DNA of 64,000 bases, from assembly GCF_900176595.1 (NCBI RefSeq), contig NZ_LT838813.1, positions 2,308,001 through 2,372,000 of the forward strand, written 5' to 3'. Below are positions 1 through 64,000 of the stretch, in pieces. Every line of letters starts with the position of its first letter. Position 1 is the first letter of the stretch. Source of the DNA: Aquiflexum balticum DSM 16537 (GTDB lineage: Bacteria; Bacteroidota; Bacteroidia; Cytophagales; Cyclobacteriaceae). The position numbers and the translations under genes are program-made. The notes beneath the pieces are model-generated. The model saw only the letters and a program-made list of their open reading frames with translations. It was not told the DNA's origin and did no database searches.

Positions 1-54
1 AAATATGAATTTGCCGGAGAAGATTCCAAAGGTGTTTGGAGATTTGTCAGGTAA
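1..54 (+). CDS. 3' end of an unidentified gene
   Basis: An open frame enters from the left edge and reads 17 codons (ending GVWRFVR) to a TAA stop at 52-54. The codons look like ordinary coding sequence of this genome, and about 200 bases of very AT-rich non-coding DNA follow before the next start. Too little is present to identify a family. Confidence 0.4.
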   Translation, partial: KYEFAGEDSKGVWRFVR

Positions 55-260
55 TTTTTTCGTGCGAAACCTAATCACTTAATTTATTGAATTACAATAG
101 GTTAAAAGTGCCTGGTTTAGGTTTAAAATTAAATAAAAATCCAGTAAAATGTTTTTCAAATAAAAAAAAATGTATTTTAAATAACATTTTTCTTTTTTAG
201 TTTGATAAAATCATGTAGATTTGAAATCTATTCTCGCAGAAAATAAATTTACAGATATAC

Positions 261-3200
261 ATGAAAAAGTCACTTTTCATTATTGTCCTTTTTGGTTTAT
301 TTACTAATGGAGGTTTCGCATCCATTCTGAAAACTGCCTTCGAAAAAGAAGAATTCGAGTCTGTACATGCTATGTTTTATCAGACGGATGAAAATTTTTC
401 CATCACAGGTCCGAATGAATTGTGTATGTATAATGGAAATGTAATTGGAGAATTCTTTGGAGGAGGTTTGTCTACAGATGTTTTTAGGTGGAGAGTCATT
501 CATTCCGATGGAAGTATTTTGGTGGATAGGGTTGGGGCTTTTCAAACTTTTAACCATACTTTCTCTGAGGCGGGTTTTTTTGATATAGAATTGACAGTAA
601 GGAGAGGCGCAAATCAGATGTTTTCCGGCACAAAAACAATCAAAATCAATCCTGATCCTGATTTGGTCTTGGCGGGTTCGTATTTGCTTTGCGAGAATGG
701 AACAGCTACCCTGACATTGCTCAATCCTGAATCTGATGTGAGTTCCTATCAAATTGAATGGTTTGATGGTAATGGAAATACTATTGGAACCGAAAATTCG
801 ATAGTAGTTGATAAACCTGATAATTACAGGGTAGATTTCAACAAAACAAGCGGAGAACTAGGTACTCCAGTTTGCCATTTAAGTCTTTCTACTTTTGTGT
901 ATCAGCCAAAAGATTATTCTATTTCCATAAGTGAATCTGAGGTTTGTTTTTCCGGAACGGATATTACCGTGTCAGCAAGTGGTGGAGCTTTCGGAAGTTG
1001 GTTTTATCAAAAGGAAGGAACTGAAGTGAAGGAATTATTGGGTGAAGGTAATGAATTGGTATTTAGAAGAGGTGTTTTGGATGGTCCAGGTAATTACGAT
1101 ATTATTTTTGAAGTTGATAATAGCGCTAATGAATATTGCAAATTATCAGATTCAGTAACTTTAAATTTAATTGTGCAGCCAAGTTTCCGTTTTTATTTTG
1201 AAAGTGGGTCTGAAACCTGTGGTAGCGAAGATGGAGTTTTGGTCATTCTTCCTTCAGTGGATTTGGATTATGTGCAATTAAGGAAAGATAATGAAAATCT
1301 TACCCGTTTATTTAATCTCAAGCAAGGTGAGGAATTTAGGATATCGGGCTTGAAAGCTGGGGTATATAGAGCATCCGGAGGAATAGGCTCCTGTACCACT
1401 GGAAGGTCTGCAGCTGTACCCCATTCAAATCCAGGACCTGATTTGCTTTATTCACTTGAAGAAATCATTGGTGAAACCTGCAATGAAACAGGGAAGATAA
1501 ATGGAAGTTTTAAAGTTAAAATGCTGGAGGAAGGGGTAGGCAGGAATTTTATAATTTACAATTCGAATGGAGTTTCAATACAGTCAGGAGCAATAGAAAA
1601 TAATGAGTTTGAATTCACGGGTCCTTCCGGGAATTTTTATTTTGAAATTATAAATCAAGAAGGTTGTGTAAATCCAAGTCCTGAAAGAATCAGAATTGAA
1701 AGTAAGGGACAGGTTTCTTTTTCAGTGCCAACAAGGATTACCGTTTGTGAAACATTTGATTTTATCCCCGATACCAATGAGGATCTGATTTTCACCTTGA
1801 CATTTCCCGATAATTCAACAGAAATCAAAAAAGCAGGAGAATCATTTGTTCTGAATCAAGAAGGTACTTATACCCTGAAAGGTATTGATGCTGATTTAGA
1901 GAGAGCTTTCTGTCCCAGAGAATCCAGTTTTATAGTCAATTTGACTTCTCCTGTAGCATATGAACCTGAATTGGTTTCAAAGGATTGTTTTGGCAATCAG
2001 CAGTTCAAAGTAAATCTTTTTGGTTCGGATCCAAGTAAGGTCGATATCAGGTGGTTTAACGAAAACAATCAGATAGTTGGTACAGGTGAAATCCTTTTCC
2101 CGACTTCCCACGGCGAATTCAAGTTGGATGTACAACCAAAAAACTCGGAATCCTGCCCCATGCCTCCAAAATCATTTATTGTAAATAAGCCTGTTGTCAA
2201 TTTGGATATCTTGATGGAAGCAGGAGTACTCTGCCCGGGTTCGGATTCCTCAATTACCCTAGTGACTGATTTGGGCGGGTTTTCCTCCAGGATTCTTTGG
2301 TATTTTATTGATTTGGACGGGAATGTTTCGGAATTGCAGGATTTTGAAGATCAGACTCAAATTTCAATTCAAAATCCCGGAACTTATGAATCCGTTGTTT
2401 TCAATGATCTTAATTGTGAAATCGGGAGAGCTTTTGTTTCAATTGCTGAAAATTCTGAATTTGCTGATTTTGAATTACCGGAGAAGCTGATTATTTGTGA
2501 AAGCTTTGAATATTTTCCGGAATCGGAATTGGATCTTTTTTACGAAGTTATCCGACCAAATGGAGATCAGATTACCGTTTCAAAAGATATTCCTTTGATA
2601 ATTGATCAATTTGGAGAGTATTCTTTTACTTCATTTCCATCCAACATCTCAGAATCTTTTTGTCCCATTACCAAAACGGTGACAGTGGAGATTGCGGATG
2701 CAGTAAGGTTTGAGCCTGAACTGTATGAAAAGGATTGCAATGGAAGGTTGGTTTTTAGGGCCAACTTATTCGGGACAGATATTACTGAAGTTGATATCTT
2801 TTGGTTTGACGAGAAGGGAGAGTTTGTGGGAAATGAAGAATTTATGGAACCAGTTTCCTATGGTGAATTTTCGTTGGAAGTAAGACCAAAGGGCAGTAAA
2901 GGTTGTCCGGCTCCAAATAAAGTAGAATTCGAAGTTATCAAGCCTGTTGTTGAATTGGATGCAAGATTAAATGCTACTCCCTTTTGTCCAGGCAATGAAA
3001 CTGTAACCTTAACTTTGGAAGGAGATTTGAATCAGGTCAGCAATATAAATTGGTATTTTTCAGATCATTCGGGCAGGTATTCAATTCTTGAAGATTTTAG
3101 CGGTCAATATGAAATTGCTGTGTCAGAAGAAGGAACCTATGAGGTCGAAGTATTTAACGATATCAATTGTCTTTTATTTAAGGATTTGATATTGGTGGTC

Positions 3201-3734
3201 AAAAGCAGAGATGAGGTCAGACCTGAAGTGAATGAAACCTATCAGATCTGTGCTCAATTGGGAATCGCTGAGGTTATTGATCCTGGAATTTTTAGTTTTT
3301 ACCAATGGTATTTAGAGTCAGACTTGATTTCTGAAGATCCAACATTCAGTCCCAAGGTTGCTGGAAATTATACATTGACTGTAACCAGTTTTGAAGGATG
3401 TGATTATTCTGCTGCGTTTACGGTGGTTGAAGAATGTAATGTAGAGGTAAAGCATCCCACAGGCATGAAGATTAATGATCCCGAAAGGCCGTTTTTGGTC
3501 TATACCAATTATTTGGTGGATCAATTGGATATTTGGATTTATAATAAATGGGGACAGTTGGTTTACCATTGTTCAACAACCAATCTGAGTCAAGGCGAAC
3601 CATATTGTATTTGGTATGGGGATCTTAATGGAGAGACCATTCAGCCGGGAAGTTATTCTGTGAAGATGACTTATAGAAATAATTCTGAAAAAATTTCAAA
3701 TTCTACTTTTAGTAATCTGATGGTTTTGGAATAA
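261..3734 (+). CDS. giant secreted protein with PKD-like modules and CHU_C-type C-terminal domain
   Basis: The 1157-residue product starts with a signal peptide (about residues 1-20) and contains many Ig/PKD-like beta modules with regularly spaced cysteines. The last ~90 residues resemble the gliding-motility-associated CHU_C (type B) sorting domain: KWGQLVYHC near 1096, then a W-Y-G-D-L-N-G stretch and a PGSYSVKM strand near 1129. Family knowledge places such proteins outside the cell after type IX secretion. Residues ~485-732 and ~735-980 are two diverged copies of one module (CETF/CESF at 495/745, FEPEL or YEPEL followed by KDC at about 567/817, CPG at 658/909). The next gene is a paralogue holding only one copy. 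Function is unknown; a surface adhesin or matrix protein is a guess. Strong homology to the neighbour supports the whole frame. Confidence 0.85.
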   Translation: MKKSLFIIVLFGLFTNGGFASILKTAFEKEEFESVHAMFYQTDENFSITGPNELCMYNGNVIGEFFGGGLSTDVFRWRVIHSDGSILVDRVGAFQTFNHTFSEAGFFDIELTVRRGANQMFSGTKTIKINPDPDLVLAGSYLLCENGTATLTLLNPESDVSSYQIEWFDGNGNTIGTENSIVVDKPDNYRVDFNKTSGELGTPVCHLSLSTFVYQPKDYSISISESEVCFSGTDITVSASGGAFGSWFYQKEGTEVKELLGEGNELVFRRGVLDGPGNYDIIFEVDNSANEYCKLSDSVTLNLIVQPSFRFYFESGSETCGSEDGVLVILPSVDLDYVQLRKDNENLTRLFNLKQGEEFRISGLKAGVYRASGGIGSCTTGRSAAVPHSNPGPDLLYSLEEIIGETCNETGKINGSFKVKMLEEGVGRNFIIYNSNGVSIQSGAIENNEFEFTGPSGNFYFEIINQEGCVNPSPERIRIESKGQVSFSVPTRITVCETFDFIPDTNEDLIFTLTFPDNSTEIKKAGESFVLNQEGTYTLKGIDADLERAFCPRESSFIVNLTSPVAYEPELVSKDCFGNQQFKVNLFGSDPSKVDIRWFNENNQIVGTGEILFPTSHGEFKLDVQPKNSESCPMPPKSFIVNKPVVNLDILMEAGVLCPGSDSSITLVTDLGGFSSRILWYFIDLDGNVSELQDFEDQTQISIQNPGTYESVVFNDLNCEIGRAFVSIAENSEFADFELPEKLIICESFEYFPESELDLFYEVIRPNGDQITVSKDIPLIIDQFGEYSFTSFPSNISESFCPITKTVTVEIADAVRFEPELYEKDCNGRLVFRANLFGTDITEVDIFWFDEKGEFVGNEEFMEPVSYGEFSLEVRPKGSKGCPAPNKVEFEVIKPVVELDARLNATPFCPGNETVTLTLEGDLNQVSNINWYFSDHSGRYSILEDFSGQYEIAVSEEGTYEVEVFNDINCLLFKDLILVVKSRDEVRPEVNETYQICAQLGIAEVIDPGIFSFYQWYLESDLISEDPTFSPKVAGNYTLTVTSFEGCDYSAAFTVVEECNVEVKHPTGMKINDPERPFLVYTNYLVDQLDIWIYNKWGQLVYHCSTTNLSQGEPYCIWYGDLNGETIQPGSYSVKMTYRNNSEKISNSTFSNLMVLE

Positions 3735-3998
3735 TTTTCGGTAGGTTGTTTGATTACATTTATTTGCAGGTTGCATATGGAATATTTTTTTATAAATCCT
3801 TTTCCTGAATTTGGTAGGAAAAATTAAGCATAATTCATTGTTTGACTTCCTTGGATTTGGTCAGGTTTTCTCATTCAATTTTCAATTGGTGTTTTTAGTT
3901 GGTATTGTTTTTGTTAAGTTTGAGCGGAGGAGGGGAATATGAAAAACACATACTACTCCTCACTATCTCGCTGAATATCAACTAATAGGAATTGTTTT

Positions 3999-6731
3999 AT
4001 GGGGAATTATGGTCACTTTTTAGGACTGAAAGGTATGAAATGCCTTTTTATTTGTGTCTTGATATTTTTATCAGGATCAGGATTTGGGAAAAATATTGAA
4101 AATAACAATCCGAATGACCATACTTTCTATGGGCTTAATTCAACCCCAGAGCTGACTGGCCCTGACAATCTCTGTATAATTTTCGGAAGTGCGATTGCGG
4201 ATTTTTCCGGAGGAGGAAATCCTGCAACAGATGTTTATAATTGGGTAATTACCAATTCCTCCGGACAGGAGCATTTTTCCAGAAATGGCGGGGCAACTTT
4301 TCAAAATATAAGTGTCCAATTTTCAGAATTTGGCAATTATAACATCTCACTGAATGTGAGGAGGGGGAATGATATTATTTATACCGGTTCCAAAACATTA
4401 TCAGTCATCCAAGGTCCTGAACTTGTTCTAAAACCTGACTATCTACTTTGCGGAAGTGAACCAGCCATAATAACTGCTATAAATCCCAATACTCCCAATA
4501 TTGGATCCTATATATTTGAATGGAGAAATCCGGCAGGGGTACTTGTAGGAGATCAAAATGAATTAACTGTCCATGAAGAAGGTCAATATTTCATTACCTT
4601 GTATTTGTCCAATTCCTCAGGAGGTACTGATTGTCAGATTAACGGGAATACCTATGTCGGTCCCCCGCGGGACTTTTCCTTATTGATCTCCAATGACCAA
4701 ATTTGTCAGGGAAATTCCATAAATATTTCTGTAGATACCCCTTTGATCGGGGAATGGTTGATTCAAAAAGTTGGGGTTTCACCATTGAATTCAGTTGGGA
4801 CGGCTTATGAATTAACACTGGATTCTGAAACCGACTTGGATGGACCGGGTAACTACAGAGTGGTTTTTCGAAATCAGGATGATCAATATCCAAATTGCGT
4901 CTCAGAAAGAGATATTTATTTTTCAATTCATGAAAGGGTGGAATTCAATATTTCAGATGTTTTTCCCGCTGGTGATTGCGATTCTCCTAATGGCAGTTTT
5001 AGGTTTAATGCTGACTCACCCATTGAGTTATTGAGAATTCCTGAACTGACATTCTCTGCCAATAACTTAGCTCAGGGAGAATCGGTTTTATTTGAAAATC
5101 TTTATCCTGGTATTTACACTATTGAAACACAGTTGGATGGATGCAGTAGAAATGAAGTGATCGTTGTCCCCAATAGTAGCCCTGTTCCAGAAATGCTTTT
5201 TACAGTAACTGAATTTGAGGAATCGTGTACTCCTGTCGGTAAAATGGATGGGTCTATCAGGGTTGAATTTTTGAATGGACCATTCACAGGTCAATATAGG
5301 ATAGTAGAAGCAAATGCAGCCCTGTCATTGAGCGGGGCAATTTCAAACGCTTCATTTTTTGAGGTTGATCTTCCGGGTGGTCAGTATGCCATTGAAATAA
5401 TTTCACAGACGGGATGCAAGCTACCTCAAGAATCCTTCATCGATATCGCTATCAAAGAATTTGTTTCATTTTCAATCCCGGAAGTAGTGAATGTTTGCGG
5501 TTCAATGGATTTTGTTCCGGCCACTGAGGAAAACCTTCTTTTTATATTGACTTATCCTTCCGGGGAACAAGTTTCCAAGGAGGCGGGACAATCTTTTATA
5601 CTTGATGTGCCTGGGATATATCAAGTCTTGGGAAGAAGTACGGAAATTGAACCGGCCCTATGTCCCAGGAGTCAGCAATTCGAAGTGGTTTTGATTAACC
5701 AGCCAAATTTTGAACCAGTACTTGAAAGTGAGGATTGCTTTGGTAACAAGTTGTACAGAGCAGAACTTTTCGGTACGGATCCTTCAAATTTATCTATCCG
5801 ATGGTATGACAGAAATTTTGAGATAGTTGGTAGAGGAGTCCAGTGGTATCCAACAGGGTATGGGGAGTTTTATTTGAATGTTCAGCCTAGGGGCAGTGCA
5901 CTTTGTGAATCCAATCCCAAATTATTTGAGGTGACGCAGCCAGTTTTTGAAGTTGATGTTGAATTGACCTCAGGATTGATTTGTCCCGGGGGACTTTTGA
6001 CTACTGTTGTTTTGGAAAGTGATTTTGAAGAAGTAGATAGAATAGAATGGATTTACATTGATCTGAACGGAGTTCAATCAACTTTAACTCAGTTTGCAAA
6101 TGAAAAACAGATTGATGTTGGCTTGGTGGGAACCTATGAAGCAGTGGTTTACAATAGAATTGGTTGTGAAATAGGGCGTGATTTGATTTTGGTATTGGAA
6201 AGCGAATCTCAGGAAAGGCCGGAAGTCAGAGCATCTTATTCTATCTGTTCTGAATCCGGATATGGTGAAATAGTAGACCCGGGGAGTTTTGTCTCCTATG
6301 AGTGGTTTTTTGAAGGTGAATTTATTTCTGATTCACCTACTCTTAAATTGAACAGAGGAGGACAGTATTCGCTGTTTGTCACTAATCAGGACGGGTGTGT
6401 TTTTGAAGCTTCATTTTCGACATTTGAGGATTGTACTTTTCAATTCGTTTTCCCCAATGCGATGGTTTTGAACGATCCTGATAAGATTTTTGAGATAATT
6501 GTGAATGATGCCGTAGACTTTGCCCAACTGTGGATTCACAACAGACAAGGGGAGTTATTTTATTTTTGCGAAGGAAAGGATGTACAGTCAAGGCTGGCTT
6601 TTTGCCAATGGGATGGCATGAAAAACGGAAAGTATATTCCAGTAGGCAACTATACCATGACGTTGTGGATAAGGAGTTCAAGGTTTGGATTGGAGAAAAA
6701 AATCAGTCAAAATTTGACGGTCTTGAAATAA
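3999..6731 (+). CDS. giant secreted protein, paralogue of the preceding gene, CHU_C-like C-terminus
   Basis: The 910-residue product aligns along its whole length with the preceding protein: both have an FSGGG or FFGGG turn near the N-terminus, a VRRG strand, LVL-x3-YLLC, a DGPGNY loop, a single CPRS/FEPVL/DCFG module, and a C-terminal WIHNRQGELFYFC stretch. It lacks one ~250-residue module that is duplicated upstream, which accounts for the length difference of 247. The true start may be the ATG at 4035, which places a compact signal peptide (MKCLFICVLIFLSG) at the very N-terminus. Tandem location points to a local duplication. Likely exported by the type IX system and surface attached; substrate or partner unknown. 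Confidence 0.85.
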   Translation: MGNYGHFLGLKGMKCLFICVLIFLSGSGFGKNIENNNPNDHTFYGLNSTPELTGPDNLCIIFGSAIADFSGGGNPATDVYNWVITNSSGQEHFSRNGGATFQNISVQFSEFGNYNISLNVRRGNDIIYTGSKTLSVIQGPELVLKPDYLLCGSEPAIITAINPNTPNIGSYIFEWRNPAGVLVGDQNELTVHEEGQYFITLYLSNSSGGTDCQINGNTYVGPPRDFSLLISNDQICQGNSINISVDTPLIGEWLIQKVGVSPLNSVGTAYELTLDSETDLDGPGNYRVVFRNQDDQYPNCVSERDIYFSIHERVEFNISDVFPAGDCDSPNGSFRFNADSPIELLRIPELTFSANNLAQGESVLFENLYPGIYTIETQLDGCSRNEVIVVPNSSPVPEMLFTVTEFEESCTPVGKMDGSIRVEFLNGPFTGQYRIVEANAALSLSGAISNASFFEVDLPGGQYAIEIISQTGCKLPQESFIDIAIKEFVSFSIPEVVNVCGSMDFVPATEENLLFILTYPSGEQVSKEAGQSFILDVPGIYQVLGRSTEIEPALCPRSQQFEVVLINQPNFEPVLESEDCFGNKLYRAELFGTDPSNLSIRWYDRNFEIVGRGVQWYPTGYGEFYLNVQPRGSALCESNPKLFEVTQPVFEVDVELTSGLICPGGLLTTVVLESDFEEVDRIEWIYIDLNGVQSTLTQFANEKQIDVGLVGTYEAVVYNRIGCEIGRDLILVLESESQERPEVRASYSICSESGYGEIVDPGSFVSYEWFFEGEFISDSPTLKLNRGGQYSLFVTNQDGCVFEASFSTFEDCTFQFVFPNAMVLNDPDKIFEIIVNDAVDFAQLWIHNRQGELFYFCEGKDVQSRLAFCQWDGMKNGKYIPVGNYTMTLWIRSSRFGLEKKISQNLTVLK

Positions 6732-6879
6732 TCCATCAAATTTTCTTTGTTAAGTTGATAGGTTTGAAATAAATTTTTACAAATGGAGAAGCCTATCCTT
6801 AATATTTTTTATATATTTTCCGAATGTTTATTATTCAACCCGTTCAAAAAAGTCATTAACCTCTTAAACCCCAACCAAC

Positions 6880-8121
6880 ATGAATGAAAATATCAATAAA
6901 AGTGCACTGTTTAATGGTAGTTGCTTTGCACTGATTACTACTGCATTCACCTTTGCTATTAGAGCCGGAATATTGCCCCAACTTGGTCAAGAATTCGGTC
7001 TTTCTGCTGAACAACTAGGATTTATTAACTCCATGTGGTTCCTGGGATTTCCGATTTCAATGATCATCGGAGGACTTGTTTACCATTCATTTGGTCCTGC
7101 CAACATTATGAGAGTGGCTTTTGTAGCGCATACTTTAGGAATTATACTTACCATCTATGCAGGTGGATATGTAACTCTTCTGATTTCCACACTCTTCATT
7201 GGTTTTGGTAACGGATGTACAGAAGCCGCTTGTAATCCGATGATTGCTGATATGTACTCCGGAGTGAAGATGAACAAGATGCTCAATAGATTCCATATGT
7301 GGTTTCCTGGAGGTATTCTCCTTGGAGCGTTGATTTCCAAATTCATGACCGATGCAGGTGGATTTTTGGCAAGCTGGCAAACCCAAATGTGGGTTTTGAT
7401 GATCCCTACAGTTATTTATGCAGTGTTGTTTTTTGGCAAAACTTTTCCAAAACCAATCGTGGAAGGCGTCACTTCGCTTAAAAACAACTTCAAGGCTATG
7501 TTTAGCCCCATATTCATATTTTTATTTGTATGTATGTCACTAACAGCAATCTCGGAATTTGGTCCAAATCAATGGGTAGTGTTCATTTTGGGTAGTAGTG
7601 GTGCAGATCCTATGTTAATCATGGCTTTGACATTTGGCGTGATGGCATTTGGAAGATACTTTGCTGGTCCGGTAGTTGAAAGGTTAGGCCAAACTGGAGT
7701 TTTATTGTTTGGCGCAATATTGACTGCAATCGGAATTTATATGTTCAGTACTGTTACAGGACCCATATCTTATTTTGCAGCCTTTATATTTGGAATAGGA
7801 ATCTGCTACTTTTGGCCCGTGATGATTGGGGCTACCGCCCAAAGAGTTCCACTAAGCGGCGCAATAGGTATGTCCGTAATTGGTGGAGTAGGCATGTTTG
7901 CCAATTCCATTTTCAATCCGATTACAGGGAGGTGGATTGATAGTGCCAGAGAATCAAATGTAGCAGCCGGACTCTCAGGAGACGCCTTGGAATTAGCAAC
8001 AGGTCAAGATACGCTTGAAAAGATGTTGCTTTTCCCTTTAATCCTTATCGTCCTATTCACTATATTTTTCTTTTGGCAAAAAAACAACAAATCAACAGAA
8101 GCAGTACCAACTGCACATTAA
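6880..8121 (+). CDS. MFS sugar permease
   Basis: This 413-residue, strongly hydrophobic protein has about 12 predicted membrane segments and resembles the FucP/sugar branch of the major facilitator superfamily common in Bacteroidota. A GNGCTEAACNP stretch near residue 110 and a second-half repeat with FGVMAFGRYFAG are typical of the fold. It lies in the inner membrane. The next gene on the same strand encodes a glycosidase of the GH140/DUF4038 type, so a role in taking up the sugar released by that enzyme is likely but inferred. A terminator-like hairpin follows the stop after six bases. Confidence 0.85.
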   Translation: MNENINKSALFNGSCFALITTAFTFAIRAGILPQLGQEFGLSAEQLGFINSMWFLGFPISMIIGGLVYHSFGPANIMRVAFVAHTLGIILTIYAGGYVTLLISTLFIGFGNGCTEAACNPMIADMYSGVKMNKMLNRFHMWFPGGILLGALISKFMTDAGGFLASWQTQMWVLMIPTVIYAVLFFGKTFPKPIVEGVTSLKNNFKAMFSPIFIFLFVCMSLTAISEFGPNQWVVFILGSSGADPMLIMALTFGVMAFGRYFAGPVVERLGQTGVLLFGAILTAIGIYMFSTVTGPISYFAAFIFGIGICYFWPVMIGATAQRVPLSGAIGMSVIGGVGMFANSIFNPITGRWIDSARESNVAAGLSGDALELATGQDTLEKMLLFPLILIVLFTIFFFWQKNNKSTEAVPTAH

Positions 8122-8126
8122 TTATT

Positions 8127-8153
8127 AAAGGCAGCTTTAGGGCTGCCTTTTTT
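8127..8153 (+). terminator. intrinsic terminator after the MFS gene
   Basis: Perfect 9-bp stem AAAGGCAGC / GCTGCCTTT with a 6-nt loop, running into T residues. It sits six bases after the permease stop and only 12 bases before the next ATG, so it could also act as an attenuator for the glycosidase gene. Confidence 0.75.
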
Positions 8154-8165
8154 CTTCCCATTCCC

Positions 8166-9530
8166 ATGAAAGGAATTTTCCAAACTCTGACGTTGCTGCT
8201 AGTACCGGCGCTATTGATGGGGCAAGTCCCGATCCAAGGTCCCATTAAGATTTCTGAAAATAAGAGGTTTTTTACCCAGCATGATGGTAGTCCGTTTTTC
8301 TGGATGGCAGATACTGCTTGGGAGTTATTCCATAGAACAAATAGAGAAGAAGCGGATTACTATTTGACTATAAGGGCCAAGCAAGGATTCAATGTGGTAC
8401 AAGCTGTAGCTTTGGCGGAAATTGACGGGCTTAATGATCCAAATTCATATGGAGAAGTCCCATTTCAAAATGTAGAGTCCTTATCATTTAATCAAAAGTA
8501 TTGGGAGCATGTTGATTACATCATTGATTTAGCTGCTGAAAAGGGAATCCACATTGCTCTGTTACCTACATGGGGAGATAAACTTTTTAAAGATTCATGG
8601 GGAGTTGGTCCTGAAATATTTTCTAAGGAAAATGCAGAGCAATTCGGGGAATTGATCGGTGCAAGGTATGCAGACAAAAAAAATCTGATTTGGGTTTTAG
8701 GTGGAGACCGTAATCCAAGAAAGGATTTCGAAGATGTCGAAATTTGGAACCGAATGGCAAAAGGAATAAAGTCCCACTCCAATAAGAATAATCCAATACT
8801 GATGACTTTTCATCCCCAGCCAAACCGACCTGGAGGATCGTCAACTTGGTTTCATCAAGAAAAATGGTTGGATTTCAATATGCACCAAACAGGTCATTGT
8901 CCAAACCAACCCACATACAGGATTATCAGTCATGATTATGGGTTGAATCCCACGAAGCCTACACTTGATGGAGAACCCCTATATGAAGAACATCCCAACT
9001 GTTTCAATGCAAAAGAACTGGGATATAGCAACCCCGATGATATCAGAAGGATTATGTACTGGAATGTTTTTGCAGGAGGTGCTGGGCAAACGTATGGTTG
9101 CCATGCTGTCTGGCAAATGTATACTTTGGATAAAAAGCCGATCAATGGACCATTGAAACCTTGGCAGAAATCCTTGGAACTGCCCATGGCCAATCAGGTC
9201 AAGCACCTGAAGAACCTGATGCTGTCTAAATCTTATTTCAATAGAATTCCTGATTTTGGCCTGGTAAAAAGCAAACAGGAGGATGATGAACATTTTGTAA
9301 TTGGGACAAGAGATACTGCAGGAACCTATGCCATGATTTATTTTCCATCAGGGAGAGAAACAGAGCTAGACTTTTCAATATTGGTTAACAATAAAATAAA
9401 AGCAGAATGGTTTGACCCAAGGACAGGTGTGAAATTTCCTTATACAGGAAATGAACTGACCAAAGGAAAAAACAGGGTATTACCTCCTTCTCAGGGAAAA
9501 GGGAATGACTGGGTTTTGATTGTTAATTAG
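8166..9530 (+). CDS. secreted GH140-like (DUF4038) glycoside hydrolase
   Basis: From the ATG at 8166 the product has 454 residues and begins with a signal peptide ending near ALLMGQ; an in-frame start at 8073 would overlap the permease and hide this signal, so it is less likely. The N-terminal (beta/alpha)8 region carries DGSPFFWMADTAWEL, and the two acidic residues expected for the apiosidase-type family are in WVLGGD (about D181) and DGEP (about E270). The last ~90 residues match the putative collagen-binding domain usually fused to DUF4038. GH140 enzymes remove apiose from pectin rhamnogalacturonan II; the actual substrate here is inferred. Probably periplasmic or outer surface, working with the permease upstream. 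Confidence 0.82.
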   Translation: MKGIFQTLTLLLVPALLMGQVPIQGPIKISENKRFFTQHDGSPFFWMADTAWELFHRTNREEADYYLTIRAKQGFNVVQAVALAEIDGLNDPNSYGEVPFQNVESLSFNQKYWEHVDYIIDLAAEKGIHIALLPTWGDKLFKDSWGVGPEIFSKENAEQFGELIGARYADKKNLIWVLGGDRNPRKDFEDVEIWNRMAKGIKSHSNKNNPILMTFHPQPNRPGGSSTWFHQEKWLDFNMHQTGHCPNQPTYRIISHDYGLNPTKPTLDGEPLYEEHPNCFNAKELGYSNPDDIRRIMYWNVFAGGAGQTYGCHAVWQMYTLDKKPINGPLKPWQKSLELPMANQVKHLKNLMLSKSYFNRIPDFGLVKSKQEDDEHFVIGTRDTAGTYAMIYFPSGRETELDFSILVNNKIKAEWFDPRTGVKFPYTGNELTKGKNRVLPPSQGKGNDWVLIVN

Positions 9531-9847
9531 AAGGCAAGAATTTAATTGGTATTTTTCTAAAATGGTCGAAAAATCCTTGAAGATATGAGAATTGCTTCCC
9601 CAAAAAATAACTTTTCGGTTGTGGAATGGATGCTCCGATAACCAAAGTAAATTATCAGTTTCAATAACCAGTAAAATTGATTAGAAACCAAATCTTTTTC
9701 CTACAAGTAGAAATCAAAATTTATTTTAATACATCGGGTCATGAAATGGCAATTATTTTTTTACTTCATGTAAGATGAATGAATTTAGATTAAATAGAGT
9801 TAAACCATGCAGTCATAGGTATGTTAACTTACTGGTGTAAATCTTAA
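9531..9847. other. 317-bp intergenic region, no gene seen
   Basis: AT-rich spacer between the glycosidase and the esterase. I see no open frame of quality, no clear terminator hairpin and no repeat in it; it presumably holds the esterase promoter. Confidence 0.5.
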
Positions 9848-10711
9848 ATGTATTTTATGAAAATTTACAAACGCTATCTTCTTTGTGCTATTCTTTTGCT
9901 GGCTTCTTTTTCCTGTTCTTTCAAGGGAGTTCATCGGAGTAAGGAAATCACCTACTTGGAAAATGGATTTTTGGGAAATCTCCCTGAAAAGCAGTTAAAT
10001 GTTTTTGCCCCAAAAAAAGCCAATGGAAGCAATCCGGTCTTGCTTTTTATTCATGGCGGTAGTTGGGATTCGGGTAATAAGGATATCTACAACTTTCTCG
10101 GGTCAAGATTGGCAAGAAAGGGAATCGTAGCCGTTATCATCGATTATCCCCTCAGTCCCGATTATCAGGTTCACGATATGGCAAAAGCATCGGCGCAGGC
10201 TGTTAATTGGGTAAATGAAAACATCAACACTTATGGAGGAGACCCTGAAAGGATCTTCGTCTCAGGGCATTCTGCGGGCGGGCACTTGGCGAGTTTGATT
10301 TCTGTGCGGGATGAATATTTTGATACCTTAGGTGTGGAAAATCCCACTAAGGGAACCGTCCTGATAGATGCGGCAGGTTTGGATATGTATTGGTTTTTGA
10401 AGGAAATGAATTATGCTCCTGGGACAGAATACCTCTGGGCATTTACAGATGATCCTCAGGTATGGAAAGATACTTCCCCCATTTATTATTTGGATAAAAA
10501 AGACCCTCCTATGCTGATCATGATGGGAGGTAGAACGCTTCCTGGAATAGAAAAGACTACGGAAAGGTTTTTGGAGGAATATAAAAAAATAGAACCTGAG
10601 CCTAATTTTCATCTTCAAAAAAGGAAGAAGCACAAACCCATGATCGTACAGTTTATCTACAGCCCAAACAAGGTCTATAAATGGATCGGGGAGTTTATGG
10701 AGATTAAGTGA
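9848..10711 (+). CDS. alpha/beta-hydrolase (esterase/lipase-like), membrane-anchored or exported
   Basis: A 287-residue protein of the carboxylesterase/BD-FAE-like alpha/beta-hydrolase group. The oxyanion motif is FIHGGSW (HGG at about 69-71), the nucleophile elbow is GHSAGGH (Ser142), and a C-terminal KKHKP holds the probable catalytic His. The N-terminus is hydrophobic and ends in SFSC, a poor lipobox, so it could be a lipoprotein or have a simple signal peptide. A second ATG three codons in (9857) is an equally good start. It follows the glycosidase on the same strand, separated by 317 bases. De-esterification of plant polysaccharide or general ester hydrolysis is possible; substrate not deducible. 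Confidence 0.8.
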   Translation: MYFMKIYKRYLLCAILLLASFSCSFKGVHRSKEITYLENGFLGNLPEKQLNVFAPKKANGSNPVLLFIHGGSWDSGNKDIYNFLGSRLARKGIVAVIIDYPLSPDYQVHDMAKASAQAVNWVNENINTYGGDPERIFVSGHSAGGHLASLISVRDEYFDTLGVENPTKGTVLIDAAGLDMYWFLKEMNYAPGTEYLWAFTDDPQVWKDTSPIYYLDKKDPPMLIMMGGRTLPGIEKTTERFLEEYKKIEPEPNFHLQKRKKHKPMIVQFIYSPNKVYKWIGEFMEIK

Positions 10712-10942
10712 TGATCTTAAAGTTGAAGATATGATTACAATAAATCCTCCATAAATGGAAAGTTGTAAATACGATTTCAACTTTATGTTAGGTTGATTCC
10801 GATTTTGGATCGCTAAAATAAAACCCATTAAAGCATCACCATGGACAGGTTTCAAGGGAATTCATTTGATGGGGTTCAGCAGATGGATTTAGGGAGTTTT
10901 TTGAGGGGATAGGCAAATTGGTTCAAGTTTTCAGACCCACTG

Positions 10943-11043
10943 GTTCAAGTCTTTGACTTGGACCAAAAACATAACAGTCTTCAGACTGTTGTAAATACAG
11001 TCTGAAGACTGTAATTATTCTAGTCCAAGACAAAGTCTTGAAC
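10943..11043. repeat. RAYT-associated palindromic element, left copy
   Basis: About 101 bp with 21-bp outer arms (10943-10963 and 11023-11043) that are inverted copies with two mismatches. Inside are ACAGTCTTCAGACTGT and its inverse ACAGTCTGAAGACTGT. The right arm ends on the first base of the RAYT stop codon. It shares a long direct match with the element at 11687-11790. Confidence 0.85.
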
Positions 11044-11597
11044 TACTCCACCAAAATCACCTCCACCAATTTATCCGGCAACCCTGCATAATTCGCAGCA
11101 CTGCTGTAGAGGTATTCTTCAGGAGACAGCACGATACCGGCTTCCACAGGATTTTGATGGATGTAATTCAGACATCGGGAGAGCTTATCATTGGTATTTA
11201 ATTCAATGGGATGGCTATGCTGCTGCCAAACCTGATAATTTTGGTTGTTGGGATTAAATCTTCCTGCTTTTCCAAAATGCCAGAGTAAAAAATCTTTCCT
11301 ACTTTCTTTAGGATTCATCTGAATTTCTTCAATTATCTTGACAGAAGTGAATTTCTTAATGTCTCTGATAATCCCCTCCATGGGATGCTCCCCATTTCTG
11401 CCCACTATAAAATGTGCATGACTGGACATGATGCAATAAGCGCATAGATCTAAACCCTTATTTTTCTGACAATATCTGATAGAGTCTAACAATATGTCTC
11501 TATATATCCTTCTGGTGAACAAATCAATCCATTCAATGATGGAGAAGGTGACAAAGTAGAGCTTGTCCTGGTCTCTGATTTTGTATTTTCGACTCAT
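11043..11597 (-). CDS. REP-associated tyrosine transposase (RAYT, Y1_Tnp family)
   Basis: The 184-residue product belongs to the IS200/IS605-like Y1 HUH superfamily. The HUH pair is in SSHAHFIV (His60, His62) and the catalytic Tyr is in NYIHQNPVEAGIV (about Tyr145), the hallmark of RAYT proteins. Such proteins nick and rejoin single-stranded DNA at REP/BIME palindromes and are usually single-copy housekeeping genes, not selfish IS. Here the gene is bracketed by two ~100-bp palindromic elements in direct orientation, which are its probable substrates. All key residues are present, so it may be active. Confidence 0.9.
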   Translation of the reverse strand: MSRKYKIRDQDKLYFVTFSIIEWIDLFTRRIYRDILLDSIRYCQKNKGLDLCAYCIMSSHAHFIVGRNGEHPMEGIIRDIKKFTSVKIIEEIQMNPKESRKDFLLWHFGKAGRFNPNNQNYQVWQQHSHPIELNTNDKLSRCLNYIHQNPVEAGIVLSPEEYLYSSAANYAGLPDKLVEVILVE

Positions 11598-11686
11598 GGC
11601 AAAAAAGTTTTGATTGAAAAGTTTAGTTGAATTTAAGGTTTTGGGTTGACTTTGGCAATAGGTGGTTGGTTAAATTTGTAATCACT

Positions 11687-11790
11687 GGTTAAAGTCTTTG
11701 ACTTGGACCAAAAACATCACAGTCTGAAGACTGTGGAAAATGCAGTCTGAAGACTGCCAGTATAAAGGTCCAAGTCTGAAGACTTGAACC
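11687..11790. repeat. RAYT-associated palindromic element, right copy
   Basis: About 104 bp with outer arms 11687-11709 and 11767-11790 that are near-perfect inverted copies, and two internal palindromes at 718-735 and 742-757 sharing the core AGTCTGAAGACT. The stretch GTCTTTGACTTGGACC then AAAAACAT is identical to the left copy. It ends eight bases before the dnaE2 stop codon, so it could also form the 3' end of that transcript. Confidence 0.85.
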
Positions 11791-11798
11791 AACCCATC

Positions 11799-14750
11799 TC
11801 AGCCCTCCCCTGCATTCCAATATTCCATCCTCTCGCAGCTACTGACTTCAACACTATAGAAGTCAAACTCCTGCGTGATCTTGCCTTTGATCAGGTAGAT
11901 GCCGCGGCCTTTGAAGGGGTGTTTTTTGACTACCGGAGGAAAATGCACGGTATCTATCCAGTCTCCTTCCCTATCGATAAAAGTACCGAAGTTCATCACA
12001 TCACCCTTTACCGTCCTGGTGTACTTGATCGTGACGAGGTAACCGATGATCTGTACAGTTTTTCCCAAATACTGTCTCAGTTCCTTCGCCTTGATACTGG
12101 GTATAGTCTGGTCTTTGACGAGGTGAAATGGGGAATCCAAGGGAAACTCCAGAATATCTATCTGATCCACAATCTCCTGCCTTACGTCAGACTCTTCCAG
12201 TTCGGGTACTTTCAGCTCCCGGAAACCGGCCTGCCGGAAAAGTTCATTGCCTGTGGCCACTGCCTTCCGCTTATTGAGAATAAAATGTGCTTCCCAAAGC
12301 AGTTCCTGCTTACTCTTTCCCGTAAAGCGGAAACAAGCGATACGGATCAGGATCAGCACCTGCTCCAAACTGATGTCCACCCTGGCGATAAAGTCGGACA
12401 AACCCGCAAATAAGCCATTGACTCTACGCTCGCTCAGGATTTTTTCAGTAGTCGCCTTCTCCAAATACTTCAAGTGGATAAAACCCAGATATACGGTCTT
12501 GCCTTTGATATTGGTCAGGTAGTCGCTCTCATTGATATGGGGAGCCTGGATATCGGCCCCGTTCATGCGGAGTTCATGGACATAGAATTCGGTATGGTAA
12601 AAGCCCCCGAAGTTGTTGATCACTCCGACCATAAACTCCAATGGAAAATAGGCTTTGAGGTACAGACTCTGATAACTCTCTACTGCAAAGGAAGCCGAGT
12701 GTCCCTTGGCAAAGGAATAGCCCGCAAAACTCTCAATCTGATGCCATACTTCTGCTGTGATCCGGGGGTCACGTCCCAGTCTATTACAGTTTGCAAAAAA
12801 CTGGTCTTTTACCCTTTGAAATTCATCTTTGGAGCGGGATTTCCCACTCATACCGCGTCGGAGTACATCTGCTTCGCTCAGCGAAAGTTCGGCAAAGTAA
12901 TGGGCCACTTTGATCACGTCTTCCTGATAGACCATGATGCCGTAGGTTTCAGGCATGATATCCATCATCACAGGATGAGCCTGCTTGCGCCTTTCCGGAT
13001 CCACATGCCTCAGGATATATTCCCGCATCATCCCCGAGCGGGCTACACCGGGACGGATGATAGAACTGGCTGCTACCAGCTCCAAATATTCATCTGCCTT
13101 CATCTTGGCCAGCAGCATCCGCATGGCAGGTGACTCCACATAAAAAGCGCCTATGGTATGTCCTTCGCGTAAATGTTCCTTGATTTTGGGATCTTTCTTG
13201 AACTTTTCCACCTGTCGGATATCCACTTTCACCCCCTGGTTTTGGTAGATGATCTCAATGGCGGTTTTGATATGACCAAGACCACGCTGAGAAAGGATAT
13301 CAAATTTATGCAGACCGATCTCCTCTGCTGTATGCATATCGATATGTGCCAGAGGAAATCCTTTGGGAGGCATTTCTGTGGAAGTATAGTAGTGGATGGG
13401 TTTGTGGGAAATCAGCACCCCACATGCATGGATAGTCAGGTGGGAAGGCATGCCGTGAAGTACCTGACTGTATTTGAGAATCAGCTTCCCATACTGGTCA
13501 GGAACATAGTCTGACTTACCGACATGAAAGATCAGGGACTCAATTTCGGTTTTGGGAAGGCCAAAAACTTTACCGAGTTCGCGAAGCATAGAGTTAGACT
13601 GAAAGGTACTGTAAGATCCTAAGAGAGCGACATGCTCCTGCTCCCCTTTGTTGTATTTCCCAAAAATATACTTGACTACCTCGTCCCTGTCCGTCCAACT
13701 GAAGTCAATATCAAAATCCGGAGGATTCTCTCTGTATAAGTTGATAAAGCGCTCAAAGTACAGGTCCAGCTCAATCGGATCCACATCGGTGATGTAGAGG
13801 CAGTAGGCGACAATACTGTTGGCCCCGCTGCCGCGTCCCACATGATAGAAATTTTTGCTATGGGCGTAGTTGACTATATCATAATTGATGAGAAAATAAG
13901 AGACAAAGCCTTTTTGTTGGATAAGCTCCAGTTCTTTCTCTATTCTTGTGCTGATCTCTGCCGAAAGGTCCGGATAGCGGTTGAGGGCACCCTTGAAGGT
14001 TTCCTGTCTGAGGTAATCGTAATCCTCCCAATCGGAGCCCAGGATATCCCGCTTGTTTTTGACAGCCTGGAAATAGAAAGAAAACTGACAGGCTTCCAAG
14101 AGTTTTTGAGCATTGTACAACAGGTAACTATGCCCCTCACAGCGGGCGACCATGTCCGCATAGCTGTACAGCATATCACTGATTTCTCCCTGTTCTTCCA
14201 CTTCAAGTTTGCTGAGCAGTGTATTTCCATCAATGGCCCGCAGCAAACGGTGGGCATTGAATTCCAGTTTGGAGGAAAAGGATGCGGGCTGTAACAATAC
14301 CAGTTTGTCCTTATACCTGAACCAAGGGGACTTGACGATTCGGTTAAGCTGATAGGGATGTACACCAATGAGCTCATTTTCACGGAGGGCAAAAAACTTA
14401 GGAGGCAAAGGGTAGATGATAAAGCTATTCTGGAATGCCGGAGCTCTGTCCCCAAAAGGAATCCCCTTGATGCGGTAGCTTGAGAGATGTCGGTTGAGTT
14501 CATAAAAACCTTCCTGATTTTTGGCCAGGCCGATATATTGTTGTTTGACCCCATTGCGGAAGTCTATGCCGATGACGGGGTGTATTCCATTCTTCTGTGC
14601 TTCACGGATAAAGGGAAATACTCCTGCCACCGAATTGATGTCAGTCAGGGCAAGGGAATCGAGTTTTTTACCCTTAGCTTCGGCGACCAGAGCTTCCACG
14701 GACATGGTGCCGTATTTGAAACTGTAAAAGGAATGGCAGTTGATGAACAT
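11799..14750 (-). CDS. dnaE2: DNA polymerase III alpha subunit, DnaE2/ImuC-like
   Basis: The 983-residue product is a C-family polymerase, shorter than the replicative DnaE (~1150-1200). It has an N-terminal PHP region (CHSFYSFKYGT, LALTDIN, GIDFRNG), palm motif PDFDIDF, EDVIKVAHYFAE, FAGYSFAKGHSASFA and a C-terminal OB fold. In the first PHP motif the usual H-x-H reads H-S-F, so a metal ligand is missing and proofreading by PHP is doubtful. Family knowledge: DnaE2-type enzymes do error-prone synthesis in damage responses, usually beside imuA/imuB or a Y-family polymerase; none is in this window. The gene is noticeably richer in GC than its neighbours. Divergent from mscS, with an inverted repeat between them. 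The assignment as second (not replicative) DnaE is inferred from length and N-terminus. Confidence 0.85.
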   Translation of the reverse strand: MFINCHSFYSFKYGTMSVEALVAEAKGKKLDSLALTDINSVAGVFPFIREAQKNGIHPVIGIDFRNGVKQQYIGLAKNQEGFYELNRHLSSYRIKGIPFGDRAPAFQNSFIIYPLPPKFFALRENELIGVHPYQLNRIVKSPWFRYKDKLVLLQPASFSSKLEFNAHRLLRAIDGNTLLSKLEVEEQGEISDMLYSYADMVARCEGHSYLLYNAQKLLEACQFSFYFQAVKNKRDILGSDWEDYDYLRQETFKGALNRYPDLSAEISTRIEKELELIQQKGFVSYFLINYDIVNYAHSKNFYHVGRGSGANSIVAYCLYITDVDPIELDLYFERFINLYRENPPDFDIDFSWTDRDEVVKYIFGKYNKGEQEHVALLGSYSTFQSNSMLRELGKVFGLPKTEIESLIFHVGKSDYVPDQYGKLILKYSQVLHGMPSHLTIHACGVLISHKPIHYYTSTEMPPKGFPLAHIDMHTAEEIGLHKFDILSQRGLGHIKTAIEIIYQNQGVKVDIRQVEKFKKDPKIKEHLREGHTIGAFYVESPAMRMLLAKMKADEYLELVAASSIIRPGVARSGMMREYILRHVDPERRKQAHPVMMDIMPETYGIMVYQEDVIKVAHYFAELSLSEADVLRRGMSGKSRSKDEFQRVKDQFFANCNRLGRDPRITAEVWHQIESFAGYSFAKGHSASFAVESYQSLYLKAYFPLEFMVGVINNFGGFYHTEFYVHELRMNGADIQAPHINESDYLTNIKGKTVYLGFIHLKYLEKATTEKILSERRVNGLFAGLSDFIARVDISLEQVLILIRIACFRFTGKSKQELLWEAHFILNKRKAVATGNELFRQAGFRELKVPELEESDVRQEIVDQIDILEFPLDSPFHLVKDQTIPSIKAKELRQYLGKTVQIIGYLVTIKYTRTVKGDVMNFGTFIDREGDWIDTVHFPPVVKKHPFKGRGIYLIKGKITQEFDFYSVEVSSCERMEYWNAGEG

Positions 14751-14759
14751 AAGTACTTT

Positions 14760-14836
14760 GTGATATAAGCTAAAGCGATATATGCCTTCGGCGATATTTG
14801 TAATTCGTGATATAAATGATATTGGCTTGGCGATAT
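14760..14836. repeat. iterated G(C/T)GATAT motifs upstream of dnaE2
   Basis: GTGATAT or GCGATAT occurs at 14760, 14775, 14791 and 14807 (spacing 15, 16, 16) and again at 14830. This immediately precedes the dnaE2 start on the minus strand (motif ATATCRC there). Could be an array of regulator sites or a decayed tandem repeat. Confidence 0.5.
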
Positions 14837-14916
14837 GGAGGATATTTAAGCCTATCGTGAAATAACTGATCTGATATTGGATCAGCCAGCGTTAAGATTG
14901 AGGGTTTTATATCTAT

Positions 14917-14943
14917 CTATATCGTCCCACAAGTGGGATATAT
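14917..14943. promoter_or_regulatory. inverted repeat TCCCAC-AA-GTGGGA
   Basis: A 6-bp perfect inverted repeat (925-930 / 933-938) with a 2-base centre, flanked by ATAT on both sides, in the dnaE2-mscS divergent spacer. A protein-binding site is more likely than a hairpin because the loop is too small. Confidence 0.4.
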
Positions 14944-14958
14944 GTGGCAAGGCATTTA

Positions 14959-14989
14959 ATATAAATGTTAAATATATTAACATTTATAT
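14959..14989. promoter_or_regulatory. 13-bp perfect inverted repeat between dnaE2 and mscS
   Basis: ATATAAATGTTAA (959-971) and TTAACATTTATAT (977-989) are perfect inverted copies around a 5-base centre. The dyad is central in the divergent promoter region, so it is a good operator candidate for either gene. It is AT-rich, which lowers its significance. Confidence 0.5.
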
Positions 14990-15130
14990 GTTTATAATTT
15001 AAACAAAATTAATCTTCCTTGTCAAGTCTGTTCAGATAATTGTCAATAAAAGTGACATTGAGTATAAAGAATGGCTTCAAATTTGAAATTGAGATAAAGT
15101 ACCCTTAGATTGGAAAATATTTTTATTGAT

Positions 15131-16042
15131 ATGGAAAGCTGGATTGAATACCTCAATGATATAGTCGAGTACGAAGTCAGATGGAATATTTATAAAACCG
15201 TCCTGATTATTTTGATTTTGTGGCTGATCAAAAAAGGAGCATATAAGCTGATCGGAATCGGCAAAGAAAAGGATCTGAAGCGGGTCTACCATTGGAGGAA
15301 AACCATACAGTACAGTATTGCTTTTATTGGCTTGCTTTTGATAGGTAATATTTGGATCAGTAATTTTCAGTCAATCACGACTTTTCTGGGACTCTTATCC
15401 GCAGGTATTGCGATTGCGCTCAAAGATATATTTGTCAATATAGCCGGCTGGATTTTTATCTATTGGAAAAAACCATTTGATGTGGGCGATAGAATCCAGA
15501 TAGGCGAATTTAAAGGTGATGTAGTGGATCTTCGACTGATGCAGTTCAGTATTTTGGAAGTGGGCAATTGGGTGGATGCAGAACAAAGCACAGGAAGGAT
15601 TGTCCATGTACCAAATGGTAAGGTTTTTATGGATGCCCAGGCCAACTATAGTCAAGGGTTTGATTATATCTGGAACGAGCAGCATATCAATATCAGCTTG
15701 GACTCGGATTATAAAAAAGCACAGGTCCTTTTAAAGGAATTGTTGAATGATATGTTTAAACCTGATTTCAAGAGTATTGAAATTGCTCTAAGGCGGGCTC
15801 AAAAGGAACATTTTATTTCTTTTAGTCAATTTACACCGACTGTTTATGCAAAGATTCATGAAAGGGGCATACAGCTATCATTGAGATACCTCTGTAATCC
15901 AAGAAAGCGACGGGTCTTTGAACATAAAGTAACCGAAGCTATCCTGGACACTTTCAAGGGTGAAAAAGATATCAGAATTGTTTATCCTATTACTTCCATA
16001 TACTTGGAAAAAGGGATGGGGGAAGGAAATACAAAAGCTTAA
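15131..16042 (+). CDS. small-conductance mechanosensitive channel (MscS family)
   Basis: From the ATG at 15131 the product has 303 residues (a TTG at 15110 would add seven). Three hydrophobic helices precede the conserved pore-lining helix and beta domain: FLGLLSAGIAIALKD, GWIFIYWKKPFDVGDRIQIG and RIVHVPNGKVF. This is the diagnostic MscS signature. The inner-membrane channel opens on membrane tension and releases solutes at osmotic downshock. The C-terminal cytoplasmic part is short. Divergent from dnaE2 with ~380 bp of regulatory-looking DNA between. Confidence 0.9.
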   Translation: MESWIEYLNDIVEYEVRWNIYKTVLIILILWLIKKGAYKLIGIGKEKDLKRVYHWRKTIQYSIAFIGLLLIGNIWISNFQSITTFLGLLSAGIAIALKDIFVNIAGWIFIYWKKPFDVGDRIQIGEFKGDVVDLRLMQFSILEVGNWVDAEQSTGRIVHVPNGKVFMDAQANYSQGFDYIWNEQHINISLDSDYKKAQVLLKELLNDMFKPDFKSIEIALRRAQKEHFISFSQFTPTVYAKIHERGIQLSLRYLCNPRKRRVFEHKVTEAILDTFKGEKDIRIVYPITSIYLEKGMGEGNTKA

Positions 16043-16126
16043 TTAGGATTTAAGATTACCTATGGCCTGTTTAATTTTTTTCTTAGGATTAAGTCACCAT
16101 ATTCCAGATTAAGAATAATTTTAAAC

Positions 16127-16154
16127 ACAAAAAAACTGCGCATTGGCGCAGTTT
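16127..16154 (-). terminator. terminator between two convergent genes
   Basis: Perfect 9-bp stem AAACTGCGC / GCGCAGTTT with a 4-base loop. Read on the minus strand it runs into seven T residues, so it serves the gene at 16187-16840; on the plus strand it can also stop mscS transcripts. Confidence 0.85.
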
Positions 16155-16186
16155 ATAAAGTATTGTATTTCAAAAGAATAGACGGT

Positions 16187-16840
16187 TTAATCGCGCTTTT
16201 TCAAATCACCCCTCTTGATTGACTGAATGAATTTTGACCAGGCAAATGGATCCACAAGAGTAAATGGTCTAGGCCCATATCGGTCCTGTATCTGCATAAT
16301 CTGTCCCTGTTGAAAATAACGCATATTTTCATTGCCGGAAGCAGGCATTCCTTCTGCCCATCTTAGCAATGTTTCAGGACTCATATTTCCTCTTGAATCT
16401 ATAGTCATTGGAGCTTCATAATTCATGGCCAATACGGCCCTCTTGAATTCTTCTTCCGTTGGGTAGGGCATGACTTCAATTTCTGCCAAAGCAATTTCAT
16501 CCACCTGCATGGTAAGGATAAGACTGATTCTGTCTTCCTCTACATTTTCCGGCACATTAAATACCTGCCTTTCCAATCCAATAAAACTAAAAACCACACT
16601 GTCTCCTTCCAAAACCGGTAGAGAGAAATAACCATATCGCCCACTGCTAGTGCCACGACCTTTCTTGGGAACGTAAACATTGACCCCGGGAACGGCATCA
16701 GTACTGTCAGCATTCAGAATAATACCCGAAAGTTGGATGACTTTTCTTTCTTTTTGATCCTGGGCAAATGAATCCTGAATTCCGAAGAAGAAAAGTCCGA
16801 AAAATGATATCAGGGCTATATGTGATAAATTTATTTTCAA
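16187..16840 (-). CDS. exported protein with carboxypeptidase-like regulatory domain
   Basis: A 217-residue protein with a signal peptide (cleavage near DSFAQD) followed by a CarboxypepD_reg-like beta domain: VIQLSGIILNADSTDAVPGVNV, then GRYGYFSLPV and a VVFSFIGLE strand. The remaining ~100 residues have no recognised domain. In Bacteroidota this domain often opens TonB receptors, but here it stands alone in a small periplasmic or outer-membrane-associated protein. Function is unknown. Confidence 0.75.
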   Translation of the reverse strand: MKINLSHIALISFFGLFFFGIQDSFAQDQKERKVIQLSGIILNADSTDAVPGVNVYVPKKGRGTSSGRYGYFSLPVLEGDSVVFSFIGLERQVFNVPENVEEDRISLILTMQVDEIALAEIEVMPYPTEEEFKRAVLAMNYEAPMTIDSRGNMSPETLLRWAEGMPASGNENMRYFQQGQIMQIQDRYGPRPFTLVDPFAWSKFIQSIKRGDLKKRD

Positions 16841-16973
16841 AGCGACTCTTTTAATAATTAATGAAAATTAATCTGATTGAGTTCAGATCAGATTTTTAAT
16901 TTGGGTATAATATTAGCCTATTTTGGTATCATTTGCTTAATTTCAAAGCAGATTTATTCGTTAAAAATTACAA

Positions 16974-17357
16974 ATGCGACTTAAAAATATCAGTTTGAGC
17001 TATGGGATGAGGATTTTCAAAGCTTTATCAGAAGAGCCTAGGGTCAGAATTCTCCACTTGTTGCAACAAAATAAAGAGCTTTCAATTTCAGACTTGGAAC
17101 ATATTTTGGATTTTACCCAGACCAAAACAAGCAGACATCTCATTTATCTCAAAAATTCAGGATTGTTGGGGAGTCGCAGGGTGGACCAATGGATTTTTTA
17201 TTATATTCTCGAGGAGGCACAGGAAATCATTCAGCAGATTTTTAAGTTTATTCAGAAGGATGCCAACCTTATCAAGGATCAGGAAGTTTACCAGATACTC
17301 CATTCCAATAGGGAGCTTGCCATCAATAAAATACAGAATAATCCCTACCGAAAATAA
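16974..17357 (+). CDS. ArsR-family winged-helix regulator
   Basis: The 127-residue product has the ArsR/SmtB winged helix: MRIFKALSEEPRVRILHLL, then ELSISDLEHIL as helix 2, TQTKTSRHLIYLKNSGLL as the recognition helix and a wing RRVDQWIFYY. No cysteine metal site is visible, so metal sensing is doubtful. It lies seven bases upstream of a HAD phosphatase gene on the same strand, which suggests cotranscription; the target operon is unknown. Confidence 0.85.
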   Translation: MRLKNISLSYGMRIFKALSEEPRVRILHLLQQNKELSISDLEHILDFTQTKTSRHLIYLKNSGLLGSRRVDQWIFYYILEEAQEIIQQIFKFIQKDANLIKDQEVYQILHSNRELAINKIQNNPYRK

Positions 17358-17364
17358 TTTCACC

Positions 17365-18060
17365 TTGAAAACATACCAACACCTCTTCTTCGACCTGGAC
17401 CATACCCTTTGGGATTATGATAAAAACGTGCAGGAATCACTTTCCGAACTTTTTGAAATTTTCCAACTTCAAAATTTCGGGATCTTGGATTTTAAAACAT
17501 TTTTGGATGCATTTTACCAGGTCAATTTTAAATTATGGGCTATGTATGATGTGGGTAAACTTGATAAAATCAGGCTAAGAGAAGTCCGATTTAAACTCAT
17601 TTTCGAAAAAGCCGGAGCTAGGGATAATGCTGTCCCCAAAGAAATGGAAGATGACTTTATGCATAGGACATCTTCCAAGCCACATTTGCTCCCCTATTCC
17701 AAAGAGATTTTGGACTATCTCAGGCCCAATTATCGGATGCATATCATCACCAATGGTTTCAACGAAAGTCAGGCCCTGAAGATGAAATCTTCCGGGCTTA
17801 CTCCCTACTTTGATTTTGTAGTTACTTCCGAGACAACGGGACATAAAAAACCCGATCCCCGGATTTTCAAATATCTTTTGGACAAATTATCCGTGAATGC
17901 CACGGATTGCATTATGATAGGCGACAATCCTAATTCTGATATTCTGGGTGCTATCAGATCCAATATAGATCAGGTTTTTTTTGACCCACATGAAAAAGGA
18001 ATAGACCATAAGCCTACCCATACCATTAGGCATTTAAAGGAACTGGAAGGGATTTTTTGA
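17365..18060 (+). CDS. YjjG-like HAD phosphatase (noncanonical nucleotidase)
   Basis: A HAD-superfamily hydrolase of 231 residues if translation starts at the TTG at 17365; a more upstream start would overlap the ArsR gene by ~100 bases and add sequence unlike the family. Motif I is FFDLDHTLWD (Asp10, Asp12), motif II ITNG, motif III GHKKPDP and motif IV IGDNPNSDILGA. The HTLWD form is typical of YjjG-type dUMP/pyrimidine 5'-nucleotidases that clear noncanonical nucleotides. Cytoplasmic, and probably cotranscribed with the ArsR gene. Confidence 0.82.
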   Translation: MKTYQHLFFDLDHTLWDYDKNVQESLSELFEIFQLQNFGILDFKTFLDAFYQVNFKLWAMYDVGKLDKIRLREVRFKLIFEKAGARDNAVPKEMEDDFMHRTSSKPHLLPYSKEILDYLRPNYRMHIITNGFNESQALKMKSSGLTPYFDFVVTSETTGHKKPDPRIFKYLLDKLSVNATDCIMIGDNPNSDILGAIRSNIDQVFFDPHEKGIDHKPTHTIRHLKELEGIF

Positions 18061-18064
18061 TATT

Positions 18065-18101
18065 TAAGACAAAAGACAAAAGACATGAGATTTGAGACTG
18101 G
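18065..18101 (+). repeat. 7-nt-period AGAnnnn array, locus A
   Basis: AGA occurs at 18067, 18074, 18081, 18088 and 18095, i.e. five times at exactly 7-nt spacing, starting seven bases after the stop codon of the HAD gene and on its mRNA strand. Confidence 0.8.
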
Positions 18102-18305
18102 GTTTTATCTAAACCTTGTAGGTATGTTTTAATTGGGAGGTTAAGGGTTCGTTAGGATCTTCTTTGCAAACTTTTTTCCTTACAATCTTTCTACTTAATA
18201 AAATTCCCAATTCCTTACTTTCACATCCCAAATCTATTTCTGGCAGGTTTTCCCAATGGGATGCCTTATATTTGGGGTATCAGAAACTTATAAACTCAAA
18301 TAAAT

Positions 18306-19940
18306 ATGCTTAAAGGATTTTTCAATATTCCGGAACCGATCAATGAACCGGTAAAAAGTTACGCCCCAGGTTCACCGGAGAGGTCTGAGCTTCAGGCAAT
18401 GTTAAAAGAATTCAGGGCACAGCAAGTCGATGTACCTATGTATATCGGGAGTGAAGAAGTGAGAACGGGCAACAAAAAGCCCATGAACCCGCCACATGAC
18501 CACCAACATCTTTTGGGTCATTTCCATGAAGGAGATGCCTCCCATGTGGAGCAGGCAATCAATTCAGCCATGGGTGCAAAGCACGCTTGGGAATCAATGG
18601 AATGGGAACAAAGGGCTGCTATTTTCCTGAAAGCCGCAGACTTGTTGGCGGGTCCTTACCGGGCAAAGATCAATGCAGCTACCATGTTGGGGCAATCCAA
18701 AAATGCTTTTCAGGCTGAAATTGATGCTGCCTGTGAATTCATTGACTTTTTGCGCTTCAATGTAAAATATATGGTGGAAATCTATTCCCAACAGCCTCCT
18801 GTTTCTGGAAATGGCGTTTGGAACAGAGTGGAGCAAAGGCCATTGGAAGGTTTCGTATTTGCCTTGACTCCTTTCAATTTTACTGCTATTGCAGGTAACC
18901 TGCCTACTTCCGCTGCCTTGATGGGAAATACGGTGGTTTGGAAGCCTGCCCATACTCAGATCTATTCTGCCAATATATTGATGCAGGTTTTCAAAGAAGC
19001 CGGTGTACCGGATGGTGTGATCAACCTGATTTATGTAGATGGACCCACCACTGGAAAAATTATTTTCAACCATCCTGATTTTGCAGGAATCCATTTCACA
19101 GGTTCTACAGGTGTTTTCCAACATATCTGGAAAACAATCGGTGAGAATATTTTCAAATACAAGTCTTATCCGAGGATTGTAGGTGAGACGGGTGGAAAAG
19201 ATTTTGTGATTGCCCATAAATCAGCCAATCCAAAAGCTGTTGCTGTGGGTCTTTCTAGAGGAGCTTTTGAATATCAAGGTCAAAAGTGTTCTGCAGCGTC
19301 AAGGGCTTATATCCCCTCCAATATGTGGGCTGAGGTCAAAAAATATCTGTTGGAAGATCTGGCTTCCATGAAAATGGGCCCGACGGAGGATTTTACCAAT
19401 TTTATCAATGCAGTGATTGATGAAAAAGCTTTTGATAAAATCTCCAATTATATCTCTGAAGCTAAGAAAGCAGATGGAGTGGAAATCATTTCCGGCGGAA
19501 ATTTTGACAAATCCAAAGGTTACTTTATCGAACCAACAGTCATTGTAACTCAAGACCCCATGTACACTACGATGTGTGAGGAGATTTTTGGTCCTGTTTT
19601 GACGATATATGTGTATCAAGCTGAGCATTTTGAAGAAGCGTTGGAATTGGTAGATCAGACTTCCCCTTATGCTTTGACGGGCGCAGTATTCTCCCAAGAT
19701 CGCTATGCCATAGAATTGGCTACCAAGAAACTGAGAAATGCGGCTGGTAACTTCTATATCAATGACAAGCCGACAGGTGCAGTAGTAGGGCAGCAGCCAT
19801 TTGGTGGTGCTAGGGCATCAGGTACCAATGACAAGGCCGGATCCATGATCAACTTACTCCGATGGGTATCTCCAAGGACGATTAAGGAAACATTTGTATC
19901 GCCTGTGGATTATAGGTATCCGTTTTTGGGAGAGGATTGA
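18306..19940 (+). CDS. pruA: L-glutamate gamma-semialdehyde dehydrogenase (delta-1-pyrroline-5-carboxylate dehydrogenase)
   Basis: The 544-residue product is an aldehyde dehydrogenase of the P5C dehydrogenase (RocA/PruA) class. It oxidises glutamate semialdehyde to glutamate with NAD+, the last step of proline and ornithine degradation. The catalytic Cys is in YQGQKCSAASR (Cys328), the general base in ETGGKDF (Glu294), and LTPFNFTAIAGNLP and GGARASGTNDKAG are typical of the class. Length matches the monofunctional enzyme. rocD, which makes the same semialdehyde from ornithine, lies 4 kb downstream. The proline dehydrogenase gene is not in the window. Confidence 0.95.
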   Translation: MLKGFFNIPEPINEPVKSYAPGSPERSELQAMLKEFRAQQVDVPMYIGSEEVRTGNKKPMNPPHDHQHLLGHFHEGDASHVEQAINSAMGAKHAWESMEWEQRAAIFLKAADLLAGPYRAKINAATMLGQSKNAFQAEIDAACEFIDFLRFNVKYMVEIYSQQPPVSGNGVWNRVEQRPLEGFVFALTPFNFTAIAGNLPTSAALMGNTVVWKPAHTQIYSANILMQVFKEAGVPDGVINLIYVDGPTTGKIIFNHPDFAGIHFTGSTGVFQHIWKTIGENIFKYKSYPRIVGETGGKDFVIAHKSANPKAVAVGLSRGAFEYQGQKCSAASRAYIPSNMWAEVKKYLLEDLASMKMGPTEDFTNFINAVIDEKAFDKISNYISEAKKADGVEIISGGNFDKSKGYFIEPTVIVTQDPMYTTMCEEIFGPVLTIYVYQAEHFEEALELVDQTSPYALTGAVFSQDRYAIELATKKLRNAAGNFYINDKPTGAVVGQQPFGGARASGTNDKAGSMINLLRWVSPRTIKETFVSPVDYRYPFLGED

Positions 19941-19954
19941 GGAGAGAGTTTATT

Positions 19955-20018
19955 CAGAAGCGAGAAGCGAGAGCCGAGAAGTTAGACTTAAGACACAAGA
20001 AGCAAGAACCAAGAGCTA
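19955..20018 (+). repeat. 7-nt-period AGAnnnn array, locus B (nine units)
   Basis: AGA lies at 19956, 19963, 19970, 19977, 19984, 19991, 19998, 20005 and 20012 without a register slip. The other four bases of each unit vary. The array starts 15 bases after the pruA stop, on its mRNA strand, and precedes a terminator hairpin. Confidence 0.9.
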
Positions 20019-20055
20019 AAGCTTTCCCCGAATATCGGGAAATCAAAAACCAAGT

Positions 20056-20093
20056 GACCTTTGGGGTTTATAAAACCTCAAAGGTCTTTTTTT
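20056..20093 (+). terminator. pruA terminator
   Basis: A 14-bp stem GACCTTTGGGGTTT / AAACCTCAAAGGTC (one G-T wobble) with a 3-base loop and seven T residues. Nearly the same sequence recurs at 21361-21395. Confidence 0.9.
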
Positions 20094-20233
20094 GGATTTA
20101 TAAACCATTGAAGCTTTAAAATCGGGAAATCAAGAAATAAATTTTATTCAAGTCCTAAATAATATTTTTCCGGAAGATATTTTTTGCAGCTGCATTATTT
20201 ACATGTACTTTTAGTTTTGAAAAATTCAATTCT

Positions 20234-21352
20234 ATGAAAAAGGTTGACCTGAGAAATTTAGGATTTTTTCTAGCGGTAATTGGGATTTCTTTTTCCTGTT
20301 CTCCAAGAATCCCCAAATCTCCTGAATTTTTCACCGGTGATTTGCATGAATATATTGTGGATACCATTTATCTGGAAAAGGATACAAAGACCAAAATTCT
20401 CCCATCTGATTTGACTTATTTTGAAATTGATGGAGAGGAGTTTTTATATGCTTTTGTCAATTACAGACTTTTGAAATATAGTTTTCCTGGAGGTGAACTA
20501 TTAGCTGTACAGGAATTTGAAAAAGAAGGTCCTGATGGGATTGGAACTTGGATAGCTGGAAGTTTGATTACGGAAGACGGTTTGTTTTTTATTTCTGACA
20601 ACAAAGAGATTGTACGGACTGATTTTAAAGGAAAGGTTATTGACAGGAACGAGTTACCCTTGATAGAAGAAGATAGGTTAAGTGCAAATTTCAATACGAT
20701 GAATGGTAATTCTATGACCTGGATAAGTTCCGGGAAAAAGCTGATCGTCTTGGATGTACCTTTTGTCTTAATGGAACAGAAACTTTCTTATGAGGACTGG
20801 GTTTGGGTTTTTGATTTTGACACCGGTGTGAAAAGTACAATTTCATTTTCATATCCTGAAAAGTACCAGGCTTTTTTGGGTGATCCTGAATTGGGTGTTT
20901 ATTCCCATAAATATGTTTCAGGAAAGCATTTGATCAGTTTTCCTGCAACAGACTCTTTATTGGTTTTGGAAGGAGAAAAGGAATTTTGGGTAGATGGGAA
21001 AAGTTCCAAACAATTGATGTTTGAAAAAGGCAAGGTTGAACCACAAGGGGAATGGATGGTGTTTCTCCCGAATCTTAATTCAAGTCGGTACAAATGGTTG
21101 CTATATGATCCCTACCGGAAAATCATATTGCGTCACCTAGTTATAGGTGCGGAAGAAAGAAATGATTTGAAGTTGGAAAAAAACAGTTTTATTATTTTGG
21201 ATGAGCAATTGAGTAAAAAGGGGGAGTTGTTTTTCACCAATGAGATGTTTTCAGGATTTGGGTTTTTTACACCACAGGGGCTTTATCTCAAATTAGTCCC
21301 CCAGCAAAGTGATGATTATGAGGGATATGTAAGGATTCTCCTTGATCTTTGA
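20234..21352 (+). CDS. putative lipoprotein, possibly DUF4221-like
   Basis: A 372-residue protein with a lipoprotein-type N-terminus (GISFSC, Cys22). The body is beta-rich with repeated W/Y-containing strands (EFEKEGPDGIG, WVWVFDFDTG, YKWLLYDPYRK), compatible with a beta-propeller. It resembles the DUF4221 / 6-bladed propeller lipoproteins often found in Cyclobacteriaceae, but I am not certain. Likely outer-membrane or periplasmic lipoprotein of unknown role. It is flanked by two near-identical terminators, so it is probably monocistronic. Confidence 0.7.
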   Translation: MKKVDLRNLGFFLAVIGISFSCSPRIPKSPEFFTGDLHEYIVDTIYLEKDTKTKILPSDLTYFEIDGEEFLYAFVNYRLLKYSFPGGELLAVQEFEKEGPDGIGTWIAGSLITEDGLFFISDNKEIVRTDFKGKVIDRNELPLIEEDRLSANFNTMNGNSMTWISSGKKLIVLDVPFVLMEQKLSYEDWVWVFDFDTGVKSTISFSYPEKYQAFLGDPELGVYSHKYVSGKHLISFPATDSLLVLEGEKEFWVDGKSSKQLMFEKGKVEPQGEWMVFLPNLNSSRYKWLLYDPYRKIILRHLVIGAEERNDLKLEKNSFIILDEQLSKKGELFFTNEMFSGFGFFTPQGLYLKLVPQQSDDYEGYVRILLDL

Positions 21353-21360
21353 GTTGATTT

Positions 21361-21395
21361 GACCTTTGGGGTTTTCAAAACCCCGAAGGTCTTTT
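21361..21395 (+). terminator. terminator of the lipoprotein gene
   Basis: A 15-bp stem beginning GACCTTTGGGG and ending CCCCGAAGGTC with a single-base loop and a T tract, eight bases after the stop codon. It nearly repeats the sequence at 20056-20093. Confidence 0.85.
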
Positions 21396-21626
21396 CATCA
21401 CAGATTGGAAGACCTCAAATGTTATGCTTATTTCCACATAGAAGCATAGAGCAACTAGCTTCACAAATAACACTCCCCCAAGAGCTATGTGATCTACATG
21501 GACTATGTCGTAAAAAAATCAGGGCTTATGGGGGTAAGGTCGCACTATCCCTTATTTTTACGCTATTTTGATCGGGCTTTGTTTGGAAAAAAAAACTTCT
21601 AGGTCAGAAAAAGACATCAAAGGTTA

Positions 21627-22583
21627 TCACTTCTTTTTAAACAATGAATCCACAAATTCCTTCCTGTTGAATACTTGCAGGTCAGTCATTTTCTCGCCGA
21701 CTCCGATGTATTTTACGGGGATTTTGAATTGGTCGGAAATTCCGATGACTACGCCACCTTTGGCAGTGCCGTCCAGTTTGGTGATGGCCAAGGCTGTGAT
21801 ATCGGTAGCTTTAGTGAATTCCTGAGCCTGTATAAATGCATTCTGTCCGGTTGAACCGTCAAGGACCAATAAGATTTCATGGGGTGCATCATCAATGAAT
21901 TTCTGCATGACCCTTTTGATTTTGGTCAGTTCATTCATCAGGTTGACTTTGGTATGCAATCGGCCTGCTGTATCGACTATGACCACATCAGCACCTGTAT
22001 CCACCCCCTGTTTTACAGCATCAAAAGCCACTGATGCAGGGTCAGTATTCATCCCATGAGACACGACAGGTACGCCGACTCTTTCACCCCAAAGAATCAA
22101 TTGATCGACAGCCGCAGCACGAAAAGTATCCGCCGCTCCCAATATGACAGATTTTCCGGCACCTTTAAATTGGTGGGCCAATTTTCCGATAGTGGTTGTT
22201 TTTCCTACACCATTGACCCCTACTACCATGATCACATATGGTTTTTTGTCAGCGGGCAGATCAAAATCAGAAAGGTCTGCACTTTTATTTTCTTCCATCA
22301 AGCCCATGATTTCTTCCCTTAGGATGACATCAAGTTCTGCTGTATTCAGATATTTGTCCTTGGCTACCCGGTCTTCAATTCTTCGGATGATTTTGATGGT
22401 CGTTTGCACACCTACATCTGAGGTGATCAGGATTTCTTCCAATTCATCCAAGACTTCCTCATCAACCTTGGATTTGCCGACTACAGCTTTGCTGAGTTTG
22501 GAAAAAATATTTTCGCTGGACTTTTGAAGTCCCTGATCAAGACTTTCTTTTTTGTCTTTGGTAAAAAAACCGAAAATTCCCAT
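21627..22583 (-). CDS. ftsY: signal recognition particle receptor FtsY
   Basis: The 318-residue product is the SRP receptor GTPase. A short charged N-terminal segment leads into the N domain and the G domain: G1 GVNGVGKTT (122-130), DTFRAAAVDQL, G3 DTAGR (204-208) and TKLDGTAKGG. It docks ribosome-SRP complexes at the inner membrane for co-translational insertion. The acidic A domain is very short, as usual in Bacteroidota. It follows the rpmB-rpmG-DUF4295 genes, but a terminator hairpin separates them. Confidence 0.97.
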   Translation of the reverse strand: MGIFGFFTKDKKESLDQGLQKSSENIFSKLSKAVVGKSKVDEEVLDELEEILITSDVGVQTTIKIIRRIEDRVAKDKYLNTAELDVILREEIMGLMEENKSADLSDFDLPADKKPYVIMVVGVNGVGKTTTIGKLAHQFKGAGKSVILGAADTFRAAAVDQLILWGERVGVPVVSHGMNTDPASVAFDAVKQGVDTGADVVIVDTAGRLHTKVNLMNELTKIKRVMQKFIDDAPHEILLVLDGSTGQNAFIQAQEFTKATDITALAITKLDGTAKGGVVIGISDQFKIPVKYIGVGEKMTDLQVFNRKEFVDSLFKKK

Positions 22584-22614
22584 ATCTATACAATTTTAGA
22601 ATCCGAATATAATG

Positions 22615-22647
22615 AAAAAGTCCCTCCAAGACTTTGCTTGCAGGGAC
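22615..22647 (-). terminator. terminator of the ribosomal-protein operon
   Basis: On the minus strand GTCCCTGCAAG pairs with CTTGGAGGGAC (one mismatch) around a 6-base loop and is followed by five T residues. It ends the rpmB-rpmG-DUF4295 unit just before ftsY. Confidence 0.85.
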
Positions 22648-22673
22648 ATTTACTTGCAAATGATTGCAATGAA

Positions 22674-22826
22674 TTATTTCTTCAAAGTATCCTGAACCAT
22701 TGCGGCCGGAACCATTTCTTCTTTGAAGGTATATGCACCGGTCTTATCAGACTTTACAGCTCTGATCACCTTAGCGTAAGTTACGCCACCTTCTTTTTTC
22801 AGGGTTGCTACTACTTTCTTAGCCAT
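22674..22826 (-). CDS. DUF4295 small basic protein
   Basis: A 50-residue protein starting MAKKVVATLKKEGG and ending VQDTLKK. It matches the DUF4295 family, which is confined to Bacteroidota and is nearly always encoded directly after rpmB and rpmG. It is very basic, so a ribosome-associated role is likely but unproved. It begins about 40 bases after the L33 stop. Confidence 0.9.
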   Translation of the reverse strand: MAKKVVATLKKEGGVTYAKVIRAVKSDKTGAYTFKEEMVPAAMVQDTLKK

Positions 22827-22866
22827 ATTATTGAGATTTTATAGGTTGCTTTAGCAAAGACCTAAA

Positions 22867-23049
22867 TTATTTAATTTCTTTATGTACCGTCATTTTCTTC
22901 AAAATTGGGTTGAATTTCTTCAATTCCAATCTCTCGGTAGTGTTTTTACGGTTTTTGGTAGTGATGTACCTTGATGTACCTGGAAGACCTGTAGCTTTAT
23001 GCTCCGTACATTCCATAATCACTTGAACTCTGTTACCTTTCTTAGCCAT
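22867..23049 (-). CDS. rpmG: 50S ribosomal protein L33
   Basis: The 60-residue product is L33 of the large ribosomal subunit: [17 protein letters not shown], then [10 protein letters not shown] and [12 protein letters not shown]. The usual zinc-ribbon cysteines are missing apart from one Cys in MECTEH, so this is a C-minus (zinc-independent) form. It is 32 bases downstream of rpmB in the same operon. Confidence 0.97.
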
Positions 23050-23081
23050 CGCTCTGTATATTTATAGGGTAAACCTGATGA

Positions 23082-23324
23082 TTATCTAATTACAATGAAT
23101 CCTTTGTCCTGAGCTTCTTTCAATACAGCAGTGATGCCTTTTTTATTGATAGTTCTTAGGGCTTTGGTACAAACTTTCAACGTGATCCAAGCATCCTCTT
23201 CAGGAACATAGAAGCTTTTTTTGTGCAAGTTTGGATAAAACTTACGCTTGGTCTTGTTGTTCGCGTGCGATACATTATTTCCTACTTGAGGCCTTTTACC
23301 GGTAATGTCACAAACTTTTGCCAT
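23082..23324 (-). CDS. rpmB: 50S ribosomal protein L28
   Basis: The 80-residue product starts MAKVCDITGKRPQVGNNVSH and has WITLKVCTKALRTI, the diagnostic L28 pattern. The open frame extends further upstream to 23465, but that part is not L28-like and covers a heptamer repeat, so the ATG at 23324 is the start. First gene of the rpmB-rpmG-DUF4295 operon. Confidence 0.97.
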   Translation of the reverse strand: MAKVCDITGKRPQVGNNVSHANNKTKRKFYPNLHKKSFYVPEEDAWITLKVCTKALRTINKKGITAVLKEAQDKGFIVIR

Positions 23325-23436
23325 GATATATGATCGTATTATTAAAGACGTTTTTCCAATTGAGTTTGCAAATATCGGACTTTTACCTGAATTACCAAGG
23401 GCAGGTTTCAAAAATATTCCTGAAAGTTTTTCAATG

Positions 23437-23485
23437 TAAGACATGAGATGTGAGACTTGAGACACAAGATAAGATATTTAAGACC
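23437..23485 (+). repeat. 7-nt-period AGAnnnn array, locus C
   Basis: AGA lies at 23439, 23446, 23453, 23460, 23467 and 23481; only the unit expected at 23474 is lost. It is in the spacer upstream of rpmB. Confidence 0.85.
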
Positions 23486-23513
23486 TTTGAAACGAGCGAT
23501 AAAGGTAAAGTTT

Positions 23514-23548
23514 GTACCAAGTACATTGAACCAAGTACCAAGAATTGA
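23514..23548 (+). repeat. 7-nt-period GTACCAA array, locus C2
   Basis: GTACCAA, GTACATT, GAACCAA, GTACCAA and GAATTGA begin at 23514, 23521, 23528, 23535 and 23542. The same 7-nt period as locus C, 29 bases away, but with another core sequence. Confidence 0.8.
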
Positions 23549-23612
23549 CAAATTTGGAGCTTGATGATTTTGAACTGTAAAAAGTGTTTAAGCCTATATA
23601 GGACTTCTCTAT

Positions 23613-23682
23613 GTCACTTCTACGGCAGGAGAGGGCTGTAACCTTTAAGGTTGTATAGATTTCTTCTTTCTTTCGAAAAGAC
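23613..23682. repeat. GTCACTTCNACG-type dispersed palindromic repeat, copy 1
   Basis: Begins GTCACTTCTACGG and ends AGATTTCTTC...TTTCGAAAAGAC. It has the same layout as copy 2 at 23748-23838, with ends that are imperfect inverted copies of each other. Confidence 0.5.
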
Positions 23683-23747
23683 AAAAAAGAAACCTGTTCC
23701 CTTTAGTATCAATAATTATGATCAATAGTGGATGTAAACTTTGCCTT

Positions 23748-23838
23748 GTCACTTCGACGTTAGGGCTTGTCCGCCGTGGCGGAAGAAGTCTAATACCCTT
23801 AATCTGAGCATAAGATTTCTCTCTAAGTTCGAAATGGC
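23748..23838. repeat. GTCACTTCNACG-type dispersed palindromic repeat, copy 2
   Basis: Begins GTCACTTCGACG and ends AGATTTCTCTCTAAGTTCG then AAATGGC; the ends pair as GYCAYTTCGA. An internal CCGCC-GT-GGCGG hairpin lies at 23771-23782. Similar degenerate elements are frequent between genes in Bacteroidota genomes (recollection, not searched). Confidence 0.55.
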
Positions 23839-23850
23839 AAAAAGGACAAC

Positions 23851-24012
23851 TCAATCCTTCTCCTTATAAGGACAATGCTTGCAACCACTTTCGCAACAAT
23901 ACCCCCTCCTTAAATGGTATTGGGCAGTGAATACCATAAGACCATTATCATTGATGTAGTAGTCGCCTGGGATGAGTGACATTGGTGCTGTTGTCTTCTT
24001 TTTTGAATTCAT
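23851..24012 (-). CDS. DUF5522 small cysteine-rich protein
   Basis: A 53-residue protein: [19 protein letters not shown], then [20 protein letters not shown] and PYKEKD. The YCCxxGCxxCPY signature is that of DUF5522, a small family of probable metal-binding (zinc or iron-sulphur) proteins found in Bacteroidota and elsewhere. Four clustered cysteines (C39, C40, C44, C47) are present. It is divergent from rocD. Function unknown. Confidence 0.85.
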
Positions 24013-24102
24013 TCTTTTATCCTAAAGGCATTTACTATATTTGCCGAAAATGAATTATACAGTAAAATAGGTTCTATACAGGGCAACGAAATTACAAATT
24101 TT

Positions 24103-25377
24103 ATGATAGAAACAATAAACTCAAGTAAGCAGGCGATTGCGCTGGAAGATAAGTATGGAGCTCATAATTATCATCCTTTACCGGTTGTGTTGTCAAAAGG
24201 TGAAGGTGTTTTCCTTTGGGATGTGGAGGGGAAGAAGTATTATGACTTTCTTTCTGCCTATTCTGCTGTCAACCAAGGTCATTGCCATCCAAGAATAAAA
24301 AACGCATTGGTCGAGCAAGCCGGGACATTGACACTGACTTCAAGAGCGTTTCATAATGATGTATTAGGACCATTTGAAAAATATATTACTGAGTATTTCG
24401 GTTTTGACAAAGTATTGCCGATGAATACAGGGGCGGAAGGTGTGGAGACCGCCATCAAGATAGCAAGGAAGTGGGGCTATGAAGTCAAAGGGGTGGATGA
24501 AAACAAAGCCACAATTGTAGTGGCCGAGAACAACTTTCACGGAAGGACCTCCACAATTATTTCATTTTCAAGTGATGAAAATGCCAGAAAGAATTTTGGT
24601 CCTTACACACCGGGCTTTATCAAAATCCCTTATGATAATATCAAGGCATTGGAGGAAGCATTGGAAGAGGAAAATGTGGTTGCGTTTTTAGTTGAACCCA
24701 TTCAGGGAGAAGCAGGGGTATATACTCCGGCAGATGATTATTTAAGAAAAGTGTCTGAAGTGTGCAAATCCAAAAATGTTTTGTTTATAGCAGATGAGAT
24801 TCAGACAGGTATTGCGCGAACAGGTTCATTGTTGGCAGTTTGTGGCAATTGTACCTGTGAGGGCCATTGTGAAAAGCAGGATACCTACACCAAACCGGAT
24901 ATGTTGATATTGGGAAAGGCGATTTCTGGAGGATTTTATCCCGTATCTGCAGTATTGGCAGATGATCATATCATGAACGTAATCAGACCTGGTCAGCATG
25001 GGTCGACCTTTGGGGGCAATCCATTGGGGGCAAAGGTGGCGATGACTGCCTTAGAAGTTGTCAGAGATGAGAAGCTAGCCCTGAATGCCAGAAAATTGGG
25101 AAAACTCTTCCGGATAAGGATGCAGAAATTGGTGGACACATATAAAATCCTCAAGCTTGTGCGGGGGAAAGGTTTACTTAATGCTGTTGTGGTCAACGAT
25201 ACAGAAAAAGGCTCTACTGCATGGGATATGTGTATAGCACTGAAGGATAATGGACTCTTGGCTAAGCCTACCCATGGCAATATCATCCGCTTTGCCCCAC
25301 CTTTGGTAATGACTGAGGAGCAATTGCATGAATGCTGTGATATCATTGAGAAAGTGGTGAGGGAGTTTGAAAAGTGA
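24103..25377 (+). CDS. rocD: ornithine aminotransferase
   Basis: The 424-residue class-III PLP aminotransferase converts ornithine and 2-oxoglutarate to glutamate semialdehyde and glutamate. The PLP Lys is in LGKAISGG (Lys272), with [18 protein letters not shown] for phosphate binding and ADEIQTG. An insert of ~20 residues at 243-264 carries [10 protein letters not shown] (Cys247, 250, 252, 256), absent from the Bacillus-type enzyme. Together with pruA this gives a route ornithine to glutamate. Alone on its strand, followed by a terminator. Confidence 0.95.
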
Positions 25378-25492
25378 TTTCAAGAAATATTTCAGAAATA
25401 CAATAGATATAAAGTAGAAATATTATTAACAGATATTTATGGATAATGGATATTCATGGATATTTTCTAAGATCGGAACCTGAATGTTTCTA

Positions 25493-25533
25493 GAAAAACC
25501 CTCCATGATATTTGAGATCTTGGAGGGTTTTTC
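25493..25533. terminator. terminator after rocD
   Basis: A perfect 12-bp stem AAAAACCCTCCA / TGGAGGGTTTTT with a 15-base loop, ~115 bases after rocD. The A and T tracts make it work in both directions. Confidence 0.85.
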
Positions 25534-25648
25534 ATAATAATTGAACAATATTTAAATAGACAAAAGATGATATACCTGTAGTTTTCGGTAATACAAGTCA
25601 TGTTTTCTTTTTTCGTTAGCTTTACCAAATCAAAGAACCGATTAAACA

Positions 25649-26302
25649 ATGAAAAAAGCAGTTATTTTCGACATGGATGGTGTCATCTGCCATACTAATC
25701 CTTACCATTCTATGGCGTTCAAAGAATTTTTTGCCAAAAGGAATATGTATCCTACGGAAGATGAGTTTGCCCTGCATATGTATGGTAAAAGCAATTCATA
25801 TATTATGAGTCATTTTTTTGGCAGACCCATTTCCGGAAATGAACTATTGGAACTTGAAGATGAAAAGGAAAGTCTTTTCAGGGACATTTATAAAGATAAA
25901 ATAAATCCTATAACTGGTTTTTTGGAGTTTTTCCATCAATTGAAAACTAATCAGTTTCTGACCGGTGTGGCTACTTCCGCACCTTATGCCAATCTGGAAC
26001 TGATAGCTGGAGCTTTGTCTTTATTTGGCCAAATGGAATCTGTGTTGGCGAGCGAGGATGTGACCAAACACAAGCCCGACCCCCAGGTTTATTTGAAGTC
26101 ATCGGCTAACCTTCAAGTTGAACCAGATTTTTGTGTTGTATTCGAAGATTCCTTTTCCGGAGTAACAGCGGCCAAGAATGCCGGAATGAAGGTGGTCGGA
26201 GTTCTATCTTCCCATAGCAAATTGGAATTGCCTCGCTGTGATTTATATATTGAAGATTTCAGAGAGGTGGATGTGGAAAAGGTCTTAGGGTTATTGGATT
26301 AA
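25649..26302 (+). CDS. HAD phosphatase, beta-phosphoglucomutase-like
   Basis: The 217-residue product is a subfamily-IA HAD hydrolase: motif I FDMDGVICHTNPYH (Asp8, Asp10), motif II VATSAP, HKPDPQVYL and EDSFSGVTAAKNAGM. The cap with an HxxAFKEFF helix resembles beta-phosphoglucomutase and sugar-phosphate phosphatases. Cytoplasmic; the substrate, probably a sugar phosphate, cannot be read from the sequence. No partner genes adjoin it. Confidence 0.85.
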   Translation: MKKAVIFDMDGVICHTNPYHSMAFKEFFAKRNMYPTEDEFALHMYGKSNSYIMSHFFGRPISGNELLELEDEKESLFRDIYKDKINPITGFLEFFHQLKTNQFLTGVATSAPYANLELIAGALSLFGQMESVLASEDVTKHKPDPQVYLKSSANLQVEPDFCVVFEDSFSGVTAAKNAGMKVVGVLSSHSKLELPRCDLYIEDFREVDVEKVLGLLD

Positions 26303-26393
26303 GTTTTTAAATATTCACCATTTAATGCTGCTAGGGACCGTTTTTGGTTCAATTGCCAGAAGCATGAAGTCGGAAGGCTAAAGAATCATTAAT

Positions 26394-26414
26394 ATTGGCA
26401 ATTGACAATTGATT
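26394..26414 (+). repeat. 7-nt-period ATTGnCA array, locus J
   Basis: ATTG begins at 26394, 26401 and 26408, giving ATTGGCA, ATTGACA and ATTGATT. Only three units. Confidence 0.5.
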
Positions 26415-26444
26415 CCGATAGAGGTGAACTGATTTTATCCAATA

Positions 26445-26475
26445 CCAAAAAATCCCCTTTCAAGGGATTTTTTGG
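26445..26475. terminator. terminator after the HAD gene
   Basis: A 12-bp stem CCAAAAAATCCC / GGGATTTTTTGG with a 7-base loop. The A and T tracts are inside the stem, so it can act in either direction. Confidence 0.65.
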
Positions 26476-26621
26476 TAACAATTTTTTAAGGATTTTTTAA
26501 CATTGGGTAATTTTTAACAATAAATTAATATTGTTTGGGTTTCTGGAAAACATCTTTATGGACTCAATTTCAATTTTTTTTTCATTGTAGATCTATTTTT
26601 CAACAAAATCAGATTCTTTCA

Positions 26622-26641
26622 GGTAACAATTTGATAACATT
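26622..26641 (+). promoter_or_regulatory. Pho-box-like direct repeat upstream of the porin
   Basis: GTAACAATTTG followed by ATAACATTAAA: two TAACA cores exactly 11 bases apart (624 and 635), about 85 bases before the porin start. Similar TTAACA cores occur at 26497 and 26514. PhoB/PhoP sites in other phyla are 11-nt direct repeats; a site for a Bacteroidota PhoB is inferred. Confidence 0.35.
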
Positions 26642-26722
26642 AAACTCACTATAAAGAAATATTGGTTTCTCACCTTTGTGGCGCTGTACAATAAGTATTT
26701 ACTACTTAAATCATCTTCTTAA

Positions 26723-27931
26723 ATGCGGATAAAATTCGCAGGGATCATTATCTTATTGATAATGTTTTTCACGGACGTTTTTGCAAGGGACGTTCCTGAA
26801 GACACCCTAAACACTCAAGATACTACACCTGTAGTAAAAAAACCATGGTATGAGACCATTCAATTACGAGGCTATGCTCAGCTGCGTTACAATGGACTAT
26901 TTGAGACCAATCCTGATTTACAATGTGCCCAATGCGACAGGTCATGGGGTGGGGATGGTGGATTTTCTTTCCGACGAATTCGGATGATTTTCTTTGGGCA
27001 GATCCACGAAAGAGTTTATATGTATATTCAACCTGACTTTGCTTCAGGAGGGAGTAATTTTGCTCAGATCAGGGACGCCTATTTTGACCTGGGTTTGGAT
27101 AAAAAACAGGAATTCAGGTTAAGGATAGGGCAATCAAAGGTTCCCTTTGGATTTGAAAACCTGCAATCCAGTCAAAACAGAATTCCGCTAGATAGAAATG
27201 ATGGATTGAATTCCGCTGTAGCTAATGAAAGGGATATCGGAGTCATGTTTTATTATGCTCCGACAGAAATCCGAAAAAGGTTTAGCCGTTTGGTTTCGTC
27301 CGGTCTAAAAGGATCAGGTGATTATGGAATGTTTGGTTTGGGGCTTTATAACGGTCAGACTGCCAATGCCCCTGAAAAAAACAAATCATTTCATTTGGTT
27401 TCAAGAGCGTCTTATCCATGGGAATTGCCCTCAGGTCAGATTATAGAAACATCGTTTCAGGCATACACCGGAAAATTTGTAATCAATAGAAATCCCCAAA
27501 CTGATTTTGACCAGACAGAATTTGCGGAACACCGGTATGGCCCCTCATTGATTATTTATCCCCAACCATTTGGCCTTCAAGCTGAATTCAATTGGGGCAG
27601 AGGCCCTGAATTTAATCCTGAAACCAACTCAGTGGAAGATGCACCATTGCGGGGTGGTTATGTCATGGCCACCTATATGTTGAAATCAAATACTGACATT
27701 TTTATTCCATTTACAAGGTACCATTATTACAAGGGAGGTAAGAAACATGAGTTGGATGCTACCAGGCACAGGGTCAATGAACTGGAAATAGGAGTAGAAT
27801 GGCAACCACATAGAACCTTTGAATTGGTAGCCATGTATACTATCTCTGATAGAACATTTGAAAATTCCCTTAATCCAGACAATCGTCAAAAGGGTAGCCT
27901 GCTTAGATTGCAGGCGCAGGTTAATTTCTAG
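26723..27931 (+). CDS. phosphate-selective porin O/P family outer-membrane protein
   Basis: The 402-residue product has a signal peptide (cleavage near VFAR) and a beta-barrel with the O/P porin patterns: LRGYAQLRYNGLF, FSFRRIRMIFFGQIHERVYMY, QPDFA, RDAYFDLGLD, RLRIGQSKVPFG and a C-terminal strand ending LQAQVNF with terminal Phe. OprO/OprP porins move phosphate or polyphosphate across the outer membrane. An 11-nt TAACA repeat upstream fits Pho-type control. Monocistronic, with a terminator downstream. Confidence 0.87.
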   Translation: MRIKFAGIIILLIMFFTDVFARDVPEDTLNTQDTTPVVKKPWYETIQLRGYAQLRYNGLFETNPDLQCAQCDRSWGGDGGFSFRRIRMIFFGQIHERVYMYIQPDFASGGSNFAQIRDAYFDLGLDKKQEFRLRIGQSKVPFGFENLQSSQNRIPLDRNDGLNSAVANERDIGVMFYYAPTEIRKRFSRLVSSGLKGSGDYGMFGLGLYNGQTANAPEKNKSFHLVSRASYPWELPSGQIIETSFQAYTGKFVINRNPQTDFDQTEFAEHRYGPSLIIYPQPFGLQAEFNWGRGPEFNPETNSVEDAPLRGGYVMATYMLKSNTDIFIPFTRYHYYKGGKKHELDATRHRVNELEIGVEWQPHRTFELVAMYTISDRTFENSLNPDNRQKGSLLRLQAQVNF

Positions 27932-27961
27932 AAATAAAGTTTAGTCTATATATGTCTAAAG

Positions 27962-27989
27962 CAGGCCAAATTTTGGCCTGTTTTTTTTT
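27962..27989 (+). terminator. porin terminator
   Basis: Perfect 9-bp stem CAGGCCAAA / TTTGGCCTG with a 1-base loop (in practice a loop of 3-5) and nine T residues. Confidence 0.9.
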
Positions 27990-28204
27990 AGACCACTCAC
28001 TTTAATGGTATATAGATTTTCATTTCCTGTTTACACCAATTGATTTATTTTTGAGAAAGTTTTAGTCTTTTTTAGATCCCAGTATACTGTTGCAATTCAA
28101 TATTTCATCCAAATCAATCAAAAATGGATTTGATATCTTGATTGGCAGAAAATTGGAAATATATTTGCTTACTGCCTTGAATTATTCAAAATCTTGTCAA
28201 AATC

Positions 28205-28753
28205 ATGAAAAGCCTGAATTGTTTTTTACTTATACCCCTTTTGTTTTGGCAGGTCCAATTCAGTTCATTTTCACATCAAGAAAATGAGCTGTTCCCTGAC
28301 TCTGAAGTTGAGAATTTCAGGGATTATCTCAACGTGCTTATTGATAGTGATGATATTTCCCCTTTACTGGAAGATGAAATTTTGGTAATCAATTTATGGG
28401 CTACCTGGTGCGGCCCATGTATTCAGGAAATCCCCGAATTGAATGAATTAGTAGATAAATACCATGATCAAAATGTCCGTTTTCTGGCATTTTCTGATGA
28501 AAGTAAAGCTGATTTTGAAAAATTCCGGACAAGAAGACCTTCATTTGAATTCAATTTTGAGAAAAGTTTTGAAAATTTTGAAGCGTTGGAAGCTTTGATG
28601 AAATTGGACCAAGAATATCAGGGCAGGGCAATACCTTTACATATTTTGGTCATGAAAGACGGTAGTGTCAAAGAAGTTTTTGTCGGAGGATCCAAGTACA
28701 ATATTCAACGGATTGAAAGTTTTATCAAAAAAGAAATCAAAAGAAAAAGCTGA
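28205..28753 (+). CDS. TlpA-like exported thioredoxin-fold protein
   Basis: A 182-residue protein with an N-terminal signal or anchor segment and a thioredoxin fold. The active site is ATWCGPC (Cys69, Cys72) in the strand ILVINLWATWCGPCIQEIP, typical of TlpA/ResA periplasmic disulphide reductases. A cis-Pro loop is present as GRAIPLHILV. It probably reduces disulphides in the periplasm, e.g. for cytochrome c assembly, but partners are not next to it. hemB follows 66 bases downstream on the same strand and may be cotranscribed. Confidence 0.87.
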   Translation: MKSLNCFLLIPLLFWQVQFSSFSHQENELFPDSEVENFRDYLNVLIDSDDISPLLEDEILVINLWATWCGPCIQEIPELNELVDKYHDQNVRFLAFSDESKADFEKFRTRRPSFEFNFEKSFENFEALEALMKLDQEYQGRAIPLHILVMKDGSVKEVFVGGSKYNIQRIESFIKKEIKRKS

Positions 28754-28819
28754 TCTGATTAGGTTCAATAATTTTCCCCCATTTTGGTATAGTATTATCT
28801 TTGTAAAAATAAATTAAAC

Positions 28820-29788
28820 ATGCTCAGAAGACCCAGAAGAAACAGGAAATCCCAAGTCATCAGGAATATGGTGGAAGAAACGAGGCTTTCTGTCAATGAT
28901 TTTATATTCCCCATGTTCTTGATTGACGGGATCAACCAAAAAATTGAGGTTGCTTCTATGCCGGGAATTTTCAGGTACTCCCTTGATCTGATGTTGGAAG
29001 AAATGGCAGCTTGCATAGATTTGGGCATCATGGGATTTGATATTTTCCCTGCATATCCGGAAAGTAAAAAAGACAAATATGCCACAGAAAGCCATAATCC
29101 TGATACTTTTTACCTCAAGGCTATCCATAAAATCAAAAGTACCTTTCCGGAAATAGTGTTGATGACTGATGTAGCTATGGATCCGTATAGTTCAGATGGT
29201 CATGATGGTTTGGTGGAAAATGGAAAAATTCTCAATGATGAGACTTTGGAGATTTTGGCAAAGATGGCTTTGGCACAGGCAAGGGCAGGGGCGGATATAC
29301 TCGGTCCCTCTGACATGATGGATGGTAGAGTTGGTTTTATCCGAAGTATGTTGGATGATCATGGGTTTACCAATGTATCCATTATGTCCTATACTGCGAA
29401 GTATGCTTCTGCTTTTTATGGGCCTTTTCGTGATGCATTGGATTCTGCCCCAAAGATGGGAGATAAGAAAACTTATCAAATGGACCCTGCCAATTACAAT
29501 GAGGCCTTGATAGAAGCCGACTTGGATACAGAAGAAGGCGCAGATTTTTTGATGGTGAAACCTGCTTTGGCTTATTTGGATGTGATAAGGTTGTTAAAAG
29601 ACAATTCTAACCTTCCTATTGCAGCCTATAATGTCAGTGGTGAGTATTCCATGATCAAAGCTGCTGCCCAAAAAGGCTGGATCGATGGAGAAAGAGCCAT
29701 GTTGGAATCTTTGTTGAGTATAAAACGAGCAGGAGCCAATGTGATTTTAAGCTATTTCGCAAAAGAGTATGCGAGTTTCGTCAAGTAA
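28820..29788 (+). CDS. hemB: porphobilinogen synthase (delta-aminolevulinate dehydratase)
   Basis: The 322-residue enzyme condenses two 5-aminolevulinates into porphobilinogen in heme synthesis. The Schiff-base lysines are in SYTAKYASAFYGP (Lys194) and LMVKPALAYLDV (Lys247). The metal-site stretch reads TDVAMDPYSSDGHDG with aspartates where zinc-dependent enzymes have cysteines, so it should be the magnesium type. It is downstream of the TlpA-like gene; the other hem genes are not here. Confidence 0.97.
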   Translation: MLRRPRRNRKSQVIRNMVEETRLSVNDFIFPMFLIDGINQKIEVASMPGIFRYSLDLMLEEMAACIDLGIMGFDIFPAYPESKKDKYATESHNPDTFYLKAIHKIKSTFPEIVLMTDVAMDPYSSDGHDGLVENGKILNDETLEILAKMALAQARAGADILGPSDMMDGRVGFIRSMLDDHGFTNVSIMSYTAKYASAFYGPFRDALDSAPKMGDKKTYQMDPANYNEALIEADLDTEEGADFLMVKPALAYLDVIRLLKDNSNLPIAAYNVSGEYSMIKAAAQKGWIDGERAMLESLLSIKRAGANVILSYFAKEYASFVK

Positions 29789-29851
29789 TTAATATTTTCC
29801 TGGAAGAGTAAAAAAATATTCCTCTTTTAGTCAGGAAGGTTTTAAATGAAG

Positions 29852-29884
29852 ACCCTGAAGATGAAATTCTGAGGGTTTTTTATT
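29852..29884 (+). terminator. hemB terminator
   Basis: ACCCTGAAGA...TCTGAGGGT forms a short stem (ACCCT/AGGGT plus AGA/TCT) followed by a long T-rich tract, about 65 bases after the hemB stop. Confidence 0.6.
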
Positions 29885-30286
29885 TTTTTATGCTTTCCCC
29901 AAAAATTTTGAGTTTTCATATAAAAATGGTTTGAATACCATCCCAAAATTTGAATTTTATTGATTTACCATTTTAATGGTTCAAAAAATACCCAATTAAG
30001 ATTTATGATAATGCTTTAATAATTATTTTAGGTTTATTTATATACAAAAAAAACAAAAAATTATGTAAAAAAATTATAAAGTGGTTAAAAAATGACCTAG
30101 AAATAAAAAAAAATTAAATTTTTTTATATTTTTTTTTGTAATAAATCGATAATTCCAAGCCTGTTAAAGTTCAATTTTTATGATTTTTCTTTTTTTCAGA
30201 TTATTATTCTATAAAATTAAATTATAAATCATATTAATTTTATTTATTAATTTTCGGTATCGATTGCGAAAAAAAATTTTTCTAAA

Positions 30287-30303
30287 ACAGAATAATATTC
30301 TGT
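30287..30303. promoter_or_regulatory. 17-bp perfect palindrome upstream of amt
   Basis: ACAGAATA-A-TATTCTGT is a perfect dyad with a single central base, about 215 bases before the amt start. It stands out from the surrounding A/T runs because of its C and G positions. Operator candidate; regulator unknown. Confidence 0.4.
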
Positions 30304-30518
30304 GATTTATGTTTTAAGGAATACGCCAAATTATTTAAAAAATTTAATGTTTTATAGATAAAATAATATAAAATCATTAACTAAAAACCATATATTTTAA
30401 CATTTTTACAACATAGTGTTTTATTTTTTAAAAAAAATGTAATTAGATTTATCCTAATTCAAAGTATTCAAACCTATTTAAAATTCTATCAAATCATTTG
30501 TGGTAAAAATAAAAACCT

Positions 30519-31823
30519 ATGAAGTGGATGAACTCAATGATCGCTCAAGTAAGCGATGTGCCCGCTGTGACTGATGTCTCTGCGGAGATTGCGCAAACTC
30601 TGTTGACTACCAATAATGTGTGGATGATGCTCTGCACGGCGATGGTATTTATTATGCACCTTGGATTTGCCGGGGTTGAAACAGGATTTGGCCAAGCCAA
30701 AAATACGGTCAATATCCTTTTTAAAAACACCATTACACCTTTAATTGGGTTGCTGACCTACGCTTTAGTAGGTTTCTTCCTGATGTATCCGGGATTTGAA
30801 ACTCCGGGATGGTTTGCCTTTGACTCTGCCGGATGGAATATGTTTTGGTTTAGTCCGGCTGATGCCGATGTTTCTGCTGACTATGCAAGTGGTGGCTATA
30901 CCTATTGGACAGATTTTCTGTTTCAGGCGATGTTTGCCGCCACGGCTGCTACTATTGTCTCAGGGGCAATTGCCGAAAGGGTAAAAATCTCTGCCTATCT
31001 CGTTTTCACTTTAATTTTTGTAGGTTTAGTATATCCCCTTATCGGCAGTTGGCAATGGGGTGGTGGAACCTTAAAAGCCATGGGATTTTATGATTTTGCC
31101 GGGTCTACTTTGGTCCATTCTGTAGGTGGATGGGGAGCTTTGGCAGGCGTGATCTTAGTTGGTCCACGTATCGGTAAGTACATTGACGGCAAAGCCATAT
31201 CTAAACCAGGAGCAAGTATTCCATTAGCTGTAATCGGCACCTTCTTGCTATGGTTCGGATGGTTTGGATTCAACGGTGGTTCAGTGCTTTCTGCTGATCC
31301 TGCATTGGTTTCTTCTGTTCTTGTAATTACCTGTATCGGTGCTACTGCCGGTGGACTTGGTGGTTTTTTTGCCGCTTACTTCGCATTCAAAAGACTGGAT
31401 CTTGGAATGTTGCTCAACGGTATTCTCGCAGGTCTTGTAGGAATCACGGCAGGGGCTGACGTTTTCACTCCGGCTTCTGGAATCCTGATTGGATTTATTT
31501 CAGGTATCCTTGTTGTTTTATCAGCTGTGTTTTTGGATAAATTGAAATTAGATGATGTGGTAGGTGCGGTTTCTGTTCATCTGACTTGCGGAATATGGGG
31601 TACTTTAGCTGTTGGTATTTTTTCCACCAATCCTGAACATTCCTTTATTACCCAATTGATAGGTGTGGCTATATGTGGTGCCACAGCATTTTTTGCGGCC
31701 TTTGCAATATTCTATACCCTCAAAATTACAGTTGGAATCAGGGTTTCGGAGGAGCATGAACGAAGTGGTTTGGATTCCCATGAACACGGTATCAGAGGCT
31801 ATACCATAGTATTTGACGAATAA
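30519..31823 (+). CDS. amt: ammonium transporter
   Basis: The 434-residue Amt/MEP/Rh protein has about 11 membrane helices and conducts ammonium across the inner membrane. The twin-histidine pore residues are in STLVHSVGGWGALAG (His200) and VSVHLTCGIWGTL (His354), and DFLFQAMFAATAATIVSGA is the family signature. The usual glnK (PII) gene is not adjacent; instead a beta-barrel protein gene follows. The 730-bp AT-rich upstream region probably contains its control sites. Confidence 0.97.
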   Translation: MKWMNSMIAQVSDVPAVTDVSAEIAQTLLTTNNVWMMLCTAMVFIMHLGFAGVETGFGQAKNTVNILFKNTITPLIGLLTYALVGFFLMYPGFETPGWFAFDSAGWNMFWFSPADADVSADYASGGYTYWTDFLFQAMFAATAATIVSGAIAERVKISAYLVFTLIFVGLVYPLIGSWQWGGGTLKAMGFYDFAGSTLVHSVGGWGALAGVILVGPRIGKYIDGKAISKPGASIPLAVIGTFLLWFGWFGFNGGSVLSADPALVSSVLVITCIGATAGGLGGFFAAYFAFKRLDLGMLLNGILAGLVGITAGADVFTPASGILIGFISGILVVLSAVFLDKLKLDDVVGAVSVHLTCGIWGTLAVGIFSTNPEHSFITQLIGVAICGATAFFAAFAIFYTLKITVGIRVSEEHERSGLDSHEHGIRGYTIVFDE

Positions 31824-31857
31824 GTCAATAAATAAAAATACAAAATAATATAAAGCA

Positions 31858-31912
31858 AGAACCCTGCCCAAAGAAAAAAACGCGACTCTCTTTCTGATTG
31901 GGTCAGGGTTCT
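31858..31912. other. hairpin between amt and the porin gene
   Basis: AGAACCCTG / CAGGGTTCT forms a 9-bp stem, extended by CCCAA/TTGGG with a one-base bulge. The following bases are not a T run, so it looks more like an mRNA processing or attenuation hairpin than a full terminator. Confidence 0.5.
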
Positions 31913-31951
31913 CTTCAGCAAAACTATGTTTAACCGAAAATCAAAACTAAA

Positions 31952-33130
31952 ATGAAAAATTCTTATGCGCTAATAATTTTACTATTATTACTAATTTCTG
32001 TACCCGTAATTGCTCAAGATATTGATGAAGAGGAAGAGAATGGTGCCTTCACTTTTTCAGGTTCTGCAGATGTTTATTTCCGAAAAAATTTTAATGGGCC
32101 TTCAAAAGGAGAGTTTGCCCAATCACCTGTTACATCTTTTGGAAATCTGCCTGGATTTTCGCTGGGCATGTTCAATCTGAAATCAACTTATCAAGGGAAA
32201 AATGTTGGCGTTGTTGCTGATTTGGTCTTTGGACCAAGAGGTGAGGACGCCGTTTTTAGATCTCCGATGAATACGGGCGGATTTGGTGGTAGTTCCCAAA
32301 TAATCAATCAGCTTTATGTATATTGGACAGCATCAGATGCCGTAACCTTAACATTTGGAAATTTCAACACTTATCTGGGTTATGAAGTGATTTCACCTAC
32401 GGGCAATTTCAATTATTCTACTTCTTATATGTTTTCATATGGTCCGTTTTCCCACACTGGAATAAAGGCAGATTTTACACTATCCGAAAAATTCTCATTG
32501 ATGACAGCCTTGATGAATCCAACAGACATGACTGAATTCAATGAATTGGAAAGTTACTCCATAGGTGCACAATTGGGATATACAAGTGGTAAAGGAAGTA
32601 CTTATTTAAATTTTCTATATGGTGACCAAGATGGGACCTTTGATTTGGATTTCCCCTTGAACATCGGTGAGGTATCGGCAGGAAAGACTTTTCAGGTTGA
32701 TCTTACTACAGGGTTTGACTTGACTGATAAATTCTACCTTGGGTTTAATACCACTTATAATACTATTTCAACAGGAGAAATTGTCACTCCTACAAATGAT
32801 GTTGAAGATGTCAGTGGCGATGCCTCAGGATTCTATGGAGCGGCAATTTATCTTCAATCTCAATTATCCGAAAAATTGAAAATAGGTGCTCGGGGAGAAT
32901 ATTTCTCAGTTTTCAATACAGGAATTGATGGTGCTGTAGGTTTGGATGATGCAGGAGATGGGAATGTGTTTGCCTTAACTTTAACAGGAAATGTAAAAGT
33001 ATCAAGGTATTTAACTTTGATACCAGAACTGAGAGTGGATACAACTTCTGAGGCCACTTTCCTAAACAACTCTCTGGACCCATCTAAGAATCTTTCCTCC
33101 TTCCTTTTGGCGGCGGTTTTCTCTTTCTAA
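31952..33130 (+). CDS. OmpL-like (BBP2) outer-membrane beta-barrel protein
   Basis: The 392-residue product has a signal peptide (cleavage near VIAQD) and alternating beta strands ending in a C-terminal Phe (LLAAVFSF). The pattern FTFSGSADVYFRKNF, then LGMFNLKSTYQG and YVYWTASDAVTLTFGNFNTYLGYE, resembles the BBP2 porin family that often accompanies amt in Bacteroidota. Probably an outer-membrane channel for small nitrogen compounds, by association. Likely cotranscribed with amt across a hairpin. Confidence 0.8.
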   Translation: MKNSYALIILLLLLISVPVIAQDIDEEEENGAFTFSGSADVYFRKNFNGPSKGEFAQSPVTSFGNLPGFSLGMFNLKSTYQGKNVGVVADLVFGPRGEDAVFRSPMNTGGFGGSSQIINQLYVYWTASDAVTLTFGNFNTYLGYEVISPTGNFNYSTSYMFSYGPFSHTGIKADFTLSEKFSLMTALMNPTDMTEFNELESYSIGAQLGYTSGKGSTYLNFLYGDQDGTFDLDFPLNIGEVSAGKTFQVDLTTGFDLTDKFYLGFNTTYNTISTGEIVTPTNDVEDVSGDASGFYGAAIYLQSQLSEKLKIGARGEYFSVFNTGIDGAVGLDDAGDGNVFALTLTGNVKVSRYLTLIPELRVDTTSEATFLNNSLDPSKNLSSFLLAAVFSF

Positions 33131-33154
33131 ATAGGTTATTTTTTTAAAATTTCA

Positions 33155-33201
33155 CCAAAACTTACTTCATTTATATTTGAAGTAGGTTTTGGATTTTTTT
33201 T
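33155..33201 (+). terminator. terminator of the amt-porin unit
   Basis: A 15-bp stem (33155-33169 with 33178-33192, one G-T pair) with an 8-base loop, followed by a run of T residues. Confidence 0.85.
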
Positions 33202-33431
33202 ACTTTTTGCTGATTTCCCGATTATTTTTTGAACATGAAATAGAGAAAATTTCATTTTTTATAAAAAACATAGGCTATAGAGTGCCCCTTTTTTGGAAAG
33301 TGAATTTAAAAAATCAACATATAATTTTATGATGTATTAAAAAAAACAAATAAAAATCTGTTTTTAGACAAACATATTTTAGATTTCTCGTTTATAATTT
33401 TGAATTTCAATCACGCTAAACTAAATTATAG

Positions 33432-33731
33432 ATGAATAAAATAGCAATAATTTTACTAACATTCTTATTTTCGGCCAATGTAGGCCAAGCACAGGAATTC
33501 AAAGACTTTCAGGGTCCTGAGGCAAAAAATTATAAACCTTGGAAGCACAAGCAAAAAACAAGTGTTGTAAATGTAAATGTAAATCCAAACGAAAAAAAGG
33601 GCCCTAATTTCAAAAATTCGAATATTTGGGAGGAAGATTCAGCATTGAAGGCTATAAACAAAACAACTACTTCTAAAGAAAGCAAAACTGGCCCTGAGGT
33701 GAAAAATAGAAAACCGTGGGCAAAAAATTGA
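33432..33731 (+). CDS. small exported protein with three GP-x2-KN-x3-W repeats
   Basis: A 99-residue protein with a clear signal peptide (cleavage after VGQA). The mature part holds three copies of a ten-residue motif: GPEAKNYKPW (28-37), GPNFKNSNIW (57-66) and GPEVKNRKPW (87-96), about 30 residues apart and linked by Lys/Asn/Thr-rich sequence. I do not recognise the family. It is followed by a strong terminator, so it is a single-gene unit. The repeats suggest a binding peptide, possibly for cell wall or polysaccharide, but this is only inference. Confidence 0.75.
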   Translation: MNKIAIILLTFLFSANVGQAQEFKDFQGPEAKNYKPWKHKQKTSVVNVNVNPNEKKGPNFKNSNIWEEDSALKAINKTTTSKESKTGPEVKNRKPWAKN

Positions 33732-33749
33732 TTATAACGAAATAAGCTA

Positions 33750-33785
33750 AATAAGGGATGCATATTCAGCATCCCTTATTTTTTT
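33750..33785 (+). terminator. terminator of the small repeat protein gene
   Basis: Perfect 12-bp stem AATAAGGGATGC / GCATCCCTTATT with a 7-base loop and a T tract. Confidence 0.92.
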
Positions 33786-34098
33786 AAGGCCTTAAAATAG
33801 ATATCATTTGTTTCAAATAGGATTCCAGGGATCATGATTATCAATAGGGATTTATCTCATTAGTTTAATTATCCTTTGATGACATGAGCTCATTCTGGGA
33901 TTATTATTGCAAGGGACACAAGAGATGAGAAGTTAAATTTTTCACTCCTAATAATAGCATGTAACTCTACAACGAAGTAATGTGTTTCATAATTTACCGG
34001 TAATATAAAAACGCCTGTATTTGAGGAATTTTTTAGTTTGTAGAAACAACTTTCTTTACATTACGTGACGTTTAGTTATTAACCTTCTTTATTCTAAA
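33786..34098. other. 313-bp intergenic region
   Basis: AT-rich spacer with no gene seen. A short AGA-rich stretch near 33911-33932 (GGGACACAAGAGATGAGAAG) may be a two- or three-unit remnant of the 7-nt repeat family. Confidence 0.4.
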
Positions 34099-34437
34099 AT
34101 GAAAAATTCAGTATTCTTAATCTTGACCTTGTTTTTATTTATTTCATGCACAGATTTTGACGATATGCCTGTTTCAGGCTCAGTGAAACTAAACACAGAC
34201 CCAATGTCAAACAATAAACCCTTTGTGATAGGTACGGCAGATGTGTTTTTTATGGAAAACCGTTTTCATTTTCCACTTGGTTCAGGCGTGCGATCGGGAA
34301 ATACCGGGAATGAACTTGTCATAGATGATCTGTTGCCGGATACCTATGTAATATCCTATGCCTATGGAGAGGATAATTTTCTCCGATATAAATCTTTCCA
34401 AATAATTGCAGGTAAGGAGACAAAGGTCACTTTATAG
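34099..34437 (+). CDS. small lipoprotein of unknown function
   Basis: A 112-residue protein with a lipobox (LFLFISC, Cys18). The remainder is a small beta domain (TADVFFMENRFHFPLG, then LVIDDLLPDTYVISYAYGE and a TKVTL end), which resembles transthyretin-like/carboxypeptidase regulatory folds. No family recognised. A bidirectional terminator separates it from the convergent GroES-like gene. Confidence 0.7.
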   Translation: MKNSVFLILTLFLFISCTDFDDMPVSGSVKLNTDPMSNNKPFVIGTADVFFMENRFHFPLGSGVRSGNTGNELVIDDLLPDTYVISYAYGEDNFLRYKSFQIIAGKETKVTL

Positions 34438-34447
34438 GTATTTAAAA

Positions 34448-34492
34448 AAAAAAAAGAGGCTGTCCTGACTTATGGGACAGCCTCTTTTTTTT
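34448..34492. terminator. bidirectional terminator
   Basis: A 15-bp stem AAAAAGAGGCTGTCC / GGACAGCCTCTTTTT between convergent genes, with A and T tracts on either side. Confidence 0.93.
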
Positions 34493-34559
34493 GATCGGTA
34501 TCTGGATCTATTGCCATTAAGCCTGATCAGATTCAAGTGGTTTATGATTCAGCCTCTGA

Positions 34560-34934
34560 TTACAATTCTTCCTCTCTTTCCAACATCAAAATTGAATGCT
34601 GCGGAACAATAAAATATTTTTCTCCTTCATAAATCACTTCATAAGATCCATTTAACAGAAAAATGGCAAGATCCCCTTCTTTGGCTTGGAGAGGAATATA
34701 CTTGATGTTCTCATCTCTATCTTTCCATGGTTCGTTGTCTTCCATAGGAGAAGGTATGGGATATCCCGGACCTGTTTTGATGATGTAGCCTTGCTGTACT
34801 TTTTCTTTCTCCTGAACTCCAGGAGGGAGATATAAGCCAGTAGCTGTTTTTTCATCCGCCTTTCTGAGTTTAATCAAAACACGGTCACCTACTATAATGA
34901 GTTTCTTCAGTTTATTGTCAGGAGTGAGTTTCAT
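34560..34934 (-). CDS. GroES-like co-chaperone
   Basis: A 124-residue protein with the Cpn10 fold: KLIIVGDRVLIKLRKADEKT at the start, then GLYLPPGVQEKEKVQQGYIIKTGPGYP and YEGEKYFIVPQHSIL at the end. It is longer than classical GroES (~95), with an insert NEPWKDRDENIKYIPLQ. Family knowledge: Bacteroidota have a divergent GroES-family protein beside the normal groES-groEL pair. It lies downstream of dnaK on the same strand, which suggests a stress role, though a terminator and two repeat arrays separate them. Confidence 0.82.
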   Translation of the reverse strand: MKLTPDNKLKKLIIVGDRVLIKLRKADEKTATGLYLPPGVQEKEKVQQGYIIKTGPGYPIPSPMEDNEPWKDRDENIKYIPLQAKEGDLAIFLLNGSYEVIYEGEKYFIVPQHSILMLEREEEL

Positions 34935-34940
34935 TTTTTT

Positions 34941-34978
34941 AGACTGTTAGATGCGAGAACCGAGACTTAGGCTTGAGT
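34941..34978 (+). repeat. 7-nt-period AGAnnnn array, locus D
   Basis: AGA at 34949, 34956 and 34963 (plus 34941, eight bases earlier), beginning just upstream of the GroES-like start. It is the inverse of locus F about 65 bases away, so the two could pair. Confidence 0.65.
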
Positions 34979-35045
34979 GAAGTTTGATGCGCTGCTGAGT
35001 CTCCAAGGTAAATAAAATGTCAAATTAGTTGAAGCATGACACTAT

Positions 35046-35080
35046 TATCTATTCTCTCGTTTCTCGCCTCTCGCATCTCA
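35046..35080 (-). repeat. 7-nt-period AGAnnnn array, locus F
   Basis: On the plus strand TCT lies at 35048, 35055, 35062, 35069 and 35076, i.e. AGAnnnn on the minus strand. It immediately follows the dnaK terminator in the dnaK transcript direction. Confidence 0.85.
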
Positions 35081-35122
35081 AAAAAAAGAGGCATCCATAT
35101 CAGATACAGATGCCGTCTTTTT
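35081..35122 (-). terminator. dnaK terminator
   Basis: On the minus strand AAGACGGCATC pairs with GATGCCTCTT (one bulge) and is followed by seven or more T residues, about 16 bases after the dnaK stop. Confidence 0.85.
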
Positions 35123-35137
35123 AGAAATTTAATTTAT

Positions 35138-37060
35138 TTATTTTTTGTCCTCGGACACTTCTTCGTAATCTACATCGGAGACACCATCACCTGCTTCAGC
35201 TGATGATCCTGCATCTGCACTTGCTCCTGCATCAGGTCCTGGCTGTGCTCCTTGGGTAGAGTTGTACATTTCCTGAGAAGCACCTTCCCAAGCTTTATTC
35301 AAAGTTTCCATAGCCGCCTCAATTCCAGGCAGATCCTGAGACTGATGTGCTTTTTTCAGAGTTTCCAAAGCAGATGAAATATTTGCTTTATTGGAATCGG
35401 AAAGTTTGTCACCATATTCTTTAAGTTGCTTTTCAGTTTGGAAAACAAGACTGTCTGCTTGGTTCAACTTTTCGATCTTCTCTTTCTCGGCTTTATCAGA
35501 AACGGCATTAGCCTCAGCTTCTTTTTTCATTCTTTCGATATCGTCCTGAGACAAACCTGAAGAAGCTTCAATCTTGATTTTCTGCTCTTTACCGGTTCCC
35601 TTATCCTTTGCAGATACATTTAGGATACCATTCGCATCAATATCGAAAGTCACCTCTATCTGTGGAACTCCTCTCTGTGCAGGTGGAATATCGCTCAGTT
35701 GGAATCTTCCGATTGACCTGTTGTCCTTGGCCAAAGGTCTTTCTCCCTGTAATACATGGATATCAACCGCAGGCTGATTGTCCGCAGCAGTAGAGAAAAC
35801 TTCTGATTTCTTACTTGGAATAGTTGTATTAGACTCGATCAATTTGGTGAAAACACCGCCCATTGTTTCGATACCTAGAGATAGAGGCGTTACATCAAGT
35901 AACAACACATCTTTCACTTCTCCGGTCAAAACGCCACCTTGGATAGCTGCACCAATGGCCACAACCTCGTCAGGGTTAACACCTTTTGAAGGCTTCTTAC
36001 CGAAGAATTTTTCAACTTCTTCCTGGATTTTTGGAATTCTTGTAGATCCACCCACCAAGATTACCTCATCGATGTCTGATGGAGACAATCCGGCGTCCTT
36101 TAGTGCCTTTATACAGGGATCCATGGATCTTTTTATCAAATCTTCTGACAATTGTTCAAACTTAGCTCTGCTCAAGGTTCTCACAAGGTGTTTCGGACCT
36201 GTTTGTGTTGCTGTGATATAAGGAAGGTTGATCTCAGTAGAACTGGAACTTGACAATTCAATTTTAGCTTTTTCAGCGGCTTCTTTCAATCGCTGAAGAG
36301 CCATTGGGTCTTGCCTTAGATCGATTTGTTCTTCGGATTTAAATTCATCTGCAAGCCAATTGATTATTTTCTGATCAAAGTCATCACCGCCTAAGTGAAC
36401 ATCACCATTGGTGGATTTTACCTCAAATACTCCATCGCCCAATTCAAGCACAGAAACGTCAAATGTACCACCACCGAGGTCATACACTGCGATTTTCATG
36501 TCTTTATTTTTCTTGTCCATACCATAAGCCAAGGCAGCTGCAGTAGGCTCGTTGATGATTCTTTTCACTTCCAAACCTGCAATCTGTCCGGCCTCTTTGG
36601 TGGCCTGACGCTCAGCATCATTGAAGTAGGCAGGTACTGTGATCACAGCTTCGGTTACCGTTTGACCCAAGAAATCTTCGGCTGTGCTCTTCATTTTCTG
36701 AAGAATCATAGCGGAAAGCTCCTGTGGGGTATAGGCCCTGTCACCGATTTTGATGGTCACTGTATCGTTGGGACCTTGTTCGACTTTGTAAGAGGCATGT
36801 TTTTTTTCTGAAGAAACTTCAGAGAATTTTTTACCCATGAATCTTTTGACTGAAGAAACAGTATTTGCAGGATTGGTGATAGCCTGACGCTTCGCAGGGT
36901 CACCTACTTTCCTTTCACCGTTACCATTGTCCAAAAACGCTACAATGGAAGGAGTGGTTCTTCTTCCTTCGCTGTTTTGGATGACTACTGGTTCACTGCC
37001 TTCCATTACGGCAACGCATGAGTTGGTAGTACCTAAGTCTATACCTATGATTTTTCCCAT
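35138..37060 (-). CDS. dnaK: molecular chaperone DnaK (Hsp70)
   Basis: The 640-residue Hsp70 has all landmarks: [62 protein letters not shown] and [11 protein letters not shown] in the ATPase, then the substrate domain and a Gly/Ala/Asp-rich tail ending EEVSEDKK. It folds and protects proteins with DnaJ and GrpE, whose genes are not here. A sigma-54-like sequence lies ~50-70 bases upstream. Confidence 0.98.
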
Positions 37061-37110
37061 GATTATATATTTTCGTTTATTGGTTACAAATTTTGAATTA
37101 CAATCTCCAT

Positions 37111-37130
37111 ATTGACAAGGGTTGTGCCAA
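37111..37130 (-). promoter_or_regulatory. sigma-54-like element upstream of dnaK
   Basis: The minus strand reads TTGGCACAACCCTTGTCAAT about 50-70 bases before the dnaK ATG. It fits the RpoN consensus TGGCAC-N5-TTGCA except for T instead of C in the -12 GC. Could also be chance or a different conserved promoter element. Confidence 0.35.
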
Positions 37131-37289
37131 CGTGATATCGATCATTTTCTGTGTCAGTCTGACAGATTTTATGACAGGAGGTAGATGAAATCCCCACTAA
37201 ATTGTCGGGTTTAGTGATGTATTGTCAGTTCAATCCCTATTCCACCATTCAGGTGCATCGTTAGTCCATTTTGAAGAACTAGTTAGATC

Positions 37290-38366
37290 TCAATCAAAAA
37301 CCCACCACTCAGGGTTAAGTTCATTCCATTTCCTGTTCCCGGCTCTTTCTGCACAATTCATACAACCTCGGGGATAGGAATCCAAAGGTTTTTGAGGATT
37401 GTACAAACAGGGTTCAGCCATATTAAAAGGTACATCAGCCCTAGTAGTATAAATTCTGGTTATTTTTGATTTAGCTACTTCAAAATATCCAAGGACTAGT
37501 TCATCTTGGGCTTCTACATTGCTGATATTTCCAAATATAGTGGCAGGTGGTATATCAAAAAGAGATCCTTGGTTGTTGATCATAATTTTGATTTTTTCCC
37601 AATATTGATAAGCCTTCCTATTGATGCTCAATTGTCTGACGCTGAAAAAAAATGGAAAAAAGAATGAATTATCAACCGATCTCCGCCACATTACTTGGAT
37701 TGCTTGGCGTGTGCTTGACTGGGACCCATCAAAAAGTTTCAAATTATTGGGTTCCATAAAATCATAAATAAAGCAATTGGGAGGTGGTGGCGGACACCAT
37801 CCGGCACAAGGGATAATAGTTCTTTGCCACAAATGTGTTTCCTCGGCCATCCACCTTAGGAAAACAGGGTCCTCTACAGAAGAAAGATTTGAGGTAGTGG
37901 ACAGGGTAAATAACTGTTCCGAAACTTCATTTTTAAATGGTTCATAAGTAAATGTAAAACTTAGGCTGTCTTCAGCAATTACAGAAGGGACTTTTTCGAA
38001 GGAAGATCTATAAATTTTGTTGTCAACTAAAACTTCCAAAGCATAACTAATATTCTCAATTGCTTTGATATTTTGTAATTCATAATTCCCGTTTCCCGCA
38101 TTTAAGTAAACATGCCTTTCACCATCTTCAGTCAAAATTGCTACTTGGGCATTGATTACACCCCTAGGTTGGAACCCAAAAGATTCTGTCCTGCTTACAT
38201 TTACTACATGTATTTCATCAAGATCTGTAAATAGGCCATAAATGACTAACTGTCCTTCTTCAGTCTCTCCTAAAAAATCAAGCCTATCTATACAGGAAGT
38301 GACCAAATTCAATAACAGCAAAAATGGAAGACAATAACCTAACATTACTTTAATAGAATTTCTCAT
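37290..38366 (-). CDS. DUF4249 outer-membrane lipoprotein
   Basis: A 358-residue lipoprotein (LLNLVTSC, Cys25) of the DUF4249 family: EEGQLVIYGLFTDLDEIHVVNVSRT followed by beta strands, and a Cys-rich C-terminal part (RGCMNCAE). Such proteins are regularly encoded with a TonB-dependent receptor and behave like a SusD-type lid or partner at the outer surface; the ligand is unknown. Its start overlaps the stop of the receptor gene by four bases (ATGA), which implies translational coupling. Confidence 0.87.
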   Translation of the reverse strand: MRNSIKVMLGYCLPFLLLLNLVTSCIDRLDFLGETEEGQLVIYGLFTDLDEIHVVNVSRTESFGFQPRGVINAQVAILTEDGERHVYLNAGNGNYELQNIKAIENISYALEVLVDNKIYRSSFEKVPSVIAEDSLSFTFTYEPFKNEVSEQLFTLSTTSNLSSVEDPVFLRWMAEETHLWQRTIIPCAGWCPPPPPNCFIYDFMEPNNLKLFDGSQSSTRQAIQVMWRRSVDNSFFFPFFFSVRQLSINRKAYQYWEKIKIMINNQGSLFDIPPATIFGNISNVEAQDELVLGYFEVAKSKITRIYTTRADVPFNMAEPCLYNPQKPLDSYPRGCMNCAERAGNRKWNELNPEWWVFD

Positions 38367-40804
38367 TTGGAAAAGGTTACGGTGTAGGTAATGGATGGAA
38401 ATACGGATCCCAAAATTGAAATTTGAAAAGGGACTAACCTTTGGTTTGTTCCTTCTCTTTGAAAGAATACGGAATAAGCATTCCTTCGACCGGTCAAATT
38501 ATAAATACTGAAATTTATTTTGTCGTTCCATTTTCTGACAAAGCCATTCGTCAGATAGGAAATATCAATTCGGAAGTAGTTCGGAATGCGGAACTGATTA
38601 CGCTCTCCAAAATTAGGTACAAATATGCCTCCTAAAGCATAATTCGAATTGAGGCCTGTAACCGGTCTACCAGTACTGAAATTTACATTTGTGTTGAAAG
38701 TTCTGGATTTTCCTATATGGAAATTGGTAACCAATGAAATAATGTGCGGTTTGTCAAAATTTGTAGGGAACCAATCTCCACGGTTTATCTGGATTTCACT
38801 GAATTCTGAGGTCGTCCTGATTAATGACCTGCTATAAGTATACGCTAGCCAACCTGTAATGCCACCCGTATTTTTCTGAACCATAAATTCGGCTCCATAT
38901 GCTATCCCTTCACCTTGAATCAATTCTGTTTCCAAATGTTGATTTAGGAATAAATCAGCAAAATCCCTGTATTCCAATTGGTTGGCAGTATTCCTGTAAA
39001 ATCCATCTATGGAAGTGGACCATTCTTTTTCTTTGAAATTTCTGAAATAGCCTAGAGAAAAGTTATGGGATCGCTGAGGAAGGATGTAGGTGGTACTCAG
39101 TTGCCATAGATCGATGGGAGAAGGACCGGTAGCATTTGAAATCGTCTGCAGGTATTGGTTCATTACTGAATATCCCCCCTTAATGGTATGGACTTCATCA
39201 AAAGTCCATCTGAATGAAACACGCGGTTCAAATCCATTGTAGCTTACAATTTTACCACTGTCTACAAAATCCACATCCTTGATGGTAAGTCTTGAAATGG
39301 GAAGCCCTTCTTCATATCTAAAAACTGAATCGGGGCCAAATTGATAATAATTGGAAAATCTGAGTCCGGCTGATATTGAAATCTGTTCAGACGGGTTCCA
39401 ATCGGCTGAGATAAAGGGCGCAAATTCCAACCCCCTTTGTTTAGGAACCTCCTCTGGAATGATTCCTGATTCCGAATTATTTGGGCTCAATCTTTCGGGT
39501 TTCATTTGGTAGTGCACAGCTTCTGCACCAAATGTCAAATCTATTTTTTTCAAAGTCCAAAGTCCCGAGATTTTGCCCTGAAAATAATCTAGTCCGTTTT
39601 CTATTCTTGAAGGGTCTGTCCCTGAAGGTTCAAAAAAACCATTGTTAAATGTGCCGTAAGCAGCCATTCCAACCAATGATAAATTGTCATTCAAAAGGTT
39701 TCTGCTGGTTAGGGAGGTTACTAAATTATTCCATTCAAATCCATATTGATCAGAAAACCTGAAGTAATCGCCTGTATTCAAAAGATTAAACTCAAGACTG
39801 TTTTTATCAGAAAACTTATGGTCCAAACCAAAGTAGATATCGTGAAACCGGATTTGACTATTTTGCACATCGATTTCATCTACCCTGTTCAAGATCCAAT
39901 TGGCATTTGAATTCCGTACAGCAGCTATCAATCCTGTTTTTCCAGGCTTTATTGGTCCTTCTACCATCAATTTGCTGACGGCAGTGCCCAAAGATCCTGA
40001 GTATAACCATTTCTCTTTGTTCCCTTTTCTCATCTCAATGTTCAAAGCTGAGGAACTCCTTCCTCCAAAATAACTTGGAACAGCCCCTTTGTACAAACTG
40101 AAACTCTGTAGCGCATCACCATTGAATGAAGACAAAAAACCCAATGCATGACTGTTGCTCAATACGATGGTTTCATTCATCAATATAAGGTTCTGATCTG
40201 CCTGACCGCCCCTGATATTCAATCCTGAAGATCCTTCACCTACAGACGTCACACCGGGCATGGATTGGAGCACATTGAATACATCCGGTTCTCCCATAAG
40301 GGCGGGTACCATTTTGATTTCATCAATGTTCATTTTGGTAACCCCTGTGATCGGGCTTTTAATGACTCTTTCCTTTTCTTCAGACCGCAGAGTAAACATT
40401 TCCAATTCAAATTGAAGGCCACCTAGCTGCGAATTCAAAACCCCGTCTCCATATAAATCTACCTGATAAAAGGTTGCTTTTTTTCCAAATTGTCTGAAAA
40501 CAATACGATGTCGGCCTGAATCCAATAAAATAAAATACTGACCGTTTTTGTCTGAATTGATCCCGGTGAATAATCCATTGACATGAATGGCAACGCCAGG
40601 TAATAATTCTAAGTTGTTTTCATCCCTTATTTCTCCGGTGAGGATGTACTTGGCTTTTTTGTTTTCAGGTGCTGCTTTGAAAATCAATTCTGTAAATTCG
40701 CTTTGGGCCTGAATTTCAAAAAGGGGGATAAAAAAAAGCAAACAGAAAATCACTCCTGAAACAGGGCGTTTTAATTTTATTTGCTTGGAATAGGGAAAAC
40801 TCAT
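38363..40804 (-). CDS. TonB-dependent receptor with CarboxypepD_reg-like domain
   Basis: The 813-residue outer-membrane receptor has a signal peptide, a CarboxypepD_reg-like N-terminal domain (ILTGEIRDENNLELLPGVAI), a plug domain (VFNVLQSMPGVTSVGEGSSG, LNIRGGQADQNLILMNE) and a beta-barrel ending SITYTVTFSK. It imports a ligand with energy from TonB-ExbBD. Of the paired DUF4249 type rather than the SusC type; no glycan enzyme adjoins, so the ligand may not be a sugar. Monocistronic start with ~300 bp of divergent spacer to the DUF5686 gene. Confidence 0.92.
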   Translation of the reverse strand: MSFPYSKQIKLKRPVSGVIFCLLFFIPLFEIQAQSEFTELIFKAAPENKKAKYILTGEIRDENNLELLPGVAIHVNGLFTGINSDKNGQYFILLDSGRHRIVFRQFGKKATFYQVDLYGDGVLNSQLGGLQFELEMFTLRSEEKERVIKSPITGVTKMNIDEIKMVPALMGEPDVFNVLQSMPGVTSVGEGSSGLNIRGGQADQNLILMNETIVLSNSHALGFLSSFNGDALQSFSLYKGAVPSYFGGRSSSALNIEMRKGNKEKWLYSGSLGTAVSKLMVEGPIKPGKTGLIAAVRNSNANWILNRVDEIDVQNSQIRFHDIYFGLDHKFSDKNSLEFNLLNTGDYFRFSDQYGFEWNNLVTSLTSRNLLNDNLSLVGMAAYGTFNNGFFEPSGTDPSRIENGLDYFQGKISGLWTLKKIDLTFGAEAVHYQMKPERLSPNNSESGIIPEEVPKQRGLEFAPFISADWNPSEQISISAGLRFSNYYQFGPDSVFRYEEGLPISRLTIKDVDFVDSGKIVSYNGFEPRVSFRWTFDEVHTIKGGYSVMNQYLQTISNATGPSPIDLWQLSTTYILPQRSHNFSLGYFRNFKEKEWSTSIDGFYRNTANQLEYRDFADLFLNQHLETELIQGEGIAYGAEFMVQKNTGGITGWLAYTYSRSLIRTTSEFSEIQINRGDWFPTNFDKPHIISLVTNFHIGKSRTFNTNVNFSTGRPVTGLNSNYALGGIFVPNFGERNQFRIPNYFRIDISYLTNGFVRKWNDKINFSIYNLTGRRNAYSVFFQREGTNQRLVPFQISILGSVFPSITYTVTFSK

Positions 40805-41104
40805 TTACAAAATTTAACTATAATTTCCGTAATAACAATTCCCCTACAATTTACATGATAAGTATATCTATCAAAACGATTTGATGTTTATGCTTTTTTG
40901 TAAGCAAGGTTAGTTATTCTGGAAAGATATTTCAGGTTAAGGTTTAAGATTGTTCAATGAAAAAATATCCCTGTCCTTATCCTTTTTTGACAGTTCCATC
41001 CTGTGTTTTCTGCGCTGAAGGTTAAAAATTGTCAAAAACCAGATTCTATCAACTTCGTTAAAGCATAAAGCAGTATTTTTCGTTTTCAAAATGATTTGCC
41101 TACC
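40805..41104. other. 300-bp divergent spacer
   Basis: Lies between the divergent receptor and DUF5686 genes, so it should carry both promoters. It is AT-rich; I see no convincing operator, RNA or gene in it. Confidence 0.45.
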
Positions 41105-43756
41105 ATGTTCAGGAACCATAAGCAGCTTCAGTTTTTCTTAGTATTTATTTTGGTATTTCTTTCTCTCGAGATTTTTGGGCAGGGGATAAAAGGGAAAGTA
41201 ACCACGTCTGATGGGGAACCCTTACCATTTGCTTCCATCTATGTCAGGAATTTGGGTGACGGGGTGCCTACCAACCAAAACGGGGAGTATGAATTCCGTC
41301 TCAAGCCGGGCTTTTATGATGTCGTCGCGCAATACCTAGGATATGCATCAGTGCTCAAGACTGTTGAAGTGGTGGATAATTGGATTGATCTGGATTTTGA
41401 AATGAAGGAACAGGTTTATGCTTTGCAGGAAGTAGAAGTAAAGACCGGGCAGGAAGATCCTGCTCTGACCATCATGAGAAAAGCCATTTCAAAAGCAAAA
41501 TACCACAGGCTTCAGGTCCAGGAATATACCATGATGGTGTACCTTAAAGGTACAGGGGAGTTGACTGACGCACCATTTTTTATGAAAAAAGAACTGGAAA
41601 AAGAAGGAGTGAAACTTAATGAAGCTTACACCTCTGAGTCTGTTTCCCAAATTTCATTCAAACAGCCCAACTCTGTGGAAGAAAAAGTCATCAGTATCCG
41701 GACCAATGGCGACAATAATCAGACTTCACCTGCGCCATATATAGCCACGAGTTTTTACAATGACAAAATCAATGAAGCAGTTTCACCATTGTCTCCCTCT
41801 GCATTTGCCTATTATAGGTTTAAGTATGAAGGTTCTTATGTGGAAAATGATGTGATGATCAACCGGATCAAAGTTACACCAAGATCGAAGGGTGAAAGGG
41901 TTTTCGAAGGGTATATTTATATCATTGAAGATCTATGGGCCATTCATAGCTTAGATCTAAAAACATCACTTCTGGGCTTTCAGATTGGAGTAAAACAATT
42001 GTACCAGCCTGTCGCAGAGAATGTCTGGATGCCCTCTACCCACACCTACACTTTCGGCGGCAAGTTTTTTGGGTTTGCAGGAGAGTTTAGATACCTGGCA
42101 TCCACCCGGGATTATCAGATCACCCTCAATCCTGACCTGATTGTCGAAACCAAAATCATCGATGAGAAAATAGATGAAGTCCCCGAAGATGTGACAACCT
42201 TCAATAAAAACCTTTCCAGTCTGGAACAAATGAGTCAGGCGGATAAAATGACCAGAAAGGATTTCAGGAAATTGGTCAATGAATATGAAAAGGAAGCTAA
42301 AAAGGAAAGGGAACAGGTAGAAATCATCTCTGAAAGGATGTATACAGTAGATTCAATGGCCAAGAAAAGGGACTTAAGCTATTGGGATAGTATCAGACCA
42401 GTAAAATTGACAGAGGCAGAAATCAAAGGCTATGAAAGAGATGATAGCCTGGCAGTCATTGAAGCAGCAAAGGTAAGTGAAGTAGATAGCGTTGCCAAGA
42501 AGGCGAGAAGAGGTTTTAAACCTTTGGAGATTGTAACAGGTGGTTCCTATTCCTTTGGAAAAGGAAGGTCAGCAGGTTTTGATCCCAATCTGACCAAGCT
42601 GTCCTATAATACTGTGGAAGGTTTTAAATTCGGCGTATCCGGATTTTACAGAATCGAGAAAAGTACCAAAATGGCTGATTCGGTCACCATGCATAGGCGA
42701 GTCTGGACAATCCGTCCCGAATTCCGGTATGGCTTTTCCAGTCAACAACCCTATGGGACTCTGGATATCAGGAGATCTGTGAACAAAGGCCGACCCGGTT
42801 ACACCCTAGGGCTTTCCGGAGGAAAATATATTTTCCAGTTCAACGGGGACAATCCGATTCAGGAACAGGTCAATATGCTATATTCTCTTTTATTCAGACA
42901 GAATTTCATGAAGCTCTATGAACAGCAGTTTTTAAAAGCTTTTTATAGCCATAGAATAAATGATGCATTTACCTATAGAACAAATGTGAATTATGCTTAT
43001 CGCCAAGAATTGGAAAATAACTCTGATGTCAGCCTTTGGAACAGACCCGAAAGAGAGTTTACCCCAAACAGACCCGAAAACATTGAAGCAGATCCCATGG
43101 CTTTTGAAAATCACCATGCGCTGATATGGACCAACAACGTAGAATGGAGGCCTGGATTGAAGTATAGTATCAGAAATGGTCGAAAAAATCCGATTTATGA
43201 ATCCGCACCCTTGGTCAATTTCCGCTATTCAAAAGCCTTTCCGGGTATGTTCAACAATGCGATGGCTTCTAAATTTGATTTGGTAGAGGCAAGCGTCGAG
43301 CATTTTTTCAATTTTGGTGTCAGCGGCAAATTGGACTTCAACCTTACAGCGGGTGCGTTCCTGAACAATGACCGGGTATATTTTATGGACTTCAAACATT
43401 TTGGCGGTAACAGGACCATATTTGCCAATTTGGGTGTGGCTTCAAATTATCGGTTTTTGGATTATTACCAATACAGCACCCAGACCCAATATGTCAGTGC
43501 CATTGTCCATTATCAGTTCAGAAAATTTTTGTTGACCCAGTTGCCTATGCTTCGGTTTTCCGGGGTCAGGGAGAATATTTTCTTCAACTACCTCAAAACA
43601 GAAAATTCACCGCACTATTGGGAAGTGGGATATTCTTTGGATAACCTGTTCAGGATATTTAGGGTCGAAATGGGTGCAGGCTTCGAGGGAGGCACTTTTC
43701 AGCGGGCAGGTATGAGGTTTGGCATTGCCAGCTTTATAAATATTAATTTTGATTGA
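41105..43756 (+). CDS. DUF5686 outer-membrane protein with CarboxypepD_reg-like domain
   Basis: From the ATG at 41105 the product has 883 residues (a TTG at 41096 would add three). A signal peptide is followed by a carboxypeptidase-like regulatory domain (IKGKVTTSDGEPLPFASIYV, GEYEFRLKPGFYDVVAQYLGY), an alpha/beta middle with VKTGQEDPALTIMRKAISKAKYH, a Lys/Glu-rich coiled region near 385-440, and a C-terminal beta-barrel. This is the DUF5686 architecture of Bacteroidota. Function unknown; predicted outer membrane. Confidence 0.9.
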   Translation: MFRNHKQLQFFLVFILVFLSLEIFGQGIKGKVTTSDGEPLPFASIYVRNLGDGVPTNQNGEYEFRLKPGFYDVVAQYLGYASVLKTVEVVDNWIDLDFEMKEQVYALQEVEVKTGQEDPALTIMRKAISKAKYHRLQVQEYTMMVYLKGTGELTDAPFFMKKELEKEGVKLNEAYTSESVSQISFKQPNSVEEKVISIRTNGDNNQTSPAPYIATSFYNDKINEAVSPLSPSAFAYYRFKYEGSYVENDVMINRIKVTPRSKGERVFEGYIYIIEDLWAIHSLDLKTSLLGFQIGVKQLYQPVAENVWMPSTHTYTFGGKFFGFAGEFRYLASTRDYQITLNPDLIVETKIIDEKIDEVPEDVTTFNKNLSSLEQMSQADKMTRKDFRKLVNEYEKEAKKEREQVEIISERMYTVDSMAKKRDLSYWDSIRPVKLTEAEIKGYERDDSLAVIEAAKVSEVDSVAKKARRGFKPLEIVTGGSYSFGKGRSAGFDPNLTKLSYNTVEGFKFGVSGFYRIEKSTKMADSVTMHRRVWTIRPEFRYGFSSQQPYGTLDIRRSVNKGRPGYTLGLSGGKYIFQFNGDNPIQEQVNMLYSLLFRQNFMKLYEQQFLKAFYSHRINDAFTYRTNVNYAYRQELENNSDVSLWNRPEREFTPNRPENIEADPMAFENHHALIWTNNVEWRPGLKYSIRNGRKNPIYESAPLVNFRYSKAFPGMFNNAMASKFDLVEASVEHFFNFGVSGKLDFNLTAGAFLNNDRVYFMDFKHFGGNRTIFANLGVASNYRFLDYYQYSTQTQYVSAIVHYQFRKFLLTQLPMLRFSGVRENIFFNYLKTENSPHYWEVGYSLDNLFRIFRVEMGAGFEGGTFQRAGMRFGIASFININFD

Positions 43757-43903
43757 GGGGGGTAGGGTATTGAATGTTTTCAGCGAGGTCTGAAGTCCGT
43801 CTTAATGTCATTCCACTTCCTTTATCAATCAAAAAAGCCAGTTTTCTGTGGCTTAAGAATTGTGTAATCTTAAACCAATGACACCTATCTTCCAACTAAG
43901 ATT

Positions 43904-43957
43904 ACTGCCTACTGACCACTGAGACTGCATACTGAAAACTGCCCACTGTTTCACTGG
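43904..43957 (+). repeat. 7-nt-period ACTGnnn array, locus G
   Basis: ACTG lies at 43904, 43911, 43918, 43924, 43931, 43938, 43945 and 43953. Seven-base spacing throughout except for one 6 and one 8. Core differs from the AGA arrays but period and position (between genes) agree. Confidence 0.8.
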
Positions 43958-44073
43958 ACAAACTTCCCAACTTCAAGATTTTGAAAATCCCACAATCCCT
44001 TCTATATTAGCTGCCAGTAAGGTTTAATATTGCAAAAGATTTAACAGTCGATGGCTGTTTCATCTTTCCTTGG

Positions 44074-44096
44074 GGCTTCTTAGAAGCCTTTTTTGA
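44074..44096 (+). terminator. terminator-like hairpin upstream of gldA
   Basis: GGCTTC-TTA-GAAGCC followed by six T residues, about 65 bases before the gldA start. It may end an unseen transcript or act as an attenuator of the gld operon. Confidence 0.6.
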
Positions 44097-44158
44097 TTTT
44101 TATGCTTTTTTTAGCCAAACCATTCCTTAATTTTGCCACCCAAATTCCTACTTTCGAA

Positions 44159-45067
44159 ATGTCCCTTCAAATCAATTCACTTACAAAAACCTACGGTCAG
44201 CAGAAAGCGCTGGATATGGTTTCTTTTGTGGCTGGGAAGGGGGAAGTCCTTGGTTTTTTGGGACCAAATGGAGCAGGGAAATCCACTACGATGAAGATTG
44301 CCACAGGATTTATTTTACCTGATTCCGGCGATGTGCTTGTCAACGGGATTTCCGTTCAGGAGAATCCAAAAGCGGTCAGCAAAATGATCGGATACCTACC
44401 CGAACATAATCCGCTTTATCTGGATATGTATATCAGGGAGTTTTTGGGTTTTATCGGAGGACTTTATGGAATGAAGGGTAATGTATTGAAATCCAGAATA
44501 GAAGAACTAATTTCCCTTTGTGGCCTTGAACTTGAAGCCAATAAAAAGATCCAACAACTCTCAAAAGGATACCGGCAAAGAGTGGGATTGGCCAAAGCGT
44601 TGATCCATGACCCTGAAGTGATCATTTTGGACGAACCTACCACAGGACTGGATCCTAACCAATTGGTAGAAATCAGAAAACTGATAAAAAATATCTCTGT
44701 CAACAAAACGTTGATATTGAGTACCCATATCATGCAAGAGGTGGAGGCGATCTGTGATAAGGTAGTTATTATCAATCGGGGGAAAATAGTTGCCTCAGAT
44801 TTATTGCAAAACCTCAAGTCAGATGGGGGCAAGAAAATCCTGTTGGTAGAGACGGAAGAGCTTTTGGACTTGGAATGGTTTGCACATTTGGGAGAGATTT
44901 CTTTTATACAAAACAAAAAGAATGCGATCAGTTTAACTGTAAAAGATGCCGTCTCTGCCAGAAAAGAACTGCTTCAAATCATTCAACAAAGGTCTCTGAC
45001 TTTGGTCAGTATCCAACAGCAGGAAAAAAATCTGGAATCAATTTTTCATCAAATCACCCAAAATTGA
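44159..45067 (+). CDS. gldA: gliding-motility ABC transporter ATP-binding subunit GldA
   Basis: From the ATG at 44159 the protein has 302 residues; the longer frame from 44093 adds a poorly conserved segment. Walker A is GPNGAGKST (35-43), the signature is LSKGYRQRVGLAKAL, Walker B is VIILDEP, and the switch His is in LSTHIMQEVE. GldA powers the GldAFG transporter needed for gliding motility in flavobacteria; its cargo is unknown and homologues occur in non-gliders. The stop overlaps the gldF start (TGATG), so the genes are coupled. Confidence 0.93.
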   Translation: MSLQINSLTKTYGQQKALDMVSFVAGKGEVLGFLGPNGAGKSTTMKIATGFILPDSGDVLVNGISVQENPKAVSKMIGYLPEHNPLYLDMYIREFLGFIGGLYGMKGNVLKSRIEELISLCGLELEANKKIQQLSKGYRQRVGLAKALIHDPEVIILDEPTTGLDPNQLVEIRKLIKNISVNKTLILSTHIMQEVEAICDKVVIINRGKIVASDLLQNLKSDGGKKILLVETEELLDLEWFAHLGEISFIQNKKNAISLTVKDAVSARKELLQIIQQRSLTLVSIQQQEKNLESIFHQITQN

Positions 45068-45789
45068 TGCGCGCACTCTATTGGAAAGAAGTAAATGCTT
45101 TCTTCAGCAATGTCAGCGGATACCTGATCTTGGGCGTATTTCTTGTTTCTCTTGGTCTGATAGTTTGGGTGTTTCCGGATACTGCAGTCTTGGAATATGG
45201 TTTTGCAGATTTGGAACCGCTTTTTGTGTACACGCCATTTGTCTTCACTTTTCTGATCCCTGCCATCACCATGAAGATGATAGCGGAGGAAAAGAAAACC
45301 GGTACTTGGGAATTGTTGATGACCTCACCTTTGGGAATCCAAAAGATTATCTTGGCCAAGTACTTTGCCTCAGTAACTTTGATCTTTGTGGCATTGATCC
45401 CGACTTTGGTTTATTACTATTCTATGGTGCAATTGGGCGACCCTGTTGGCAATATTGACCATGCGGGCTTTTTTGGTTCCTGGATAGGTCTGTTATTTAT
45501 TGGGGCTGTTTTTGCTTCCATTGGTATTTTCAGCAGCGCATTGACCTCCCATCAGATAGTCGCATTTATATGGGGGATTTTCATTTCATTTTTATTGTAT
45601 TTTGGCCTGACAGCTTTGGTTGCTTTGCAGGTAATGAGCCCATTTGCTTTGTTTTTGGAGGAAATGAGTTTGAGTTACCATTATCAAAGCCTGAGTAGGG
45701 GAGTGGTAGAAGCCCGAAATGTGGCTTATTTTCTTACTGTGATTATCCTGATGTTAGGCTTTACCGGAATTTTGATCAGAAGGAAATGA
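45067..45789 (+). CDS. gldF: gliding-motility ABC transporter permease GldF
   Basis: The 240-residue product starts MRALYWKEVNAFFSNVSGYL at 45067; the upstream part of the open frame is out-of-frame gldA sequence. Six hydrophobic segments and EEKKTGTWELLMTSPLG are typical of ABC-2 type permeases of the GldF kind. Inner membrane, partner of GldA and GldG. Its end overlaps gldG by four bases (ATGA). Confidence 0.93.
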   Translation: MRALYWKEVNAFFSNVSGYLILGVFLVSLGLIVWVFPDTAVLEYGFADLEPLFVYTPFVFTFLIPAITMKMIAEEKKTGTWELLMTSPLGIQKIILAKYFASVTLIFVALIPTLVYYYSMVQLGDPVGNIDHAGFFGSWIGLLFIGAVFASIGIFSSALTSHQIVAFIWGIFISFLLYFGLTALVALQVMSPFALFLEEMSLSYHYQSLSRGVVEARNVAYFLTVIILMLGFTGILIRRK

Positions 45790-47468
45790 GGAAAGGTACC
45801 AACATATCGTTTTTCAAGAGTTATGGCATTCCGGTTGGCATCGTTATTCTCATTTGGGTTTTGGTCATCTTATTTCCATTCAGGATTGACCTGACAGAGG
45901 ATAAAAGGTATTCCCTACATCCTGCTACCATTGCCTTGTTGGAATCCATTGAAGAACCTTTGGAAGTGGAAATCTTATTGACCGGTGAGCTACCGGGAGG
46001 GATGAGAAGGCTCCAAAGATCCATAGAAGAAACAGTCAAAACATTTAATGCCTACAGTGCCAAAAAAATCACCTTTTATTATGAAGACCCTTTGAGTCTT
46101 CCTGCTGATATCAGGGAGGACTATATTGTGGATTTGGCGGGTTATGGAATCAATCCCACCACCTTGTACATTTCCGAAGCAGGAGGTCAAAAAAGTAAAT
46201 TGATTTTCCCGGGTGTTGTGGTACGGAATGAAGAATTTGAAACAGGAACTTTATTGCTCAAAGGAGAAAAGGAATTGGGACCCGATCAGATATTAAATCA
46301 ATCCATTGAAAACCTGGAATTTGAACTTGCCCAAGCAATCCGCAAACTCATCAGAAAGCAGCAATATGCCATTGGAATGCTCATAGGTAATGGTGAATTG
46401 GAAGAAGATGATGGTTTTGGGATTGTAGAGGCATTGGCAGAGGACTTTGAGGTGTATAAGGTCCCAATGGAACAGGCAAAAAATGTAGAGGACTTATTTC
46501 CATTTGATGTCCTGTTGATTGCAGGTCCAAAAGAAATTTATACTGACAAAGAGATTTTTCTGATTGATCAATACTTGATGCATGGCGGTAACTTGATATT
46601 CCTGATTTACGCATTGGTTTTTGATATGGATCAGGCTGGTGGAGAAGGGACTGTAGCTATGCCTTTTGAAAACGGATTAGATCAATTGCTTTTCAGATAT
46701 GGGATCAGGGTCAACAAAGACCTGGTTCAGGACATGAATTCTGGATACCATCCGGTCATGGGCGGTAATTTCGGTGACCAACAGCAACTGATTTCATTGC
46801 CTTGGCCTTTTTATGTTTCTGCCGGAAGAATGGCCAATCACCCCATTACCAAAGGCATTGACCAGGTGATGTTTCGTTTTGTCAGCAGTTTGGATACTGT
46901 AAAGGCAGATCGAGTAAAAAAGACCCCATTGATTTTTGGATCGGATTTCAGCAGGAAGCTGTCAGCACCTGTGAGGATAGCATTTGAAGATATGGAAAAC
47001 GGGCCTGACCTTGAGCAATTTGTTTTACAAAATCTCCCTTTGTTGTACCTATTGGAAGGTGAGTTTACTTCTTTGTTCAAAAACAGATTTTTGCCGGAAG
47101 GAACGGATAAAGCAAAATTCCTGGAATCAGGAAAAGGTAAAGTTTTGGTCGCCGGTTCGGCAGAACTCTTTACAAGTTTATTTTCAGTTGTTGATGGTCA
47201 GCCATTGCCTTTGGGACAGGATCCATTTACAGAAGTCACTTATGCCAACAGACAACTTTTGCAAAACAGCATTAATTTTCTGACAGATCCAGAAGGCATT
47301 ATAGCTACGAGGACCAAGCAGTTTCAGATCAGGCCTTTGAACAAATTAAAAGTACAAAATGAAAAGGTCAAGTGGCAGTTGATCAATGTGCTGGCGCCTG
47401 TGCTGTTTTTTCTGCTTCTTGGCTTGGTGTGGATCGGTTTGAAAAAATCGAGATTTTCAAAAAAATAG
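45786..47468 (+). CDS. gldG: gliding-motility ABC transporter substrate-binding-like subunit GldG
   Basis: The 560-residue protein has an N-terminal membrane helix (GIVILIWVLVILFPF), a large periplasmic part with DLTEDKRYSLHPATIALL and KITFYYEDP, and a C-terminal membrane anchor (INVLAPVLFFLLLGLVWIGL), the standard GldG layout. Third gene of the translationally coupled gldAFG operon; dnaN follows ~180 bases later on the same strand. Confidence 0.93.
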   Translation: MRKGTNISFFKSYGIPVGIVILIWVLVILFPFRIDLTEDKRYSLHPATIALLESIEEPLEVEILLTGELPGGMRRLQRSIEETVKTFNAYSAKKITFYYEDPLSLPADIREDYIVDLAGYGINPTTLYISEAGGQKSKLIFPGVVVRNEEFETGTLLLKGEKELGPDQILNQSIENLEFELAQAIRKLIRKQQYAIGMLIGNGELEEDDGFGIVEALAEDFEVYKVPMEQAKNVEDLFPFDVLLIAGPKEIYTDKEIFLIDQYLMHGGNLIFLIYALVFDMDQAGGEGTVAMPFENGLDQLLFRYGIRVNKDLVQDMNSGYHPVMGGNFGDQQQLISLPWPFYVSAGRMANHPITKGIDQVMFRFVSSLDTVKADRVKKTPLIFGSDFSRKLSAPVRIAFEDMENGPDLEQFVLQNLPLLYLLEGEFTSLFKNRFLPEGTDKAKFLESGKGKVLVAGSAELFTSLFSVVDGQPLPLGQDPFTEVTYANRQLLQNSINFLTDPEGIIATRTKQFQIRPLNKLKVQNEKVKWQLINVLAPVLFFLLLGLVWIGLKKSRFSKK

Positions 47469-47527
47469 GGACTGCAATCAGATTTTTTCTTAAAAAATTA
47501 AGGAAACTGTTTCTGAAAACAGTCCCT
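47467..47527. other. long-range stem after gldG
   Basis: AGGGACTG (467-474) can pair with CAGTCCCT (520-527), with an inner ACTGTTT/AAAACAGT hairpin. No T run follows. It may be a weak terminator or an mRNA end structure. Confidence 0.35.
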
Positions 47528-47651
47528 GAAATCCTCAATTGCAACAGAAGGATTAAAAAAGAGGTTTTTTTGCATGTCAAAGGCATCATTTATAATTTTA
47601 TTTATAAATTTACCCTGTTCAAAATCAATTGAAAAAATAAGCACGCTATAT

Positions 47652-48776
47652 ATGAAATTTATTGTTTCTTCTTCTGCTCTTTTAAAGCAGCTTTCAACGA
47701 TCAACGGTGTAGTTACCACCAATCCTGTAGTTCCGATTTTGGAAAATTTCCTTTTTGAGATCAAAGGCGGAAAGCTCACCATCACTGCTTCCGATTTGCA
47801 GACATCCATGATTACCGAGATTGATGTAGAAGCCAAAGAAGATGGAAACATCGCTGTTCCTGCAAAGATCCTTATTGAAACATTAAAGAATCTTCCTGAG
47901 CAACCAGTTACATTTAGCATTGATCCTGATACTTACAGCATTGAGATAAGTTCTGACAATGGTAGGTATAAATTGGCCGGTGAGAATGCCACTGATTTCC
48001 CAAAAATCCCGACTGTAAGCAATGCTACAGTGGTGGACATGTCCACGGAGATATTGAGCAGTGCGATCAGCAATACCATATTTGCCACAAGCAACGATGA
48101 ATTGAGACCTGCCATGACGGGTGTTTATATCAACCTTAGCAGTACGAATACTACTTTTGTTGCCACAGACGGACACAGATTGATCAGGTACAGAAGGGTG
48201 GATGTTGCTTCACAAGATGATGCAAGCATCATCATTCCAAGAAAAGCACTCAACTTATTGAAATCGACGCTGCCATCCGAAAATGTACCCGTAGCGGTTG
48301 AATTCAACAGTTCTAATGCCTATTTCAAATTCAACAGTATCAAAATGATCTGTAGATTGATAGATGAGAGATTCCCCGATTACGAAAATGTAATTCCAGT
48401 GGACAATCCAAATCATATGACGATCGACAGGTTGGAGTTTTTGGGTTCATTGAGAAGGATTGCTATCTACGCCAACAAAACCACCCATCAGGTTAGATTG
48501 AAATTGACCGGAAGTGAATTACAGATATCAGCGGAGGATCTTGATTTCTCCAACGAAGCCAATGAAAGATTGTCCTGTGACCATGATGGAGAGGATATTG
48601 AGATTGGTTTCAATGCCAAGTTCTTGGTGGAAATGTTGAACAACCTTTCTTCCAAAGAAGTGACCTTAAAGTTCAGCGCTCCAAACCGTGCCGGATTGAT
48701 AGTTCCATCTGATAAATCCGACAATGAAGATATCCTGATGTTGGTGATGCCGGTGATGTTGAATAATTATGTTTGA
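47652..48776 (+). CDS. dnaN: DNA polymerase III beta subunit (sliding clamp)
   Basis: The 374-residue clamp begins MKFIVSSSALLKQLSTINGV at 47652 (an ORF extension from 47574 is unlike the family). It forms the dimeric ring that tethers replicative polymerase to DNA. Conserved stretches include FVATDGHRLIRYR and the C-terminal VMPVMLNN, the clamp-closing end. dnaA and other origin genes are not adjacent. It ends with a heptamer array and a terminator. Confidence 0.97.
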   Translation: MKFIVSSSALLKQLSTINGVVTTNPVVPILENFLFEIKGGKLTITASDLQTSMITEIDVEAKEDGNIAVPAKILIETLKNLPEQPVTFSIDPDTYSIEISSDNGRYKLAGENATDFPKIPTVSNATVVDMSTEILSSAISNTIFATSNDELRPAMTGVYINLSSTNTTFVATDGHRLIRYRRVDVASQDDASIIIPRKALNLLKSTLPSENVPVAVEFNSSNAYFKFNSIKMICRLIDERFPDYENVIPVDNPNHMTIDRLEFLGSLRRIAIYANKTTHQVRLKLTGSELQISAEDLDFSNEANERLSCDHDGEDIEIGFNAKFLVEMLNNLSSKEVTLKFSAPNRAGLIVPSDKSDNEDILMLVMPVMLNNYV

Positions 48777-48782
48777 TTTTGA

Positions 48783-48812
48783 GGAGACGTTAGACGCAAG
48801 ACATAAGAAAAG
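48783..48812 (+). repeat. 7-nt-period AGAnnnn array, locus E
   Basis: AGA lies at 48785, 48792, 48799 and 48806, starting nine bases after the dnaN stop on the mRNA strand and running directly into the terminator. Confidence 0.75.
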
Positions 48813-48813
48813 A

Positions 48814-48842
48814 AGAGTCCCCGATTTTGGGGACTTTTTTTG
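48814..48842 (+). terminator. dnaN terminator
   Basis: 7-bp stem AGTCCCC / GGGGACT with a 6-base loop and seven T residues. Confidence 0.92.
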
Positions 48843-49037
48843 TTTTGGGGAAAATACTTTTTGGGATATTGGGTTTAATAATTGAACATTAAAAAATCTA
48901 GTAGTTTGAAAGAACAGTTATTTGAAAGGAAAGCGGTTGATTTTTTTAAAATTCTAAAAACCACATTCCTAACTTTACCCATATATTGTCCCTAACAGGA
49001 CAACACCACAAACTTTATAATGCTCCTGATTATCAAT

Positions 49038-50912
49038 TTACCTCACCTCCAAAACCCAACACTCCAAAGGTTTCAAATCTACTCGGACTGTTGCCCTGCC
49101 ATCAGATATTTTTAAAACAGGGTTGACCTTTCCATAAAGTTTCTCAGAAAGTACCAATTCGCCTGATTTCAGATTCCACTTTTCTATCAAATCACTGGGC
49201 AATTCCAAGTCAAAACCAAAAGTCTGTTCTGTATCAAAATTACAGACAATCAAAAGTTTTTGGTTATCACTCCACCGGACAAAAGAAAAAACCCTGTCAT
49301 TGTACCATTCGGTTTGTTGGCGGTTATGGCTGTGTATTTCCTGATAAGCGCCTGCAAGTGCGGAACTTCTCTTGGTGAAATTCAATAGCCTGACATAGAA
49401 GTCTCTCAGTTCTTTTTCCTCAGCTGTCAGTTGTCCCCCATCGAATTTCCCGCTATTCATCCACCTTTGATGATGCGGAACACCGATGTAATCAAAAATG
49501 GAAGTTCTTGTAGGTTTGCCGAACCCGGCATCTTCAGCCCCTGGTTCTCCAACTTCCTGCCCAAAATAAATCATCATAGGTGCCGCATCTATGGTCGCAG
49601 AAAGGACTGCTGCAGGTTTGCCGATTTCCGCTTTTCCGACAAAATCCGGACTTGCAATCCGCTGTTCGTCGTGATTCTCCAAAAAGTGTAGCATATGCTT
49701 GCCAATATCCGAAAGTCCATTTTGGATATTGATTAGATTATCTGTTGAACCTTTCCCCTGCATGATGTTTTTCAAAGTATCGTACAATTCCACCTTGTCA
49801 TACAGGTAATCCATTTTGCCCAAATGGATATAGTTCCTGTATTCCCTTGGATTATAGATTTCAGCTAAAAGGAATGCTTCCGGGTTTTTCATCTTGATAG
49901 CTGAGTTCATGTAACTCCAAAACTCCACGGGCACCATCTCCGCCATATCATACCGAAAACCATCCACTCCCTTTTCAATCCAAAACAGGGCAATATCTCT
50001 GAATTTCTTCCACGAATCAGGTACCTCCTTATCCTTCCAAAAATCAAAATGCTCCTGATAGCTTTTTTGACTAAAGTCTGACGGTAGTTCAGAGAAATCC
50101 TTGGTACCATCAGGCTTGATACCATAGTTGATTTTGACGGTTTCATACCAATCATAAAAATGGGGCTGAGGTTCCCTGCTACCGTTTCCGGTCCACTTCG
50201 CTGGGTTTTCATCAAACTTTCCATCAGCCAAAGGATGTGCTTCTCCACCAAGTGGCCTGTAATCATTCAATGGTTCCGGTACTTCAAATGCCTTTCCCGG
50301 GATATAGTAAAAGTTGTTGTCCCTTTTATATTCCACGGTAGTATCATCATCCACCCCAAAATCCTCCACACCTTGGGGATTGTTTTTCCCTTCATATTTC
50401 CGTGCAACATGGTTAGGTACGATATCTATGATGACCTTCATACCATGCTTGTGGGTGCGGGCAATCAAAGTTTCAAACTCCTCCATTCTTTTGGCCGGGT
50501 CAAGTGCCAAATCAGGATTGACCTGATAGTAGTCTTTGACAGCATAGGGTGAACCTGCCCTACCCTTGACCACATCCGGGTCATCATTGGAGATGCCATA
50601 AGCGGTGTAATCCCTTATAACCGCATGATGGGGAATCCCGGTGAACCAGATATGGGTAACGCCCATGGCCTTGATTTCTTCCAAGGCTTTATCCGTAAAG
50701 TCATTGAACTTACCCACACCATTTTCTTCGATTGTTCCCCAGGGTTTGTTGGTTGTATTGGTATTGCCAAAAAGGCGCGTGAAAACCTGATAAACGACCA
50801 CTTTATGTGTTTCTTCCATTTGGGATGCTGATTCAATAGGTTTATTTTCGCAGGCAAAAAAACCAGTCGATAGACTTGCTGCCAATGACATTGTGGTAAG
50901 TAGTTTTTTCAT
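49038..50912 (-). CDS. GH13 alpha-amylase-family lipoprotein
   Basis: The 624-residue protein has a lipobox (GFFAC, Cys21) and a GH13 (beta/alpha)8 barrel: region I DIVPNH (163-168), nucleophile in GFRYDMAE (Asp322), acid/base in LLAEIYNP (Glu351), stabiliser in LENHDEQR (Asp415), and a C-terminal beta domain. It should hydrolyse or transfer alpha-glucans (starch, maltodextrin) at the periplasmic or outer face. No sus-type receptor is adjacent. Monocistronic. Confidence 0.92.
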   Translation of the reverse strand: MKKLLTTMSLAASLSTGFFACENKPIESASQMEETHKVVVYQVFTRLFGNTNTTNKPWGTIEENGVGKFNDFTDKALEEIKAMGVTHIWFTGIPHHAVIRDYTAYGISNDDPDVVKGRAGSPYAVKDYYQVNPDLALDPAKRMEEFETLIARTHKHGMKVIIDIVPNHVARKYEGKNNPQGVEDFGVDDDTTVEYKRDNNFYYIPGKAFEVPEPLNDYRPLGGEAHPLADGKFDENPAKWTGNGSREPQPHFYDWYETVKINYGIKPDGTKDFSELPSDFSQKSYQEHFDFWKDKEVPDSWKKFRDIALFWIEKGVDGFRYDMAEMVPVEFWSYMNSAIKMKNPEAFLLAEIYNPREYRNYIHLGKMDYLYDKVELYDTLKNIMQGKGSTDNLINIQNGLSDIGKHMLHFLENHDEQRIASPDFVGKAEIGKPAAVLSATIDAAPMMIYFGQEVGEPGAEDAGFGKPTRTSIFDYIGVPHHQRWMNSGKFDGGQLTAEEKELRDFYVRLLNFTKRSSALAGAYQEIHSHNRQQTEWYNDRVFSFVRWSDNQKLLIVCNFDTEQTFGFDLELPSDLIEKWNLKSGELVLSEKLYGKVNPVLKISDGRATVRVDLKPLECWVLEVR

Positions 50913-50972
50913 AGACTTAAAGATAAAAAATGTTGGCTTTCTTCATCAAAAAATCAGAAAATTCCCATAAAA

Positions 50973-51008
50973 CAAAAGTCCTGCTGTATATAGAGCGCAG
51001 GACTTTTG
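50973..51008 (-). terminator. terminator of the outer-membrane protein gene
   Basis: A perfect 12-bp stem CAAAAGTCCTGC / GCAGGACTTTTG with a 12-base loop; on the minus strand it leads into T-rich sequence. Confidence 0.85.
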
Positions 51009-51042
51009 ATTATTTAAATCCCTCGAGGGACGATGTAGGGTC

Positions 51043-51639
51043 TTACCTGCCAATGAAATAATTAACCCCAAGACTCACCTGACCCAGATTGGTTTGGAAA
51101 TACCTTTCCCTAATTGAAGAATTTGTCCAATTTGATGAGTAATATATTTGACCAATGCCTGCGTCAAAGCCCCATTTCCGGTTGGGCATAAATGTAAATA
51201 CCGGACGAAAAGAAAGATTTAATCTTGTGTTTTTCTCTTCACCAGATGATGAATTTTCATCTCTATTAATGGTTCCAATCAAGCCTCTTCCTTCTAAACT
51301 GAAAAAGAATTGTTCAGAAATTGTAAAAAACTTTCTTGCATAAATTCCTCCTGCTAATCCATTGGTTTTTCTGTCTTCGAATAAATTGGTAACAGGGTTA
51401 AAAGAAGGGGTGTTATTGGCAAATACATTTACAATGGGACCCAAGGCAAATGATTCTGACATGAAAAACCCCATATGACCCGTAACCGAAAAAAAGGTGT
51501 TGGTGGTGGGAACATCAGAACTGATTTCATATTTAATAGAAGTATATGATAAGTCGGCACCTATCATTTTTGTTCCTTTTGAGAATTGTCCAAAGGAAAC
51601 GAGCGGCACAAATGCCAAGAGAAACAGAAGTTTTTTCAT
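51043..51639 (-). CDS. small outer-membrane beta-barrel protein
   Basis: A 198-residue protein with a signal peptide (cleavage near VSFGQ) and about eight beta strands, ending LGQVSLGVNYFIGR. It looks like the outer-membrane beta-barrel family (OmpA/OmpX-like, PF13568-type) common in Bacteroidota. Probably a structural or adhesive membrane protein. It lies 58 bases downstream of the peptidase gene and may be in its transcript. Confidence 0.8.
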   Translation of the reverse strand: MKKLLFLLAFVPLVSFGQFSKGTKMIGADLSYTSIKYEISSDVPTTNTFFSVTGHMGFFMSESFALGPIVNVFANNTPSFNPVTNLFEDRKTNGLAGGIYARKFFTISEQFFFSLEGRGLIGTINRDENSSSGEEKNTRLNLSFRPVFTFMPNRKWGFDAGIGQIYYSSNWTNSSIRERYFQTNLGQVSLGVNYFIGR

Positions 51640-51697
51640 CGATCGAAATTAAAATTTTCTAAAGGTATAGTTTAGTTTTTAATTTCAAACGAATTAT

Positions 51698-52990
51698 TTA
51701 TTTCAATAATCGATAAACAAACACTGTACTCCTTTTAATTAAATCCGGATACTGTTTCATATTGATTGTCTCAGCGGGAGAGTGGGCACCTGTACCCGAT
51801 GCACCCAAGCCATCGATGCAATCCAGATAATCGGCCACATAGGAAATATCACCCGCACCCCTTGAACCGGGGTCTCCTGCTTTTACTTCCCCAAAACCCA
51901 TATCTACACTGACCTGGCTCAAAATATCCACCAAAGCATAATTTCCCGGTGTCGGGGGCATAGAAGGTATGCCATCCTGGAATTTGATTTCGGCTGTAGT
52001 TCCGTTAAGGTTTTTGGATACAATCTGTTTCATTTTTTCCCTGGCAGCTTCTTTTTGGGGTTCACCCAAAAACCGTAAATCCCCGGTAACAAAAGCTTCC
52101 CTCGCCACAATATTGGTTTTGCCCAATGCTTCACCCTCTCCCGTGTCCTGATTATAGCTGATATCTGAACCGCCAATAAACTGTCCGGGATTGAATGTCA
52201 GGTATTGCTCTCCTGCCAATTCCTCCCGGAATTGATTGAGTATCCTTGATGCTTCATAAATGGCCCCGTAGCCAACTGACTCCCTAAAAACTCCCGAGGA
52301 ATGCACTTGTTTGCCTGTGGTTTTCAAAGTCCATCCACTTGCACCCCTTCTGGCTACAGTGGCGATATTGAATCCTTGGGCGGTTTCGTAACCCAAGGCA
52401 TAGTCATGCTGCTTGGCCCTTTCCACAAAGTCTGCCCTGCTGACCCAGGAAGGATCTCCTGCATTTTCTTCGTCTCCGGGGAAATAGACAGTAATGGTCC
52501 GGTCTTTCAAAAGTCCCATTTCATCCAATGCTTTCAAAGTAGCGAAAATCATCACATTACCGCCTTTCATGTCATTGACGCCCTGACCCTTTGCAGTGGA
52601 ATCATTGACCATAGTGAAGGGGTAAAAGGGCATGTCTTTTTCAAATACAGTATCCAAGTGTCCGATAAAGAAAAGCTTTTTGCCTATTGTTCCCTTTCTT
52701 GTTGCCACAAAATGACCTGCCCGCTTCAGAGAGCCGGGTAAAGTTATCCATTCAGTCTGAAAACCGATTTTGGCAAATTCCCTTTCAAAAACCCTGCCCA
52801 CCTCGCGGACACCTTCCATGTTTAAAGTACCCGAATTGATGTTGACAGTTTCTTCCAACAGGGTAACTGTTTCTTCATAGTTTTTGTCTATCAGGTCAAC
52901 GAGTTGCTGCTCGGTTTTTGTGAGTTTTTGGGAGAAGGCTAGGATTGGAAATATCAGAAGTGGGAGAAGAATAATTTTTTTAATTTTCAT
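51698..52990 (-). CDS. exported M20-family zinc metallopeptidase
   Basis: A 430-residue protein with a signal peptide (cleavage near LAFSQ) and the M20 (carboxypeptidase G2/glutamate carboxypeptidase-like) active site: GHLDTVF (His111, Asp113), NDMKGG (Asp140), the catalytic pair DEEN (Glu174, Glu175) and a terminal GAHSPAETI His. It cleaves peptides or acyl-amino acids in the periplasm; the exact substrate is unknown. Its start overlaps the stop of the PIN toxin gene (ATGA), which is unusual. Confidence 0.88.
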   Translation of the reverse strand: MKIKKIILLPLLIFPILAFSQKLTKTEQQLVDLIDKNYEETVTLLEETVNINSGTLNMEGVREVGRVFEREFAKIGFQTEWITLPGSLKRAGHFVATRKGTIGKKLFFIGHLDTVFEKDMPFYPFTMVNDSTAKGQGVNDMKGGNVMIFATLKALDEMGLLKDRTITVYFPGDEENAGDPSWVSRADFVERAKQHDYALGYETAQGFNIATVARRGASGWTLKTTGKQVHSSGVFRESVGYGAIYEASRILNQFREELAGEQYLTFNPGQFIGGSDISYNQDTGEGEALGKTNIVAREAFVTGDLRFLGEPQKEAAREKMKQIVSKNLNGTTAEIKFQDGIPSMPPTPGNYALVDILSQVSVDMGFGEVKAGDPGSRGAGDISYVADYLDCIDGLGASGTGAHSPAETINMKQYPDLIKRSTVFVYRLLK

Positions 52991-53439
52991 TTTTCTAATT
53001 TATGTAGATTGTCCATTATAATTACCTTGGCTTCCGTCACTTTCCTTAGTCCTAAGTCATTGGTTAGGAAAAAATCACAGCCAACTTGAATGGATGTTCC
53101 TATTTGAATCGCATCGGGAGTTTTGAGTCCATATTTTACTCTAAGCTTTGAAGCCAATTTTGCTATTTCAACATCGAGGGGTATTAATTCAAAATACTGG
53201 GACTGGGTTAAAATCAATTCATATTTTTGGACAAGGTCTTCCCTGTTTAATTTCATGGGATGCACAAGAAGTTCGGTCAACGTCAATGCAGAACTATAAA
53301 GAATACTTAAACCTTGTTGGTTTGATTTAAAAAAGCGGTCTAGAACTTCCTGGTACTTTTCATTTCCCTCAATAAAATAAATTAGAGGTGCAGTATCTAT
53401 AAAAAATTTACCTTTAAAAGAGCTTTTTTCTAATCCCAT
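52987..53439 (-). CDS. PIN-domain RNase, VapC-like toxin
   Basis: A 150-residue PIN protein with the complete acidic set: FFIDTAPLIYF (Asp15), LTELLVHP (Glu56), KTPDAIQIG (Asp109) and LTNDLGL (Asp128). VapC toxins are Mg-dependent RNases acting on tRNA or rRNA. It overlaps the upstream small gene by ten bases, the normal antitoxin-toxin arrangement, and overlaps the peptidase start downstream by four bases. Confidence 0.88.
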   Translation of the reverse strand: MGLEKSSFKGKFFIDTAPLIYFIEGNEKYQEVLDRFFKSNQQGLSILYSSALTLTELLVHPMKLNREDLVQKYELILTQSQYFELIPLDVEIAKLASKLRVKYGLKTPDAIQIGTSIQVGCDFFLTNDLGLRKVTEAKVIIMDNLHKLEK

Positions 53440-53654
53440 TGTCTTAAATCCTGGAGATATTGTTTGACATCAATGTCTTTCCATATTTCACTCCCTAAGT
53501 TTTTCAAATCGGTTAATGCCAACGATTTGGTTTTTCTTGATTGATTTTCTTGGTGGATCTTAGAAAGAATTTTTTCAGCCAGCATGAGCTGATCTTCTTT
53601 ATCTAATTTTTCAACCTTTGGCCAAATCTCTTCCAAGTTCTCTATTGATTTCAT
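53430..53654 (-). CDS. putative antitoxin partner of the PIN toxin
   Basis: A 74-residue hydrophilic protein directly upstream of, and overlapping, the PIN gene. The N-terminal part is a predicted helix pair (EEIWPKVEKLDKEDQLMLAEKIL); the C-terminal end IDVKQYLQDLRQWD is the kind of helix that binds a PIN toxin. No standard antitoxin DNA-binding fold is recognised, so its assignment rests on position and overlap. Confidence 0.75.
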   Translation of the reverse strand: MKSIENLEEIWPKVEKLDKEDQLMLAEKILSKIHQENQSRKTKSLALTDLKNLGSEIWKDIDVKQYLQDLRQWD

Positions 53655-53779
53655 AATATCTATTTAGGAAATTTTATCTGTATCTAAAAGATAAAACACA
53701 AATTTATGCTAATTGATTTCATGTAAAAATTCACCCAAAAGTGAATCTATATCCGATAGCTTTTATTAGAACTCATGAC

Positions 53780-53875
53780 CTGTCCCGATCATCTGGATAA
53801 CGCTGATTGAGTAGATTTTCACCGATTTTCGCATCTGTGCAAATCAGTAAAATCTGTGTCATCAGTGTTCTATCG
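53780..53875. repeat. degenerate ACWGAT repeat, 9-10-nt period
   Basis: On the minus strand ACTGAT or ACAGAT recurs with spacings of 9, 9 and 10, followed by looser GAT/ATC copies. It lies between the antitoxin gene and a lipoprotein gene. Similar CTGATnACACAGATT text is common between genes in many bacteria (recollection, not searched). Confidence 0.55.
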
Positions 53876-53941
53876 ATTAATTCAACTAAAGCGTTAAATT
53901 AAATCTAAACTGTTAATGTTATTTTAAGTCATGGTATAAAT

Positions 53942-54583
53942 TCAATCCACCTGAATATTGGTGAACCAAATAAACTTCATCCCTTCATCATTTTTATGTT
54001 CGGTTGCAAATTTGATTCCTTTGAATTCTTTCTCGGCTTCCCAGGTGATAGCCCTTCCTTCAGGTCCGTTTCCTCTTCGGAATACCCATTCAGTGATAAG
54101 GTGGTCTTCATCCAAATAAAGGTCATAGGCGTCACCGGGGGTATATCCATCTTCAGTGTTATAGATAATGATCAGTTTGGTGCTGTTGTTACCTGAAATG
54201 GGAGCGGGGACATTTTCTTCCACTTCATAGGTATAGCCACTGTCCCATGCCAACTGAAAGGGATACATCAGCCAGTATTTGTCATTGATAAATCCCTTGT
54301 CTGCGGGAGGCATTTGGTCAGCGGGAAGGTCGAGGCTATAGGTGTAGCTGGTATCAGCATCTGCATAATAAACTGTCCTTTCTTTGATATTCCATTTCCA
54401 ATCTCTTGTTCGGACTGTTTCCGGATTTGCCTGTACATTCCAGGTATAGGCTATGGAATTGATTTTATCGAAATTGTCAAAGCCATAGGCCTTGGCTACT
54501 TTCATTGGTAGGGAAGCTTCCTCCTTTGGGGCACAGGAAGTGATAAATAACAGGGCCAGAATAATATAGCAGAAGTTTTTCAT
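53942..54583 (-). CDS. putative lipoprotein, unknown function
   Basis: A 213-residue protein with a lipobox (LFITSC, Cys17). The rest is beta-rich: INSIAYTWNVQANPETVRTRD, KWNIKERTVYYADAD, KLIIIYNTEDGYTPGDAYDLY. The pattern of long strands with W and Y resembles LolA-type or DUF6503-like half-barrels that bind lipids, but I cannot assign it safely. Same strand as the SDR cluster but not clearly part of it (70-bp gap). Confidence 0.65.
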   Translation of the reverse strand: MKNFCYIILALLFITSCAPKEEASLPMKVAKAYGFDNFDKINSIAYTWNVQANPETVRTRDWKWNIKERTVYYADADTSYTYSLDLPADQMPPADKGFINDKYWLMYPFQLAWDSGYTYEVEENVPAPISGNNSTKLIIIYNTEDGYTPGDAYDLYLDEDHLITEWVFRRGNGPEGRAITWEAEKEFKGIKFATEHKNDEGMKFIWFTNIQVD

Positions 54584-54655
54584 GGTTAAGGTTTTTAAGT
54601 GGTTGAAAGCAATTTAACTTTTTCTTCAGAGAAATGCCCCATCTAATTTACAGGA

Positions 54656-55438
54656 TCACAGGTTTTTGGTTTTATGGGTCCAATTATCAAATTTATTTTT
54701 TTCCAGTTTAAGATAAGTGGGTTTGAAAACCGGAAGAATCCTGTTGACCAACTGAATGATTCGAAAAGTTCTTGAAGGGAAAATTCTTGTCTTCCCTTTT
54801 GCTACTCCCCTTATCATGATTTTCACTACGGATTCCACTGATTGAACCGGGAATGCTTTTGGAATGGAACTCCCTGCCTTTTCAAAGAATTTGGTTTTGG
54901 TGGCTATGGGGTACACCAAAGTCAGCCAATCCCCACCTCCCTCAGTTCGGATTGTTTCTGCAAATTGGTGAAGTCCGGCCTTTGAAGCTGCATATGCACC
55001 ATAGCCGGGAATATGCCAAAAAGACATGGCGGAAGCTGTGATGACCAATCTAAAAGGATAATCCGGTTGGTTTTTGAATAACTGTTTCGCAGTTTCAATA
55101 GGAACAAGGGTATTGATGCGAAGTAGCTTTTCAAAATCATCGGCAGCAAGGTCCTTCCAAGAGCTATATTTGGCATAACCTGCATTGGCAAAAAAGATGT
55201 CTACCTTTTTCCAGTGATCATGTATCCAAGCAAAAATTTCAAGCAGGCTCTCTATTTGGGTAAGATCCAAACACAAAAATTCAATCTTAGGGTAATTGTT
55301 TTTTAATTCCCCAAGTTTCTCCAAGTCAATATCTACAGCCAAAATATGATTATTCGATGCACTGAGTTGGCAGACCAATTCCTTGCCGATTCCTGAAGCA
55401 GCACCTGTAACGACAATATTTTGGTTGTAGATGTACAT
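54656..55438 (-). CDS. short-chain dehydrogenase/reductase
   Basis: A 260-residue Rossmann protein: TGAASGIG (11-18) for cofactor, NAG at 85-87, Ser near 136-138, and Y-x3-K as YAASK (Tyr149, Lys153). The Gly and downstream VDID favour NADPH or NAD use but do not decide it. The start codon follows the stop of the acetoacetate-decarboxylase-like gene with no gap, so the two are a translationally linked pair. Substrate unknown. Confidence 0.87.
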   Translation of the reverse strand: MYIYNQNIVVTGAASGIGKELVCQLSASNNHILAVDIDLEKLGELKNNYPKIEFLCLDLTQIESLLEIFAWIHDHWKKVDIFFANAGYAKYSSWKDLAADDFEKLLRINTLVPIETAKQLFKNQPDYPFRLVITASAMSFWHIPGYGAYAASKAGLHQFAETIRTEGGGDWLTLVYPIATKTKFFEKAGSSIPKAFPVQSVESVVKIMIRGVAKGKTRIFPSRTFRIIQLVNRILPVFKPTYLKLEKNKFDNWTHKTKNL

Positions 55439-56083
55439 TTATTCAGGAGAAGGGAAATGCATCGTAAAGGGATTGATTTTGATGCACAACAGTGGTTTTT
55501 GGTTTTTGATATTGGGGAAATATTTTCCGTTGATTTTGAGTGACACAATTTTTGCAAATTTCCCCCAACCAGAACCACTTGGGTCGGTTAAAAAAGTTTT
55601 CCCATCCAATTCCTGAAAAAGATGAATGGGGATTAGTTTCGTGGATGCAGGAAAAGGGATACCTCCTGAAGTAATTTTACAGAAAAGGATCGGATCATCT
55701 TCATGTCCGATACCGATGGTTTCTTCTTTCCCCTTTTTTTGCCAGATAATTGGGACTGTCTCTTTGGGAATTCCCCAATTGAACCTGCCGTTTACAGTGC
55801 TTTCCTCAGAATCTACAAATATCCGGGTGATGGATTGTCTTTTATGTGGAGTGAATTTCCCTGGGATAAACAACAACTCTTTATAAGGACCGACAGGTGA
55901 ATTATGATAATTGACCAACATGACGAACCCCAAGCCTCCTTTGAAATTCCCTTTTTGAATATCATTTAAAAAGCCGTTTTCTTCAACCCATTTTTTATTG
56001 AATTTGTAGACAAGGATAATGCCCTCTCCGGTCAATTTCCAAGGTGCAGGAGAGGGGTTGATTGGTTTTTGTGGGCCTGACAT
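55439..56083 (-). CDS. acetoacetate-decarboxylase-family protein
   Basis: A 214-residue member of the ADC-like superfamily: GFVMLVNYHNSPVGPYKELL, and GRFNWGIPKETV with the putative Schiff-base Lys107. True acetoacetate decarboxylase makes acetone from acetoacetate, but many relatives act as hydratases, aldolases or dehydratases on other keto acids. It is immediately upstream of an SDR and downstream of a DinB-like gene on the same strand. Confidence 0.82.
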   Translation of the reverse strand: MSGPQKPINPSPAPWKLTGEGIILVYKFNKKWVEENGFLNDIQKGNFKGGLGFVMLVNYHNSPVGPYKELLFIPGKFTPHKRQSITRIFVDSEESTVNGRFNWGIPKETVPIIWQKKGKEETIGIGHEDDPILFCKITSGGIPFPASTKLIPIHLFQELDGKTFLTDPSGSGWGKFAKIVSLKINGKYFPNIKNQKPLLCIKINPFTMHFPSPE

Positions 56084-56107
56084 GCTTAAGCTTTTTTGAG
56101 AATTGTT

Positions 56108-56554
56108 TTATTTTCTTTTGTAAAATATGTAATCTGTAGAAATAGCTTCCAATCCTGATTCACGTAATTGGAGCATGACTTGACCACGGTGGTAGGTAGA
56201 ATGGTTGACTACATGGAAAAGTATTTCCTTGACTGTATTGGTAAAAGATTCTCCCTGCGAATTGATATAGTTTACTTGTCTCTCAAAATCCTCTTTTTCT
56301 ATGATTCTGAATGATTGAAGAAATAAAGATTCATTGATTTCTCTGAATTGGCTGATAAGGTGAATATCCCAGACTTTGAATGAAGATTTAATTCCTTCTA
56401 TTCTGTGGTTCCAAAGGTGTTGCGCATTGAGAATATGACTGAAATTTTTGATGATTTTTTCAGGAACTTCAGAGCCGTATTTTTCAAGCAAACCGATTGT
56501 GGTTAGGTCGCTTTGGTGACTGTACTCGTAGAGGTCTTGGAAGTGGGCTTTCAT
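56108..56554 (-). CDS. DinB/YfiT-like metal-dependent protein
   Basis: A helical-bundle protein of 148 residues if it starts at the ATG at 56554, three bases past the upstream SDR stop; a start at 56587 would overlap that gene. The three histidines expected for the DinB fold are in NAQHLWNH (His46) and VNHSTYHRGQV (His127, His131 approx.). Such proteins bind a metal and often act as thiol-S-transferases (bacillithiol or similar); the damage-inducible name is historical. Sandwiched in the SDR cluster. Confidence 0.78.
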   Translation of the reverse strand: MKAHFQDLYEYSHQSDLTTIGLLEKYGSEVPEKIIKNFSHILNAQHLWNHRIEGIKSSFKVWDIHLISQFREINESLFLQSFRIIEKEDFERQVNYINSQGESFTNTVKEILFHVVNHSTYHRGQVMLQLRESGLEAISTDYIFYKRK

Positions 56555-56556
56555 AT

Positions 56557-57318
56557 TCAATAAGGCGAAGGACTTATACTGGTCCATCCACCATCAATTA
56601 CTAGATTCTGTCCTGTAATATGTCTGGCCTCATCGGTTACCAAGAAAACAGCTGCGTGGGCTATATCTGTAACTGATGCAGGTTTGCCCATTGGTGTGAT
56701 CCTTGACCATGTTTTTTCATAATCCTTGTCCATGGCAGTTCTTTTGGTCAAGGTTGCACCCGGTGCGATGGTATTGACATTGATCTTATATTCTGAAAGT
56801 TCGATGACCAGGTTTTTGGCAAGCATTTCTATAGCTGCTTTGCTCATGCCATAAGCAGCCAGGTTTTTATGTGCCTGATGGGCAGTCACTGAAGAGGTGA
56901 AAAGGAGAGAACCGCCATCTGCCTGATTTTTCATGACCCTTGCAGCCGCTTGTGCCAAAAAGAAAGTACCGCCCATGTTGACCCTAAGAACTTCAAAAAA
57001 ATCTTTTGGGTCATATTCCCAAAAATCCCCATATAAAGTGATTCCGGCATTGGCAATGACCACATTGAGGTTTCCGAATTCCTTTTGGGCAAAACCGACC
57101 ATTTCTCTGATAAACTCCAAATCACCCGAATCACCGGACAATCCCAACACTTTGGCATTTGATGTTTTCAAAACTTCTTTGACAGCATCTTCTGTAAGGC
57201 TTTTTTCAATATCATTGATAATGACATGATGGCCCTTTTCGGCCAAAAGCTTGGCTATTTCCAAACCAATGCCCTGACCTGCACCGGTGATAAGAGCAAC
57301 TTTATTGTGGTTTTTCAT
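56557..57318 (-). CDS. short-chain dehydrogenase/reductase (glucose/sugar dehydrogenase-like)
   Basis: A 253-residue classical SDR: TGAGQGIG (11-18), IANAGITLYG, Ser142/143, and Y-x3-K as YGMSK (Tyr156, Lys160). The end ITGQNLVIDGGWT is typical of sugar and keto-acid dehydrogenases. Encoded directly after the IlvD/Edd-type dehydratase on the same strand, so it probably reduces or oxidises a sugar or sugar acid in the same pathway. Confidence 0.9.
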   Translation of the reverse strand: MKNHNKVALITGAGQGIGLEIAKLLAEKGHHVIINDIEKSLTEDAVKEVLKTSNAKVLGLSGDSGDLEFIREMVGFAQKEFGNLNVVIANAGITLYGDFWEYDPKDFFEVLRVNMGGTFFLAQAAARVMKNQADGGSLLFTSSVTAHQAHKNLAAYGMSKAAIEMLAKNLVIELSEYKINVNTIAPGATLTKRTAMDKDYEKTWSRITPMGKPASVTDIAHAAVFLVTDEARHITGQNLVIDGGWTSISPSPY

Positions 57319-57405
57319 TTTGAAAGAAGGTTTTATGTACCTACGTTATAGAGTGTATAACTGATAATTCAATATAGAAATTGGTAGGAGACCGAAATAC
57401 CAATT

Positions 57406-57442
57406 ACTTCCGTCTCCTGTCTTCCGTCTTCCGTCTTCTTCC
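57406..57442 (-). repeat. 7-nt-period AGAC array, locus H
   Basis: On the plus strand GTCT lies at 57412, 57419, 57426 and 57433, so AGAC repeats every 7 bases on the minus strand. It is about 70 bases after the dehydratase stop in its transcript direction. Confidence 0.75.
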
Positions 57443-57507
57443 CAACTGCTCCCCATGATATTGGTTGACAGGTTTCTGGCAAAGAAAACGATAATCAAAA
57501 CATGAAC

Positions 57508-59223
57508 TTAATGTGAATCTCTTTTGACCTCAGGCCCTGAAGCTCCTTTGAGAAAATCAAAATCAACTCCCTCATGGGCCTGGGTCACATTTTGGATAAA
57601 CATATTGACATATCCCCTTTCATAGCCCAAGTTCAAAGGCTTGAAATTGGATCTCCGCTTTTCCAGTTCTTCTTCAGATACTTCTAAATTTAGTGATCTA
57701 TTGGGTACATCCAAGACTATCCAATCCCCATTCTCCACCAAAGCCAGATTACCACCTACGGCGGATTCAGGAGAAACGTGCAGAACGACAGTTCCATAAC
57801 CTGTTCCACTCATTCTGCCATCGGATATCCTGACCATATCTTTGACTCCCTGCTGGATGATTTTCATGGGCAACTGCATATTTCCAACTTCGGGCATTCC
57901 GGGATAGCCTCTTGGCCCCACATTTTTCAAAACCAAGACTGAATCAGGAGTAACATCCAGATCAGGATCATCCAACCTTTTCTTATAATCATCAATGTCC
58001 TCAAAGACTACCGCTTGACCTCGGTGGGTCAATAATGAAGGCGTCGCAGCTGAAGGTTTGAGTACAGCACCTTCCGGGCAAAGATTACCTTTTAGCACGG
58101 CAATTCCTGATTCAGGTTTGAAGGGCTTTTCCAAGGTACCTATCAGGTTTCTGTCCCAACATTCAGCGTTGAGAATATTTTCAGAAAGATTTTTACCGTT
58201 GGCGGTTTTGGTATCCAAATGCAAGAGTGAAGCAATTTCCTTCATCACTGCCGGAAGACCGCCTGCGTAGAAAAGGTCTTCTACAAAGTTTTCCCCAGAA
58301 GGCTGCACATTAGCAATCAAAGGGACATGAGAGGAGAATTTGTCAAAATCATCAATATTAAGTTCAATACCCATCCTTCCTGCTATGGCCAACAAATGAA
58401 GGATGAAATTGGTAGAACCACCCAATGCTGCATTCACCATAATGGCATTTTCAAAGGATTTTCGGGTGAGTATATCACTCATTTTCAGGTCTTCCTTGAC
58501 CATTTCCACTATTCTGATCCCTGACATATGGGCCAAAACCTTTCTTCTGGAATCAGCTGCAGGGATGGTGGCATTGTCGGGAAGCGCAAGACCCAAAGAT
58601 TCCACCATGGCAGCCATAGTGGAGGCAGTCCCCATTGGTGCACAATGACCCTGCGACCGTGCCATGGCAGCCTCAGCTGCTGTGAAATCTTCTTGTGATA
58701 ATTCTCCTTTTTTGAATTCTTCAGCAAATCGCCAAAGATCGGAAGTGCCGATTTTTCTTCCTTTGAATCTTCCGGCAAGCATTGGGCCTCCTGATACCAC
58801 AATCGTGGGCAAGTTGACACTGGCGGCACCCATGACTAGTGATGGGGTAGTTTTGTCACAACCGCACATCAGGACTACGCCGTCCATGGGATTGGCACGG
58901 ATGCTTTCTTCCACATCCATACTGGCCAGGTTTCTGAAAAGCATGGCGGTAGGTTTGATGGAACATTCTCCCAAGGACATCACAGGGAACTCCAGTGGAA
59001 ATCCGCCTGCTTCCCAAATCCCCCTTTTCAAAGCTTCTGCCAAATCCCTAAAATGGGCATTGCAGGGAGTGAGTTCGGAGTAGGTATTGCAGATACCGAT
59101 GACCGGTCTACCTTCAAAAAGGTGGTGGGGAAATCCTTGATTTTTCATCCAGGCCCGGTAAATAAAGCCGTCCTTTCCTTTACGGCCAAACCATTCCTGG
59201 CTTCGTAATTTCTTTTCTTCCAT
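57508..59223 (-). CDS. IlvD/Edd-family sugar-acid dehydratase (arabinonate/xylonate-type)
   Basis: A 571-residue Fe-S dehydratase close to L-arabinonate and D-xylonate dehydratases: it starts with the KLRSQEWFGRKGKDGF/YRAWMKNQGFPHHLF pattern and ends FLKGASG...RDSH, which is typical of that branch rather than of amino-acid IlvD. Cluster cysteines are probably Cys54 (TPCN), Cys122 (CGCDKTTPS) and Cys194 (GHCAPMGT). It removes water from a sugar acid to give a 2-keto-3-deoxy acid. The following SDR supports a non-phosphorylating sugar-acid pathway; aldolase and lactonase genes are not visible. Confidence 0.9.
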   Translation of the reverse strand: MEEKKLRSQEWFGRKGKDGFIYRAWMKNQGFPHHLFEGRPVIGICNTYSELTPCNAHFRDLAEALKRGIWEAGGFPLEFPVMSLGECSIKPTAMLFRNLASMDVEESIRANPMDGVVLMCGCDKTTPSLVMGAASVNLPTIVVSGGPMLAGRFKGRKIGTSDLWRFAEEFKKGELSQEDFTAAEAAMARSQGHCAPMGTASTMAAMVESLGLALPDNATIPAADSRRKVLAHMSGIRIVEMVKEDLKMSDILTRKSFENAIMVNAALGGSTNFILHLLAIAGRMGIELNIDDFDKFSSHVPLIANVQPSGENFVEDLFYAGGLPAVMKEIASLLHLDTKTANGKNLSENILNAECWDRNLIGTLEKPFKPESGIAVLKGNLCPEGAVLKPSAATPSLLTHRGQAVVFEDIDDYKKRLDDPDLDVTPDSVLVLKNVGPRGYPGMPEVGNMQLPMKIIQQGVKDMVRISDGRMSGTGYGTVVLHVSPESAVGGNLALVENGDWIVLDVPNRSLNLEVSEEELEKRRSNFKPLNLGYERGYVNMFIQNVTQAHEGVDFDFLKGASGPEVKRDSH

Positions 59224-59520
59224 GGGTTAAATAGGGTTGATTGATCCCAAAATTTAATTTGATCAATATGAAAATGAAGTTAGGAAAAGTTTTGGAGGAA
59301 AGGGAAAAGATACCTGAAAATGTTATCCTCGGAGACAGATTTTTGGGAAGCCCTCTGGTCTTTTTACCAATCCTTTGCATCCAACTTCTTAGAAAACCAG
59401 GCTATTTACAAAGAGAAAGATTACCCTTTAATAAATACCAACTACTGGCTATTTATATTCTTAGTAATAATCCTTAGTTTTAAACGTTTTAAGATAATTC
59501 ACAAGGCCAGGAGTCCCATC

Positions 59521-60651
59521 ATGAAACGTGCATCCATTTTCCCCATTCTTTTAATCTTCTTTTGCTCAGTTTCTTTTTTTTCCTGTGTTACAAATGAAAA
59601 TCCTCCCGAAGAATATGTAATCTGGAAGCCGGCACTTAGTTTTCAAAAGGGACTTACCCATGCTAAGGAAATCAACGGAAAACTATATGCCGCATCGGAG
59701 ACTGGAATATACAATGATGCGACACTTTGGAGTATAAACAATTTTAATGATCTCAGTCGCTTTTTACCAGAAGAAATAGTCTATCGACTTCCCATTTCAG
59801 AAACGCTTATGGCAACCATCAAAAACGATGAAATTATTCTTATGCCAGCCGGAAGACCCTTTGAAGAAGATGCCTTAGTCATTAAGATGAGAGAATTTGA
59901 TCCGTTATTTGGTAGTTTCGGACAAGTCTATTTTAGATATGGGGATCAGATAGGTATCAATCAAAATGGCCATGTACTGGTGCCTTACCAAGCACCTATA
60001 ATTTTTGGAGAAACAAAATACACCCCTAATTTCCTTTGGCTAAAGACGGCTGTAAAAAACGGAAAAGTAGAAATATTGGAACAAAAACTGATCAAGGAGG
60101 AATTTTTCGATGATTGGGTAAGTATTTGGAATTTTAAGGTATTTGAAAACTTCATGAGGGTCACGATCGGAAATAAAACTTTTGATTTCGATCAAAGCGG
60201 AAATATGGAAGTTCGTTTTGAATATTACACCAAATCTGTACAGGTAGGGGATGATATTATCACTTTTGCAAGTGAGGCAATGGAAACATTTCCCCTGATG
60301 GTTTACAAGTCAGACCTGTCGGGAAAAAAACCCGAGTTGGTTGGTACATACAACTCCGATCAGGTATCCAAAGATGATCGCAGGCTTCTTGGGAGAATTT
60401 ATGATAACATTTCAGGTATTAACGACACGATTGTTCTTTTTGAAGGGACATCGATTTACCGATTGTCCATGAATGACCAAGCAATAAGATTGACCCGACT
60501 CGACAATATAGGTCTTGAAGAAACTTTCATCACCTCTATTAGTCTACTTTACAATTCCACTGTTTTTGTTACCTCAACCTGTTCCGGAAGTCAGGGAATA
60601 TGCGGGGGATTTTACAAACCATTGGATAAGTTTTTTGCTTCAAAAAAATGA
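59521..60651 (+). CDS. putative lipoprotein of unknown function
   Basis: From the ATG at 59521 the product has 376 residues with a lipobox (SVSFFSC). An in-frame open stretch back to 59320 would add 67 residues with a separate hydrophobic segment, which would spoil the signal peptide, so the shorter form is preferred. The body is beta-rich with repeated W/Y/F strands, compatible with a propeller. It may be related in style to the lipoprotein at 20234-21352, but I see no clear alignment. Family not recognised. Divergent from the dehydratase. Confidence 0.7.
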   Translation: MKRASIFPILLIFFCSVSFFSCVTNENPPEEYVIWKPALSFQKGLTHAKEINGKLYAASETGIYNDATLWSINNFNDLSRFLPEEIVYRLPISETLMATIKNDEIILMPAGRPFEEDALVIKMREFDPLFGSFGQVYFRYGDQIGINQNGHVLVPYQAPIIFGETKYTPNFLWLKTAVKNGKVEILEQKLIKEEFFDDWVSIWNFKVFENFMRVTIGNKTFDFDQSGNMEVRFEYYTKSVQVGDDIITFASEAMETFPLMVYKSDLSGKKPELVGTYNSDQVSKDDRRLLGRIYDNISGINDTIVLFEGTSIYRLSMNDQAIRLTRLDNIGLEETFITSISLLYNSTVFVTSTCSGSQGICGGFYKPLDKFFASKK

Positions 60652-60654
60652 TAA

Positions 60655-60690
60655 AAAAACCTGAGTTTTGACCTCAGGTTTCAGTTTTTT
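60655..60690. terminator. bidirectional terminator
   Basis: 9-bp stem AAACCTGAG / CTCAGGTTT with a 7-base loop, T residues on both strands; lies between convergent lipoprotein and murA genes. Confidence 0.85.
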
Positions 60691-60758
60691 CATGTCCTTA
60701 TCGATTATTTGCTTTTGGTTTTTTAATTATTCAGATAAAAGAAATCGTTTCCACAGAT

Positions 60759-60797
60759 AAATCTAAATTCTAATATCTAAATTCTTAATTTCTAATC
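60759..60797 (-). repeat. 7-nt-period TAGA array, locus I
   Basis: On the plus strand TCT lies at 60762, 60769, 60776, 60783 and 60791 (last spacing 8), mostly as TCTAAAT. On the minus strand this is TTAGAnn repeated, and the first unit overlaps the murA stop codon. Confidence 0.75.
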
Positions 60798-62099
60798 CAC
60801 CCTAACAATATCCGCTCCCAAAGCATTCAACCTTTGGTCTATGTACTGATATCCACGGTCAATCTGCTCGATATTGTCAATGACCGATGTTCCCTCAGCC
60901 GAAAGTGCGGCAATCAACAAAGAAACCCCCGCCCTGATATCGGGCGAAGTCATGCGGATACCTCTTAGCGGATATTTCCTGTCTAATCCGATCACTGTAG
61001 CACGGTGCGGATCGCATAGAATGATCTGTGCACCCATATCAATCAACTTATCTACAAAGAACAGGCGGCTTTCAAACATCTTCTGATGTACCAAAACAGT
61101 TCCTTTGGCCTGGGTCGCGGTAACCAAAACGATGCTCAAAAGGTCAGGCGTAAATCCCGGCCAAATTGCATCGGCAACGGTCAGGATCGAACCATCGATA
61201 AAAGTCTCTATTTCATAATGCTTTTGCGCAGGGATAAAGATGTCATCTCCCCTGAATTCCAATTTGATGCCCATTCTTCGGAATGTATCCGGGATAATTC
61301 CAAGCCTATGGATTTGGGCATCCTTGATAGTGATTTCGGATTGGGTCATTGCCGCAAGACCAATAAATGACCCGATTTCAATCATATCTGGCAGCAGCGT
61401 ATGTTCTGTGCCTTTCAGGGATTTCACACCCTCAATGTTCAACAGGTTGGAACCTATTCCGGTGATTTTTGCTCCCATGCGATTCAGAATGTCACATAGT
61501 TGTTGAAGGTATGGCTCACAGGCCGCATTGTAGATGGTTGTTTTGCCTTCTGCCATTACCGCAGCCATAACAATGTTTGCCGTACCCGTTACCGAGGCTT
61601 CGTCAAGGAGCATATAAGCCCCTTTCAGGTTTTTGCCATCGATGTGGTAAATCTCTTTTTTCTTGTCGTAATGGAATTCAGCCCCGAGTTTTTGGAATCC
61701 GGTAAAATGGGTGTCCATTCTTCTTCGTCCGATTTTATCCCCTCCGGGCTTTGATAATCTGCCTGTCCCGAATCTTGCCAATAATGGCCCTAGGATCATC
61801 ACAGAACCTCTTAAAGAAGAAGCTTTGGTCAAAAAATCATCTGTTTCCAGATATTGAAGATTGATCTGATCGGCCTGGAAAGTATAAGATTCAGGACCGA
61901 TTTTATTCACTTTCACGCCCATGTCAGCCAACAGTTCAATCAGTTTATTGACATCACGGATATTGGGGATTTTGTGGATGGTAACTTTGCCGGAGGTTAA
62001 AAGTACCGCGCATAGGATTTGCAAGGCCTCATTTTTCGCTCCTTGAGGTGTGATTTCACCTTTGAGCTTCAGGCCTCCTTTTACTCTGAATGATGACAT
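60792..62099 (-). CDS. murA: UDP-N-acetylglucosamine 1-carboxyvinyltransferase
   Basis: The 435-residue EPSP-synthase-fold enzyme makes the first committed step of peptidoglycan synthesis (enolpyruvyl transfer from PEP to UDP-GlcNAc). It starts MSSFRVKGGLKLKGEITPQG and has AKNEALQI and GSVMILGPLLARFG. In the active-site loop SKPGGDKIGRRRMDTHFTGF the residue equal to E. coli Cys115 is Asp121; this is known in several groups and goes with fosfomycin resistance. The ATG directly follows the DUF4290 stop. Confidence 0.97.
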   Translation of the reverse strand: MSSFRVKGGLKLKGEITPQGAKNEALQILCAVLLTSGKVTIHKIPNIRDVNKLIELLADMGVKVNKIGPESYTFQADQINLQYLETDDFLTKASSLRGSVMILGPLLARFGTGRLSKPGGDKIGRRRMDTHFTGFQKLGAEFHYDKKKEIYHIDGKNLKGAYMLLDEASVTGTANIVMAAVMAEGKTTIYNAACEPYLQQLCDILNRMGAKITGIGSNLLNIEGVKSLKGTEHTLLPDMIEIGSFIGLAAMTQSEITIKDAQIHRLGIIPDTFRRMGIKLEFRGDDIFIPAQKHYEIETFIDGSILTVADAIWPGFTPDLLSIVLVTATQAKGTVLVHQKMFESRLFFVDKLIDMGAQIILCDPHRATVIGLDRKYPLRGIRMTSPDIRAGVSLLIAALSAEGTSVIDNIEQIDRGYQYIDQRLNALGADIVRVD

Positions 62100-62780
62100 T
62101 TATCTACGTTTTTTGGAGTGACCGCCGTTTCTTCTTCTATCGTTTCCACTGAATTTTCTTCTGTTGTGATTGGAAGAGGAAGATTCCGGTTCGGAAGGCA
62201 ATTTAAAATCTCTTCTGGTATTGGTTTCAAAAAGTCCCATTTCCCGGACCTTTTCAAGGTCGATATGGAGTTTGCCTTTTGAAAGGGTTTTGATGTCATC
62301 AAGGATGATTCCGTCGTCAAAATTCTCTCTGTTCCAAGTGGAATGAAAACTCCGCATCAACTGTCCAATATAGATGATGGCAGCTTCCTGTTCTTCATCA
62401 TCTTCAATTTCAACAGCTTTTTCTATCAGTTTCTCAATATTCCTGCCGTAATGTTTGAATTTGATCTCGCCTTTGGGATAACCTACTATTTTCGGTTTTT
62501 TGAAAAGGAGTTCTGGTTCAGGTTTGGGATAAGGTCCATCCACATCCAAGGTGAAATTGGACATGATATGCAGGTCATCCCATATTTTCTGATCATTTTC
62601 TGTTTTCATTTGGGGGTTGAGCTGTTTGACCATCTCTACCAAGAGGTAAGCACTTTGCGTGCGTTTTTCCCTGTCTTCCATTTCGGCCACGTGAATAGCT
62701 AGCCTTTGGATATTTTTTCCGTATTCTTTCAAAATTACTGAATGCTTATTGGTCTCTCCTGTATTCATTTGTCCGCCCAT
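62100..62780 (-). CDS. DUF4290 protein
   Basis: A 226-residue Bacteroidota-specific protein: EYGKNIQRLAIHVAEMEDREKRTQSAYLLVEM, duplicated in a similar form at about 108-150 (HYGRNIEKLIEKAVEIEDDEEQ). The C-terminal end is basic and Gly/Asn/Arg-rich (RRKFSGNDRRRNGG), suggesting nucleic-acid contact. Start could be the ATG four codons in (62768). It adjoins murA with no gap, so the pair is cotranscribed. Function unknown. Confidence 0.85.
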   Translation of the reverse strand: MGGQMNTGETNKHSVILKEYGKNIQRLAIHVAEMEDREKRTQSAYLLVEMVKQLNPQMKTENDQKIWDDLHIMSNFTLDVDGPYPKPEPELLFKKPKIVGYPKGEIKFKHYGRNIEKLIEKAVEIEDDEEQEAAIIYIGQLMRSFHSTWNRENFDDGIILDDIKTLSKGKLHIDLEKVREMGLFETNTRRDFKLPSEPESSSSNHNRRKFSGNDRRRNGGHSKKRR

Positions 62781-62823
62781 TTCTTACATTGTTAATTATA
62801 AAAAACTTTTTAATGGGGATTAA

Positions 62824-64000
62824 TTATTCGATTATTCGAAGCTTCGCAAAGCTAAGTAATAAAGTTTTCTCACCAAAATTATCAAATTGAATTGTTGCTT
62901 TTCTGTTAATGCCTTCTATTTCAATTTTTTGGACAGATCCAAAGCCGAATTTTGGATGCTCTACCTTCATGCCTGCTGCCAAATTGTTGGTATTGGATGG
63001 TTTGAAATCCGGGCTTGGGGTATGTACTTTTGCGGTGGTCATCGGTCGGACATTCGGTTTTTGGAGCCCTACAAATCCTGACCTTCCCTCGCTGCTTTCA
63101 TTTCTAAAAGCTCCTGCCATGGAGGCGGATAATTTTTTGTTGACCCTGATACACATAGGATCAACTTCCTCCAAAAACCGACTGGGTTCGCAATTCAGCA
63201 ATCTACCAAATCTATAACGGGTAGTGGCATAAGTAAGGTATAATTTTTCCATGGCACGGGTGGAGGCAACATAAAACAGTCTTCTTTCCTCTTCCAAATC
63301 TTCCCTGCTCTGCATCATCATTTGGGAAGGAAACAGATCTTCTTCCATTCCCACTACAAAAACCTGCTTGAATTCCAATCCTTTTGAAGAGTGGATGGTC
63401 ATCAAGGTCACTGCATCAGTGGTGTCTTTGTCCCGGTCATTATCTGTCAATAAGGCTATTTCCTGAAGAAATGCTCCCAAACTCTTATCTTCATTTTCAG
63501 GATTGTCCACATACTCTTTGATGGCATTGAGGAGTTCCTGTACGTTTTCATAGCGGTTTAAGCCTTCAATGGTCTTGTCCTCATAGAGTTCGCGAAGGAG
63601 TCCTGACTGTTTGGCAATAGAGCTGGCAGCATCAAAAGCATCCTTTCTTTCCATCTCAATGGAGAAACTTTTAATCGTGGTCGAAAAATCATCCACAGCA
63701 TTGGCAGCCCGACCACTCAAAAAATTATTGGCATTGGTCAATACTTCCCAAATCGGGATGTCATGATCATAAGCTGCCACTAATATTTTTTCAACTGTTG
63801 TATCTCCGATTCCCCTTTTTGGGTAATTGATAATTCTTTTAAATGCTTCTTCATCATCCCTATTGACCACGAACCGCATGTAAGCCATCAGGTCCTTGAT
63901 TTCCTTCCTTTGGTAAAATGACAGTCCCCCTACGATTTTGTAGGTAATGTTCATTTTTCTCAATGCTTCCTCCATGGCCCGCGATTGGGAGTTGGTGCGG
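62824..64000 (-). CDS. UvrD/PcrA-type ATP-dependent helicase, C-terminal part
   Basis: The frame runs past the right edge: upstream of the internal ATG at 63975 it reads RTNSQSRAMEEAL, the conserved SF1A YRTNxQSR motif, so the window holds roughly the last half. Motifs V and VI are visible as TIHSSKGLEFKQVFVVGMEE and LFYVASTRAMEKLYLTYA. The C-terminal end (KVEHPKFGFGSVQKIEIEG) is the Tudor-like domain of PcrA that binds RNA polymerase. Functions in nucleotide excision and mismatch repair. Same strand and close to DUF4290-murA. Confidence 0.95.
   Translation of the reverse strand, partial: RTNSQSRAMEEALRKMNITYKIVGGLSFYQRKEIKDLMAYMRFVVNRDDEEAFKRIINYPKRGIGDTTVEKILVAAYDHDIPIWEVLTNANNFLSGRAANAVDDFSTTIKSFSIEMERKDAFDAASSIAKQSGLLRELYEDKTIEGLNRYENVQELLNAIKEYVDNPENEDKSLGAFLQEIALLTDNDRDKDTTDAVTLMTIHSSKGLEFKQVFVVGMEEDLFPSQMMMQSREDLEEERRLFYVASTRAMEKLYLTYATTRYRFGRLLNCEPSRFLEEVDPMCIRVNKKLSASMAGAFRNESSEGRSGFVGLQKPNVRPMTTAKVHTPSPDFKPSNTNNLAAGMKVEHPKFGFGSVQKIEIEGINRKATIQFDNFGEKTLLLSFAKLRIIE

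Follow-up and report, generated by a model that had tools for sequence, protein, structure and literature searches.

Does the AGA that recurs at every seventh base behind several genes of Aquiflexum balticum belong to the mRNA ends of these genes or to the DNA between them? The question is raised by a stretch of 64,000 nucleotides (the window), in which eight loci of the form AGAnnnn had been named by an initial annotation. All eight are present in the sequence. They are given here with two hairpins located behind locus B.

18067-18097, + strand: locus A, AGA heptad array of five units, 6 nt behind the stop codon of a HAD gene (17317-18060, +).
19956-20014, + strand: locus B, unbroken AGA heptad array of nine units, 15 nt behind the stop codon of pruA (18306-19940, +).
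20020-20046, + strand: small hairpin of the TTCCCCGA..TCGGGAA kind directly 3' of array B, seen by eye and present also in A. lacus.
20056-20093, + strand: hairpin ACCTTTGGGGTT..AACCTCAAAGGT plus a T-run, the likely pruA terminator (terminator prediction; gaps of relatives).
23439-23483, + strand: AGA heptad array between divergent genes, five strict units (23439-23469) or six with one skip (to 23483); the small ORF 23082-23444 beside it may not be a real gene.
34941-34965, + strand: short AGA array, four AGA with one 8-nt step (three strict units, 34949-34965), left arm of an inward pair; it lies 6 nt upstream of the start of the gene 34560-34934 (-), to which it is antisense.
35048-35078, - strand: AGA heptad array of five units, 59 nt behind the stop codon of the gene 35138-37060 (-), right arm of the inward pair.
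48785-48808, + strand: AGA heptad array of four units, 8 nt behind the stop codon of the gene 47652-48776 (+), followed by a predicted terminator.
57413-57436, - strand: AGA heptad array of four units, GACGGAA form, 71 nt behind the stop codon of the gene 57508-59223 (-).
60762-60785, - strand: AGA heptad array of four units, TAGATTT-like form, 6 nt behind the stop codon of the gene 60792-62099 (-).

Six of the loci had been placed on the mRNA strand. Their strand is that of the preceding gene, but the array at 35048-35078 sits beyond a predicted intrinsic terminator. The arrays at 23439 and 34941 are found at start-codon borders and are antisense to the near gene. Heptads of other composition are also found in the window: ACTGnnn/CAGTnnn at 43904-43941, and GTACCAA at 23512-23542, about 30 nt behind the AGA array 23439-23483. 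Hairpins of the ACCTTYGRGGTT..AACCTCAAAGGT kind, often followed by T, recur behind genes (20056-20093 in the window, many gaps of this genome, G000, and of the related genome G395) and are also found at the Algoriphagus loci L093, L094, L096 and L153; they form a repeated terminator-like family.

The excess of arrays over chance is confirmed. The window contains 7 strict runs with four or more AGA units spaced by 7 nt, whereas 100 dinucleotide shuffles give 0.01 on average and never more than 1; for five or more units, the counts are 4 and 0. On the contig of 5,987,095 bases, the pattern of five AGA at 7-nt spacing gives 282 plus 316 overlapping matches. The genome was sampled as 60 evenly spaced 20-kb stretches and the window (1,264,000 bases, 21% of the genome). 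Gene calls came from a home-made codon-bias caller, which is reliable for stop codons and less so for start codons. A chain is defined as at least four AGA at 7-nt steps, one skip being permitted. The sample includes 76 chains: 64 in two-sided gaps, 8 at stretch edges and 4 within called genes. With 64 chains per 170 kb of sampled gaps versus 4 per 1.04 Mb of coding sequence, the arrays do lie behind or between genes rather than inside them, as had been proposed; shuffled gaps give a mean of 0.4 and a maximum of 2 (20 dinucleotide shuffles). AGA chains at other periods number 2 to 9 in the sample. For runs of at least five units of any trinucleotide (1,264,000 bases), period 7 gives 126, of which 52 are AGA/TCT; its harmonic, period 14, gives 38, and periods 5, 6 and 8-13 give 1 to 9. 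The longest AGA runs reach 19 units. Among the 139 distinct units of AGA arrays, GGG is found in none of the 40 commonest. AGAnnnn arrays are thus dispersed genome-wide and mostly intergenic.

One group of arrays inside genes was excluded from these statistics. It belongs to 16 paralogous + strand genes (G000:C1:1519499-1592428, L171-L174) that we take to be histidine-kinase-like, with a HEIQNPLNFVNNFSEV segment. One or two in-frame AGA heptad arrays are carried by 14 of the 16 (16 arrays in total, most about 620-700 nt before the stop codon); they probably derive from one capture that spread via duplication.

The intergenic arrays are found on the stop side in 41 cases and on the start side in 23 (n = 64), so that the excess behind stop codons is real. 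The rule first given for them, behind stops and on the mRNA strand, describes the 41 stop-facing and sense arrays but not the 23 start-side ones; an outward geometry covers both. Whether the border is a stop or a start, the AGA strand nearly always begins close to it and points away from the gene: in this unbiased sample, its 5' end is nearer the gene border than its 3' end in 61 of the 64 arrays (p = 5e-15; 39/41 on the stop side, 22/23 on the start side), versus a mean of 32 and a maximum of 47 outward arrays when placed at random in identical gaps (2000 trials). When every fetched stretch of the genome is included, 80/87 are outward. Stop-side arrays adjoin the gene, 24/41 starting no more than 15 nt from the stop codon; start-side arrays are farther from the gene. 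Base composition at gene borders was considered as a trivial cause of the polarity and rejected, the purine share on the outward strand being 0.50-0.52 in 446 heptad-free gaps of at least 150 bp.

When both orientations are found in one gap, they point inward (17/17 gaps in G000 and G395, 12/12 in the genomes G001, G413, G351 and G300; 29/29 in total). A single orientation is found in 39/48 array-bearing gaps. The arms within G351 pairs are more alike than arms of other loci (0.69 vs 0.51, p = 1.8e-5); in Aquiflexum pairs this likeness is weak (p = 0.044). At one G351 locus (L269), the arms are fully complementary, with a hairpin in the middle.

These data bear on the interpretation given initially, i.e. 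that an RNA-binding protein reads the heptad register in the 3' UTR, or that the arrays stabilise 3' ends. Most arrays are indeed stop-facing and sense, and AGA varies less than nnnn in orthologous arrays (a confounded comparison, see below). Against this, the gene's own strand would read UCU at the 23 start borders, 8 of the 55 stop-facing arrays are behind a predicted terminator (8 others are before one and 39 have none predicted on either side), and at some of the same sites the sister species carries other heptad alphabets. The outward rule is independent of gene direction and hence is not an mRNA rule. An mRNA feature was therefore not upheld, and a signal of this kind is hardly credible; the arrays resemble a known class of repeats in a strand-polar form rather than a signal at mRNA ends.

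Seven-base periodicity is not limited to AGA. A motif-free scan for lag-7 self-similarity (threshold 16/21) in the gaps of G000 and G395 gives 114 and 44 regions, respectively (other lags, 1-12; harmonic lag 14, 75 and 21). The alphabets recognized by eye include CAGTnnn, CGATGAC, CCAAGTA, GGAAGTT, GGATGAA, GACGGAA and TAGATTT. In non-AGA regions (81 at threshold 15, ties removed), the outward strand has G>C in 68/77 and is purine-rich in 58/75; at threshold 16, the G>C strand is outward in 50/59 and the purine strand in 46/58. The outward share is near one half at control lags 4, 5, 6, 10, 11, 12, 13 and 15; some bias at lag 8 (47/71, p = 0.0086) and lag 9 (39/62, p = 0.056) goes against the cleanest reading. 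It is well supported that AGAnnnn is one alphabet among a larger set of dispersed degenerate seven-base arrays filling Aquiflexum intergenic DNA, whose G-rich or purine strand leads, read 5' to 3', away from the gene closest to it. Both Aquiflexum species also have a dispersed repeat of another kind, CCTTGTCATGTCGAC..GGAGACATCT, located between heptad arrays (e.g. the G000 gaps 3119500-3119823 and 3127380-3127805).

The array pattern is found, very unevenly, in 84/395 genomes of a class-wide draw and in 22/39 close relatives. A purine before AGA was tried as a fixed part of the motif and rejected: this asymmetric pattern, used in the class-wide draw, often matched about equally well as its control, so that the purine does not belong stably to the motif in the class as a whole. 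The pattern counted on the contig and in the close relatives reads the same when reversed, so a reversed-pattern control carries no information for it. Genomes rich in matches were chosen and six were searched; polarity was tested in four (G277 and G401 were left out). In these genomes, picked for many arrays, outward arrays number 29/33 (G001), 13/13 (G413), 15/17 (G351) and 19/20 (G300). The counts leave aside arrays lacking a two-sided gap (8, 5, 5 and 1, respectively) or inside called genes (13, which are redundant hits, 1, 1 and 0). The unit of G300 is almost always AAGAGTG, at no fewer than 28 sites among the places listed; this heptamer was absent from all 24 other genera examined in the family to which G300 belongs. 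The G300 arrays are almost perfect repeats and young. GTGA directly precedes the first AGA in 16/21 of them; their flanks otherwise have nothing notable in common (best 10-mer in 3/21). The 3' flanks of these sites could be read in 3 of 6 relatives, and an array was found in none of those 3.

The nearest named relative according to pruA is Aquiflexum lacus (98%), and G395 is very probably this species, of the same genus as G000. In G395, 37/39 AGA arrays are outward. For 150 orthologous gaps of the two genomes, AGA arrays are found in both in 13 cases, in G000 only in 5, in G395 only in 2 and in neither in 130. Some arrays are nearly unchanged between the sister species, variable bases included (2192149, 3122285, 777266). 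At 617896, an inward pair is found in both, but the units and the middle differ. At 103235 and 104354, different alphabets directly follow the same stop codon, at 3404742 the sister species has CAGT units where G000 has AGA, and at 3119500 AAGTACC units run in phase into shared AGA units. The suggestion of old repeat decay is partly right, some arrays being unchanged and others replaced.

Loci A and B were compared more widely. At locus A, where both species carry arrays, the gap spans 245 nt here and 327 nt in A. lacus; the six other relatives measured lack arrays and have gaps of 69-110 nt. Arrays at locus B are found here, in A. lacus and in Mariniradius saccharolyticus and are absent from the other six of eight relatives; the stem of the pruA terminator is 2-8 nt behind the stop codon in three of these six versus 116 nt here. 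The arrays at loci A and B are therefore net insertions. In gap-free orthologous arrays, differences are found at 26/246 AGA positions, 65/264 nnnn positions and 72/272 flanking positions (AGA versus nnnn, p = 4e-5, some loci being entered from both species). The lower variability of AGA could reflect selection on AGA; in-phase replacement would give the same pattern. An earlier count (5/252 AGA versus 87/262 nnnn positions differing) was discarded, being biased by the array definition. The shared part is gene-distal at pruA, at 3119500 and in the second array of 3127380, and gene-proximal at 685539; these loci are too few to give a direction of growth.

Polarity at both borders, inward pairs, other alphabets, net insertions and change of alphabet point to a process at the DNA level and against a register code in the 3' UTR. 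The reading preferred here, to which a probability of roughly 0.4 is given, is that the arrays are products of DNA synthesis, existing arrays being copied onto 3' ends that leave a gene border, with slippage afterwards. A 3' end leaving the border, broken or stalled, would pair over a few bases with a heptad array already present and copy some of its units before gap closure; units would then be gained or lost through slippage. Copying from other arrays could bring one heptamer to many sites, allow a switch of alphabet and keep the seven-base phase when units change. Extension of both ends, or folding back of one, might give inward-facing and sometimes complementary pairs. Genes would bound the process because insertions into genes would be lost. 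We infer the broken or stalled end, the template switching and the absence of function; no break, copying event or enzyme was observed for this model.

Ku is absent from array-rich genomes and present in 8/39 relatives, and RVT_1 is absent from G414, a genome with 111 pattern matches; neither is thus required, and both were excluded as necessary partners. Independently of this, eight RVT_1 open frames (431-433 aa, seven equal-scoring) are located at G000:C1:1198816-1209291 and 3213031-3256115; they represent a reverse-transcriptase element that has multiplied recently, perhaps as a group II intron. Some observations do not favour the copying model. The close abutment of arrays to stop codons needs an extra assumption, e.g. 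repeated rounds ending at the gene border; the lower variability of AGA columns could mean selection; the gene-proximal position of the conserved part at 685539 is against growth at the gene side; and the likeness of paired arms is weak in Aquiflexum. A bolder form, decidedly improbable, has gene borders written by a polar telomere-like DNA extension: a lineage-specific template would supply purine-rich heptads to 3' ends leaving genes, at either gene end and in several phyla, and intergenic DNA would thereby be rebuilt continually from gene edges inward.

The main rival of the copying model replaces directed synthesis by a selective filter, which is rather unlikely. Both orientations would arise, and the survivors would be those whose C/U-rich, G-poor strand is transcribed into the gene. 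Rho prefers C-rich, G-poor RNA. Resembling a Rho loading site, such RNA would cut short antisense or read-through transcription where the gene begins or ends, while purine RNA would leave the gene. That an outward G>C is the best predictor for non-AGA alphabets (68/77) and that stop borders are favoured (41 vs 23) are consistent with such a filter, as is the same rule among published G-rich heptamers (accessible part of PMC4692102). However, the density per base is no higher in convergent gaps (12 arrays in 26 kb) than in codirectional ones (45 in 103 kb), the young and perfect arrays of G300 are already outward in 19/20, and UCU arrays near start codons would sit in the leader of the gene itself.

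Replication slippage, making and losing seven-base arrays that are retained where harmless, would reduce the arrays to ordinary microsatellites. Mrazek reportedly found in 2007 (as cited in PMC4692102) that heptamers are over-represented among bacterial SSRs, the cause proposed being the contact length of the polymerase. Such an over-representation, unit numbers changing in 7-nt steps and the nearly perfect repeats of G300 fit this account; neither the strand polarity, nor the alphabet switch at one site, nor the recurrence of one heptamer at no fewer than 28 unlinked sites of a single lineage is explained by it. Simple slippage had already been held insufficient, a judgement that is right for this last reason rather than the one given. 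Polarity and shared alphabets weigh against slippage as the whole account, which is unlikely; as one step it is likely. It is very improbable that the arrays mark the termini of a small mobile element or form the arms of lengthened terminator hairpins, for all that the inward pairs, the complementary arms around the hairpin of L269 and the hairpins of the CCTGCCCC..GGAGCCAA kind behind some arrays recall such structures. The last are found in just 8/72 3' flanks of Aquiflexum arrays, most array-bearing gaps have a single orientation, and no Rfam family is found in the window at gathering scores. No shared element body was found behind the Aquiflexum arrays (no 8-mer in more than 10 of 72 3' flanks). 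A MITE- or REP-type element was rejected, no conserved body or inverted termini being common to the copies (72 Aquiflexum 3' flanks; 21 G300 flanks).

The strand rule is independent of gene direction and holds across unrelated heptamers, in several Bacteroidia and, as published, in Xanthomonas and Nostoc; this points to some general process, polar in nature, that acts on the intergenic DNA of bacteria. Were its cause mutational, directional DNA would be added at gene borders through a route of repair or copying; were it selection, there would be a rule limiting which sequences can be transcribed into genes.

Several known repeats resemble the arrays. STRR heptanucleotide tandem repeats are found in heterocystous cyanobacteria; compared by description, they are likewise dispersed tandem arrays, with other units. 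Three heptanucleotide repeats of Calothrix are cited in PMC4692102 (accessible part). Heptamers are not singled out in the accessible part of a survey of tandem repeats (PMC4060949). TAACTGA direct repeats are reported from Beggiatoaceae, Cyanobacteria and five Bacteroidetes in the accessible part of PMC4679880, whose authors consider a spread lacking a known mechanism; in the BOGUAY genome these are mostly just upstream of start codons, forward, and were read as translational control. Like AGAnnnn, they are intergenic heptamers, patchy across phyla, with mixed heptamers in some gaps, but they have one fixed unit on the start-codon side, whereas the units here are AGAnnnn and 41/64 arrays are stop-facing. 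In the open-access literature (subscription papers being mostly outside that search), neither AGAnnnn arrays nor the outward rule was found described for Bacteroidota. The form is thus new, as had been remarked, but two publications precede it, PMC4679880 for heptamers in five Bacteroidetes and PMC4692102 for where G-rich heptamers are placed, both as far as the accessible parts go.

The closest likeness is to the heptameric repeats GGGAATC and GGGGA(C/T)T of Xanthomonas and Nostoc. According to the accessible part of PMC4692102, they are mostly intergenic, chromosome-wide tandem arrays, found between the same genes in related species with varying length and sequence; their G-rich strand is the coding one behind ORFs and the non-coding one before ORFs, and their function is left open. 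The same placement is found here for the AGA strand (61/64) and for the G>C strand of other alphabets (68/77). The published repeats have a single G-tract unit (GGG/GGGG), prefer four units and form quadruplexes in vitro, whereas Aquiflexum arrays have several alphabets lacking G-tracts, are strongly degenerate around a fixed core, form inward pairs and change alphabet at one site. Since a like location rule is in print, they are to be regarded, as far as that source goes, as a known kind of repeat in a new form, AGAnnnn.
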